From positions 1-37,616 of the forward strand of contig JAOZHV010000017.1 of NCBI GenBank assembly GCA_026014725.1: a stretch of DNA of 37,616 nucleotides. The letters run 5' to 3'. Both the position numbers and the translations under genes were made by a program. Below, piece after piece: positions 1-37,616 of the stretch; positions within the stretch are counted from its first letter, which is position 1; every line of letters begins with the position of its first letter. This DNA comes from Candidatus Bathyarchaeota archaeon (GTDB lineage Archaea > Thermoproteota > Bathyarchaeia > Bathyarchaeales > Bathycorpusculaceae). A model generated the notes under the pieces. That model made no database searches. It was not told the DNA's origin and worked only from the letters and a program-made list of their open reading frames with translations.

Positions 1-541
<541 letters not shown>

Positions 542-1007
542 TATGCACTCCAGATTGTTCTGTCGGATTAACTGTTTTTTGTGTGGTACGAATTTCTTGA
601 TTCGCATTCTTGTGCCTAATTGGATTTGGAGGGAGAAACATTCCACATTATACGTCAAAGCCCAATTCAGACCTAACATGAGCAATTCTATCAGGTCCAC
701 ATTCGTGTCCCCGCAACTGGAGGCCAACTCCATCATCCCTGTTAGGCGAATTCGCCGTTTCGGTACGGGTTGAGCCGCCGCCATGGAAATAATTGCGGGG
801 CTAGCAATATAGCTGAATTCTATCAGAAGCGAATTCAACTGATATAAACATTCCGTTTCCATTCACATAAACGTTGTTGTAAGAGCTTGAATGCATAGCC
901 AGATGCCTCAGTGCTCAAGCATATCCAAAAGAGACAGTGCTATCCAAAGGAGTTTGCGACCTCTTGCCAAATTTTGGCATCTTTGAGAAATTAAAAGTCT
1001 GGTTCAT
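542..1007 (-). other. 16S leader and spacer; no protein gene seen
   Basis: This 466-base stretch lies between the PRC-barrel gene and the 16S 5' end, both on the minus strand. It holds a candidate rRNA promoter near 841-848 and, from it, about 270 bases of leader that should carry the 5' half of the 16S processing stem; the 3' half is outside the window. A short inverted repeat (GCCAAATTTTGGC, about 967-979) follows the PRC-barrel stop and could end that transcript. Two overlapping reading frames here have no ribosome binding site and no recognisable protein features. Confidence 0.5.
841..848 (-). promoter_or_regulatory. Candidate TATA box of the rRNA operon
   Basis: On the minus strand the sequence reads TTTATATC, preceded by GGAATG, a plausible BRE. 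Initiation about 25 bases downstream would fall near 816, leaving a long pre-16S leader as usual for archaeal rRNA operons. Based on motif and position only. Confidence 0.4.
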
Positions 1008-1295
1008 TTAGGGTTTGCATTCGTAAATTTCAGGGTTATTGCTCAGTTCCACAAGTGACTGAGTAATCGTCACTACATCGCCGACTGCATTAACTAACGA
1101 AACTGGCAGACATACAGTAGAACTGGTGAATCGTTTCTTAAAGCCAAGCTCTTCCGCGGCTTTACCATCAAGTTTTACCTGCAAATGCGTGATTCGCCAC
1201 TGCGCAAGGTCAGCTGTTAAGCCTTTTACTTCGCCAATGTTGTAGCCTTTTGCGCCGATAACCTTCTTTCCAAAAAGCTCATCAACACTTGTCAA
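1008..1295 (-). CDS. PRC-barrel domain protein
   Basis: A 95-residue protein that is essentially one PRC-barrel domain. It opens with the family hallmark LFGKKVIGAKGYNIGEVKGL (residues 8-27) and continues with strands ending in VNAVGDVVTI. Stand-alone archaeal PRC-barrel proteins are small soluble beta-barrels; the fold is known from RimM (ribosome maturation) and photosynthetic reaction centres, and one member is linked to archaeal cell division. The position beside the rRNA gene would suit an RNA-related role, but that is inference. The TTG start at 1295 is supported by GGTGA five bases upstream; the nearby ATG is out of frame and stops at once. A TATA-like AAATTTATTC lies near 1327-1336. 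Confidence 0.85.
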   Translation of the reverse strand: MTSVDELFGKKVIGAKGYNIGEVKGLTADLAQWRITHLQVKLDGKAAEELGFKKRFTSSTVCLPVSLVNAVGDVVTITQSLVELSNNPEIYECKP

Positions 1296-1480
1296 AAAAT
1301 CACCATAAAAAAATACTCACTCGTGAATAAATTTGTTGTGCAGAGACCCAGCAGTATACTGGGTGAGAGACATGGTTGCAATTGCAGAAGCGTTGCTTGA
1401 AACTTGTTTGACAGCGCGAGCACAGTGGACAATCTAAACCAAGCTCATTTTAAAAAATCACACACAAACAAAAACCAAAG

Positions 1481-1553
1481 TAGCCCGGGAGAGATTCGAA
1501 CTCTCGTCGAGGGCTCCAGAGGCCCCTATGCTTGACCGCTACACCACCGGGCT
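1481..1553 (-). tRNA. tRNA-Gln(CTG)
   Basis: A full cloverleaf on the minus strand: acceptor AGCCCGG/CCGGGCT, anticodon stem GGGGC/GCCCT closing the loop CTCTGGA (anticodon CTG), T stem GAGAG/CTCTC around TTCGAAT, discriminator A. CCA is not encoded and no intron is seen. A TATA-like TTAATATTTA lies about 25-35 bases upstream (near 1580-1590). The start of the anticodon region (CTGGA) fits archaeal glutamine tRNAs. Confidence 0.95.
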
Positions 1554-1701
1554 TTAGCCTATCACAAAAAGTCCATCGTAAATATTAACTTTAACTTTAC
1601 GGCGACCTTCCAGTTTTGCCTAAGAAAACAAGATTAGAATTGACAATCAGGTTAAAGCTGAAAAATAAAAAATGAAGGGGTTGTTGATTTTTAGGCTGTG
1701 T

Positions 1702-4455
1702 TTATGGCTTTTTTCTGAGTAGTAGAATTCCGACTATGGCGATTGCAACTATTATTGCTATGGTTGAGCCGACAAAGTACAGTTCGGTTGGTGGTAGGCT
1801 AATGATTGGACCTGAGGTTTCGGTTGGTTCTGGTGCAGGGTCAACGTTGAATGCGGTTGTGGCATGTGATGGCCAGTATGATTCACTGCCTTCGAATGAG
1901 GCGTAAACCGTGAATTTGCCTGGGATATCTGGCTTCCAGTTGAAGCTAAAGAATCCGTCAGCGTCAGCGACAGTTGTACCTATGTCTCGCATGTTGTTGT
2001 TTGAGTCAAGCACGCTTAGTTTCACTGTTACGCCGGTAACGTTTGTTGGGCGTGGCTTCTGCATGTAGACGTATTCCATCCATGCGCTTTGGCTTTCGTC
2101 AGATACTGCTGGTACGCCGTTGGGGAAGCGCATAGGATTCACAGACTGTTTTGTGCCTGGTGAAACATCGGTTACGGTGCCTTTTATCATGACGCTATTG
2201 CCGAATGGAACTACATCGTTTGCGATTGAAACTGTCGTGCTGCTTGGGCCTTTGCCGACAGCGTAGATTTGGTGGTCGTAGTTGTTCCAGTATGTGAGTA
2301 CTCCGTCGCCAAGAGCGAATGTGCCTGGGTGAGCCCAGCCGAGCATCTCCCAAATGACGTCGCCTGTTGTATAGTTGTATACACGTACCTTAGCGCCTTT
2401 GAGGAGCGGTGTGTCTGCTGAGTGCTCGTGGGTTCCGATGAAGACTTTCCCGTCAGCGGTTAAGCCGTGGAAGACTGTGTAGTACTGGAAGATTTCGCCG
2501 CCTGTGAGCGCTGCTTGTTTCCAGAGCAGTTCTCCAGTTTTCAGGTCGTAGCAGAAAACATGTCCAGTGTAGCCTGCGGTGATCAGTTTGCCGTCATAGA
2601 TAGATGTGCCATAGACGTTCATGAGGCTGACCCAGCTGTAGTAACCGAATGGGTTAACGTCTGCTTGGGGTTCGCTTCGCCAGAGTTTGTTCCCAGTGTA
2701 TACGTCGTATCCTTCGAATGTTAGTGTTGGGAATTCTTGCAGTATGAATACGCCTTCACCAGCTCGGATGTAGAGTTTTTGGATAGTTTCCTTGTTACTA
2801 TTGACATAAGTCATGTCATAGTTCTTCATCCAGAGTATGCTGCCTACGGCGCCTCTTGATGCATTTAGGTTAATTGCGAAGAGTGTTCCTACGTCTTGGT
2901 TGTGGTAGTACAATGCACTTGTGCCTGCTGTCGGTAAGGTTCCGTTGCTGGCTAGTAAATAGTCACCGTATTTTACTTGTCTTATAGTGGGGCTCCAGTT
3001 TGATGGATACGTCGTAGATATTGTTACGTTGAAGTCCCAGGTTGGCAAGAAGGGTTGGTTGGGCGCTGTAGATGGTACTTGGATTAGGCTTGCAAGGCTT
3101 GCATTAAATGTTCCACTGACTTGGTAGGCGAATACTCGAGATGAGTTCCATTCGTATAGTCTCCAGATAGGACTTGTTGTGGTGCCGTCATTTCGCAGTA
3201 TGTAGCGTAGTTGCTCACCTTTTGGACCTGCAACTATAGTTCCTGCAGGTACATCTGTGATGTTTAGTGTATGTCTTGTGGTTCCATAGCGTGGGTGAAT
3301 GGCAGCACCAAAGTTGTTGGACCATATGTATCCTGGGTTGATGACTCCGTGTTGGTTCATGTCGTCGTACTCAACGTACATGCCAAAGGAAGGTGTCGCA
3401 CTCATTGTCTTGTTGCGCCAGATTTCTTGCCCAGTCTTTAAATCAACACATACCCAGTCGCCTCCAGTACCAGCCCACAATATTGGTTCTTGGTAGAGGA
3501 CTCTTCCGTGCATGATGATTTGAGTGTCTGAGAATCTGGTTTGGTATTGGTGTCCTGCGTTGAAGACTTGGCCTTCTCTTTCGCCTAAGAATGCGTTTCC
3601 GCCTACTACTCCACCATCTTCGGTTGGTTTAGTCCATAGAATGTGTCCGCTGTTTGGTGCAGTTCCTTGCGTCTGAATTCTGTTGTTGGGGCTTCCGTAG
3701 TCACGATCTGTTGCAGTGTTGAGCCAGTTTGAGGAAACGGCGCCCCAAGTGTTCATTTGTCCTTCTATTGGTCTAGTCCAGTATTCTGTTGGAAGAGGAT
3801 AGTATGTTATAGCTGTCGGATAAACAGGGTCTTCCTGTACAGTCACAGTATATGTTCTATTGCTAGACAAAAATGTGACTCCGTAGTAATCTCGACCTGC
3901 GGTACCGGTGGTGCTACTTGTGTTACTGCCGATGGACTCTGGAAAGAGCCAGTCAAGCTGCTCAAATATCACAGTTACAGTGTAATTGCCGGTGGCGTCT
4001 GGCGAATATTTAGAGTAGGTTGTCCCTGTAGAGTCAGACACTAAAGAACCCGATGGAGGAATTCTTTCTTTTGCGCCATCTGGTTTAGTGATTTCTACGT
4101 GGTATCTGTATCGGATGCTGTTGGTGTCCTGAGCTTGGTATGGAACTTGCGGGTTGAATATGACCATCGAGAATTCCTGACCAACACCTACTGGGTTTGG
4201 CGAAATTGTACTATACACCCAAGTTGGAATTTTATCGTGATATCGGTTCCACAGAGTGAGCCGTATTGTAGAAGCGTTTGCATTAAGGTCCCAACGCATT
4301 CCTGCTTTTATTGCGTCGGCTGTTGCCTGATTGTAGTTTATTCCGTTTATTACTTCTCCTTTAGCGGTTGGTTGGAATGCTAACATTGTCGCCATAGATG
4401 TTAATAGTATTACAGCGATAATTGTAGCCATAGTTTTCGTTTTTAATATTTGCAT
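1702..4455 (-). CDS. Secreted, membrane-anchored PQQ-type beta-propeller protein
   Basis: 917 residues. A signal peptide (residues 1-32, hydrophobic core about 9-26) leads into a long extracellular part, then a C-terminal membrane span (about 890-912) ending in LLLRKKP, so the protein hangs from the outer face of the membrane. Pyrrolo-quinoline-quinone-like blades recur in the middle, each with a motif such as VCVDLKTGQEIW, GYDVYTGNKLW or CYDLKTGELLW. An N-terminal region (about 80-210) and a C-terminal region (about 760-870, ending SFNWKPDIPGKFTVYASFEG) look like Ig-type beta-sandwiches. No quinone dehydrogenase signature is visible, so a structural, binding or adhesive role is more likely than catalysis. 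The ATG start has GGGAG about ten bases upstream. A related protein lies at 20367-23291. Confidence 0.85.
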   Translation of the reverse strand: MQILKTKTMATIIAVILLTSMATMLAFQPTAKGEVINGINYNQATADAIKAGMRWDLNANASTIRLTLWNRYHDKIPTWVYSTISPNPVGVGQEFSMVIFNPQVPYQAQDTNSIRYRYHVEITKPDGAKERIPPSGSLVSDSTGTTYSKYSPDATGNYTVTVIFEQLDWLFPESIGSNTSSTTGTAGRDYYGVTFLSSNRTYTVTVQEDPVYPTAITYYPLPTEYWTRPIEGQMNTWGAVSSNWLNTATDRDYGSPNNRIQTQGTAPNSGHILWTKPTEDGGVVGGNAFLGEREGQVFNAGHQYQTRFSDTQIIMHGRVLYQEPILWAGTGGDWVCVDLKTGQEIWRNKTMSATPSFGMYVEYDDMNQHGVINPGYIWSNNFGAAIHPRYGTTRHTLNITDVPAGTIVAGPKGEQLRYILRNDGTTTSPIWRLYEWNSSRVFAYQVSGTFNASLASLIQVPSTAPNQPFLPTWDFNVTISTTYPSNWSPTIRQVKYGDYLLASNGTLPTAGTSALYYHNQDVGTLFAINLNASRGAVGSILWMKNYDMTYVNSNKETIQKLYIRAGEGVFILQEFPTLTFEGYDVYTGNKLWRSEPQADVNPFGYYSWVSLMNVYGTSIYDGKLITAGYTGHVFCYDLKTGELLWKQAALTGGEIFQYYTVFHGLTADGKVFIGTHEHSADTPLLKGAKVRVYNYTTGDVIWEMLGWAHPGTFALGDGVLTYWNNYDHQIYAVGKGPSSTTVSIANDVVPFGNSVMIKGTVTDVSPGTKQSVNPMRFPNGVPAVSDESQSAWMEYVYMQKPRPTNVTGVTVKLSVLDSNNNMRDIGTTVADADGFFSFNWKPDIPGKFTVYASFEGSESYWPSHATTAFNVDPAPEPTETSGPIISLPPTELYFVGSTIAIIVAIAIVGILLLRKKP

Positions 4456-4540
4456 TTCTTTTTCTCCCTAATTTTTAGGCAGTTGGATAGTTTCATAGAA
4501 CTTGCCCGACTGCCCAAACCTACACCATGCCTGTAAACCA

Positions 4541-4550
4541 TATTTAAATT
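4541..4550 (-). promoter_or_regulatory. Candidate TATA box for the 917-residue propeller protein
   Basis: On the minus strand AATTTAAATA, a strong archaeal TATA-type sequence 86 bases before the ATG at 4455. It predicts a leader of about 60 bases containing the GGGAG ribosome binding site. Confidence 0.45.
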
Positions 4551-4671
4551 CGATGAACTTCTAGTGTATTCATAGCGATTGAGAGAACCTAGCAACAGTT
4601 TAAAAACTACTTAGACGAACGCTTAATTTTGGAAAACACAATATTGCTCTTTAAACCATAATTTTTTTGTC

Positions 4672-4950
4672 TCACACAGAAAGTCCCATGCTCCGAAGGA
4701 ACTCACTGGATTTACGCATTTGTTCAAAGCATTTGAGGCCTTTCTCAGTTATTAACAGACCCTCATCAGTTCGACGAACCATATTTAACTCGATAAAATG
4801 CTCTAAGATCTTCTGAAATCTATCATATGGGATGTTGGCGCGGCGAGCAACCCTTGTAGGGCTTGCCTTTCCATTTTTTCCACTCTCAAGGCAAATGTAT
4901 TCAAGAATGGCTGAGTAAATGTCTATCTTACTGCGCTTGGTAGCCGTCAA
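4672..4950 (-). CDS. Small winged-helix DNA-binding protein (ArnR1-like)
   Basis: 92 residues forming one archaeal winged helix: helix 1 (DIYSAILEYIC), the turn-recognition part (SPTRVARRANIPYDRFQKIL, about 31-50), a wing (MVRRTDEGLLITEKG) and a final helix (KCFEQMRKSSEFL). It resembles the DNA-binding half of ArnR/ArnR1-type regulators. Those are normally fused to membrane helices; here no membrane part is present. Instead the gene overlaps the 3' end of an upstream seven-helix membrane protein gene by 23 bases, so the two are very likely translated together. The start is TTG at 4950; no later start lies in frame before the domain. The partner may be the sensor, and the target is unknown. 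Confidence 0.75.
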   Translation of the reverse strand: MTATKRSKIDIYSAILEYICLESGKNGKASPTRVARRANIPYDRFQKILEHFIELNMVRRTDEGLLITEKGLKCFEQMRKSSEFLRSMGLSV

Positions 4951-5626
4951 GTTCTTGGTGACACCTCTTGCTGACCATATAGTATATTCGGATCAAAAGA
5001 GCCAAACCTATAAGCGGGGCAATCTGGGAACCAATCAGAGCAGCTTGGCCGCCAGCATCTAGATTCCAGATTATAAACAAAAATTGCCCCAACCAAATAA
5101 ACGCAAATGCCACTGGAGCACTAATCAAGCCAGAAACACTGCCGGTTGCTAATTCTAGCCTTCTCACTATAAAGAAAATTATGTAGGATAACAAGGCAAG
5201 GTTAACTATAGCAAATACGTCATTGTAGGAGTAAACAGATACCAAGCCTGGTGGATTAATAACATAAAGTAGCACGAAAATACAAATTACTGAAACAACA
5301 GACCATATGGTGATAGCCAAGTGACTATGCTTAGTGGTCTTCTGCGCTCTACCCGAGAGAAAATAGGAGGAAGCGATTAAAGTGAAACCCCAAGTCTGAG
5401 TAATTACACGTGACCACATGATAGAACTTGAAAAAGAGTCAACTGATGGATACATTAAATGTATGCCGAGGAAAATGTAAGAGAGGGTTAAAAATAGGAA
5501 ACCAAACGGTAATCCAAGCAAAATAATTGAGCGCTGTGTTTTATAGACATTGAAAAACAGAACGACAAGCAAAAGCGCTAGAGCAATAGAAAAGATACCG
5601 ATTAGCTGTATTACTGTCGAAAGCAT
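4928..5626 (-). CDS. Seven-helix membrane protein, possible sensor for the adjacent winged-helix protein
   Basis: 232 residues with about seven predicted membrane helices (near 5-28, 34-56, 68-90, 100-124, 134-155, 165-188 and 195-217), short loops and a hydrophilic C-terminal tail (SKRCHQELDGYQAQ). No enzyme motif is visible. The size and layout match the 7-TM sensor-like proteins often encoded next to small HTH genes in archaea. The ATG start is preceded closely by GGGTGA. The TATA candidate lies near 5664-5673. The stop codon lies inside the next gene, so the two form one transcription and translation unit. Confidence 0.75.
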   Translation of the reverse strand: MLSTVIQLIGIFSIALALLLVVLFFNVYKTQRSIILLGLPFGFLFLTLSYIFLGIHLMYPSVDSFSSSIMWSRVITQTWGFTLIASSYFLSGRAQKTTKHSHLAITIWSVVSVICIFVLLYVINPPGLVSVYSYNDVFAIVNLALLSYIIFFIVRRLELATGSVSGLISAPVAFAFIWLGQFLFIIWNLDAGGQAALIGSQIAPLIGLALLIRIYYMVSKRCHQELDGYQAQ

Positions 5627-5749
5627 CCACTCACCCTTTTACCCATAGAGTTATTCTGTTAATAATTTAAACTTAATCTAAAATAAACTATCAACACCCT
5701 ATTTCTTCAGTCAAACAGCATAACGGATCAATCAACTACAAAAGCTTGT

Positions 5750-6757
5750 TTATGGCACCAAAATTGCTCTTCCTACAATCCTGCCCTGCTTCAACTTTAC
5801 AAGCACTTCTTCGGCTTGGCTGAGTTTGTAGGCTTTCCAGTCAACCTTCACTTTGCCCTTTGATGCCAAACGGAGGGTTTCATCCATGTCCTGCCTTGTG
5901 CCAATAACGCTACCTATGATGGCGTGCTCTTCAGGGAAAAAAATCCGTGCGTAGCCAAGAACACTAAGGAGCACTGTGCCTCCGCGTTTTACAAGTCTTA
6001 GTGCTTGGTCAACAGCTTTTTGGGAGGGGGCATGAACCATAACCACGTCGGGCTTGCCAGTTTTCGCTGCAAAATCTTCTACTTCCATGACGGTTAGTGC
6101 GTGGTCTGCACCGATGTCTTTGGCGAGTTTAAGCTTATCCTCTGAAGTATCCACCGCGATGGTTTCGGCTCCTGCTAACTTCGCAAACTGCAACGACATG
6201 TGCCCCACACCGCCGATTCCAATTACGGCTACCTTCTGCCCGAACTGAACTTTCGCGCGTTTAACTGCATGATAGGCAGTGATGCCTGGGCAAAACAGGG
6301 GCGCGCTCTCTTCGAAGACCAAGTTTTCTGGCAGGCGATACACGAAGCTACTGGGGGCTGTTAGGTATTCTGCGTATCCGCCATCTACGGTTTCGCCCGT
6401 GGTTTGGCGGTTTATGCATATGTTTTCTCTTCCTGTGCGGCAGAACTCGCATGTGCCATCGGTTTGCCAGAGCACTTGCACGCCGACTCTGTCGCCTCTT
6501 TTGAACTCGCTGGTTCGGTTGCCTGTTTCTTGTATGATGCCTGTGATTTCGTGTCCTGGGATGATGGGGAGTTTTGTTGGTATGCCGAAGATGGGTTTGA
6601 ATTCGCCTTCTATCATGCTTAGGTTGCTGTAGCAGACGCCGCAGGCTTTGATTTTGATGAGCACTTGGTCTGGTGCTGGTTTGGGGTCTGGGACAGTTGT
6701 GTAGGTTAAAGGGTGGTTTTCTATTTTGTCTAGGCGCGTGAGGAGTTGGGCGTTCAT
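5750..6757 (-). CDS. Zinc-dependent alcohol dehydrogenase (MDR family)
   Basis: 335 residues, the usual length of medium-chain dehydrogenases, oxidising alcohols or reducing aldehydes with a nicotinamide cofactor in the cytoplasm. Catalytic zinc ligands appear to be C42 (in CGVCYSN), H69-E70 (PGHE) and C156 (LFCPGITAYHA). The structural zinc site is D100-C103-C106-C114, with Asp where most relatives have Cys; Sulfolobus ADH has Glu at that place. The Asp that usually follows the first catalytic Cys by three (CHTD/CRSD) is Asn45. The Rossmann motif GIGGVGHMSLQFAKLAGA (about 180-197) is followed by D203 (AVDTSEDK), which favours NAD(H). The gene stands alone. The start is ATG with a weak GGAG about 12 bases upstream. 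Substrate unknown. Confidence 0.9.
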   Translation of the reverse strand: MNAQLLTRLDKIENHPLTYTTVPDPKPAPDQVLIKIKACGVCYSNLSMIEGEFKPIFGIPTKLPIIPGHEITGIIQETGNRTSEFKRGDRVGVQVLWQTDGTCEFCRTGRENICINRQTTGETVDGGYAEYLTAPSSFVYRLPENLVFEESAPLFCPGITAYHAVKRAKVQFGQKVAVIGIGGVGHMSLQFAKLAGAETIAVDTSEDKLKLAKDIGADHALTVMEVEDFAAKTGKPDVVMVHAPSQKAVDQALRLVKRGGTVLLSVLGYARIFFPEEHAIIGSVIGTRQDMDETLRLASKGKVKVDWKAYKLSQAEEVLVKLKQGRIVGRAILVP

Positions 6758-6872
6758 TTTTTGGGTTCTCCGTGAAAAAAATTAGTTGTTGTTTGGTTGC
6801 TGATTTACAATGCTTTACGTGTGTGATTTATTGGTATGTGATTGTGAATTTGCAGCAACAATTAAGGTGTTG

Positions 6873-8837
6873 CTAATAGTTTATCTTGATAACCCAAGCG
6901 TCTTCCTCGTTAAATACAAGTTCATAATGAGCACTCTCTAAGAATAGAGTCACATTATAGTTGTCTCTCCATTTTTGAACCTGATGGCTGGCATAGTTGC
7001 TGAGGTAAATGTATGAAGCATTGTATTTCTTTAAAATGGCTAATGCCTCTGCGGAACGCGGGTCTTTTGCGACGATGCGGCTCTCGTCTTGCCGCGTAAA
7101 CATCATATCTGACCAGCCTACTTCTGATATGCTCAACAGGGGCATAACTATGCGTCTGCCGCTGAGCACGGGTATCCAAGTGCTGGAAGTTCCAACCCAA
7201 TGGTCGTTATAGATTACAGCGTCTTTTGGCGTGTGGTTTGATATCCACATTAACGCGTTGTAGTCAGCTGAAGATATCCTATTGATGTGGATATCATTGC
7301 GAGGAAGAATTGTATCTACTCCTATAAATAGCACAGACAAGAGAAGAGCTATCATTATTATTGAATGAAGATTAATCCATCTTTTATAAGCTAAAACCTG
7401 AAGCTTATTTTTCACCCAGTCATACGCTTTAACAAAACAGAATGCTACTATAACCAAAATAGGCAACGATAATAGTGGATTGAGAAAGCTTGATTGAAGG
7501 TAGTACCAGCCTGGAAAGGGAACCCTGAAGATTTCGTTTAGCATTAATAGAAATATACTGAGAAACCACGCTAAAAGAAAACTGCGGCTTTTTCTTCTAA
7601 CAAAAACAGCAGTAAAGGTCAATATTCCAAAGAGGAGCAGCCAGTAGCCATAGTACATGAAGGAGTTGTAGCCAAACTCGGACCTCATCGAAGAGGTTGT
7701 GAACCATGCTAGTAGTGCCTGATACTCCATTGGAGGAATCGGGACCATTACTCTTTTGAAGATATTGATAACCCATGGCAACGCTAAACCGATTCCGACA
7801 ACAATGACTGTTATGCCTGCTAGAATGCTTTGTTTTTTCTTTTGCGAAAAAAATAATCCGAAAGAAGAAAAAAGGACAATAAAAAGTGCAGTTGTAATGA
7901 ATGAGACGGTGTATGCCAGAAACACGCTTGCTAATGTAGCACCTGCCAGTAAGAGCAGTTTTAGTTTTCCACTAATCGAATAGAGGTACAGCAACAGCAT
8001 CGTGCTCAGAGTTAATGCTAACCCAACGAGGGCTGGAAACCGACCGTAAGTTACCATTGAATAGAAGCCAGAGGATAGTAAAGTTGTAAAAGCCGTTGCG
8101 CAGAGAGCGATTCTGTCATCATTTAGCACTCTTCTTGCGATTATGAAAACTTGAGCATGTATAATTACAAAGGACAGCGAAAAAAAGGATACAAGAATTG
8201 GCATTGACATTGAAGGATCAAGGAGATACAGGAATGCTATGACAGAGGGGTATGCTGGTGGATAGGTAAATTGGGCTTGCTCAGGAAAGTATGGTGCCCA
8301 AGATTGAGGTATTGTACCCTGCTCGGCAATCAAAGTAGCGGCGAGGGTGGATGTTGCTGGGTCATCCCCTATTGGTATTAGGATGCCGTTTTCTGGCCAC
8401 GGAAACGATATTAGAACTACAGAAGCAATCATTAGAGCTATGAGGAGAAGGTAGGAAAGAGGCATAGTGAAGGGTTTTAGGTTTGTTTTTAGTGTGCCTC
8501 TTCTCCAAGAGTACGCCAGCAGGGGAACCGACAGCAAAAGAACTGATAAGATGATTGTGTATTGATTTATTGGGACATGCAGAAAGGACAGATAAAGTGC
8601 GGTTAGTGTTGTGTAAGCTATTCCAATGATGGGCGATAGGATTAGTTTTTCTGTTAAGCGAAGGTCTTTCCAAGCTAAGGCTTGCAGGATTGAATATCCT
8701 GGAAGGAACAGAACAAACAAGACCCGTGCTATGAGCGAGAGGGCTGATATGCCGCCAATTATGAAGGCGATTAGGGCAAGCAAGAAGCCAATAATTATGA
8801 AAGTGAATTTTGGAAGAGTTATTTCCTTAAAGAACAA
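6873..8837 (-). CDS. Polytopic GT-C-like membrane protein (putative glycosyltransferase)
   Basis: 654 residues with a dozen or more membrane helices and a soluble C-terminal domain (about 530-654). The first 90 residues (LFLPGYSILQALAWKDLRLTE) resemble the DUF1616-type N-terminus of archaeal membrane glycosyltransferase relatives. D158-D159 (PIGDDPATS) lies where GT-C enzymes carry an acidic pair in their first external loop. The C-terminal domain (KDAVIYNDHW, VLSGRRIVMP, YIYLSNYAS) resembles the external domain of archaeal dolichol-sugar transferases. It may add sugars to lipid carriers or to surface proteins. It starts with TTG at 8837 with GAGG upstream, 30 bases after the collagen-like gene, so it is probably co-transcribed with the surface proteins. 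Donor and acceptor unknown. Confidence 0.7.
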   Translation of the reverse strand: MFFKEITLPKFTFIIIGFLLALIAFIIGGISALSLIARVLFVLFLPGYSILQALAWKDLRLTEKLILSPIIGIAYTTLTALYLSFLHVPINQYTIILSVLLLSVPLLAYSWRRGTLKTNLKPFTMPLSYLLLIALMIASVVLISFPWPENGILIPIGDDPATSTLAATLIAEQGTIPQSWAPYFPEQAQFTYPPAYPSVIAFLYLLDPSMSMPILVSFFSLSFVIIHAQVFIIARRVLNDDRIALCATAFTTLLSSGFYSMVTYGRFPALVGLALTLSTMLLLYLYSISGKLKLLLLAGATLASVFLAYTVSFITTALFIVLFSSFGLFFSQKKKQSILAGITVIVVGIGLALPWVINIFKRVMVPIPPMEYQALLAWFTTSSMRSEFGYNSFMYYGYWLLLFGILTFTAVFVRRKSRSFLLAWFLSIFLLMLNEIFRVPFPGWYYLQSSFLNPLLSLPILVIVAFCFVKAYDWVKNKLQVLAYKRWINLHSIIMIALLLSVLFIGVDTILPRNDIHINRISSADYNALMWISNHTPKDAVIYNDHWVGTSSTWIPVLSGRRIVMPLLSISEVGWSDMMFTRQDESRIVAKDPRSAEALAILKKYNASYIYLSNYASHQVQKWRDNYNVTLFLESAHYELVFNEEDAWVIKINY

Positions 8838-8867
8838 ATGAAAGCGCCTCTGTAGAGGAAAATGAGT

Positions 8868-10448
8868 TTAGTCGATTTTCCATATGCGCACCCGAACATA
8901 GTTCCAGTAGACATCGTTTGCTCCTCGGTAAAGTGTTACCGTGTTAGTTGTTGAATCAATGCGGACCAAGCCGAACTCCCCATACACCTCAGTCTTAACC
9001 AGATAAACGTCTCTACCTACACCAAAAGAGTCGGTGGAGCCTGCTATAACGTAGCCTCCGTCAGATGCTGCGACAACAGACCATGCGACATCAAAGTCTG
9101 TTCCACCGTAAGTTTTAGTCCACTGAATGTTCCCCCATGCATCTGTTTTCGCCAGCCAAAAATCGTAAGGTCCAGCAAAGGAACCAATAACACCCCCTAA
9201 CACATATCCCCCGTCTGATACGACAACCAAAGAGTAAATATCGATATCTGAATACCACTTGTTCCATTCCATGTTTCCAAGCGCGTCAGTCTTCACTAAT
9301 AGGTCGCCACAGGCAAGTAAGTATCCGCCATCCAATGTCTTGGCAAGAGACCAGCCAGTAACTCCGTTGTAGGTTTTGCTCCATTCTATATTTCCGTTTG
9401 TGTCGGTTTTAATCAAATAGACTCCAGGTCCAGAAGACCCTGTGTGACCTGCGATTGCATATCCGCCATTAGACGTTTGAACAATAGAGCACCCATAATT
9501 GAAGTTTGTTTCACCATAGGTTTTATTCCATTGCAGGTTTCCGCTTGCATCAGACTTCACCAAATACACATAAGAGCCTTCACCAAAAGACTGCGTTTCA
9601 CCTGCTATTGCGTAACCACCGTCAGTTGTCTGAACAACAGAACTCCCTGTATCGTACCTTGCTCCACCGTAGGTTTTGCCCCATTGCATATTCCCGCTGG
9701 CATCAGTCTTAACCAAATACACATCGCCGTCTCCAGCACCAGAAGAGTATGTGCAACCCACTAAAGCGTACCCGCCATCGGATGTGCGAACGACGGAAGA
9801 TGCGTAATCTTCGTTTGTTCCGCCATAGGCTTTGTTCCACTGCATGATTCCGTTTGCATCGGTTTTAACTAAATAAAAGTCGGTGCTACCGCCAAAAGAC
9901 CCTGTGGAGCCTGCGATAGCGTATCCGCCATCAGCTGCCTCGACGACACATCGGCCTTCTTCGTAGCTGGTTCCGCCATAGGTTCTGTTCCATGAGTGTA
10001 TGTATCCTGTTAAACCAAGGTATCTTTGATGTTCGCCGCCGCTTGCGGACGCCTTACCTGTTATGTCAATCAACAGGTTATCGTAGCCTAGATTATGCGT
10101 AAACGTGATTGCTTGACCTGTTTTATCGCTGATGTCAACCCAGCCACTGTCATAATCTGGCAAGTAAGGTCCTTGCGCACCTGTTGCTCCGGCTGGTCCT
10201 TGGGGCCCCTGAGCGCCTGTAGCGCCCGTTGCACCCGTTGCGCCTGTTTGTCCTGGAGACCCCTGTGGCCCTGTTGCGCCAGTGTCGCCTTTAGGTCCTT
10301 GCTCGCCTCGTAGTGGCTGCCCTTGCAAGCTCAAGTTCACTAATAAAATGGAAATTCCTGCTGCCACTACACATGCAACTAAAGTAGCCAACAAAATTAT
10401 TACAAAGAAAGTTGTTTTTTCAATCATTATTTTAGGCATTTCTATCAC
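8868..10448 (-). CDS. Membrane-anchored collagen-triplet and beta-propeller surface protein
   Basis: 526 residues. An N-terminal membrane anchor (about 13-38) is followed by 16 unbroken Gly-X-Y triplets (residues 48-95, rich in GAT, GPQ and GAQ), a collagen-like stalk. Next comes a short domain (about 101-146: [26 protein letters not shown]). Then seven repeats of about 45-50 residues, each starting W-x-K-x-Y-G and containing DGGYAIAG and YLVKTDAxGNMQ, best read as a seven-bladed propeller. The last 35 residues ([18 protein letters not shown]) look like the missing C-terminal strands of the short domain. The GTG start at 10448 overlaps the upstream gene by 17 bases; ATG at 10439 with GAGAGTGA ahead of it is an equally good start. 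Likely extracellular and adhesive. Confidence 0.85.
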
Positions 10449-11472
10449 TCTCTTTAGGCAAGCAACCTATATTTTTTGAATAATTATTTGTTTGTTTGCT
10501 TATAGCTAAACGTGGGCTGTTCTGATCACTTCCTTTAAAGTAGACAAGTAAGCCAACGCTTACTACGGCAACTACAGCAATTGGGAGTGCCAATAGTATT
10601 GGCTGAAAACCTGAATTTGGTGCAACCTGCTCAGCCTCAGCTATAGTGAAGTAAGTGATGTTTGAAATGCCCATATTGCCAAAAATATCACTAGCAAACA
10701 CGGTTATGTTATGTGAACCTATACTCAGGTCTGATAGAGTCATGTTTCCATTTATGGCAATTCTTGTTTGATTATCTAAGCTGTATCCTATCCATGAAGC
10801 AGTTGCATTGATTGTAAAATCAAGCGGTAGTGTGAATTGGGTTATGTTGTCTGGAGTGTAGGTTGTGTTTTGAGGGGGTGAAATAATAGTGGGGATTGGG
10901 ATAGGCGGATTGGGGTAGGGGTCTTTGCTCATTACTATGGGGTATTTCTGGAATGATACTGTTTTAGAATTGGGTTCTAGTTGAAAATGCATGGTTTGGG
11001 TGATATAGGTGTCGTTTGATCTTCCTGTTGAAATAGTTTTGCCATTTGTTGTGTAATATGCCATATAAGATGCCTGTGCAACCACTACTATATGTACCAC
11101 ATGTTCAGTGTTAGTTAGGTTGCTAAAAACGGCTGTATAGTCTGTTACTGTATCGCTTCTTGGGAACCTTTGTGGAAGGATGCGGGTGCCATCCAAATAC
11201 ACAGAAAGAATGTATTGCCCTACTAATGCGAATCCCTTATAGTATGAATTCCAAGACTCAGGTTTGATAATAAGAAAATCTAATTTGAAGGTGTTATCAG
11301 CATAATAATCAGAGTAATTCTTTGGGCTTCTAACCACTAGGGTTGGCAATTCAGTACTGGGCGTTTTTGGGTAAGGTATAAGGTTAGCATCTGTCACCTT
11401 AACTAGCGTCAAAGATTCAATTAAGAAAACCATCATTAAAAGAGCAGTTAGAGCAAAAACAGCTCTTCTCAT
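10432..11472 (-). CDS. Secreted, membrane-anchored protein with an Ig-like domain
   Basis: 346 residues, family not recognised. A signal peptide (about 1-29), a beta-rich external part with many N-glycosylation sequons (NYS, NLT, NDT, NITV, NMT), a proline-rich linker ([12 protein letters not shown], about 184-195), and an Ig-like domain (about 200-278: [11 protein letters not shown] ... [17 protein letters not shown]). A membrane span (about 288-310) and a short cytoplasmic tail follow. The Ig-like part resembles domains repeated in archaeal S-layer-associated proteins. The gene overlaps the collagen-like gene by 17 bases and lies 93 bases after the beta-helix gene, so it sits in the middle of the surface operon. 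Confidence 0.75.
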
Positions 11473-11565
11473 AGCCCATCATTCGTCTATAATTATTGTT
11501 TGCTTAATAGTTTTTCAGTCAAAAATTATTGACTAAACTTTGTCAAAGTTCCTTGACTAAACAAC

Positions 11566-12726
11566 TCAACATTCAAGTTTTCTTTTCAGCGTAACCATAA
11601 CAGCACATATCAACGTGAGAAATAAAACCGTAATCAGACAGGTTGCAATCTCTGGTATAATCATTGGAAATACTTCAAAATTAGGCGCTGACAGAGTTGG
11701 CATATAATTTACTTTACCGAGGGTAAAATCGTCATAGTAATCATAGATTAGTTGATCTATTATTGTTGTGTTGGTTGTTCCCCACCAATTATATGGTGCA
11801 TCAACATTGTTATCTGGGACATCATTCTTGATGTTGTAATTATGGTTTTCATAAATATTGTTAAGCAAAAGAGTTGGCGCATTATTTGAAAATAAATGGG
11901 TCAAATACAATCCAATCGTGTTATTAGTAATAGTATTATTGATAACAAATGGATTACAAGGTACAAACATTTGCCAAGCATCCAAGGTTATGCCCTTTTC
12001 GTTATTCGTAATCAAATTGTTTTCAATCACCGTTGTCAAATTAGGCCAGTGCCAACTAGGGTTATACAGCGATGTACTTACACGGATTCCAGTCGAGCAT
12101 TCGGTTACTATATTATGAGAGACAATCAAATTGGCACCAAAAACATCTATTCCCTGACCAATAACAGTATTATTAGTAATTATTCCATTACCAACCATCA
12201 CCAATCCGCCCATCAGGAAATTACCAGCAACAAGAGGCATACCAGTCGTTGTCTGGATAGAAATGGCATTGTTACAGACATTGTTAGATAACTTTGGGGA
12301 ATTATTAGCGGTTATAGTTGAGGTTAAAATGCAATTCTGGATTATGCAACCATTGCCGGTGTCTTCATTCCAGTCAGTGCTGTTTTGAGTGAAAATAATT
12401 TCTCCTCCAACAAAATTAGTGGGTCCGCTGGTACCTCCAATTGCTTGTAATGTACCGTTGACCATAATGTAGTAACCGTTGAGGTTTACTGTAACACCTG
12501 ATTCAACTATTAGTGTTACTCCATAATCAACAAGGATGTTTCCTGTAAGATTATAGGGGCTACCTGTTTTAGTCCAAGCTCTGTTTGAATTAATGATTCC
12601 GTTAACTTGTGTACCGCTACTTTGTGATGAAGCAAAGTTTAATGTCGCACCTAATAAGAGACCAATCAACACTGCAATTGTGCATAACGTGAAAGGTCTG
12701 CCTTTTTTAGTCATGCCCTTTATCAT
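11566..12726 (-). CDS. Secreted right-handed beta-helix protein (NosD-like repeats), C-terminally anchored
   Basis: About 386 residues from the ATG chosen at 12726. A signal peptide (FTLCTIAVLIGLLLGATLNFASS) precedes NosD/pectate-lyase-like coils with repeated asparagine-rich turns (IENNLITNNEKG, INNTITNNTIGL, SNNAPTLLLNNI) typical of a parallel beta-helix. A membrane span near the C-terminus (ATCLITVLFLTLICAVMV) ends in TLKRKLEC. Such proteins bind carbohydrate or form surface fibres; no catalytic residues are recognised. The reading frame is open to a TTG at 12810, but the candidate TATA box (TTTATATG, near 12778-12785) lies inside that extension, so a start at 12726 or 12714 is preferred. 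It is the first gene of the surface operon. Confidence 0.8.
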   Translation of the reverse strand: MIKGMTKKGRPFTLCTIAVLIGLLLGATLNFASSQSSGTQVNGIINSNRAWTKTGSPYNLTGNILVDYGVTLIVESGVTVNLNGYYIMVNGTLQAIGGTSGPTNFVGGEIIFTQNSTDWNEDTGNGCIIQNCILTSTITANNSPKLSNNVCNNAISIQTTTGMPLVAGNFLMGGLVMVGNGIITNNTVIGQGIDVFGANLIVSHNIVTECSTGIRVSTSLYNPSWHWPNLTTVIENNLITNNEKGITLDAWQMFVPCNPFVINNTITNNTIGLYLTHLFSNNAPTLLLNNIYENHNYNIKNDVPDNNVDAPYNWWGTTNTTIIDQLIYDYYDDFTLGKVNYMPTLSAPNFEVFPMIIPEIATCLITVLFLTLICAVMVTLKRKLEC

Positions 12727-12824
12727 CAATCTATTTATGCTGTGTGTGTCTTTAAAATTTCTGTCACCAGAATATTGCATATAAATCAATAACTTTAATC
12801 CATGTCTCAAATTCTAAACGTGTA

Positions 12825-12902
12825 TGGCGGGTCCGATGGGATTTGAACCCATGACTTTCAGCTTAGAAGGCTGACGCGCTATCCGTACTGCGCCACGGAC
12901 CC
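12825..12902 (-). tRNA. tRNA-Arg(TCT)
   Basis: A complete cloverleaf on the minus strand: acceptor GGGTCCG/CGGACCC, D stem GCGC/GCGC, anticodon stem TCAGC/GCTGA with loop CTTCTAA (anticodon TCT), T stem ATGGG/CCCAT, discriminator G and encoded CCA (12825-12827). A TATA-like AAATTTTATC lies near 12936-12946. No intron. Confidence 0.96.
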
Positions 12903-13008
12903 CTCTTTTCGGCTCTTTAATGGATACACTTGCAGATAAAATTTTACCTACCGCTACAGGCAAAAAACAGGTCTTCGAAGCACAAACCTTCGGCGGGCAC
13001 AGCGACCA

Positions 13009-13128
13009 TATTTGTATCCTATTAGTGGTTCTATGTTAAAACTAATAGAGGGGTAGGTTGCGCGAACCTATTTGCCGCCTATTAGAAACTCATTGCAGAA
13101 ACTATAGAGGGGTCTATCGTATTAGCGC
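13009..13128 (+). repeat. Two 60-base imperfect tandem repeat units
   Basis: Units start at 13009 and 13069. Both begin TATTTG, then after three differing bases CCTATTAG, and both contain an A-rich segment ending in ATAGAGGGGT. The shared motif AAACTAWAGAGGGGT also occurs in the inverted copy near 19621-19639, where GCAGAAACTATAGAGGGGT is identical over 19 bases to 13095-13113. It looks like an array of binding sites rather than coding sequence. Confidence 0.65.
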
Positions 13129-13182
13129 ATTTTCAAGCCAAAAGCATGCTGAAAAACTCGCCTTTAAATAGGGGGTTAGGGT
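13095..13182 (+). repeat. Dispersed element, copy A, with TATA-like core
   Basis: Shares with the reverse complement of 19552-19639 two exact blocks, GCAGAAACTATAGAGGGGT (13095-13113) and a 46-base core (13137-13182) with only two differences. The core contains GCCAAAAGCATGCTGAAAA, then CTCGCCTTTAAATAGGGGG, then TAGGGT. TTTCA before and TGAAA after GCATGC can pair as a hairpin directly upstream of the TTTAAATA box. It looks like a promoter or operator module copied to two places; function unknown. Confidence 0.7.
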
Positions 13183-13315
13183 AGGTGGCAGAGCAACAAA
13201 CCCGACTATCTTTATAGTATATAAGGAGGGTATAGAAAAAAATTGTAGTTTCCTTTCAGGAGTCCCTCCCTAATTTCTGCCAAACACCAACCACTCATCA
13301 TCAAAAATGTTATCC

Positions 13316-13322
13316 TTATATC
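13316..13322 (+). promoter_or_regulatory. Candidate TATA box for rpl14e
   Basis: TTATATC lies 50 bases before the rpl14e ATG and predicts a start near 13345, just before the AAAGGAG ribosome binding site at 13347-13353. The more distant TATA-like sequences (13162-13169 and 13211-13226) would then serve other transcripts. Confidence 0.4.
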
Positions 13323-13365
13323 TACCATCCAACACTAAAGATTTCCAAAGGAGACAAACACAAAC

Positions 13366-13644
13366 ATGCCAGCCATCGAAGTCGGAAGAATATGCATAAA
13401 ACAAGCAGGAAGAGAAAACGGCAAAAAATGCGTAATCATTGATGTCATGGACAAAAGCTTCATCCTGATAACAGGCCCCAAAAAAATCACAGGCATCAAA
13501 CGCAGACGAGTAAACATAAACCACGTCATGCCAACACAAGAAAAAATCGACATAAAACGCGGAGCATCCGACGACGAAATCACACAAACCCTAGAAACCG
13601 CAGGTAAACTCCAAGACATGACCCAAACAATCAAAACACCCTAA
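13366..13644 (+). CDS. rpl14e: Large ribosomal subunit protein L14e
   Basis: 92 residues matching the archaeal L14e family in length and sequence. The SH3-like/KOW-type barrel starts EVGRICIKQAGRENGKKCVIID and has the family's ITGPKKITGIKRRRVN segment with basic RNA-contacting residues. It is a component of the 50S subunit. The gene sits directly upstream of cbf5, a conserved archaeal pairing. The ATG has AAAGGAG 12 bases upstream. The coding strand is strikingly rich in A and C and poor in T. Confidence 0.95.
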   Translation: MPAIEVGRICIKQAGRENGKKCVIIDVMDKSFILITGPKKITGIKRRRVNINHVMPTQEKIDIKRGASDDEITQTLETAGKLQDMTQTIKTP

Positions 13645-13711
13645 TTCTAAACCTTAAATTACCACAAACCTCTTTTTCTTAACCCAAACAGTAGCAGGAG
13701 CAAAAATCAAA

Positions 13712-14743
13712 ATGCCCAGAACAAACCCTCCATGGGAAACCAAACGCCAACACCTAAACAAAGCGACAGACACAACCAACCCAAAATACGGCAATAAACC
13801 ACACGAACGCCCAGCAAAACAATACATTCAATACGGCACCATAAACCTCGACAAACCCGCAGGACCAACAAGCCACGAAGTCGCTGCATGGACAAAAAAA
13901 ATCCTGCACTTAAACGCCATTGGACACGGTGGAACACTAGACCCCAAAGTCACAGGTATCCTGCCCATCACACTAGAAGATGCCACAAAAATGGTTCAAG
14001 CGCTCCTCTACAGCGGCAAAGAATACATCTGCGTCCTAAAACTCCACGGCGACACAACAGAATCACAAATCAAACATGTCCTTAGCGAATTCGAAGACGA
14101 AATCTACCAACGCCCACCACTACGCTCTTCAGTCAAACGCCAAATAAGAACACGGCGCATCTACCAAATCGACTACATCGAAAAAGATGGAAGAAACATC
14201 CTCTTCAAAGTCGCCTGCGAAGGAGGAACCTACATACGCAAACTCTGTTTTGACATCGGCGAAATTTTAGGCATTGGCGCACACATGCAAGAACTCCGCC
14301 GAACACGCGCAGGACCCTTCACCGAAACAAACAACACCAAAGTAACCCTCCACGACGTAGCATACTGGTTTGGCGAATGGGAAAAAACAAAAGACGACAC
14401 AATACTCCACAAAATCATACAACCCATGGAAACAGCACTAACCATGCTACCAAAAATCGTAGTCCGCGACTCAACCGTAGACGCACTATGCCACGGCGCG
14501 AACTTAACCGCTCCAGGAGTACTATCCGTAGATACAGGCATAGAGAAAGGCACGCTGACAGCTATCTTCACGCTCAAAGGCGAAGCAGTCGCGTTGGCAA
14601 AAGCGCTCGTCTCCACCCAAGACATGATAGATTTAAAGCACGGCACAGTTGCCGCTCTCGAAAGAGTGCTAATGCCACGGGGTACTTACCCCAAAGTTTG
14701 GAAAAGCGGTAATGCAAATGAGCACAGAACGCAAGAACATTGA
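13712..14743 (+). CDS. cbf5: Cbf5/dyskerin-type RNA pseudouridine synthase
   Basis: 343 residues. The TruB/Cbf5 catalytic domain covers about 40-225: INLDKPAGPTSHEV, then HGGTLDPKVTGILP with catalytic Asp at residue 77, YICVLKLHGD, RPPLRSSVKRQIRTRRIY, and CEGGTYIRKLCFDIG. A PUA RNA-binding domain covers about 245-330 (KIVVRDSTVDALCHGANLTAPGV ... LKGEAVALAKAL). Cbf5 is the catalytic subunit of archaeal H/ACA ribonucleoproteins, modifying rRNA with guide RNAs, Gar1, Nop10 and L7Ae, and can also make Psi55 in tRNA. The gene follows rpl14e by 67 bases, and its last 32 bases overlap the methyltransferase gene. ATG start with GGAG 11 bases upstream. Confidence 0.96.
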   Translation: MPRTNPPWETKRQHLNKATDTTNPKYGNKPHERPAKQYIQYGTINLDKPAGPTSHEVAAWTKKILHLNAIGHGGTLDPKVTGILPITLEDATKMVQALLYSGKEYICVLKLHGDTTESQIKHVLSEFEDEIYQRPPLRSSVKRQIRTRRIYQIDYIEKDGRNILFKVACEGGTYIRKLCFDIGEILGIGAHMQELRRTRAGPFTETNNTKVTLHDVAYWFGEWEKTKDDTILHKIIQPMETALTMLPKIVVRDSTVDALCHGANLTAPGVLSVDTGIEKGTLTAIFTLKGEAVALAKALVSTQDMIDLKHGTVAALERVLMPRGTYPKVWKSGNANEHRTQEH

Positions 14744-15335
14744 GCACTATTTTGCATCCGCACCCAAATCAGAAGACAAGTTCGGCTTAATTCGAACAAC
14801 CCTACGCGGAAAAACATTCGAGTTTTTGACCTCATCAAGCGTTTTTTCGAAGCGACGAATCGACCAAGGCACCAGAATACTCATCGAAGCCATGGTTCTA
14901 CCTCAAAGTGGCAACGTACTTGATGTTGGTTGCGGATACGGCGCTGTCGGCATCATTGCAGCAACAGTCAATCCTCAGTTGCGCGTTATCATGACGGACG
15001 TGAATATGAGAGCTGTCCGCTTGGCAAGACAAAACACGCAACTAAACAAGGTAACTAACGCTGAAGTGCGGTATGGTCACTTGTACGAGCCAGTTCAAGA
15101 CACAAAATTCAATTGTATATTGTCAAATCCGCCAGTGAGCGCAGGCATGGAAACAGTGAAAGCCATAGTGCAAGGCGCACCAGCAGTGATGACATATGAG
15201 GCATCATTTCAAATGGTTATTCGCTCAAAAATCGGCGGCAAAACCTTACCCGCCGTTTTCAACCAGACTTTTAGCAACTGCGAAGTCCTTGCAAGAGAAA
15301 GTGGTTATCGCGTGTTAATTGGGACTTTTACCTAA
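14712..15335 (+). CDS. Class I SAM-dependent methyltransferase (RsmC/MTS-type)
   Basis: 207 residues with a Rossmann methyltransferase core: motif I NVLDVGCGYGAVGI (about 68-81), acidic motif II MTDVNMRAVRLARQN, and motif IV SNPPVS. NPP-type motifs go with methylation of a planar nitrogen in nucleic acid or glutamine. Archaeal relatives are annotated as 16S rRNA m2G-type methyltransferases. The N-terminus (EHYFASAPKSEDKFG ... FLTSSSVFSKRRID) is the usual lead-in of this subfamily. Overlap with cbf5 by 32 bases puts it in an RNA-modification operon, supporting an rRNA or tRNA substrate. ATG 14718 is an alternative start. Confidence 0.88.
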   Translation: MQMSTERKNIEHYFASAPKSEDKFGLIRTTLRGKTFEFLTSSSVFSKRRIDQGTRILIEAMVLPQSGNVLDVGCGYGAVGIIAATVNPQLRVIMTDVNMRAVRLARQNTQLNKVTNAEVRYGHLYEPVQDTKFNCILSNPPVSAGMETVKAIVQGAPAVMTYEASFQMVIRSKIGGKTLPAVFNQTFSNCEVLARESGYRVLIGTFT

Positions 15336-15410
15336 CCTGACTTATGCCTAACTTCGGAATAAAATTTAATATTGTTGTTCATTATTTGGTAGATAAAACA
15401 TTACCATTTG

Positions 15411-15460
15411 TCTGACAAGTACTTATATGTCAGATGATCTGCAGTGTACAAATTAGTACA
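15411..15460. promoter_or_regulatory. Two inverted repeats over the promoter of the ribbon-helix-helix gene
   Basis: TCTGACA (15411-15417) and TGTCAGA (15428-15434) form a perfect 7-base inverted repeat with a 10-base spacer that contains the TATA-like ACTTATAT (15421-15428). A second perfect repeat, TGTAC/GTACA with a 6-base spacer, lies at 15445-15460, about where transcription should start. The RHH gene begins 28 bases later. The arrangement fits operators for autoregulation. Confidence 0.5.
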
Positions 15461-15487
15461 AAAGTTGCATGAAACGGTGACGTAATA

Positions 15488-15709
15488 GTGTCTGATGGAA
15501 ACAAAAGAGAACGCATAACGATTCGCTTAACAAAAAGGTATCTTGACTTGCTAAACCTCTTAATCGACAAGGGCGTCTACAACAGCCGCAACGAAGCAAT
15601 AAGGGATGCTCTGAGAATCCTCTATGAATATCATGGGTTAAAGGTTTCGCCTGAGAAAAAGGCGACCTTTGAGCAGTCAAAAGCGCCAGATGAATCGTCT
15701 AAGAGCTAG
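15488..15709 (+). CDS. Ribbon-helix-helix (CopG/NikR-like) transcription regulator
   Basis: 73 residues. The N-terminal RHH fold is clear: beta strand RERITIRLT (about 7-15), helix A KRYLDLLNLLIDKG, and helix B SRNEAIRDALRILYEYHG. A disordered charged tail follows. RHH proteins bind DNA as dimers, the strand pair lying in the major groove. The length is that of a stand-alone repressor or antitoxin; no toxin gene is adjacent. The GTG start has GGTGA (15475-15479) eight bases upstream. Two perfect inverted repeats lie over its promoter, so self-control is likely. The secreted-protein cassette starts 92 bases downstream and may be a target. Confidence 0.85.
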   Translation: MSDGNKRERITIRLTKRYLDLLNLLIDKGVYNSRNEAIRDALRILYEYHGLKVSPEKKATFEQSKAPDESSKS

Positions 15710-15801
15710 TTTGCTGCTTTGTAATCAGTTTTCTGGCGATAGAACATAGTTATAGAAGACTGTTACTTAAAATTTTAATACTAAAAAATTAGCGTTTGCT
15801 C

Positions 15802-16281
15802 ATGTTTCAAACAAATGAATTAAGGAGCAGGCTACCTTTCAAAGTAATCATTCCCATGCTTCTGATTTCGATACTGTGCATTGTCTCTTTTGCAACAAGC
15901 GCTACAATCTCTAACGGTTCAACATACAAAGCAATTGGCGGCGAAATCATCTCAATAACAGGAAACTACGAAGTAACCCCCATCGGCTTCGGCATCGCTA
16001 CAGAAAACGCAATAGGACGTAACACGTGGTCAAATACAATTCCGCTTACAACAGACATATTTGCAGGTAATTGGATATACACCATAAAAGTGAAAGCGCT
16101 AACAACTAATCCTGCAACGGTGTCAGTAAGCTGGAGTCAAGGCGGTAATCCAGAATTTTACCCTCTCGGTTCCATCACCATCTCAAACAACCCCACAAGT
16201 GGGCAAGAAGCAACATTCGTATTTGACACTGGCGTGCAATCGTTTGGTTCTCCTGTAGGCATATTGATTACTGTAGAATAG
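15802..16281 (+). CDS. Small secreted beta-rich protein
   Basis: 159 residues from ATG 15802 (an in-frame TTG at 15796 is less likely). The N-terminus is a classical signal peptide: basic RSRLPFK, hydrophobic VIIPMLLISILCIVSF, and small residues ATSA at the likely cleavage point. The mature part is rich in Thr, Ser, Asn and Gly with alternating beta-type hydrophobics (IIYTIKVKALT, TVSVSWSQGG, ATFVFDTGV) and no Cys. Family not recognised; it could be a secreted fibre or matrix subunit. The gene is followed closely by another secreted protein and a signal peptidase, suggesting a dedicated processing cassette. Confidence 0.65.
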   Translation: MFQTNELRSRLPFKVIIPMLLISILCIVSFATSATISNGSTYKAIGGEIISITGNYEVTPIGFGIATENAIGRNTWSNTIPLTTDIFAGNWIYTIKVKALTTNPATVSVSWSQGGNPEFYPLGSITISNNPTSGQEATFVFDTGVQSFGSPVGILITVE

Positions 16282-16398
16282 GTGGTCTGAACTTTAGAAA
16301 TCCTAAAAAAACAGGCTAAACCAATAGCCCCTTCTCCTTTTCTTTTTAGGTCAAACAAGGAACGGTTAGTCCGAACACTATTATACGCAACAATAATC

Positions 16399-16959
16399 AT
16401 GATTGCAGTGTCAATAGTTACCTCATCGTTCGCCACCCCAGCACATGTGCATTTTGAACGGTTTGAGGCTGTCAGAGGGTTATCGGTTAGTGCATATTTT
16501 GCTACCGACCCCATTGCTGATTCTCCCATCACCGTCCAGACATCTCAACACATTCACGGTTCATCAGGATTCTTCATAATTCCCAAAGAGCATTCTGCAC
16601 TCTTTATCTCTCCACAATTTTCAACAGCCACCGCCATTCCAGCTGGATGGATGCTTGTGAATCTTTGGGCTCAGCCCACAGCGGCTGGCGGCCCTGGGTC
16701 GGATGCTGCCCTTTTGGTTTCAGCTTACACAACTGATTCACTAGGAACAATTCAGAATACACTTTTTGAGAATCAAACTACTGAGCCCTTCTCTGAGGAG
16801 GGAGGGCAACTGGCAAGCATTTTTGAGGTAACAAGTGGCTTTGTTCCAGCGTCAGGCTACATTGAAGTTGTTTTGACGGCTCCTGAGTCCTCTGCCATCA
16901 AGGTTTTTTGGGGAAGCGGTCAGCCCAGTAATTTTCAGGTGATTTTCACATATGGTTGA
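16399..16959 (+). CDS. Secreted protein with uncertain start
   Basis: 186 residues from ATG 16399, but this start falls in the middle of a hydrophobic segment. The frame is open upstream to 16291 without ATG, GTG or TTG. That extension reads like a normal signal peptide N-region (ILKKQAKPIAPSPF, then RSNKERLVR, then TLLYATIIMIAVSIV). GGTGG (16281-16285) lies eight bases before TTA at 16294, as if the true start were a TTG changed to TTA, a rare start, or a sequence error. The mature part is Ser/Thr/Gly-rich and beta-type (SAYFATDPIADSPITVQTS, GYIEVVLTAPESSAIKVFW). Its stop overlaps the signal peptidase gene by 8 bases. Family not recognised. Confidence 0.65.
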   Translation: MIAVSIVTSSFATPAHVHFERFEAVRGLSVSAYFATDPIADSPITVQTSQHIHGSSGFFIIPKEHSALFISPQFSTATAIPAGWMLVNLWAQPTAAGGPGSDAALLVSAYTTDSLGTIQNTLFENQTTEPFSEEGGQLASIFEVTSGFVPASGYIEVVLTAPESSAIKVFWGSGQPSNFQVIFTYG

Positions 16960-17938
16960 AAAATGCGTGATTGCCAAAAAAGCCAAGACACCTCAGCTGA
17001 GAAAGATCAAGATAACTCGCAGATTTGTTGAGGCGGTGATTTTGTTGGTTGTCGTTGTTTTGATTTTGGCTTTGCCATTGTTTGCGGGCACCAAATCTTA
17101 TCCACTCACGGTTGTTGAGGGCAACAGTATGTCGCCGACTTTGCAAAATGGTGATTTGGTGTATTACACTAGTTGTGGCGGGAAGGTTGAGAATGGTTCT
17201 TTAATCGTTTTTTATCAGGACAATTCAGGTAATCCGTTGCTTAGTGATTTAACTCGGTCAGTTGTGATTCACCGTGTGGTAAATGTAACTGTTGGGGAGG
17301 ATGGTTTGTTGTATTATAAGACGAAAGGCGACAACAACAATGTTATGGATGCGGGTCTTATTCGGTTTGATAGCGTTTTAGGGGTTAAGGCGCTTGTGAT
17401 TCCTAAGGTTGGTTTTGCTTTTCTGTTTTTGAAGTCTCCGCAGGGGCTAATCTCTCTTGTTAGTTTAGTGGTAATTTCTTACCTTAGCATTTATGAATCA
17501 AAATTGTGGAAAGATAAAAAGAAAGCCGCATTTCTTGGGCAACTTGCACAAAAAACGCTTAACAAGGAAGTGCCTGAGGATTTTTACCGAAAGGTGGAGT
17601 TGGCAGTGCAAAATATTGAAAGCCTTGACCACACTAAACTTGAGGATGCGGATGCGCGTGCGTTGGCTACATGGCTTAAAGGCTCTCTTGGAAGTGACTG
17701 CAAAATTCATACGGTACAATGCGAAAAGTGCCATAACAGAACGGTTGTTTTAGAGGGCCCAAAACAAACATTACTAGTAGGCGTTAGCGAGAATGGAGAT
17801 TGCTCGGGATTAGTGACGCTGTTGAAGGAAAAGAATCGACCGCTATTGACCTGTGAAAACTGTTTCGGTATGAGTCACAGGGCAACTAATTTTGGGTTGA
17901 CTCAATCCGTCTTAAAATTTAAGCAGATGACACTTTAA
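16952..17938 (+). CDS. Signal peptidase I (archaeal/Sec11-like) with C-terminal cysteine-rich domain
   Basis: 328 residues, well beyond the usual archaeal signal peptidase length. The N-terminal membrane anchor (about 26-46) precedes the catalytic part: nucleophile S59 in GNSMSPTLQNGD, H107 in SVVIHRVV (archaeal/ER-type His in place of Lys), and D127/D133 in TKGDNNNVMDAG. A second membrane span (about 152-182) returns the chain to the cytoplasm. A roughly 145-residue domain follows, with C257-x2-C260 and C301-x2-C304, probably binding zinc. It overlaps the upstream secreted-protein gene by 8 bases (ATGGTTGA), so the products are translationally coupled. The cassette suggests a dedicated, SipW-like peptidase for the two neighbours. 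That role is inference. Confidence 0.85.
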   Translation: MVEKCVIAKKAKTPQLRKIKITRRFVEAVILLVVVVLILALPLFAGTKSYPLTVVEGNSMSPTLQNGDLVYYTSCGGKVENGSLIVFYQDNSGNPLLSDLTRSVVIHRVVNVTVGEDGLLYYKTKGDNNNVMDAGLIRFDSVLGVKALVIPKVGFAFLFLKSPQGLISLVSLVVISYLSIYESKLWKDKKKAAFLGQLAQKTLNKEVPEDFYRKVELAVQNIESLDHTKLEDADARALATWLKGSLGSDCKIHTVQCEKCHNRTVVLEGPKQTLLVGVSENGDCSGLVTLLKEKNRPLLTCENCFGMSHRATNFGLTQSVLKFKQMTL

Positions 17939-18153
17939 ACTTCGATTGTTCGTGATAGACTTTCACTGATTTGGGTATCGTTTCTTTTTCAAACTGGAAG
18001 ACTATTGTTTACTGATGGGCTCATGGTTGAGTGGTCAGGAAAAGGAACACGGTTTACCCAAGCGTTTACTCCCCTTAACCATTTTTTTACCGCAAACTTG
18101 AAAAAGCATTTTTCCCATAGAAGAAGAAAATAGCACACGCGAGAGTGTATGGT

Positions 18154-18399
18154 ATGAAACTCAACAAGACCGATGATAAAGTTGTTGCAACCCTTCAAGC
18201 GGAAGGAAAAGAATTAACCCTCCAAGAAATTGCAGACAAAACAGGTGAAACCCCTAAGAAAATCTTCCGCTCCCTGCGCAAACTCTTCGAAAACGAAATC
18301 GTAGAAACGCAAGCGCGCAAATACAAACTATTGATTACGGATACAAAAGAAATCAAAGCGAAACTTGCGGCTAAAGGCGAAGAAGAAACTCCCGCTTAA
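18154..18399 (+). CDS. Small winged-helix DNA-binding protein
   Basis: 81 residues from ATG 18154 (a GTG nine bases upstream is possible). A single winged-helix fold: DDKVVATLQAEGKELTLQEI, ADKTGETPKKIFRSLRKLFE (recognition helix), wing EIVETQARKYKLL, and a charged C-terminal tail (KAKLAAKGEEETPA). It is of the abundant small archaeal wHTH type, either a transcription regulator or a chromatin-associated protein. It is monocistronic; the 215 bases before it hold no good gene. Target unknown. Confidence 0.7.
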   Translation: MKLNKTDDKVVATLQAEGKELTLQEIADKTGETPKKIFRSLRKLFENEIVETQARKYKLLITDTKEIKAKLAAKGEEETPA

Positions 18400-18462
18400 A
18401 CCCAATCTTATTCCTTTTTCGACTTTAAAGGTAAATTCACCGCAAAATGTTAATTGTTTGAG

Positions 18463-18536
18463 AGCCTCGAGCGGGCCTTGATCCCGCGGCCTGCTGCTTA
18501 CAAGGCAGCCGCTCTACCGGGCTGAGCTATCGAGGC
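18463..18536 (-). tRNA. tRNA-Thr(TGT)
   Basis: A complete cloverleaf on the minus strand: acceptor GCCTCGA/TCGAGGC, D stem GCTC/GAGC, anticodon stem GCTGC/GCAGC with loop CTTGTAA (anticodon TGT), T stem GCGGG/CCCGC, and discriminator U as usual for archaeal tRNA-Thr. The T loop reads ATCAAGG, with A at position 54 instead of T. CCA not encoded. A TATA-like TTTTTATG lies about 30 bases upstream. Confidence 0.95.
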
Positions 18537-18665
18537 AGTTGCATTTTGATGTATCATCAACACATAAAAACTTACCCAAATAAAAGTTACTGATTTTTGG
18601 TGTTTGGTTTTCTTGTTTCCACAAGCAATAAAAATTTCTTTTGTTTTTTAGTTAGTGGTGATTCT

Positions 18666-19049
18666 ATGGTGAATAAACGTACTGTTGATGAGATTTTAGG
18701 GAGCCTTGAACCAGCGCAAAAGGAAATTGTTGAGAATCTTCGGAGTTTAATTAAGGCGTCTGTTCCAGAAAGTGTTGAATTAGTGAAGAATGGGCAAATT
18801 AGGTATAAGCTTGATGGAAGGGATTTTGTTTGGATTAGTCAGTTTGGTGGTCATGTGGATTTGGAGTTTGCTATGGGTTCGAGTTTGGCTTCGGGTTTAC
18901 TTAGGAGCAGAGGGGTAGCGGAATCTCATCAGAAGGTGCAGCATGTTGTGGTTGATGATTTTGATAAGTTGAAGCCTGAATTGACTAGGCTTTTGCGGGA
19001 GGCGGCAAGTTTGGGTTTTGAACATTGTCAACGGCGTGAGGTAGGCTAA
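18666..19049 (+). CDS. DUF1801 / YdhG-like protein
   Basis: 127 residues from ATG 18666, supported by GGTGA at 18657-18661; the longer frame from 18597 has no such site. The family pattern is visible: TVDEILGSLEPAQKEIVENLRSLIKASVPESVELVKNGQ at the start, then RYKLDGRDFVWISQFGGHVDLEFAMGS, ending with a helix KLKPELTRLLREAAS. DUF1801 proteins are small alpha/beta proteins of unknown biochemical role; the frataxin-like fold has been proposed. The gene is isolated. Its coding strand is rich in T and G, unlike rpl14e and cbf5. Confidence 0.75.
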   Translation: MVNKRTVDEILGSLEPAQKEIVENLRSLIKASVPESVELVKNGQIRYKLDGRDFVWISQFGGHVDLEFAMGSSLASGLLRSRGVAESHQKVQHVVVDDFDKLKPELTRLLREAASLGFEHCQRREVG

Positions 19050-19095
19050 TTTTAGTTTGGAGTACAGTTTGGATTGTTATTGGTGTAATTTGGCG

Positions 19096-19299
19096 TTAAG
19101 TTCCGACTAGGATTTTGTGCACTATTATTCCGATGATTAGTGTAAGTAATCCGAGCCCTCCGAAGATTGTTTGGTGTCCGATGCGTAATGGCAGTAGAAA
19201 CGCCGTGAGTACCATGGCAAGACCAAGCAGTATCAATATGGCATCAGGGTTTCTTATGATTCTGTCAATTATTTTCGTGGTTGTTTTCAAAATTACCAC
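19096..19299 (-). CDS. Small two-span membrane protein, hypothetical
   Basis: 67 residues starting GTG: a basic amphipathic N-terminus (TTKIIDRIIRNP), then two membrane spans (AILILLGLAMVLTAFLLPL and IFGGLGLLTLIIGIIVHKIL) joined by a short loop. Composition and hydrophobic periodicity look coding, but overlapping frames on the other strand (19281-19478) also encode two spans, so the strand is not certain. The inverted element at 19552-19681 points toward this gene. Function unknown. Confidence 0.45.
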   Translation of the reverse strand: MVILKTTTKIIDRIIRNPDAILILLGLAMVLTAFLLPLRIGHQTIFGGLGLLTLIIGIIVHKILVGT

Positions 19300-19478
19300 G
19301 ATTGTTTTCTAGTTTGATAGCGCTTAAAAGCTTGTTTAGGAAGCCTGCATTGCAAGATTTGTTAATTTGGCTTTTCAATGGTTGCTTTTTTGTAGTTATT
19401 GTTGCAGAATGGATTCTTGTGTATAACATCCACCTGTCGGTTGTGTTTTGGGCTTTTTTGGTCGTAGTTATTGCATAA

Positions 19479-19824
19479 GCAGTACAGCGGAGTAAAGGGG
19501 GAAGTATGTGGTTTTCCGTATGTAAGAGAAGTGTTTGCTGTTTTGCGGTAGACCCTATCCCCCTATTTAAAGGCGAGATTTTCAGCATGCTTTTGGCGTT
19601 GAAAAGCGGTAATTTCGCCTACCCCTCTATAGTTTCTGCATAGAATTCCTAATAGCATCCAAATAGGCTCCTAATAGGTTGGTGAGCTACCGCTTTTTTA
19701 GGTAAAGTTTGCCCCCACTTGCACATAGTAAACAAAAGACAGAACCTCCAAGGTATGTAGTAAACAAGACCTTGCGGCATTTGCGCAAACGCTAAAAATC
19801 AACCCCAACAAATAACAAGAACAC
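19479..19824. other. 346-base region holding the inverted repeat element; no gene seen
   Basis: Contains copy B of the dispersed element (19552-19681, minus orientation). Nothing else is supported except a short lead-in to the membrane gene at 19825, which lacks a clear ribosome binding site (possibly leaderless). Confidence 0.5.
19552..19681 (-). repeat. Dispersed element, copy B, inverted relative to copy A
   Basis: Read on the minus strand it gives three CTATT-type units (CCTATTAGGAG, CCTATTTGGATG, CTATTAGGAATT), then GCAGAAACTATAGAGGGGT (complement of 19621-19639). The 46-base core (complement of 19552-19597) differs from 13137-13182 at two positions. The TATA-like TTTAAATA has the same CTCGCC and GGGGG flanks. 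Between the two blocks sequence and length vary slightly, as expected for old copies under selection on the core. Confidence 0.7.
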
Positions 19825-20226
19825 ATGACCAAAAGAGTCTTTCGCGCTGCGGGAACGCTTGTTTTCTTAGCCGCCAGCTTAAGCATTATCGCTTATTTGG
19901 TTCAAGCCAATTTTTTCACACGTTCCGATTTGTTTTGGATAGGCGCAGCCGCAGGATTCCTAGTCTGCCTGTTTCTTGCCTCAGTCGTCTCGGCAGCTAT
20001 TTTAGCCATAAAACGAGGGCTGTCAGCAAAAAGGCTTCGCCTAGCCGCCTCAACGATGATTAGTTCAGCCGCAATCACGATAACAATTTATTTTATCAGA
20101 GGACCATTCCACTTAGACTCAGACGTCTGGTGGTACGGCGCAATAGCAGGCTTCCTTAGCTGCACAGCAATAGTTTTTCTTGCCTTCACAATCTACACCG
20201 CATACAAACTGGTGCATAAAATCTAG
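19825..20226 (+). CDS. Four-span membrane protein, hypothetical
   Basis: 133 residues with four predicted spans (about 8-26, 36-60, 72-93 and 103-126) in two similar halves. Each half has an aromatic/acidic loop followed by W-x-G-A-x-A-G-F-L-x-C (DLFWIGAAAGFLVCLFLA and DVWWYGAIAGFLSCTAIV), suggesting internal duplication. Basic loops (RVFRAAG, KRGLSAKRLR) should face the cytoplasm. No enzyme motif; family not recognised. ATG start, no strong ribosome binding site. Confidence 0.7.
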   Translation: MTKRVFRAAGTLVFLAASLSIIAYLVQANFFTRSDLFWIGAAAGFLVCLFLASVVSAAILAIKRGLSAKRLRLAASTMISSAAITITIYFIRGPFHLDSDVWWYGAIAGFLSCTAIVFLAFTIYTAYKLVHKI

Positions 20227-20366
20227 ATACAAGTTCCAAACGGTTCTTAGAGGCACAAGTAACTAAGTCGAATGGTGTATTTAGCGCTGGAGTGGTAAGC
20301 AGATTAGCGAGGACACTTTGATTAGGACTAAAAGTGGGTGTTTAAAAAAAAGGAGTAAAATGAGGG

Positions 20367-23291
20367 TCATTTTCTCAACTTTCGCACTGCAACGATAGTG
20401 TATATACTGATACAGATAGTCACTATAACAGCTACAATTATGCCTATGATTAGAGGCATCAAACCAGATAGTGCTGCTTCAACATCTGCTTTGAGAAGAG
20501 GCATTGTTTGCTGCGGTTCAGTCACAGTTAAGGTTTGGCTTTGACTACTGCTTGCCAAGTGAGTAGCATCTCCAGGCCATGAAGCAAATACTGTCCAATC
20601 ACCAGTTATGTCAGGTTTGTACATGACTGTGAAGCCGCCGTTCTCGTCTGTTACTGCAGAGATGTTGACTGGAAGCGAACTGTCATGCTTGCTAAAGTAC
20701 ACATTCATCGGGACTGCGCTGTGAACGTTGTTTATGCTACCCGCAACAGTAGTTGTATCACCAAAAACAATACTGCTGGGTCGCAACTCGAAGGTAATAC
20801 TGGTCGAAACTATAGTCGCGGGAGGGGCTTCGCTGAAACAGTAGAGGTTCCAATCGTTGGTTCCAACGTAGAGTGAGCCATTGTAGGGGGTAGGTATTGA
20901 GTGCATTTGAGTATTGAAAGAGTAGTAGGATAACGATTTTCCGGTTTGAGCATCGAGAACATGCATTATTCCTGCCTCATTTACAACATAGATGTTGTTA
21001 AACGAGCACGATATTCCCTGTGCAACGTTTTCTCGTGAAGTATAAGATTGCCACGCAAGGCTTCCGTCAAGAGCGTTAAGAGCAGTTATACCATAGTAAT
21101 CGTTGAATATGAATAAGCCATTTTTGTAAAGAGCGTTTACCTGTCCACAGCCCCCATTCTGCTGTGCGGTACCAGGGTTAATAGTGGCGTTGTATGTCCA
21201 AAGAATTTCGCCGGTTATTGTATTCAAAGCGTAATTGTAGAGCAAGGCGGTTCTCACAAAAGCTACACCATTACCGATTGTGGGAGATGCAACCATGCTT
21301 CTTCCCATTCCATAAGATACTGTAGTATCAGGGTAAGGAAGTGTTGTATTTAGTATGATGTTTCCAGTTGCTGGATTAAGCTTAAAGAAACTTCCAGCCG
21401 TAGGGGTGCTAGATGTAATATAAAGACTATCATCGACAATCGTCGGAGTAGCATAGATTGGTCCTCCAGTTTGCACCTGCCAAATGATTGTTCCGCTGTT
21501 AGCGTCTAAGCAATAAATAACGCCATCTAATGCGCCTAAATATACTTTGCCATTATAGATTATTGGAGAGCTAACTACAGCCTCTATACCAGCTGCAAGC
21601 ACTGCCGCTGTGGGTTTTATTCCAGATAATGTAGTTGTCCATACCTTGGTGCCAGTTTTTGCATCTAAACAGTGAATGCTACCGTCGTCAGCGCCCGTAT
21701 AGAGTTTACCATTTGCAACTGCCATCGTAGAATAAATCATAAGACCCGCCGTGTAATTCCATATCTGCTGTCCAGTAGATGCGTCAAAAGCGTAAATGAT
21801 TCCGTCTTTCGAACCTATATACCCTACTCCGTTGACAAATGTCGGCGAAGACGCAAAAGCTGCTCCTGCAGTAAACTTCCATTTAAGCATTAAGTTTGTA
21901 GGACCAAAACCGTTAGCTGAATGCTCTGGATCATTTAGGAACATGGGCCAGTCTCTTGGCGTGTCTCCTATACACCATACTTCCTCCTGATAACCCGTGC
22001 CAGCAGTTCCACCTGAGTAAGTATAGCTGTCGTTGGAGGCTGAAGATGTGGTTGGAATCACATACAAATTGCCATAAGCATTGCACTGCATATTATTCGG
22101 CGCGCCGTTTTCAAAGGGTGCAGACCATACAATTTCTCCGGTGAAAGCGTCCAAAGCATCAAACTTTGAATAGCCAAACTCGCCGGTAGCGAAATCGCGA
22201 TACTGATTTTCTCCACTTTGGATGAATACTTTGCCACCTGCAACAGTTAGATAGTTTGAGTAACCAATTCCAGGTCCTTTAGATTTCCATACTAGTTCGC
22301 CTGTTGTAGCATTTACCGCGTAGGTATAAGTATCTTGATTATGTTCGTAGACCATGCCATAGGCTACTGCTGTCCCTATGGCCCACTGATTGTAGTAAGT
22401 ACCAGGGTTGAAGGTCCAGAGTAGTTCACCTGTAGTTATGTTCCAAGCTCGCATATTTCCGTCGTAGCCTCCGTGCACAATCTTACCATCAATGTAACTC
22501 ATGCCGTAACTGAAACCTGTCGTCGTTGGTGTAGTCCAGATGGTTTGTCCTGTAGTCGCATTAACACCTCTTAAGAAATTGAAAGTTGTAGAATAAACTA
22601 TTACTCCATTTCCGTAGACCTGCGGCGATTCACTGCTATATATTCCATAGTCGGTCATGTTTGCTCTATTCCATATTGCTGTTGGCAGCTGTGCTGGATT
22701 CTGAAGGTTCCACAGTATACCACCGCTTGCAGCCGCTTTAAGTTCTGGGATGTAACTTATCCCTTGCATCCATCCTCCGCCGTTGCTGAATCCAGATGGG
22801 CCTGTCCATACAAGCGAGCCGTCAGCTATTTTGTAGCAATTGCTGCCTATCAGCATGTATGTATTGTCGAGCTTCGCAATGTTACCAGATGCTGTGATAT
22901 TCCACACAATCTTTCCTGTTGATCTGTCTAAAGCAATTGTTTGTGTTCCTATACGGATTCCCGAATAAATAAATCCCCAAGTTTGCACAATAACTAGACC
23001 GTTGAAGGCCCATGGACCTTGGAGCAGATTTGGTATTTTAGCGATCCATTGGATGTTGGGTTGCGATGGGCTAGGTCCATCAGCAAAGTTTGTTCGTTGA
23101 GCTGAGGCAGTATTTTGTGACCATTCGTACTGGAGCATATTGCTTGGTACATTAGATGTTTGAGCATCTACAATGATATCAGAATTTAGCAATGCAACGA
23201 AAGTCACAGATATTAACAGAATTAAAAGTACTGCAACTGCAAATGTAACGAATATACTATTTGGTTTTTTTATGCCATTTACTTTTTTCAT
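20367..23291 (-). CDS. Large secreted, membrane-anchored PQQ-type beta-propeller protein
   Basis: 974 residues. An N-terminal signal/anchor (about 13-35), about eleven blade motifs of the PQQ type (for example ALDRSTGKIVWNITA, AWNITTGELLWTFNP, AFDASTGQQIWNYTA, CLDANSGTIIWQVQT) in two blocks separated near residue 440, so probably two propellers. An Ig-like domain (about 830-925: RPSSIVFGDTTTVAGSI ... MYKPDITGDWTVFASWPGD) and a C-terminal membrane span (about 940-965) follow. The protein faces outside the cell. No quinoprotein active-site signature is evident. It is divergent from a TrmB-like regulator, which may control it. Same architecture as the protein at 1702-4455. ATG with AAGGAA upstream. 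Confidence 0.85.
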   Translation of the reverse strand: MKKVNGIKKPNSIFVTFAVAVLLILLISVTFVALLNSDIIVDAQTSNVPSNMLQYEWSQNTASAQRTNFADGPSPSQPNIQWIAKIPNLLQGPWAFNGLVIVQTWGFIYSGIRIGTQTIALDRSTGKIVWNITASGNIAKLDNTYMLIGSNCYKIADGSLVWTGPSGFSNGGGWMQGISYIPELKAAASGGILWNLQNPAQLPTAIWNRANMTDYGIYSSESPQVYGNGVIVYSTTFNFLRGVNATTGQTIWTTPTTTGFSYGMSYIDGKIVHGGYDGNMRAWNITTGELLWTFNPGTYYNQWAIGTAVAYGMVYEHNQDTYTYAVNATTGELVWKSKGPGIGYSNYLTVAGGKVFIQSGENQYRDFATGEFGYSKFDALDAFTGEIVWSAPFENGAPNNMQCNAYGNLYVIPTTSSASNDSYTYSGGTAGTGYQEEVWCIGDTPRDWPMFLNDPEHSANGFGPTNLMLKWKFTAGAAFASSPTFVNGVGYIGSKDGIIYAFDASTGQQIWNYTAGLMIYSTMAVANGKLYTGADDGSIHCLDAKTGTKVWTTTLSGIKPTAAVLAAGIEAVVSSPIIYNGKVYLGALDGVIYCLDANSGTIIWQVQTGGPIYATPTIVDDSLYITSSTPTAGSFFKLNPATGNIILNTTLPYPDTTVSYGMGRSMVASPTIGNGVAFVRTALLYNYALNTITGEILWTYNATINPGTAQQNGGCGQVNALYKNGLFIFNDYYGITALNALDGSLAWQSYTSRENVAQGISCSFNNIYVVNEAGIMHVLDAQTGKSLSYYSFNTQMHSIPTPYNGSLYVGTNDWNLYCFSEAPPATIVSTSITFELRPSSIVFGDTTTVAGSINNVHSAVPMNVYFSKHDSSLPVNISAVTDENGGFTVMYKPDITGDWTVFASWPGDATHLASSSQSQTLTVTEPQQTMPLLKADVEAALSGLMPLIIGIIVAVIVTICISIYTIVAVRKLRK

Positions 23292-23438
23292 TTTTCTTTT
23301 TTCCTTTAATTTATTTGTAAATAATACATTTCTGATGTCAGTATTTCTGAATTATGAAAAAAAATTTTTTTACATGGTCTTTAGTAAATTTTAAAAAAGA
23401 ACTAATGTTACATATTTGATTAAACGTGAGGCGACTCG

Positions 23439-24227
23439 TTGGAGGAAGTTTCTGAAACACTGGTTGAACTTGGGCTCACTAAAGCACAAGCTACGCTTTT
23501 AGTCGCTCTCTTTAAGCTCAAAAAAGCAACCGTGAAAGAACTGGAAAAGGCTACAGGAGTATATCGGCAACAAATATACCCATCCATTGTTGAACTGCAT
23601 GAAAGCGGTTTAATTGAAAAAAACCTCGGAACGCCAGCCTACTACCGAGCTTTACCGCCAAGCCACATTTTAGAAGTTCTAATAAAGCGCAATAGAAAAC
23701 GGCTTTTAGAATTGGAGAAAGAAAAGGAAAAGTTAAGAAAAATAGAACAAGAGGAAAAAACTTTACAGGAAAAAACCGAAGAATATGAATTCACATTGAT
23801 AACCGGAATGAAAAGATTTGGGAATGCTTTAGCTAAATGGAATAAAGATGCGAAAACTATGGATGTTGTTGTAAAGATTGAACGGTTTAACGAAGAATAC
23901 ACACGAGAGCTCGAAATATCGAAAACTAGACTCAGAAAAGATTTAAAGATTAGAATAGTAGTTGATTCAATGAATCATTTTAAGAGCTTAAATCCTGCAA
24001 TTGTCAGGGTTTCTCCCATGCAAATTCCAGTTTCTGCGGCAATTTACAATGGAAATAGGGCACATTTAGTCCTTTATTCAGCTTCAGAATACCCTAAAAA
24101 GGATAATGTGGTAGTTTTGACCTCGAATCACCCATATTTCGTTAAAATGGTTCAAAGCTATTTTGACATATTTTGGGATAGTGCGAATGAAGAAGAGAGA
24201 AAAATCAAGAGAAAAACAACTGAATAA
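23439..24227 (+). CDS. TrmB-like transcription regulator
   Basis: 262 residues. A TrmB-type winged helix at the N-terminus (LVELGLTKAQATLLVALFKL ... TVKELEKATGVYRQQIYPSIVELHESGLIEK, about 8-65) with the conserved RQQIY before the recognition helix. A coiled coil (about 88-120, LLELEKEKEKLRKIEQEEKT) follows, then a C-terminal ligand- or effector-like domain (about 120-250). TrmB proteins control sugar and other metabolic genes. The TTG start has GTGAGG seven bases upstream. Divergent from the 974-residue surface protein with 147 bases between, so shared control is likely. Confidence 0.85.
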   Translation: MEEVSETLVELGLTKAQATLLVALFKLKKATVKELEKATGVYRQQIYPSIVELHESGLIEKNLGTPAYYRALPPSHILEVLIKRNRKRLLELEKEKEKLRKIEQEEKTLQEKTEEYEFTLITGMKRFGNALAKWNKDAKTMDVVVKIERFNEEYTRELEISKTRLRKDLKIRIVVDSMNHFKSLNPAIVRVSPMQIPVSAAIYNGNRAHLVLYSASEYPKKDNVVVLTSNHPYFVKMVQSYFDIFWDSANEEERKIKRKTTE

Positions 24228-24383
24228 ACTAATAGTTTTACAAGTTTCGTCTAATTTTCTGTTTTTCTCCATAAATTTCTGTAAAGATGCAAAAATAATT
24301 GAGGGCTAGCTGTGGATTGGCGATAAGGTGTTGAAAGATTTGCTGGGCATCATCATTTTTAGGATAATACCACCACTTACACT

Positions 24384-24410
24384 GAGGTTCGAATCCCTCC
24401 CGCCTGCCAC
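24384..24410 (+). pseudogene. tRNA 3'-end remnant
   Basis: GAGGTTCGAATCCCTCCC followed by GCCTGCCAC looks like a T arm, acceptor 3' strand and CCA. It resembles the tRNA-Arg(CCT) 3' end at 27512-27540 but lacks one base in each half. Immediately upstream, GGATAATACCACCACTTACACT only loosely recalls the D and anticodon arms, and no acceptor 5' strand is found. It lies four bases beyond the vapC stop codon. Confidence 0.55.
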
Positions 24411-24413
24411 TTG

Positions 24414-24836
24414 TTATAATAGTTCGATATGGTATCCTTTTGGATGAAGTTTTCTATATTGCGTCTCTTCATCTGCTGTAATACATACCGTTTTTTTATT
24501 TTCTGCAACAGCCACGGGCAAGGCATCGTAGAAGGTGATTTTTCCATCATAAGCTATCTCGCCTGTTCTATTAGTGAGGTCTTGGTTGAGGTGAACTACG
24601 TTCAAGTGGAGGTTAAATAGTTGAGTTAGGGCTGTTTTCCACTTCTGTGCATCATAGTCTGGTTTATACCTCAGAGCGTTGCCAACTTCGCAGATTAGAA
24701 TTTCCGAAACTGTCAACGTAGTTGTTCCCTGCGTGTACGAATCTAAGAATTTTAGTGCTTCATCAGATTTTGCTTCTTTACTAAACCATTTAACAACCAC
24801 TGAGGAATCTAGTACTACTTCGCAGCATCTCGCCAT
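24414..24836 (-). CDS. vapC: VapC-type PIN-domain toxin
   Basis: 140 residues, a typical PIN domain. The acidic metal-binding residues are all in place: D10 (VVLDSSVVVKWF), E50 (ICEVGNAL), D104 (TFYDALPVAVAE) and D122 (ITADEE). VapC toxins are Mg-dependent ribonucleases that cut tRNA or rRNA and are held inactive by VapB. The start ATG lies inside the antitoxin gene (22-base overlap), as usual for such pairs. The stop lies four bases from a tRNA 3' remnant, consistent with arrival on an integrated element. Confidence 0.92.
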   Translation of the reverse strand: MARCCEVVLDSSVVVKWFSKEAKSDEALKFLDSYTQGTTTLTVSEILICEVGNALRYKPDYDAQKWKTALTQLFNLHLNVVHLNQDLTNRTGEIAYDGKITFYDALPVAVAENKKTVCITADEETQYRKLHPKGYHIELL

Positions 24837-25036
24837 TTCCGTATCTCCTTAGCCCCATCCCATTCACCTTTGCTTTCCAAACGAAGGCTTTTGATTGCCT
24901 CTGCAGCGCACTCTATTTCTTCTCTACGTGCGGCATCTTCAAACGCTTTTCTGGCAACCTCGCTCCAGTTAACTTTTTTACAACGTCTCATACGGCCTTT
25001 TAACTCTTCGGGAACTCTAACGGTAATATTACTCAT
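24815..25036 (-). CDS. vapB: VapB-type antitoxin
   Basis: 73 residues from ATG 25036. A short N-terminal DNA-binding stretch (SNITVRVPEELKGRMRRCKKV) and an acidic, helical toxin-binding tail (EEIECAAEAIKSLRLESKGEWDGAKEIRKWRDAAK) match archaeal VapB antitoxins. The longer frame from 25105 adds residues that do not fit the family. The gene precedes vapC and overlaps it by 22 bases. Self-repression as the VapBC complex is usual in the family; no operator could be picked out. Confidence 0.85.
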   Translation of the reverse strand: MSNITVRVPEELKGRMRRCKKVNWSEVARKAFEDAARREEIECAAEAIKSLRLESKGEWDGAKEIRKWRDAAK

Positions 25037-25125
25037 GCACACATCATATCGCACATGTCTTTTGCACATATTAAACGTAAATATTATTAAAAAACCTTCC
25101 CACACAAAACCAGCAAAGAAACAGC

Positions 25126-25170
25126 GAGCACTACTCCCCTAAGTTGGGGTTGAGAGTTCAAACCTCACAC
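25126..25170 (+). pseudogene. Decayed tRNA-Arg(CCT) fragment (anticodon and T-arm region)
   Basis: GAGCACTACTCCCCTAAGTTGGGG and the following GAGAGTTCAAACCTC align with the tRNA-Arg(CCT) middle and T arm (27485-27525) in order. Shared stretches are GAGCAC, CCTAAGTTGGGG and GTTCAAA. The acceptor ends are gone. Not a functional tRNA. Confidence 0.5.
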
Positions 25171-25250
25171 CTTGAAATCTACAGTCAGATATGACAAGTT
25201 TGGATACATTTTATTAAGCAAACGACAACTAACTGACACTGTGAGCTATT

Positions 25251-25373
25251 ATGCTGTCTAAGAGATTTGCCTATTTGATTGTTGCATTCAACATCGTAAT
25301 GGCGTTGCTTCTTTCTCTTTCAAGCCAATACGTACTAACAGTAGTAAAAGCGATTCTGGTAGCTAACGCTTAA
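25251..25373 (+). CDS. Possible 40-residue single-span membrane protein
   Basis: ATG to TAA, 41 codons: MLSKRFAYLIVAFNIVMALL followed by LSLSSQYVLTVVKAILVANA. A basic N-terminus and one hydrophobic span. GTGAG lies five bases before the ATG. The stop overlaps the convergent wHTH-membrane gene by four bases. Small membrane proteins of this kind are common on accessory islands, but the evidence is only the reading frame, its hydrophobicity and the ribosome binding site. Confidence 0.35.
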   Translation: MLSKRFAYLIVAFNIVMALLLSLSSQYVLTVVKAILVANA

Positions 25374-25882
25374 GCTGGTTTCTTGACGGTTAGCAGGAAC
25401 CCTTTCCTTTTTCGTGTTTCCCTTAGGTACCTCACCAAATAAAGGAGCCCCGTGAAAAACATTAACCAAGGAAAAATAAAGGTGCGAACGTTGAGAGCGT
25501 CAAACGCTAATAATATCACCAAAGATATCAAGGACACGACCCATAAACCCCAAGCAGGTGTGAGGTAGTCTGGTTCCTGTCTTGTCTTCAGTTTGGCAAC
25601 AATCCACTGCTTGAATAACTCCTCTTCATTTTCTGGAAAGCCAAGCAAGAGTTTCGAAGCTACCTTGCCTTTTTCTGTCAAAACATAGTTCCCCTTACTG
25701 TTTTTGGAGACAAACCCCTCCAGAACTTTTAAGTGATAATTTAGCCTGCCCGTATTCTCGATTTGAAGAGCATTAAGCAGGTCTGTATAAGCAACCTCTT
25801 TTTTGTCCTTTAAAGCAAGAATAAGTCTTCTTCTTGTCTCATCGTTTAGAACATAATATATGGAATGCTCACCTGTATCCAT
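25370..25882 (-). CDS. Membrane-anchored winged-helix regulator
   Basis: 170 residues. An N-terminal ArsR/wHTH-type DNA-binding domain (about 8-80: LNDETRRRLILALKDKKEVAYTD ... NTGRLNYHLKVLEGFVSKNSKGNYVLTEKG) is followed by a linker and two membrane spans (about 108-126 and 132-150) with a basic C-terminal tail (RETRKRKGFLLTVKKPA). The DNA-binding domain must face the cytoplasm. The layout resembles ArnR-type and other one-component membrane-bound archaeal regulators that sense the envelope or membrane. The gene stands alone on the island. Ligand and targets unknown. Confidence 0.8.
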   Translation of the reverse strand: MDTGEHSIYYVLNDETRRRLILALKDKKEVAYTDLLNALQIENTGRLNYHLKVLEGFVSKNSKGNYVLTEKGKVASKLLLGFPENEEELFKQWIVAKLKTRQEPDYLTPAWGLWVVSLISLVILLAFDALNVRTFIFPWLMFFTGLLYLVRYLRETRKRKGFLLTVKKPA

Positions 25883-26184
25883 GACCGATAAAATGCGTTA
25901 GAACCAATTTAAGCCATTTTGATAAAAGAAATTATCAAAACCCGTTTCTTACCATAACATTCCCAATGTGCTTGCGGGTTATCGGTCATTTGTAGAACAA
26001 CAAAACAACCTACATTCACACAAACCAAGCAACAAACCCACCAACAGCAAAAAATCTTCACATTAAACCTGTCAAAACACCTGCATACGTGTATATCAGT
26101 TGTATTCTTCACCATTCTAGAAGGGTAAGTGCTTGTTTGTAATATAGATTGGTAATAACTAAAACCCAAAGAAGACCCCTCACC

Positions 26185-26511
26185 ATGAAAAAAGACATAC
26201 TGTTCCTCTCAGCGATAATACTTGTCGGCTTAATGGATCTGCTCACAACTGTCGTTGGCATCACCTTCTTTGGCGCAACCGAAACCAACCCCCTCCTCGC
26301 AGGCATAGCAGGCACAAACATGATATTGATGAGCGTCATCAAACTAATTGCCGTTACAGCTACAGGCTTAGCCTTCTACAAGGCAATTGGACTAAGCAAG
26401 GGCTTAAACGGGGGATTAACAAAAAGATTCGTAGACGCAGGCTTCTCTTTCACTTTTATAGGTCTTACCGTGGTTGTTATTAGCAATTTGAGTGTATTAA
26501 TGCAAGTTTAA
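26185..26511 (+). CDS. DUF5658-like small membrane protein
   Basis: 108 residues from ATG 26185; the longer frame starts at a TTG without support. Four membrane spans. The first part carries LVGLMDLLTTVVG and FFGATETNPLLAGIAGTN, the pattern of the DUF5658 family (an Asp in helix 1, ExNP at the end of the loop). The third and fourth spans are separated by the polar LSKGLNGGLTKRFVD. Function of the family unknown. Monocistronic. Confidence 0.65.
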   Translation: MKKDILFLSAIILVGLMDLLTTVVGITFFGATETNPLLAGIAGTNMILMSVIKLIAVTATGLAFYKAIGLSKGLNGGLTKRFVDAGFSFTFIGLTVVVISNLSVLMQV

Positions 26512-26877
26512 AAAAGACTTCTCACACATGCCCTTCGGGCACCGTTAGTGATGAACGTTACAGTTATAACACCCAACCAATTTACTGAGGTGCTGGACGG
26601 GAAAAATGGGCGAGTAAAGAGGGGCCTAAATAGACTCTTTCTCGATGTTCAGTACGGATAGGGCACCAGCCTTAGGGCTTAGTAATTTCTTACTCTTTTT
26701 GTGTTCTATTCATACTTTATCCCTATATTCCTATTGTTGACATCTAGTTATAAGTCTTTAAGCGGATATTCTTCCGTAGAAGCATTGTCAATATCAAGGG
26801 TATGACTACTAAGTTAACAAGTGCTTGGAAGGCAAAACCTCATAAGGCTACATTGTCTTAGAGCGTGATTGGTGTCT
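26512..26877. other. 366-base intergenic stretch with a tRNA remnant
   Basis: Holds the decayed 5' half of tRNA-Arg(CCT) at 26608-26672 and, before 26878, the promoter of the secreted protein. No other gene is supported. Confidence 0.5.
26608..26672 (+). pseudogene. Decayed 5' half of tRNA-Arg(CCT), interrupted
   Basis: GGGCGAGTA (26608-26616) equals the first nine bases of the intact tRNA at 27462. A 30-base insert follows, then GTTCAGTACGGATAGGGCAC and CAGCCT (26647-26672), 24 of 26 bases identical to the intact D arm and anticodon 5' side. The insert is bounded by AAAGAG (26616-26621) and CTCTTT (26635-26640), an inverted repeat. After 26672 similarity is lost and no T arm follows. Confidence 0.6.
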
Positions 26878-27255
26878 ATGAGAAGAGTAGTTGCAGTCCT
26901 GGTCATTCTCCTTATCGTTATGGGCAGCGTAGCAGCCATTGGCTTTTACCTCGTCAAAGATAACGTGACGGTGTCAGGATATGCACGTGTTACTTATCTT
27001 CCTGGAACAATCATTCAAGAGATAGAATTTGTGGACACTCAAACAGGAGCATCGACTGCTTTTCAATTTCATCAAGCTTCGGGTGGTGCCGATTACTATT
27101 CAGTCACCCTAAAGAATGGACATACCTACAATGTCTACATTAGTTTTTGCGTTATAAATCCGGAAAATTCGCAGACACACTTCACAACAACGTTTCATGT
27201 TAACGCAACTGATGGACAAACAGTGATAAACAAAGACTTTTGGTATTATGGTTGA
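26878..27255 (+). CDS. Small secreted or anchored beta-rich protein
   Basis: 125 residues from ATG 26878 (a TTG nine bases upstream is possible). A basic start (MRRVVAVLVILL) and a hydrophobic segment to about residue 24 form a signal peptide or anchor. The mature part is a beta-rich domain of about 95 residues (VSGYARVTYLPGTIIQEIEF ... YYSVTLKNGHTYNVYISF ... HFTTTFHVNATDGQTVINKDFWYYG) resembling a small carboxypeptidase-regulatory or Ig-like fold. GTGATTGGTGT lies just upstream. Function unknown. Confidence 0.7.
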   Translation: MRRVVAVLVILLIVMGSVAAIGFYLVKDNVTVSGYARVTYLPGTIIQEIEFVDTQTGASTAFQFHQASGGADYYSVTLKNGHTYNVYISFCVINPENSQTHFTTTFHVNATDGQTVINKDFWYYG

Positions 27256-27424
27256 AGAGTGGGAAACTTCTTTCTATCTCTTCTTTTCCTTAGAAACGGT
27301 GGATGAATTCTACACGTGCAAAAACAGAGTTCTTGGGTGCGAGTGGGGTGCCCTTTAGGGAGGTGTACTCGCTAGCCGAGGTGTTTTTGCTTAGCAGAGA
27401 TCGTTGGTTTTTCAGAAGGGTTTG

Positions 27425-27435
27425 TATATTTAAAT
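27425..27435 (+). promoter_or_regulatory. Candidate TATA box of tRNA-Arg(CCT)
   Basis: TATATTTAAAT centred about 32 bases before the first base of the tRNA, the expected spacing for an archaeal tRNA promoter. Confidence 0.5.
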
Positions 27436-27461
27436 TGTTTTTACAAGTGGCTGATGCTTGT

Positions 27462-27539
27462 GGGCGAGTAGCTCAGTACGGATAGAGCACCAGCCTCCTA
27501 AGTTGGGGGTCGAGGGTTCAAATCCCTCCCCGCCCGCCA
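27462..27539 (+). tRNA. tRNA-Arg(CCT)
   Basis: Complete cloverleaf with D stem GCTC/GAGC, anticodon stem CCAGC/GTTGG and loop CTCCTAA (anticodon CCT), T stem GAGGG/CCCTC, discriminator G and encoded CCA (27537-27539). The acceptor GGGCGAG/CCCGCCC has one mismatch, A6 opposite C67. The last 21 bases of the tRNA plus one more recur exactly at 29879-29900, so it served as an integration target. Confidence 0.93.
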
Positions 27540-27540
27540 C
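27519..27540 (+). repeat. Putative attL: 22-base tRNA-Arg 3'-end repeat
   Basis: Identical over 22 bases to 29879-29900, starting CAAATCCCTCCCC. It covers the 3' half of the T loop, the T stem, the acceptor strand and CCA, the usual attachment core of archaeal tyrosine integrases. No integrase gene lies in the 2.3 kb between the copies. Confidence 0.65.
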
Positions 27541-27546
27541 AAATGA

Positions 27547-27732
27547 TTCCCGCCCGTTTTTGGTGTATTTTTTAAACCGCTATTTCCGCTTTCTGAAGAG
27601 CTTATTGCCGTTGAAGTCGCAGACAAACTCAAAAGAAACTCATTCAAGCAAGAACAGACCTTGATTGGGCAAAAAATAGGATTAAACATTCTCAAAGTCG
27701 ACTTCACAAGACTACCAACCTCAGCACGTTGA
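27547..27732 (+). pseudogene. Possible 3' fragment of a gene next to the tRNA
   Basis: An open frame of 61 codons with no ATG, GTG or TTG ahead, ending at TGA 27730-27732. It reads like a soluble C-terminus (SEELIAVEVADKLKRNSF ... LIGQKIGLNILKVDFTRLPT). It begins just after the tRNA, where the 5' end of an integrated gene could have been lost. Not recognised; could be chance. Confidence 0.25.
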
Positions 27733-27834
27733 TAGTTTCTTTCGACCCTAAAAACTGCTCCCTGAATTTTACATAAACAGGAGTATCCTAATCTTTGAAA
27801 CTGCCTTCTATCATTTTGCTTCCTGACTATCAAC

Positions 27835-28260
27835 TTAGGAACCATAGTTTGGAGTAGTGACTGATTTTTCTGTTCGTGTCGAATACGCCGCTTTTCCACT
27901 CAGCACAGCTAAAATGATCCCGACGACGAATCCTCCACCGCAAATTATGCTTGGAATAGAACAAACTGCAACAAATATGCCCCACGCTTTACTGGCTGAT
28001 CTGGTGCACAACATTAGGGCTCCAAGAAACACTAGAACACTACATGTAACTCCAACCGCTGAAAGCGTATACAGAACCATCGCATCGTTACCTGCTGAGC
28101 CTGGAAGTGTAGGCATCAACCAAGGCAGCCACTCTGCTGAGATGCCCACGAGTGCAGAATTGCATAGAATTAAGATTCCAGCCAAGAGAGATAGACTAAA
28201 TGCTCTACTTGATTTCCCGTTTGAGTTTGAACTTTTTGTTTGATTTAGACTTATTCTCAT
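27835..28260 (-). CDS. Four-span membrane protein, hypothetical
   Basis: 141 residues from ATG 28260 (an ATG 18 bases upstream is possible; GTGATG precedes the chosen one). Four membrane spans, with a small-residue pattern in the last (CSIPSIICGGGFVVGIILAV) seen in DUF4064/DUF6114-type archaeal membrane proteins. Hydrophilic N-terminus (NQTKSSNSNGKSSRA) and C-terminal tail (STRTEKSVTTPNYGS). It is probably in the same transcription unit as the next two genes, inside the segment bounded by tRNA-Arg 3' repeats. Confidence 0.65.
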   Translation of the reverse strand: MRISLNQTKSSNSNGKSSRAFSLSLLAGILILCNSALVGISAEWLPWLMPTLPGSAGNDAMVLYTLSAVGVTCSVLVFLGALMLCTRSASKAWGIFVAVCSIPSIICGGGFVVGIILAVLSGKAAYSTRTEKSVTTPNYGS

Positions 28261-28379
28261 ATACACATCACACTCCATTTTTGTTTCGTTGATTCATTTT
28301 GCAGAGATGCCGTGCCAACGAACACAAGCATCCTGCCCAAAAGAAAGGAGGATATATCGCCGAATTATCGTGAGACCGC

Positions 28380-28598
28380 TTATTTGGTGAGTTGGGTTGC
28401 CTTCTTTTTTTCCATTCTGCTGCTACCGACTGTACAGGCTACTGCACCCGCAGCAAAGAAGACAACTACGCCGAGCACGACAGCCAAGACTGGATTGACT
28501 GCGCCCGTGCTACCATAGCTGCATGCTACACCGCCTGAAAGGAAGAAGATCAGCAGACCGAACACTGCGAAGGCGATTTTCTCTTTTAACTTCATCAT
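28380..28598 (-). CDS. Small two-span membrane protein, hypothetical
   Basis: 72 residues: basic start (MMKLKEKIAF), two spans (AVFGLLIFFLSGGVACSYG and VLAVVLGVVVFFAAGAVAC), and a basic tail (SSRMEKKKATQLTK). Both spans end in A-C, facing similar depth. The start overlaps the end of the upstream gene by four bases (ATGA), so the two are coupled. Family not recognised. Confidence 0.6.
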   Translation of the reverse strand: MMKLKEKIAFAVFGLLIFFLSGGVACSYGSTGAVNPVLAVVLGVVVFFAAGAVACTVGSSRMEKKKATQLTK

Positions 28599-28855
28599 TC
28601 TTCACCCCCATCATCTTTCTTAATTGGTTCCTTAACCTCACTCATGCGCAAGTTCACCCTCAAAACTCCGCAGCTGCCTTTGACTTCAAGTATTTCAGGT
28701 TCCACGAAGAATGCATGCTGCAGTCTACCAAGTGTTCCCTCTATGAGTACGCCGCCGCTGCTGCCGTTTGAGGAGGTCAAGAGACGTGGGAGATGTTGGT
28801 TGGACTTGAGTTCAATCGAGAAGTCCCGTTCATCTTTTTCGTTCGTGTTTGTCAT
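28595..28855 (-). CDS. Small soluble protein of unknown function
   Basis: 86 residues from ATG 28855; the longer frame to 28933 would run into the shared promoter region and is rejected. No signal peptide or span. A central beta-type segment (SGGVLIEGTLGRLQHAFFVEP ... LEVKGSCGVLRVNLRMSEV) and an acidic C-terminus (KKDDGGEE). First gene of a small divergent operon opposite the FilR1-type regulator at 28962, with operator-like palindromes between them. Not recognised. Confidence 0.5.
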   Translation of the reverse strand: MTNTNEKDERDFSIELKSNQHLPRLLTSSNGSSGGVLIEGTLGRLQHAFFVEPEILEVKGSCGVLRVNLRMSEVKEPIKKDDGGEE

Positions 28856-28918
28856 CGTTTTTCTCACACCTAATGCTTCATGGCTTTTTGAGGCGATAAA
28901 ATTTATTTGCTGACGAAA

Positions 28919-28951
28919 CGAAATATTTCGCAAGGATGCAAATCATTTCGC
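28919..28951. promoter_or_regulatory. Two operator-like palindromes between divergent genes
   Basis: CGAAATATTTCG (28919-28930) is a perfect 12-base palindrome. GCAAATCATTTCGC (28938-28951) is an imperfect one sharing the half-site GCGAAAT. Their centres are 20 bases apart, two turns of the helix, so two dimers would bind the same face. AAATATTT in the first could be the TATA box of the regulator gene. Likely bound by the FilR1-type regulator. Confidence 0.45.
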
Positions 28952-28961
28952 ATTCGAATGT

Positions 28962-29738
28962 TTGGAAGAGAACCCTTTGGACGAAAATGAAGAAATTTCA
29001 AAAGTACTCTTTGAGCTCTCAAGCAATCGGCGAGCGAGCATTCTGTTTGAAATAGCGAAAAAGCCCTTCAAGATGCAGCAGATAGCTAAAACCCTTGATA
29101 TGACTGTCACCGAAACTTTTAGGCATCTTCAAAGGTTAGCGGATGCGAAACTGATAGAGAAAAAAGTTGATGGCTCCTACGTGATCACTTCGCTGGGAAC
29201 TTTGGCTACTGGTTATCTTACAGGCTTTAATTTTATTCTGAAGAACGCTGATTTCTTCTTGGAACACGATTTGTCTTGTTTGCCATATGAGTTTGTTGAT
29301 AGGCTTGGGGAGTTGTCTAACGCAGAGTTTTGCACAGAAGCAGTATCCAGCTTTAATCGGGTCAGAAAAATTTTGACTGTAGCGGAGAAGCAGTTTTGGA
29401 CTATGGCTGAGCAGGTCGATTCAACCACTAAGAACCCTGCGGAAGAAAAAATGGTTGAGGGAATAGACTTCAAGTTTATCATGCAGAAGAATCTGGCAAA
29501 AAATTGGTCGGGCTCTAATGCCAAAGTCCTAGTTGGCAGCAGATACATAGAACGTGTCCCTGTCGCTTTGGTAATTAGCGAAAAAGAAGCATCCGTCGTC
29601 TTCCGAACCCACAAAGGCGTGTTAGATTATCTGGGGTTGTTCGGCACTGACGAGAAGTTCCTAAAATGGTGCAGAGACCTCTTCTTACACTATTGGGAAA
29701 GGGCTGAACGATGGTACCCTGATTTGTTGATCAAGTAA
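28962..29738 (+). CDS. Winged-helix regulator with FilR1-type effector domain
   Basis: 258 residues. An ArsR-like winged helix (about 12-85: VLFELSSNRRASILFEIAKKPFKMQQIAKTLDM ... TETFRHLQRLADAKLIEK) followed by the middle domain of FilR1-type archaeal regulators (PF08350, about 125-245: FIMQKNLAKNW ... ALVISEKEASVVF ... LDYLGLFGTDEKFLKWCRDLFLHYWERAE). FilR1 controls filament formation and methanogenesis-related genes in Methanosaeta; this subfamily is large in archaea with varied ligands. TTG start at 28962, just after two palindromes. Divergent from the three-gene cassette it probably controls. Confidence 0.85.
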   Translation: MEENPLDENEEISKVLFELSSNRRASILFEIAKKPFKMQQIAKTLDMTVTETFRHLQRLADAKLIEKKVDGSYVITSLGTLATGYLTGFNFILKNADFFLEHDLSCLPYEFVDRLGELSNAEFCTEAVSSFNRVRKILTVAEKQFWTMAEQVDSTTKNPAEEKMVEGIDFKFIMQKNLAKNWSGSNAKVLVGSRYIERVPVALVISEKEASVVFRTHKGVLDYLGLFGTDEKFLKWCRDLFLHYWERAERWYPDLLIK

Positions 29739-29848
29739 AGTACCAAGAATATTAAGCAATTAACTGCAGAAAAAGTATACAATAAACAGCAGTAGTCCTT
29801 CTGCTTATAAGCAGTGCAACCTTTCGGATTCGGGAAAAAAGGGGTTTT

Positions 29849-29900
29849 ACGGATGAATCTCCCGCTTTGTTGGAGGTGCAAATCCCTCCCCGCCCGCCAC
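29849..29900 (+). repeat. Putative attR: decayed tRNA-Arg with exact 22-base 3' end
   Basis: ACGGAT (29849-29854) and TTGGAGG loosely match the tRNA-Arg D arm and variable region. The last 22 bases (29879-29900) are identical to 27519-27540, including the encoded CCA. Only the part an integrase would exchange is perfectly preserved, as expected for the far end of an integrated element. Confidence 0.6.
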
Positions 29901-29961
29901 TCTACTTTATCTCAAAGAAAAAATGTAATATTTTAAACCAAAAGCACTGTGAACCAGTTAA

Positions 29962-30012
29962 CCTATCGCAGGGAACCCAAGTCGGGCAGGTCCTCGAATC
30001 CCCCGCGATAGG
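29962..30012 (+). ncRNA. Possible structured RNA or terminator hairpin
   Basis: CCTATCGC (29962-29969) pairs perfectly with GCGATAGG (30005-30012). Inside, GGGA (29971-29974) can pair with TCCC, and CCC with GGG around AAGTC, giving a branched or elongated hairpin of 51 bases. CTGCGGTTTTTCGTTTTG follows directly. It could be a small RNA, the end of a transcript, or a tRNA-like relic; part of the loop recalls a T arm (TCGAATCCCC). Confidence 0.3.
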
Positions 30013-30304
30013 CTGCGGTTTTTCGTTTTGCGGCACCATCCATGATGGCTACAGACTCACACGTGCCAAGTTTTGGTGGCACTATAGGATGGATAATCCA
30101 TCCAATAATATAAACATAACTTAAACAACAGTCAACAGCAAGTTGAACAAACAAAAAATTAAGTCTAAAGCCACGCCCAATCAACCTCACCAGCCATACG
30201 CCACTAATCCAAAGCAACATGCTACACCAACCAAAAAAATAAAAAACAGTCTAAATGAAAGCGAGAACTACCCTGCAGAAAAACGAAGACAAAGAAATCA
30301 GCCA

Positions 30305-30553
30305 TTAACTAGCAGGCGAGTTCCCTATACTTGTATGATTTCCCAGCATAGAAGGGTTGTAATCATAATCTGGATTTTGAAACTCTTTCGCTACTTCCCA
30401 AGCATCATCAAAGAAGCTCATCGTTCCATTCACGACATCGTTGAATTGAGTGTTCAACTCAACCATCTGGCTCTGAGCGCTTTCAAAAATCACAAACGCC
30501 GTTGGACTGAGAACTGTTGCAGCCAGCACTATTGCAATGACTGTCGTGTTCAT
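30305..30553 (-). CDS. Small secreted protein, hypothetical
   Basis: 82 residues. Signal peptide MNTTVIAIVLAATVLSPTAF (no basic N-region), then a helical amphipathic part (QSQMVELNTQFNDVVNGTMS ... DDAWEVAKEFQNPDYDYNPS) and a Ser/Asn-rich tail with NHT and NPS sequons. GAAGG lies about ten bases before the ATG. It resembles small archaeal secreted or pilin-like proteins, but no prepilin motif is present. Monocistronic. Confidence 0.5.
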   Translation of the reverse strand: MNTTVIAIVLAATVLSPTAFVIFESAQSQMVELNTQFNDVVNGTMSFFDDAWEVAKEFQNPDYDYNPSMLGNHTSIGNSPAS

Positions 30554-30739
30554 TTTTTGTTCCCTTCTGATTTTCTCCGTTTATCTCACGATTAACGACA
30601 CTTAAAACCCATTTAGCTTCTTAAAGCTACGCTCCAACCAAGATATAGTTCGAAACTTGAAATAATTCAGGAAACAGAAAACAAAATTCAACCGAAACCA
30701 ATTTTTCAAACTTTCACATGGACTATTCTATATGTCGGA

Positions 30740-31390
30740 TTAGCGTTTGTCCTCTTTGCCACCTATACGACTTTGGTTTCTATCAATAGCCTCATCGATA
30801 ACTTTCTTCACGTTACCGCATCCAACGGTCTTCGTGTCAAGAATCAAAAGACCCGTGTCTAACTTTTCCACTTTCAACTTCAATTCAGCAACGTTCCCCA
30901 GCGTATCAAGAATAACTATTCCCCTTACGCCGCTAAAGAACTGTTTGAAAACATCTTCACTGACGCCTTCCTTCCGCATCATCTCTTTCATATGCGCAAA
31001 AAAGTCCAGCATTCCAGGAGAAAGAAACATCAGGTCATGATGCGGATCAGCTTCAAGGAACACTCCTTTTCCTCCAAGCTGACAGTCAATGCAGTTTAGA
31101 GCGTCAACCTTAACGATGCCGTATTCTTCAACCAGCCTTTTCATCTCGTTGTCCATACCAAGGCACAGGTCACCATAGACGAGTATAACGTTTTCAGGAT
31201 GGCTTTTGAGGGCTCTTTCAATCATAGGGCGAAGATTTTTCTCAATTTGAGCATAATCCACATGAAAGTACTTGCTGACGAAACGCAAATCAGCATTCAA
31301 CTCGCCCGCTTTTACAAGTTTTTTAATTTCATCTTTCAAGACGCTACAAGCAACTATGCAGATTTTTGTTTTCTTTTTTAAACGACTCAT
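30740..31390 (-). CDS. DUF1638 family protein
   Basis: 216 residues from ATG 31390, chosen because AAGGAG lies a few bases upstream; the frame continues upstream to 31519 without such a site. Family features: KICIVACSVLKDEIKKL at the start, VILVYGDLCLGMDNEM, ALNCIDCQLGGKG (cysteines in all three), HHDLMFLSPGMLDFF, and a final LLILDTKTVGCGNVKKVIDEAI. DUF1638 proteins occur mostly in methanogens and other archaea, often near corrinoid methyltransferase genes. The conserved cysteines suggest a metal or cofactor site. Biochemical role unknown; no methyltransferase gene is visible here. Divergent from the membrane protein at 31595. Confidence 0.8.
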   Translation of the reverse strand: MSRLKKKTKICIVACSVLKDEIKKLVKAGELNADLRFVSKYFHVDYAQIEKNLRPMIERALKSHPENVILVYGDLCLGMDNEMKRLVEEYGIVKVDALNCIDCQLGGKGVFLEADPHHDLMFLSPGMLDFFAHMKEMMRKEGVSEDVFKQFFSGVRGIVILDTLGNVAELKLKVEKLDTGLLILDTKTVGCGNVKKVIDEAIDRNQSRIGGKEDKR

Positions 31391-31594
31391 GGTTGTCTCC
31401 TTGATTACCGCCGAAATAATTATAAGACTTGCAGACAAATTTTGTTCTGCTTTCTTATCCTTAGAAACATATTTATGCCTTCCTTGAGCTACGCTACCCA
31501 GACACCTATCTTCATCCAATGCAAAAAATTATATATTTAAAACAAAATACCTGCTGGCAATATTATCTTAATTCGAAATTAGGAGAGGAATTGT

Positions 31595-32152
31595 ATGACA
31601 GCGGATGAAAATGTGTCTGAGTGGAAAAAATTTTTAAGAAAACATTGGAGCATAATGGCAGCATTTGTTGTGGTGGCTGTTTTGTTATTTGTCGCGGCAG
31701 TTTATGTTTTCTTATGGTTCGTAGGTGAAGCCCAATCAACAAGTATGGTGCCCACGACTTTAGGTCTGTGGACGATGGGGAACCTTGTCAGCTTCATCTT
31801 GCATGCAATTTTCTGGCTAATCATCTTCATCGGAATCCCTGCAATCATAATCGCAGTGGCAGGTTGGCAATGGTGGAAGAGACTCCCTGAAGAGGAAAAG
31901 AAATACCATTTCTTTGGCAAAAGCTCACGCACCAGAGACAGCGGAAGCGGAATCTCTCTATTGGTCTTTATTGCTTTCGCCATCAAAGTTTACATCGACG
32001 GAAACTGGAACATAGCCATTGCAACTTGGCCGTTAGACTATGTTGTAGACTCACTGATTACAATTCTATTCTGGGTTGCAATCATCATTGGAATCCCCGT
32101 AGTTGTCATAGGACTCATCTGGCTAAGCCGCGAAATAAAAAAGAACCCCTAA
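31595..32152 (+). CDS. Multi-span membrane protein, hypothetical
   Basis: 185 residues. Four predicted spans (about 18-40, 60-88, 108-130 and 145-175) with a polar cytoplasmic segment between spans 2 and 3 (WKRLPEEEKKYHFFGKSSRTRDSGSG). The two halves are similar, each ending in a long hydrophobic stretch followed by a basic or aromatic turn (AGWQWWKR and IWLSREIKK). No enzyme motif. GGAGAGG lies about eight bases before the ATG, and a TATA-like TTATATATTTAAA at about 31529-31541. Confidence 0.7.
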   Translation: MTADENVSEWKKFLRKHWSIMAAFVVVAVLLFVAAVYVFLWFVGEAQSTSMVPTTLGLWTMGNLVSFILHAIFWLIIFIGIPAIIIAVAGWQWWKRLPEEEKKYHFFGKSSRTRDSGSGISLLVFIAFAIKVYIDGNWNIAIATWPLDYVVDSLITILFWVAIIIGIPVVVIGLIWLSREIKKNP

Positions 32153-32339
32153 CCTTTTTTCTTTTTAGTCTCGTTTTACTGAGCACATATGCTACAACTG
32201 GAGCGCTCGCCATGAAACCTGCGGCTCGTAAGACTCCAAAATATGTAGGGATCATTAGACGCGTTTAATTAAACGAAAGATAAATGTTTTCGTGAACAAG
32301 AATTGGAAAAGCCGTCCTAAAAAGCTGAAAGGGAATCTT

Positions 32340-33212
32340 TTACTTTAAAATCTCACTCAACTGCTGTAGATTATCAAACATGACACAGTGACCTTTTTCA
32401 GGAAAAATCTTCAAAACACCGCAGGGAACACTACACAAAAGGTCATATGCATTGTTAACCCTGCAAGTCTTGTCCTCAGCCCCATGCCAAATCACCAATT
32501 TGCCAGAGGAAACCCTCTCAAAGGGCAAACCCCACGGCTTGAGAAACCTCTGGTGTTCATCAACTACAGCCTTTACGCCAGAGTTTCTTTGGTGAAAGGC
32601 TTCAGCAATCGATTGGTACATTAACGCCATCCAAGAGGGGTCAGAAAAGAATTTGAGGTCGTCTTTAGAGCAAGCGTGAAGCATCTGTTTTCCTTGTTTT
32701 GACTTCAAAAAAGCGGCGACGTCGCCGTTGGCTTTTAAAACTTCATGACTCATGCGTTTCATAGCGAAATGCCCAAGAAAAGGCATTTTCATGATATAAC
32801 GTGCAAAAGGCATGTTATGTGCCGTTGAAGCATCGAAAGGTAAAGCAGGTGCGCCCACAATAACTGCTTTCGTGACGCGTTCTGGAAAAAAAGCCAGATA
32901 AGCAAGAGCAAAAGCGCCTCCGCCAGACCAACCTAAAACACCAAACCGCTCAATGCCCAAGTGCTCAGTCAAGAAGTTAACGTCGTCATTAAAATCCTGC
33001 AAGTTTTTCCTTGGTTTGTAGGTGGACAAGCCATAGCCAGGTCGGTCAATACAAATTATTTGCAGCTTCCCTTTTTCAGCCAAGTCTTTTAAGAGAAGCA
33101 CTTCTAGGCGGCTACTGGCTGTGCCGTGAAAATACAAGACAGGTCTCCCTTCGCCGATAATAGAATAACCCAGTTGCCGCCCGTCGGGCAAAGAGATTAC
33201 TTGACTACTCAA
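32340..33212 (-). CDS. Alpha/beta hydrolase
   Basis: 290 residues of the alpha/beta hydrolase fold. Oxyanion motif VLYFHGTASSR (about 26-36), nucleophile elbow GWSGGG with S96, acid D247 (WHGAEDKTC) and H275 (PEKGHCVMF). A cap region of about 100 residues (130-225) is present. It acts on esters or similar bonds in the cytoplasm (no signal peptide); the substrate cannot be told. TTG start with AGGGAT upstream. Isolated gene. Confidence 0.92.
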   Translation of the reverse strand: MSSQVISLPDGRQLGYSIIGEGRPVLYFHGTASSRLEVLLLKDLAEKGKLQIICIDRPGYGLSTYKPRKNLQDFNDDVNFLTEHLGIERFGVLGWSGGGAFALAYLAFFPERVTKAVIVGAPALPFDASTAHNMPFARYIMKMPFLGHFAMKRMSHEVLKANGDVAAFLKSKQGKQMLHACSKDDLKFFSDPSWMALMYQSIAEAFHQRNSGVKAVVDEHQRFLKPWGLPFERVSSGKLVIWHGAEDKTCRVNNAYDLLCSVPCGVLKIFPEKGHCVMFDNLQQLSEILK

Positions 33213-33305
33213 CAGTTATCCCTACATGTCATTTAAGTGAGAGTCATATTAGTTTTTCAATCTACAAAATTCCAAAATACTCGTAGAACAGGTTGTCTGG
33301 TTATT

Positions 33306-33494
33306 TTATTTACTGTTGGTGAATATTTCTGGAGCGGATGGCTCGTCAATCAGCATGTAGCTTGACTCGTTAATTGTAACCCTAAAGTTATGATGACAGC
33401 TTCCACAATTAAAAACTTGAATAGTAAAACTATAATTTTTTATTACATGTGAGGGTTTTTTGACTTCTTTGCCACAATTAGGACAGTGAGCCAT
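33306..33494 (-). CDS. Small zinc-ribbon protein
   Basis: 62 residues from ATG 33494. Two CxxC knuckles, CPNC at the N-terminus and CGSC about 30 residues later (VFNCGSCHHNFRVTI), form a zinc ribbon; a short tail follows. A similar pair of knuckles occurs in the protein at 33826-33966. Small ribbons of this kind serve as nucleic-acid or protein adaptors; function unknown. Confidence 0.7.
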   Translation of the reverse strand: MAHCPNCGKEVKKPSHVIKNYSFTIQVFNCGSCHHNFRVTINESSYMLIDEPSAPEIFTNSK

Positions 33495-33598
33495 AGATAT
33501 CAATCATTAACATGTCGCTTGTCTTAGCAATTTTAATATTATGAATTCAAAATACTTACCAGTATTCAATCTTATAATCAAAAAAAAGGAGTTACCCT

Positions 33599-33721
33599 TT
33601 GAGGGGCAAAAAAATAGTGACAGATGGATCAAGCCATGTGCCAACACAAGAAGGCAAGGAAAAACGAAAGAAAACCTTGCCTGATGTTTGGCCACCAGAC
33701 CCTCCTAACCCAGCAGACTAA
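33599..33721 (+). CDS. Possible 40-residue basic/proline-rich protein
   Basis: TTG start with AAAGGAG seven bases upstream, TAA at 33719-33721. The product begins MRGKKIVTDGSSHVP, contains a basic run (GKEKRKKTLP) and ends DVWPPDPPNPAD. No span. The ideal ribosome binding site and spacing are the main support; no family recognised. It lies opposite to and between the two zinc-ribbon genes. Confidence 0.4.
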   Translation: MRGKKIVTDGSSHVPTQEGKEKRKKTLPDVWPPDPPNPAD

Positions 33722-33825
33722 TACTCCTTTCGCAAAAAAGACAAATTTACAGAAAAGTAAAAGCTAATGCTGGTTCACACTGAAATAACAAAACTCAGTA
33801 GAATTTTTACCCCGTTCGCGTGAGC

Positions 33826-33966
33826 TTAATTCGTTATTTGATAATATGCTTCCCTGTACGTGGCGCCGCATTTTCTGCATCTGTACATTTCAATGCAGAA
33901 CAGGGAATTCTCCAACTTTTTAATCGGCTTATTTAGCGGTCTTCCACACTTGTCACAGTTAACCAT
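33826..33966 (-). CDS. Small zinc-ribbon protein
   Basis: 46 residues from ATG 33966 (a longer frame to 34038 lacks family features). C-x2-C at the N-terminus (VNCDKCGRP) and again about 25 residues on (YRCRKCGATYREAYY) make a complete ribbon. A paralogue-like protein lies 330 bases downstream at 33306-33494. Unknown partner. Confidence 0.6.
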   Translation of the reverse strand: MVNCDKCGRPLNKPIKKLENSLFCIEMYRCRKCGATYREAYYQITN

Positions 33967-34340
33967 GCAAGCATCCAAGCAATTGTCATTTATGTATTGG
34001 AAGTATATGAAAACTTGTTGTCTCAGTCTAGCAACCACAAATATGTGTTATACTCATGGAAGCCCTAAAACAGCCTAAACGAGAAAAATTTAGCTAAAAG
34101 AATAAAACAAAGCAACCACAACGTACACTCGAAGCATTTTTTAGGCACTGAACACTTGTAAAACTTATTGATACAAGGCTACAAGGGGAGCATTTCAGAC
34201 AGCGCAAACACGTTATTCTAAGAATCGCTTTCTTTTTTGAGCGGGTGTAATTGTGAATTGCCTACAGCAACACTTTATATCGCCAATTAAACTCTTTTGA
34301 ATCGATAAAACCAACCAAGCTTTTTAGGAGATAGTAATTA
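33967..34340. other. 374-base upstream region of the giant surface protein
   Basis: No gene seen. TTTATAT at 34274-34280 is the best TATA box for the gene at 34341. It predicts a leader of about 36 bases with GGAG at 34327-34330. The stretch 34081-34200 shows nothing recognisable. Confidence 0.5.
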
Positions 34341-37300
34341 ATGGTTTTTTTACAGCGGTTTTTTAAGAAGTTTAGGTCATTTAATAGTCTGTTATTTGTC
34401 ATCTTAATGTTATCTTTGCTTGTCCCCCTTTCAAGTTTCGAGTTTGCCTCGGCAGCAGACCCAATTTTGCTAACTGTGAAATGGACAGGTTCTGTAGGGG
34501 TAGGCGGAGAAGCGCTTCTAACTGCTGATGCCCGCTCGGATATTGCAGGTGAAGAGGTCTTCCATGCTGGAGGTCCAGTAGCGCCGAATACGAATGGGCG
34601 CGTCACTTGTCTTAATGGCAGAACTGGCGCTCAAATTTGGACAAGGCAAATCAACAATGTGGGTGACACATGCCAAATTCAAATGGCAGACGTTGACAAT
34701 AACGGCGACCTTGAGATAATCGTCCCGCTTCAGACGCCCGCTGGCTTGTACATATTGAATGCACAAGACGGCACAGTTATGGATTCTTTCACAAACTTAG
34801 GTGGAAGATGCGATTCCAGTCCAGTGGCTGGCGACGTTAACGGAAACGGTTATCCTGACATCTTCTTAGGCATTATGGCTTATGAAGAGCAACCTGAAAC
34901 AGGGAAAATCATCCATTATGAATACAATCCGTCCACTGGTCACGTACGGGAAGTTCGGCGAAGAGTAGTTTGGCACCCCTGCGCAGGCGGCTTATCTCTC
35001 GGCGACACAGATAACGATGGAGTATATGAGTTGTATATGGCAGATCGCAGCATAGCTGGAATGGTTGATGGCAGTTGGGGCCGTGGATTGAGGTCATTTT
35101 GGGCTGAAAACTTGACTTCGCGCTGGGATGTCTACGATTGGATGATGAGCAGCAACATTCCCATGATTGCCGATGTCAACAAAGACGGTATACGCGACAT
35201 AGTTGCCACGGACTTGAGCAGAGGTGTGATGGTGTTGAATTCTTCTAATGGTCGACCCTTAACAAACAACCAAGGCACTGTTCTCCGGGGTTCCATCCCT
35301 GAAAGACGCAATCACTATCAATCATCAGTATATGATATTGATGGCGACGGGAGTTTAGAAATAATTAGCGCGGATGGTTTTGAGGGTGAATATGACAATG
35401 TTACCGTTTGGGACTTGTGGAATTGGAGGCTAGATGCTTCAATTAATACCACGCTGGTTGGTACTGTTCCTACGCGCTCTTGGAAAGGCCCTACCGTTGG
35501 CGAGGTCACTGGCGACGGACTTAAGGACATTATAGTTACGACTTTCGAGTTTCAGAATAATAGTAATCGGGGCATGGTTCAGGTGTATGATCGTAACTTT
35601 AATCTCGTAGCTTATACGGCTAACAACCTGCAACACAGAGCTATTGAGTCGGTCGTTCAAGATGTTGACCGCAATGACGGTGGCTTAAATGAATTGCTTG
35701 TGCTAACACAGGGTGGGGTAATTTATTGTTTTGATACACTCGGTCGGTCTGAACAGTTAGAGGGGAGGCAACGGGCAAGAAGCGAGGTACAATTCTACAG
35801 CGAAAGCAGATTAGGTGCCTCCGAATACGTACCCTATGGGTCACCTTACACTAATGCATCATACCCTCCTTCGCCACCAACGCCTAACAATGTCCCAACG
35901 CACGGGACTCCTCTCCTTTCAGGGAGCGCCGACAATGATAACTTAGTGTGTAATAATCAATCAACCAGTGATCCTGATAGAAATCCTGTAACCAACATTT
36001 ACAGTTGGGCTAAGAACGGTGTTTCTATTGCTAACCTAATTTTACCCTTCGACTCGAAAACTAGCTCTAATTTAGAGTACAGCGGCTTTGCTTATACGAA
36101 GGATTATTCTGACCGCGGCAACATAGGTAATGTTTTTGGTGCATCTTGGACAAGTGCGGGGAAAGTTGGTGGTGCCTACAGCTTCGACGGTAACGATTTC
36201 ATAAGGATTGAGGAGCAGGGAAACAGTTTGGGAGGAGACGGCACATGGGAGGAAATAGCGGTGGAATTCTGGGTTAAAGCAACAGAAAACACAGGAAATG
36301 AAACTTTGCTGTGGAAACATCATCGTTACGAATTTTCTAAAGGTGGATACACTCCTCCTTCGGGAGTGGGGTATCGTGTAGACTTTGCATCAGATGCAGT
36401 CAGCAACCAAATATCATGGTATGTTTACACTCCCGACCCCAGCAACGCATCATTGTCTATTGAACATGTTGTCGTGGCTACGATAAGTGACAGCGCAAAA
36501 CAATGGCACCACATCGTTTGCACATACGATTCGGGAGTAGGCTTAAGAATTTATGTCGATGGAGCCCAAGCCAGTTTCTTATCTGGAGTGTCTGGAAGAA
36601 TAATGGCAACTAATGGAGCTGCAAGAAGCCGTAACCTAGGCACTCTTCTGGGAGACTGGGGCTATCCATATTCAGGCGGCATGGTAGACACTAACAAGGG
36701 ACCTCTTGAGATAGCTCGGGACAGAACCAGCAACGATTTCAAAGGCATCCTTGATGAAGTGAGAATTTATCCTAAAGCAATCTCTGCCAACCAGATATAT
36801 CTACGTTACACGGATACAAGAAATGGTCTTAGCATACAATCCACTCTTTCAAACGAGGAAACAACCGTAGGGGAACAGTGGCTCTGCAGAGTAACACCAA
36901 ACGACGGATTGGCTGATGGAACAACAAGAAATTCGAATGCTGTAACTATAGTTCCAAGCGGTACAACTCAGTATAGATTAACCATAAACGTTCAGGGAAC
37001 AGGTTCAACAAACCCAAGCGCTGGCTCATATCTGTATTCTAGCGGCACAATTGTGCAGGTATCTGCTATCGCTGGCTCTAACTACCAGTTTAGTCACTGG
37101 CTTAGAAACGGAACAAACTATGGCTCAGACAACCCATGTTCAATCATTATGAACGCTAACTACATTTTAACTGCAGTGTTTATAGAGAGTTCAACTGGTC
37201 ACTTGTTTGCTGATGATTTTGAAACAGGCACCCTAGCAGCTTGGGATGGGCAAGATGGCACCACCGCCATATCTACGGCTAGCCCACACCAAGGAACATA

Positions 37301-37616
37301 CCATCTCGGTTGTAGTCTTTCTTCTGGAGCTAATAACGTTTGGAGCGGAGCCTACAAGAGCATCACGGGAAACAACCCTGTATACTTAAGTGCTTATGTG
37401 AGGTTTAACGCGCCGCCAGACACCAACGAAGAAGACCAATGGGCACTAGCGTTTACCCAGAGCACAGCAGGAAGCGCCTTAGCTTATGCGGGGATACGAC
37501 AGGTAAGCGGAACACTCTACTGGGCAATATGGTACATCTCGTCTGGCACAACCCTAACCTACAACGTATCAAGCACACCCTACACGTCTGGCTGGCACAA
37601 CCTGCAACTAGCAATA
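34341..37616 (+). CDS. Giant secreted FG-GAP/LamG surface protein (runs off the right edge)
   Basis: 1092 codons present, frame open to the end. A signal peptide (about 1-39: hydrophobic LLFVILMLSLLVPL, then FASAAD). FG-GAP/VCBS-type propeller repeats follow with calcium-binding motifs DVDNNGDLE (116), DVNGNGYPD (164), DTDNDGVYE (222), DVNKDGIRD (278), DIDGDGSLE (332) and EVTGDGLKD (388). Then a LamG/concanavalin-like domain (about 590-815: AVEFWVKATEN ... KGILDEVRIYPKAIS), an InlB-type repeat (about 878-950: YRLTINVQGTGS ... YQFSHWLRNGTNYG ... AVF), and the start of a second jelly-roll (from about 951). Such proteins bind carbohydrate or other cells. ATG with GGAG ten bases upstream. Any C-terminal anchor lies outside. 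Confidence 0.88.
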   Translation, partial: MVFLQRFFKKFRSFNSLLFVILMLSLLVPLSSFEFASAADPILLTVKWTGSVGVGGEALLTADARSDIAGEEVFHAGGPVAPNTNGRVTCLNGRTGAQIWTRQINNVGDTCQIQMADVDNNGDLEIIVPLQTPAGLYILNAQDGTVMDSFTNLGGRCDSSPVAGDVNGNGYPDIFLGIMAYEEQPETGKIIHYEYNPSTGHVREVRRRVVWHPCAGGLSLGDTDNDGVYELYMADRSIAGMVDGSWGRGLRSFWAENLTSRWDVYDWMMSSNIPMIADVNKDGIRDIVATDLSRGVMVLNSSNGRPLTNNQGTVLRGSIPERRNHYQSSVYDIDGDGSLEIISADGFEGEYDNVTVWDLWNWRLDASINTTLVGTVPTRSWKGPTVGEVTGDGLKDIIVTTFEFQNNSNRGMVQVYDRNFNLVAYTANNLQHRAIESVVQDVDRNDGGLNELLVLTQGGVIYCFDTLGRSEQLEGRQRARSEVQFYSESRLGASEYVPYGSPYTNASYPPSPPTPNNVPTHGTPLLSGSADNDNLVCNNQSTSDPDRNPVTNIYSWAKNGVSIANLILPFDSKTSSNLEYSGFAYTKDYSDRGNIGNVFGASWTSAGKVGGAYSFDGNDFIRIEEQGNSLGGDGTWEEIAVEFWVKATENTGNETLLWKHHRYEFSKGGYTPPSGVGYRVDFASDAVSNQISWYVYTPDPSNASLSIEHVVVATISDSAKQWHHIVCTYDSGVGLRIYVDGAQASFLSGVSGRIMATNGAARSRNLGTLLGDWGYPYSGGMVDTNKGPLEIARDRTSNDFKGILDEVRIYPKAISANQIYLRYTDTRNGLSIQSTLSNEETTVGEQWLCRVTPNDGLADGTTRNSNAVTIVPSGTTQYRLTINVQGTGSTNPSAGSYLYSSGTIVQVSAIAGSNYQFSHWLRNGTNYGSDNPCSIIMNANYILTAVFIESSTGHLFADDFETGTLAAWDGQDGTTAISTASPHQGTYHLGCSLSSGANNVWSGAYKSITGNNPVYLSAYVRFNAPPDTNEEDQWALAFTQSTAGSALAYAGIRQVSGTLYWAIWYISSGTTLTYNVSSTPYTSGWHNLQLAI

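Follow-up and report, generated by a model that had tools for sequence, protein, structure and literature searches.

The window, a 37,616-bp stretch of DNA that is one complete contig of a Bathyarchaeia genome (G000), encodes on its minus strand a protein of 526 residues in which a membrane segment, a collagen-like stalk, and a small beta domain interrupted by a beta-propeller follow one another (Table 1). The frame is listed from a GTG codon; the likelier start on sequence grounds is the ATG at 10437-10439, because it is preceded by GAGAGTGAT and sits in the ATGCCTAA overlap with the upstream gene, whose end falls within the same letters. A short basic stretch forms the extreme N-terminus and is followed by the hydrophobic segment, which is likely a signal anchor. 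The stalk behind it consists of exact Gly-X-Y triplets with no break, and its score against the Pfam collagen family passes the cut-off (32.2 vs 27.2 bits); tail-fibre families also match this stretch. The initial annotation had read sixteen triplets behind a membrane anchor, and both count and position are borne out. A Gly-X-Y stalk displaying a surface head domain is shared with SclA, SclB, and Lcl, but matches to the NCBIfam models of these proteins are confined to the stalk and lie far below all three cut-offs, the head domain is unrelated, and those proteins carry an LPXTG motif where the window protein has its N-terminal membrane anchor.

Table 1. Features of the 526-residue protein, with positions given on the window.
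Feature	Residues	Positions	Strand	Evidence or remark
Whole open reading frame	526 aa	8868..10448	-	GTG first codon as listed
Hydrophobic membrane segment	~13-36	10341..10412	-	Sequence reading
Collagen-like stalk	48-95	10164..10307	-	16 Gly-X-Y triplets; Pfam PF01391, E 9.1e-8
N-terminal half of small beta domain	97-147	10008..10160	-	Profile positions 1-48, 28.5 bits; model strands 99-105, 113-117, 125-132
Inserted seven-bladed beta-propeller	152-487	8988..9995	-	Blade profile, 28 strands, CylK match by sequence and fold
C-terminal half of small beta domain	493-526	8871..8972	-	Profile positions 60-93, 20.2 bits; model strands 494-499, 503-508, 517-524

The gene belongs to a run of minus-strand genes (4928-12810) downstream of a tRNA-Arg gene (12825-12902), and the run may possibly form one operon. 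Its other members include frames at 11566-12810, for a repeat protein that looks like a right-handed beta-helix and matches no Pfam family, at 10432-11472, for a protein whose membrane segment is C-terminal, and at 6873-8837, for a membrane protein of the DUF6541 family. Elsewhere in the window are two more large propeller proteins, at 1702-4455 and 20367-23291, which match PQQ_2 (E 6.9e-11 and 8e-60, respectively) and Ig-like domains. The flanking surface genes are not shared by the gene neighborhoods of the relatives described below, so the context gives no functional hint.

Division of the small beta domain by the propeller

The blade profile finds seven repeats in the propeller region, and an AlphaFold2 monomer model of residues 93-526, built from an eight-sequence alignment (mean pLDDT 86.7, pTM 0.84), places 28 strands, four for each of seven blades, between model residues 61 and 393, in agreement with the seven repeats counted by the initial annotation. 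Among solved structures, the propeller comes closest to that of CylK, which is also seven-bladed, both by sequence (E 5e-16) and by fold (E 4.7e-20), and the Pfam family PF17164 (DUF5122) reaches 17.2 bits against it, under the curated cut-off of 27. Judging from the repeat pattern, the first strand, SWNRTY, would supply the outer, fourth strand of the last blade, and this would leave the propeller's ends side by side.

On either side of the propeller, the model contains three further strands (model residues 7-13, 21-25, and 33-40 before it, and 402-407, 411-416, and 425-432 after it). Since the 28 propeller strands are thus complete with six others left at the two ends, the C-terminus lies outside the last blade in this model, to which it might otherwise have belonged. 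The six strands match those of the intact small domain in order. A 94-position profile built from eight uninterrupted domains, with no split protein among them, gives two complementary matches in the window protein, which follow the order of the domain, do not overlap, and together tile it; the best score among 2000 residue-shuffled copies of the protein is 9.2 bits. The same two-piece pattern is found in about 20 relatives. In a joint alignment of intact and split sequences, the entire propeller falls at one hairpin turn of the intact domain, between the motifs HxRxxGG and FYGAxW. An intact domain from a Chloroflexota protein (L080), modeled with AlphaFold from a 14-row alignment that includes split sequences, has a pLDDT of 93.0 and shows a hairpin (55-57, 60-62) at this insertion point. 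No credible Pfam family was found for the small domain, whether intact or fused, and none in PHROGs.

The profile matches confirm, at the level of sequence, the suggestion that the segment after the stalk and the last residues are two halves of one small domain interrupted by the propeller. The models are consistent with the two halves packing against each other in one domain. Because 345 residues separate them in the split protein, the two ends could instead be read as separate pieces, one forming a neck before the propeller and the other a cap after it. We consider this very unlikely, as more than 10 uninterrupted homologs hold both pieces contiguously and in the same order, a profile of such homologs alone finds both, and prediction gives the intact domain a single compact fold.

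Intact relatives and trimer-forming domains

The initial annotation had proposed looking for relatives in which the small domain is uninterrupted, and a search for intact versions in 257 genomes of the class, together with bacterial sequences, provides them in several settings. In a 163-residue protein from the same genus (L046/L114, genome G093), a membrane segment and collagen triplets lead up to the intact domain, and L047 and L050 have the same layout; the genomes with an intact domain on a collagen stalk include G156 and G184 besides G093. Behind a coiled-coil-like segment it is found in L041, L044, and L064. Outside Archaea it occurs in the bacterial sequences L079, L080, and L082; a Phycisphaerales protein has a single intact copy at its extreme end, and two Chloroflexota proteins (L079:1887-2741 and L080:2416-3262) have three tandem intact copies, which follow a single hydrophobic segment and might mimic the trimer within one chain.

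Among solved structures, the best fold match to the intact L080 domain is 3h6j (probability 1.00, TM 0.69, E 1.3e-3), the sialidase-like pseudaminidase of Pseudomonas aeruginosa, which is the same protein as 2w38. A sequence profile of 15 intact domains independently puts 3h6j/2w38 at the top of 177,635 PDB sequences, with the match at residues 334-370, although this match is weak (E 0.035) and spans only the first 39 positions of the profile. The enzyme likewise has a propeller, of the sialidase type, and a C-terminal domain predicted to share the fold, but there the domain follows the propeller (residues 334-370 of 438), is uninterrupted, and has no collagen stalk. The part derived from 2w38 has been called a trimerization domain and used as an engineering part (PMC9147764). 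Given that the best match of the intact domain is to an enzyme with a reported trimerization domain, trimerization of the window protein is likely, and the collagen stalk, the phage-fiber matches, and the tandem triplets in Chloroflexota point the same way.

After 3h6j, the intact domain gives weak fold matches to several phage fibers and tailspikes (E 0.35 or more), and in a viral structure library its best match is the tail fiber of Pseudomonas phage phi2 (D7GN32, E 2.5e-4). A similar small beta domain is present in the R2 pyocin fiber (6ct8) and in D7GN32, with E below 0.001 only for the latter. Phage tail fibers and tailspikes with such a domain are trimers; unlike in the window protein, no inserted propeller was seen in them. 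Two IMG/VR contigs (L085 and L086) encode fiber-like proteins whose last domain is a divergent relative of the small domain with longer loops, matched by the profile at its start only. A tblastn search of 50,697 phage records with the intact L080 domain and the fiber-like domain of L085 gave no match, which leaves fold similarity and the two divergent viral contigs as the basis of the phage link. These matches of the intact relative, with that to 3h6j/2w38, support the idea in the initial annotation that the small domain is of the kind known from phage-fiber-like trimers.

An alternative hypothesis is that the domain is split but the protein monomeric, with the collagen repeats acting merely as a flexible spacer. 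The stalk is just 16 triplets long, and in some relatives dockerin-like or Ser-rich segments take the place of collagen, both of which would fit such a spacer. This has to be set against the fold and weak sequence match to an enzyme with a reported trimerization domain, the match to phage fiber and tailspike proteins, the intact versions on collagen and behind coiled-coil-like segments, and the tandem triplets in Chloroflexota, and on balance we regard a monomer as unlikely.

Diversity of the split relatives

All of the split sequences (18/18) fall on one side of a branch in the small-domain tree, a branch with support of 94/91 that is recovered in 96% of bootstrap trees. This tree is built from a short domain, and many of its deeper branches are weak. 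A single split group is as expected from one insertion, and the tree is consistent with one event in an ancestor within Bathyarchaeia. After it, the stalk and the number of blades would have changed, and one lineage would have gained a propeller in a second loop. Among the split proteins, the window protein, L012, L015, L021, and L026 have a collagen stalk, L009, L010, L014, L019, and L027 have a dockerin-like segment in its place, and L018 and L020 have a Ser-rich segment, so that some relatives have no recognizable trimeric stalk.

The inserts vary as well. Seven blades are found in the window protein and eight relatives. A 929-residue protein from the same genus (L112; G094:C67:5218-8004) carries 14 repeats between its half-domains, which may amount to a pair of seven-bladed propellers sharing a loop. 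Others have 1, 2, 3, 3, 3, and 5, and the one to five blades of several relatives are too few for normal propeller closure within one chain; relatives with such short arrays include L071, L092, L091, L027, L102, and L107. In L113 and L032 (G069:C8 and G053:C2), a second repeat insert occupies the neighboring loop, after the motif GK(Q/V)SLDP, giving 5+6 and 4+7 repeats, respectively; in L084, this second loop alone is occupied, by seven repeats. The three cluster together in the tree (89/85). In another sequence (L024; G061:C119), the N-terminal half of the split domain is present and the frame continues into what looks like a tyrosine recombinase, so that this is probably a broken gene.

Since every sequence comes from assembled genomes or contigs, and N gaps occur inside the repeat region of two related frames (L016 and L017), the nesting, or else the differing blade numbers and insertion sites, could be ascribed to misassembly of repeat-rich metagenome bins. 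Yet many genomes, including several that are single-contig records, show the split arrangement, the window frame is open throughout, and the blades within one protein differ by 15-40% at the DNA level, so that assembly did not simply copy one blade to produce the long arrays. For the short arrays, a collapse of repeats is still conceivable. As an explanation of the arrangement as a whole, we find an artifact scarcely credible.

The proteins with few blades suggest a further, tentative and rather doubtful, reading, in which the small trimer-forming domain serves by nature as a platform for display, its two neighboring loops accept propellers of varying size, and three chains with too few blades for a ring of their own (two blades per chain in L014/L092, for example) jointly close one. 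Two-bladed lectin subunits that complete a ring together are exemplified by the Ralstonia lectin RSL.

Proposed architecture and function

We propose that the window protein is a membrane-anchored fiber on a collagen stalk, with a trimer-forming head whose hairpin turn holds a nested propeller, that it is probably a multivalent binder, and that the arrangement arose by one insertion; we give this reading a probability of roughly 0.78. The N-terminal segment would anchor the fiber in the membrane, and the collagen repeats, to judge from their sequence, would form a short triple-helical stalk. Atop it, the small beta domain would lock three chains together, as its fold and weak sequence similarity suggest; related domains do so at the tips of phage tail fibers and in the P. 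aeruginosa pseudaminidase. The closed propeller would sit in the beta-hairpin turn with its first and last strands adjoining, and because its ends are adjacent, the small domain could still fold from its separated halves, as the homology with intact relatives implies and the models are consistent with. Every head subunit would then project one propeller from a single loop, giving three identical binding faces per fiber.

What would such a fiber do? We infer that it is displayed at the surface, and that multivalent binding of an extracellular ligand, such as matrix or cell-surface glycans, and hence adhesion, is its most likely role. A functional analogy is offered by Bap1 and RbmC of Vibrio cholerae, surface and matrix adhesins of biofilms whose propeller binds exopolysaccharide (PMC10102183); this comparison was made through the literature and not by sequence, and these propellers have eight blades and are found without a collagen stalk or a trimer-forming host domain.

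Alternatively, the propeller could be a surface-displayed enzyme domain, CylK- or lyase-like, and not a binding module. Its closest solved relative belongs to an alkylating enzyme, and propellers can be catalytic (PMC8916777). However, CylK requires Arg105, which is contributed by its own N-terminal Ca-binding domain (PMC8916777), and no match to this domain was detected in the window protein, where the sequence matches start at CylK residue 225; CylK-type alkylation is unlikely for this reason. CylK (7ron, 7fh6) is moreover a soluble enzyme, and its seven-bladed propeller is C-terminal, not nested. The range of blade number among the relatives, from 1 to 14, is also a better fit to binding than to a fixed active site. 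Overall, an enzymatic role seems improbable to us, and we favor the multivalent binder.

Every module of the protein is of a known kind. In the open-licence full-text literature and among solved structures, we found no collagen-stalked fiber whose trimer-forming domain has a propeller inserted in a loop, and the nesting, the two alternative loops, and the archaeal combination with a collagen stalk appear to be undescribed in the sources searched. The family provides a natural series around a domain that has no Pfam entry, with no insert, an insert in loop 2, in loop 1, or in both, and with 1 to 14 blades, which makes it testable how a small domain can accept a large closed one and still fold and assemble, and which may offer a design route to multivalent display. 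To our knowledge, little is known of the cell-surface biology of Bathyarchaeia, on which a search of the open-licence full-text literature found no paper, and the proteins described here point to one type of surface fiber in this class.

The sole further collagen-like stretch above the Pfam cut-off in the G000 genome (L007/L122; G000:C44:59125-59322) is flanked by Ig-like-looking repeats and a C-terminal membrane segment.

Follow-up and report, generated by a model that had tools for sequence, protein, structure and literature searches.

Does a signal peptidase whose gene lies directly behind those of two small secreted proteins serve these proteins in particular? Signal peptidases are usually regarded as housekeeping enzymes, and how surface structures are built and regulated in archaea without classical machinery is largely open. 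The locus that raises this question lies on a complete contig of 37,616 bases (the window, by which we mean the whole stretch of DNA analysed) from the genome of a Candidatus Bathyarchaeota archaeon (G000; 2.56 Mb in 63 contigs). Three linked genes follow one another on its + strand, in the order SEC1, SEC2, signal peptidase:

15802..16281, + strand: SEC1, a secreted protein of 159 aa (open reading frame and translation)
16280..16286, + strand: AGGTGGT, a Shine-Dalgarno-like motif overlapping the SEC1 stop (read directly from the sequence)
16291..16959, + strand: SEC2, a second small secreted protein; frame open from 16291, sole canonical start the ATG at 16399
16952..17938, + strand: signal peptidase of 328 aa (TIGR02228 score and SEC11C-like model)
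17126..17350, + strand: invariant catalytic residues S59, H107, D127 and D133 (alignment of 35 peptidases)
17498..17935, + strand: predicted cytoplasmic tail, peptidase residues 183-328 (AF2 model)

The open reading frames agree with the earlier note that two small secreted proteins precede the peptidase and that the peptidase gene (start 16952) overlaps SEC2 (end 16959) by 8 bases. Because relatives of all three genes occur in the same order in an archaeon from another family of the phylum (G506), we regard the three genes as real. Neither SEC1 nor SEC2 matched a family in Pfam, NCBIfam or PHROGs, and the possibility that they are duplicates of one another was rejected, their pairwise score lying within the range of shuffled sequences. 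Elsewhere in the window, the - strand at 8868-10448 encodes a predicted secreted protein in which a repeated beta-rich domain comes after a G-X-Y repeat of the collagen type, and the neighbours at 10432-12810 are also secreted-looking. An archaeal 16S rRNA gene truncated by the contig start occupies positions 1-541 (- strand), and a tRNA lies at 1481-1553.

Upstream, the SEC2 frame is bounded by a TGA at 16288, and the first ATG, GTG or TTG within it is the ATG at 16399. Starting at the called ATG leaves a very short leader; read from 16291, the frame supplies what a signal peptide requires, namely a basic stretch and then a span, and AGGTGGT ends 7 bases upstream of an in-frame TTA at 16294, which is the distance expected of a start codon. 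This arrangement may be due to an error in the sequence, to a start codon of an unusual kind or to a leader that really is short. The SEC2 relative in G506 occupies the same place; its BLASTP match is weak (E 0.005), and alignment of the mature parts gave a score of 87 versus 34.4 (s.d. 5.9) for shuffles, with 0 of 2000 shuffles scoring as high.

The Sec11-like character of the peptidase is upheld by its score against TIGR02228, the archaeal signal peptidase I family (81.2 bits, cut-off 51.85), by S59, H107, D127 and D133, which are invariant in 35 of 35 aligned peptidases, and by a structural model resembling human SEC11C (Z 13.4, 139 residues aligned, rmsd 4.3) in which helices 23-45 and 163-203 flank the catalytic domain. 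Judged from sequence and model, it is an archaeal or Sec11-type signal peptidase I with intact catalytic residues, predicted to cleave signal peptides. Since the source genome has three signal peptidases, this one is extra to the genome's own. The leaders of SEC1 and SEC2 end in similar contexts in the window (SFATSAT and SFATPAH), and the SEC1 relative of a second Bathyarchaeota MAG (G104) reads SFATTVS; among window frames of at least 60 aa, SFAT recurs only in one unlikely frame of 67 aa. The corresponding contexts in G506 are VAYAAS and VAFSLV. These contexts would fit one enzyme acting on both proteins, with the numbers tiny and SFAT shared by SEC1 and SEC2 in one genome.

Beyond its second helix the peptidase continues, much as the earlier note had described (a domain of about 145 residues with two CxxC pairs), into a tail of 146 residues that carries CEKC (257-260) and CENC (301-304), its cysteines being C257/C260, C284 and C301/C304. 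Stretches rich in Lys and Arg precede the first helix and follow the second, and both ends of the peptidase are therefore predicted to be cytoplasmic; the topology thus supports the proposed location of the tail. In the tail model, which is of moderate confidence, two helices (209-220 and 233-246) precede three strands within 251-278, with pLDDT of about 69-82 over residues 191-280 and about 50 or less beyond, so that the end is poorly modelled. All three tailed peptidases that we found align C257, C260 and C284. The second pair, CENC, has no conserved counterpart; the CPRC of G104 and the C-N-H of G506 line up with C284 instead. Between the window and G506 the tail regions are recognisably related (BLASTP 2e-6), Pfam zinc-ribbon matches appear only above E 0.1, and by sequence no DNA-binding family was matched. 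The tail probably pairs a small helical portion with a zinc-ribbon-like one that is built on C257, C260 and C284 and may bind metal. That it carries a cytoplasmic signal, as first suggested, is something that we infer only.

The tailed peptidase is rare, having been found in three genomes only (G000, G104 and G506). Among 256 genomes of the class, the peptidase of G104 is the sole further one to match into the tail without stops (36% identity over residues 33-275); a SEC1 relative (BLASTP 9e-13) overlaps its gene by 8 bases, and no SEC2 was seen at the locus. G506 emerged from 398 genomes drawn from the phylum, and in it SEC1 (BLASTP 8e-14), SEC2 and the tailed peptidase are consecutive, in the order of the window. 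No match beyond the catalytic part was obtained in the 81 genomes of the G506 class other than in G506 itself, nor in the 38 matching genomes out of 115 from the phylum of a Thermococcaceae MAG. The 31 other genomes of the genus gave no match to the tailed peptidase at 1e-3, most having peptidases of another kind, and because all 31 lack a detectable copy, the cassette appears to be dispensable. Several candidate relatives were set aside: an apparent match in G128 over residues 23-258 crosses stops, the open reading frame there being 207 aa, and of the longer peptidases displayed from elsewhere, many end in additional hydrophobic stretches and none, by eye, has the paired cysteines of the tail. 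A virus or plasmid origin was likewise rejected, no tailed relative being present in viral contigs, phages or plasmids; matches to the catalytic part alone came from one phage record, six plasmids and one viral contig. SEC1, too, found no relative there. On one contig of the viral collection (L227:402-1869), a TasA-like protein is encoded after a SipW-like peptidase, as read by eye.

Conserved linkage was one of the two findings that the earlier note had named as support for its reading, and it was indeed observed. Counting the window, five genomes from four families have SEC1 directly ahead of a signal peptidase, with SEC2 in between in two of them, and all three genes are together in G506. 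The peptidases themselves vary: in G176, from the window's own family, SEC1 stands before an untailed peptidase, and in G500 before one with a different cytoplasmic tail that lacks paired cysteines (L212:653-1456). The G176 locus (L219:1344-12097), where SEC1 and the peptidase lie among T2SSE, T2SSF, VirB4-like, weakly PrgI-like and TFIIB genes, is possibly an archaeal conjugation or pilus-like element. What speaks most strongly against SEC1 being strictly paired with a peptidase is that none of 22 fetched regions with SEC1 relatives (21 from family f10 and one from G216) contained a signal-peptidase motif or profile match, with the SEC1 gene of G216 lying at a contig end and some of the other regions also reaching contig ends. 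SEC1 is thus not always dependent on a linked enzyme.

To what extent do the tailed peptidases share a history? In a tree of the catalytic domain alone (45 rows, bootstrap not fully settled), the three tailed enzymes form one clade with support of 100/99, and they have a single ancestry. The two other peptidases of the source genome group with that of G032, from the same family, the other peptidase of G506 groups with those of G440 and G425 from its own class, and the G176 and G500 peptidases group together (100/99) on long branches. A clade of its own, together with the lack of a match in the 31 other genomes of the genus, indicates that the cassette descends by a line of its own and has either moved sideways or been lost often. 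A foreign base composition was rejected: the G+C content of the cassette is 0.42-0.46 versus 0.43 for the window, and this similarity gives no sign of recent transfer.

The secreted proteins had been proposed to be beta-rich and perhaps TasA-like or jelly-roll in fold. The AF2 model of SEC1, built from a 40-row alignment, bears out the former for SEC1 alone: a signal or anchor helix (13-28) is followed by an eight-stranded all-beta domain (residues 40-158), with a mean pLDDT of 82, values of 89-95 in blocks from residue 51 on and a mature domain mostly near or above 90. Foldseek gave no match under 1e-3, and the top rows of a second structural comparison were C-terminal domains of GH3 proteins (Z 7.3 over 89-90 residues), which we take to be FnIII-like and whose arrangement the tool describes as common. 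This confident model predicts an all-beta sandwich that is Ig/FnIII-like, without a significant match. The TasA or jelly-roll idea found no support for SEC1: TasA/camelysin-type Pfam families were not matched, the only hit among 40 family members being one to DUF5001 (E 0.0068), and the SEC1 profile did not align with the TasA-like neighbours of other peptidases. TasA, thread subunits and AbpA, of the archaeal bundling pili, were absent from the structural matches listed for SEC1, an absence that is uninformative on fold. A viral structure library gave nothing under E 0.001. We also rejected a relationship of SEC1 or SEC2 to the secreted proteins that are linked to other peptidases, for which profile comparisons gave probabilities under 7%; profiles did not confirm two outlying pairwise scores, one of SEC1 against a Thermococcaceae neighbour (1/500 shuffles as high) and one of SEC2 against the L119 neighbour (3/500).

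Relatives of SEC1 are known from G104, G506, G176, G500 and family f10. At a threshold of 0.01 they occur in 20 of 256 genomes of the class, 17 of these in f10, and at 0.001 in 8 of 397 genomes of the phylum, the match in G130 being weak and inside a frame of 1146 aa. Within f10 (L139-L158) they are often arranged as tandem pairs or triples, and many lie near genes for a multi-span membrane protein of about 490 aa and a glycosyltransferase-like protein, as judged by eye; these loci are possibly surface-glycoprotein loci.

The cassette can also be set beside other peptidase loci. The fetched loci contain 101 distinct peptidase open reading frames, and for 23 of these a heuristic based on hydropathy flagged a small upstream gene with an N-terminal span, of which five look false by eye and 18 are credible, a rate without wider meaning because the loci are not a random sample. 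The heuristic missed the cassette of the window itself, probably because of the SEC2 start. Some of the peptidase neighbours are plainly TasA-like by eye (L008, L175). The flagged layouts indicate that a peptidase beside its substrate is a recurrent plan, of which the cassette is one version. That the whole set recurs in an archaeon of distant kinship suggests that some cell-surface structure is made by a route dedicated to it.

We favour, with moderate confidence, the explanation that the peptidase is dedicated to its own surface-protein substrates and works in the manner of SipW and TasA. SEC1 and SEC2 would be exported through Sec, and the linked Sec11/SipW-type peptidase would cut off their signal peptides, in the window at the SFAT motif. 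Once mature, the beta proteins could build a filament or coat on the cell surface or outside it, with SEC1 the probable main subunit and SEC2 its probable partner, while the tail probably docks the peptidase to a cytoplasmic partner or tunes it. The earlier proposal of a dedicated peptidase beside surface subunits thus stands in so far as it fits the conserved linkage, its TasA-like element having found no support.

A plainer account would make SEC1 and SEC2 unexceptional secreted proteins with an accessory role or one in adhesion, the peptidase a spare broad-substrate Sec11 paralogue travelling along with them, and the tail a lineage-specific decoration. The 22 SEC1 regions without a peptidase, the commonness of the Ig/FnIII-like arrangement and the three peptidases of the source genome are all as this account would have it. 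Against it stand the linkage with SEC1 in five genomes across four families, the overlap of 8 bases between the peptidase gene and the one upstream in two of these genomes, and the distinctness of the tailed clade from other peptidases, and we consider the account fairly unlikely. Going further than the dedicated-peptidase reading, one could picture a horizontally mobile three-gene module for an undescribed surface filament or coat of Ig-like subunits without known relatives, with a zinc-binding tail that couples processing to a cellular signal; we think this rather unlikely.

The G176 locus bears on another possibility: the cassette might have come loose from a DNA-transfer or type IV pilus-like apparatus, with the peptidase maturing a pilin. 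There, SEC1 and the peptidase sit between a T2SSF gene and a short membrane protein that looks VirB2/TedC-like by eye, with the VirB4-like and weakly PrgI-like genes in the same locus, and TedC is a predicted substrate of signal peptidase I (PMC9905601). However, the pilin-like protein of G176 has no Pfam match, its peptidase is untailed and long-branched, the 19 window proteins scanned include no secretion or pilus machinery and no VirB4, VirB6 or VirB2 partners, and none were seen by eye among the neighbours in G506, G104 and G500. We hold this origin to be improbable. There is, finally, a slight chance that the peptidase has two functions, its tail sensing export load or metal and feeding back on transcription. 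SipW is reported to be bi-functional, with a second role in surface-adhered biofilms (PMC4238804), which makes a regulatory tail thinkable, here as a guess. The conservation of the tail across family boundaries and an RHH regulator gene just upstream in the window are compatible with such feedback; the lack of a DNA-binding family match in the tail, and of any RHH gene noticed by eye near the G506 or G104 loci, argue against it.

If the dedicated-peptidase explanation is correct, a peptidase reserved for two unclassified secreted families, bearing a conserved cytoplasmic tail and common to distant archaeal families, offers a compact and testable example of how processing is fitted to a substrate, and SEC1, SEC2 and the tail together provide a handle for finding more such systems. 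A literature search that left subscription journals mostly uncovered listed no archaeal peptidase with such a tail, no study of peptidase neighbourhoods in Bathyarchaeia and no paper on the cassette.

The cassette peptidase is like archaeal signal peptidase I and Sec11 (TIGR02228; human SEC11A/C) in family score, catalytic residues and fold, and unlike them in having a cytoplasmic tail of 146 residues and in not being the only peptidase of its genome. We know of no such tail in SipA of Streptococcus pyogenes. Like the cassette peptidase, SipA is a signal-peptidase homologue tied to a surface structure, being essential for pilus polymerisation according to the title of PDB entry 4n31, but it is of the bacterial type. 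The archaeal threads (Saci_0406) consist of secreted beta subunits with a predicted signal peptidase I site that are joined by donor strands, which demonstrates that archaeal filaments can consist of beta proteins with such sites; the consulted part of that paper (PMC9715654) does not mention a dedicated peptidase for threads. The Bacillus subtilis tapA-sipW-tasA operon, in which TapA and TasA need SipW for secretion (PMC4238804), differs from the cassette in several respects: the cassette peptidase scores 47.3 bits against the cut-off of 190 on NF046067 and is not a SipW equivalog, it has the extra cysteine tail, and a TasA-family Pfam match is lacking. In both systems, however, a Sec11-type peptidase adjoins two small secreted proteins.
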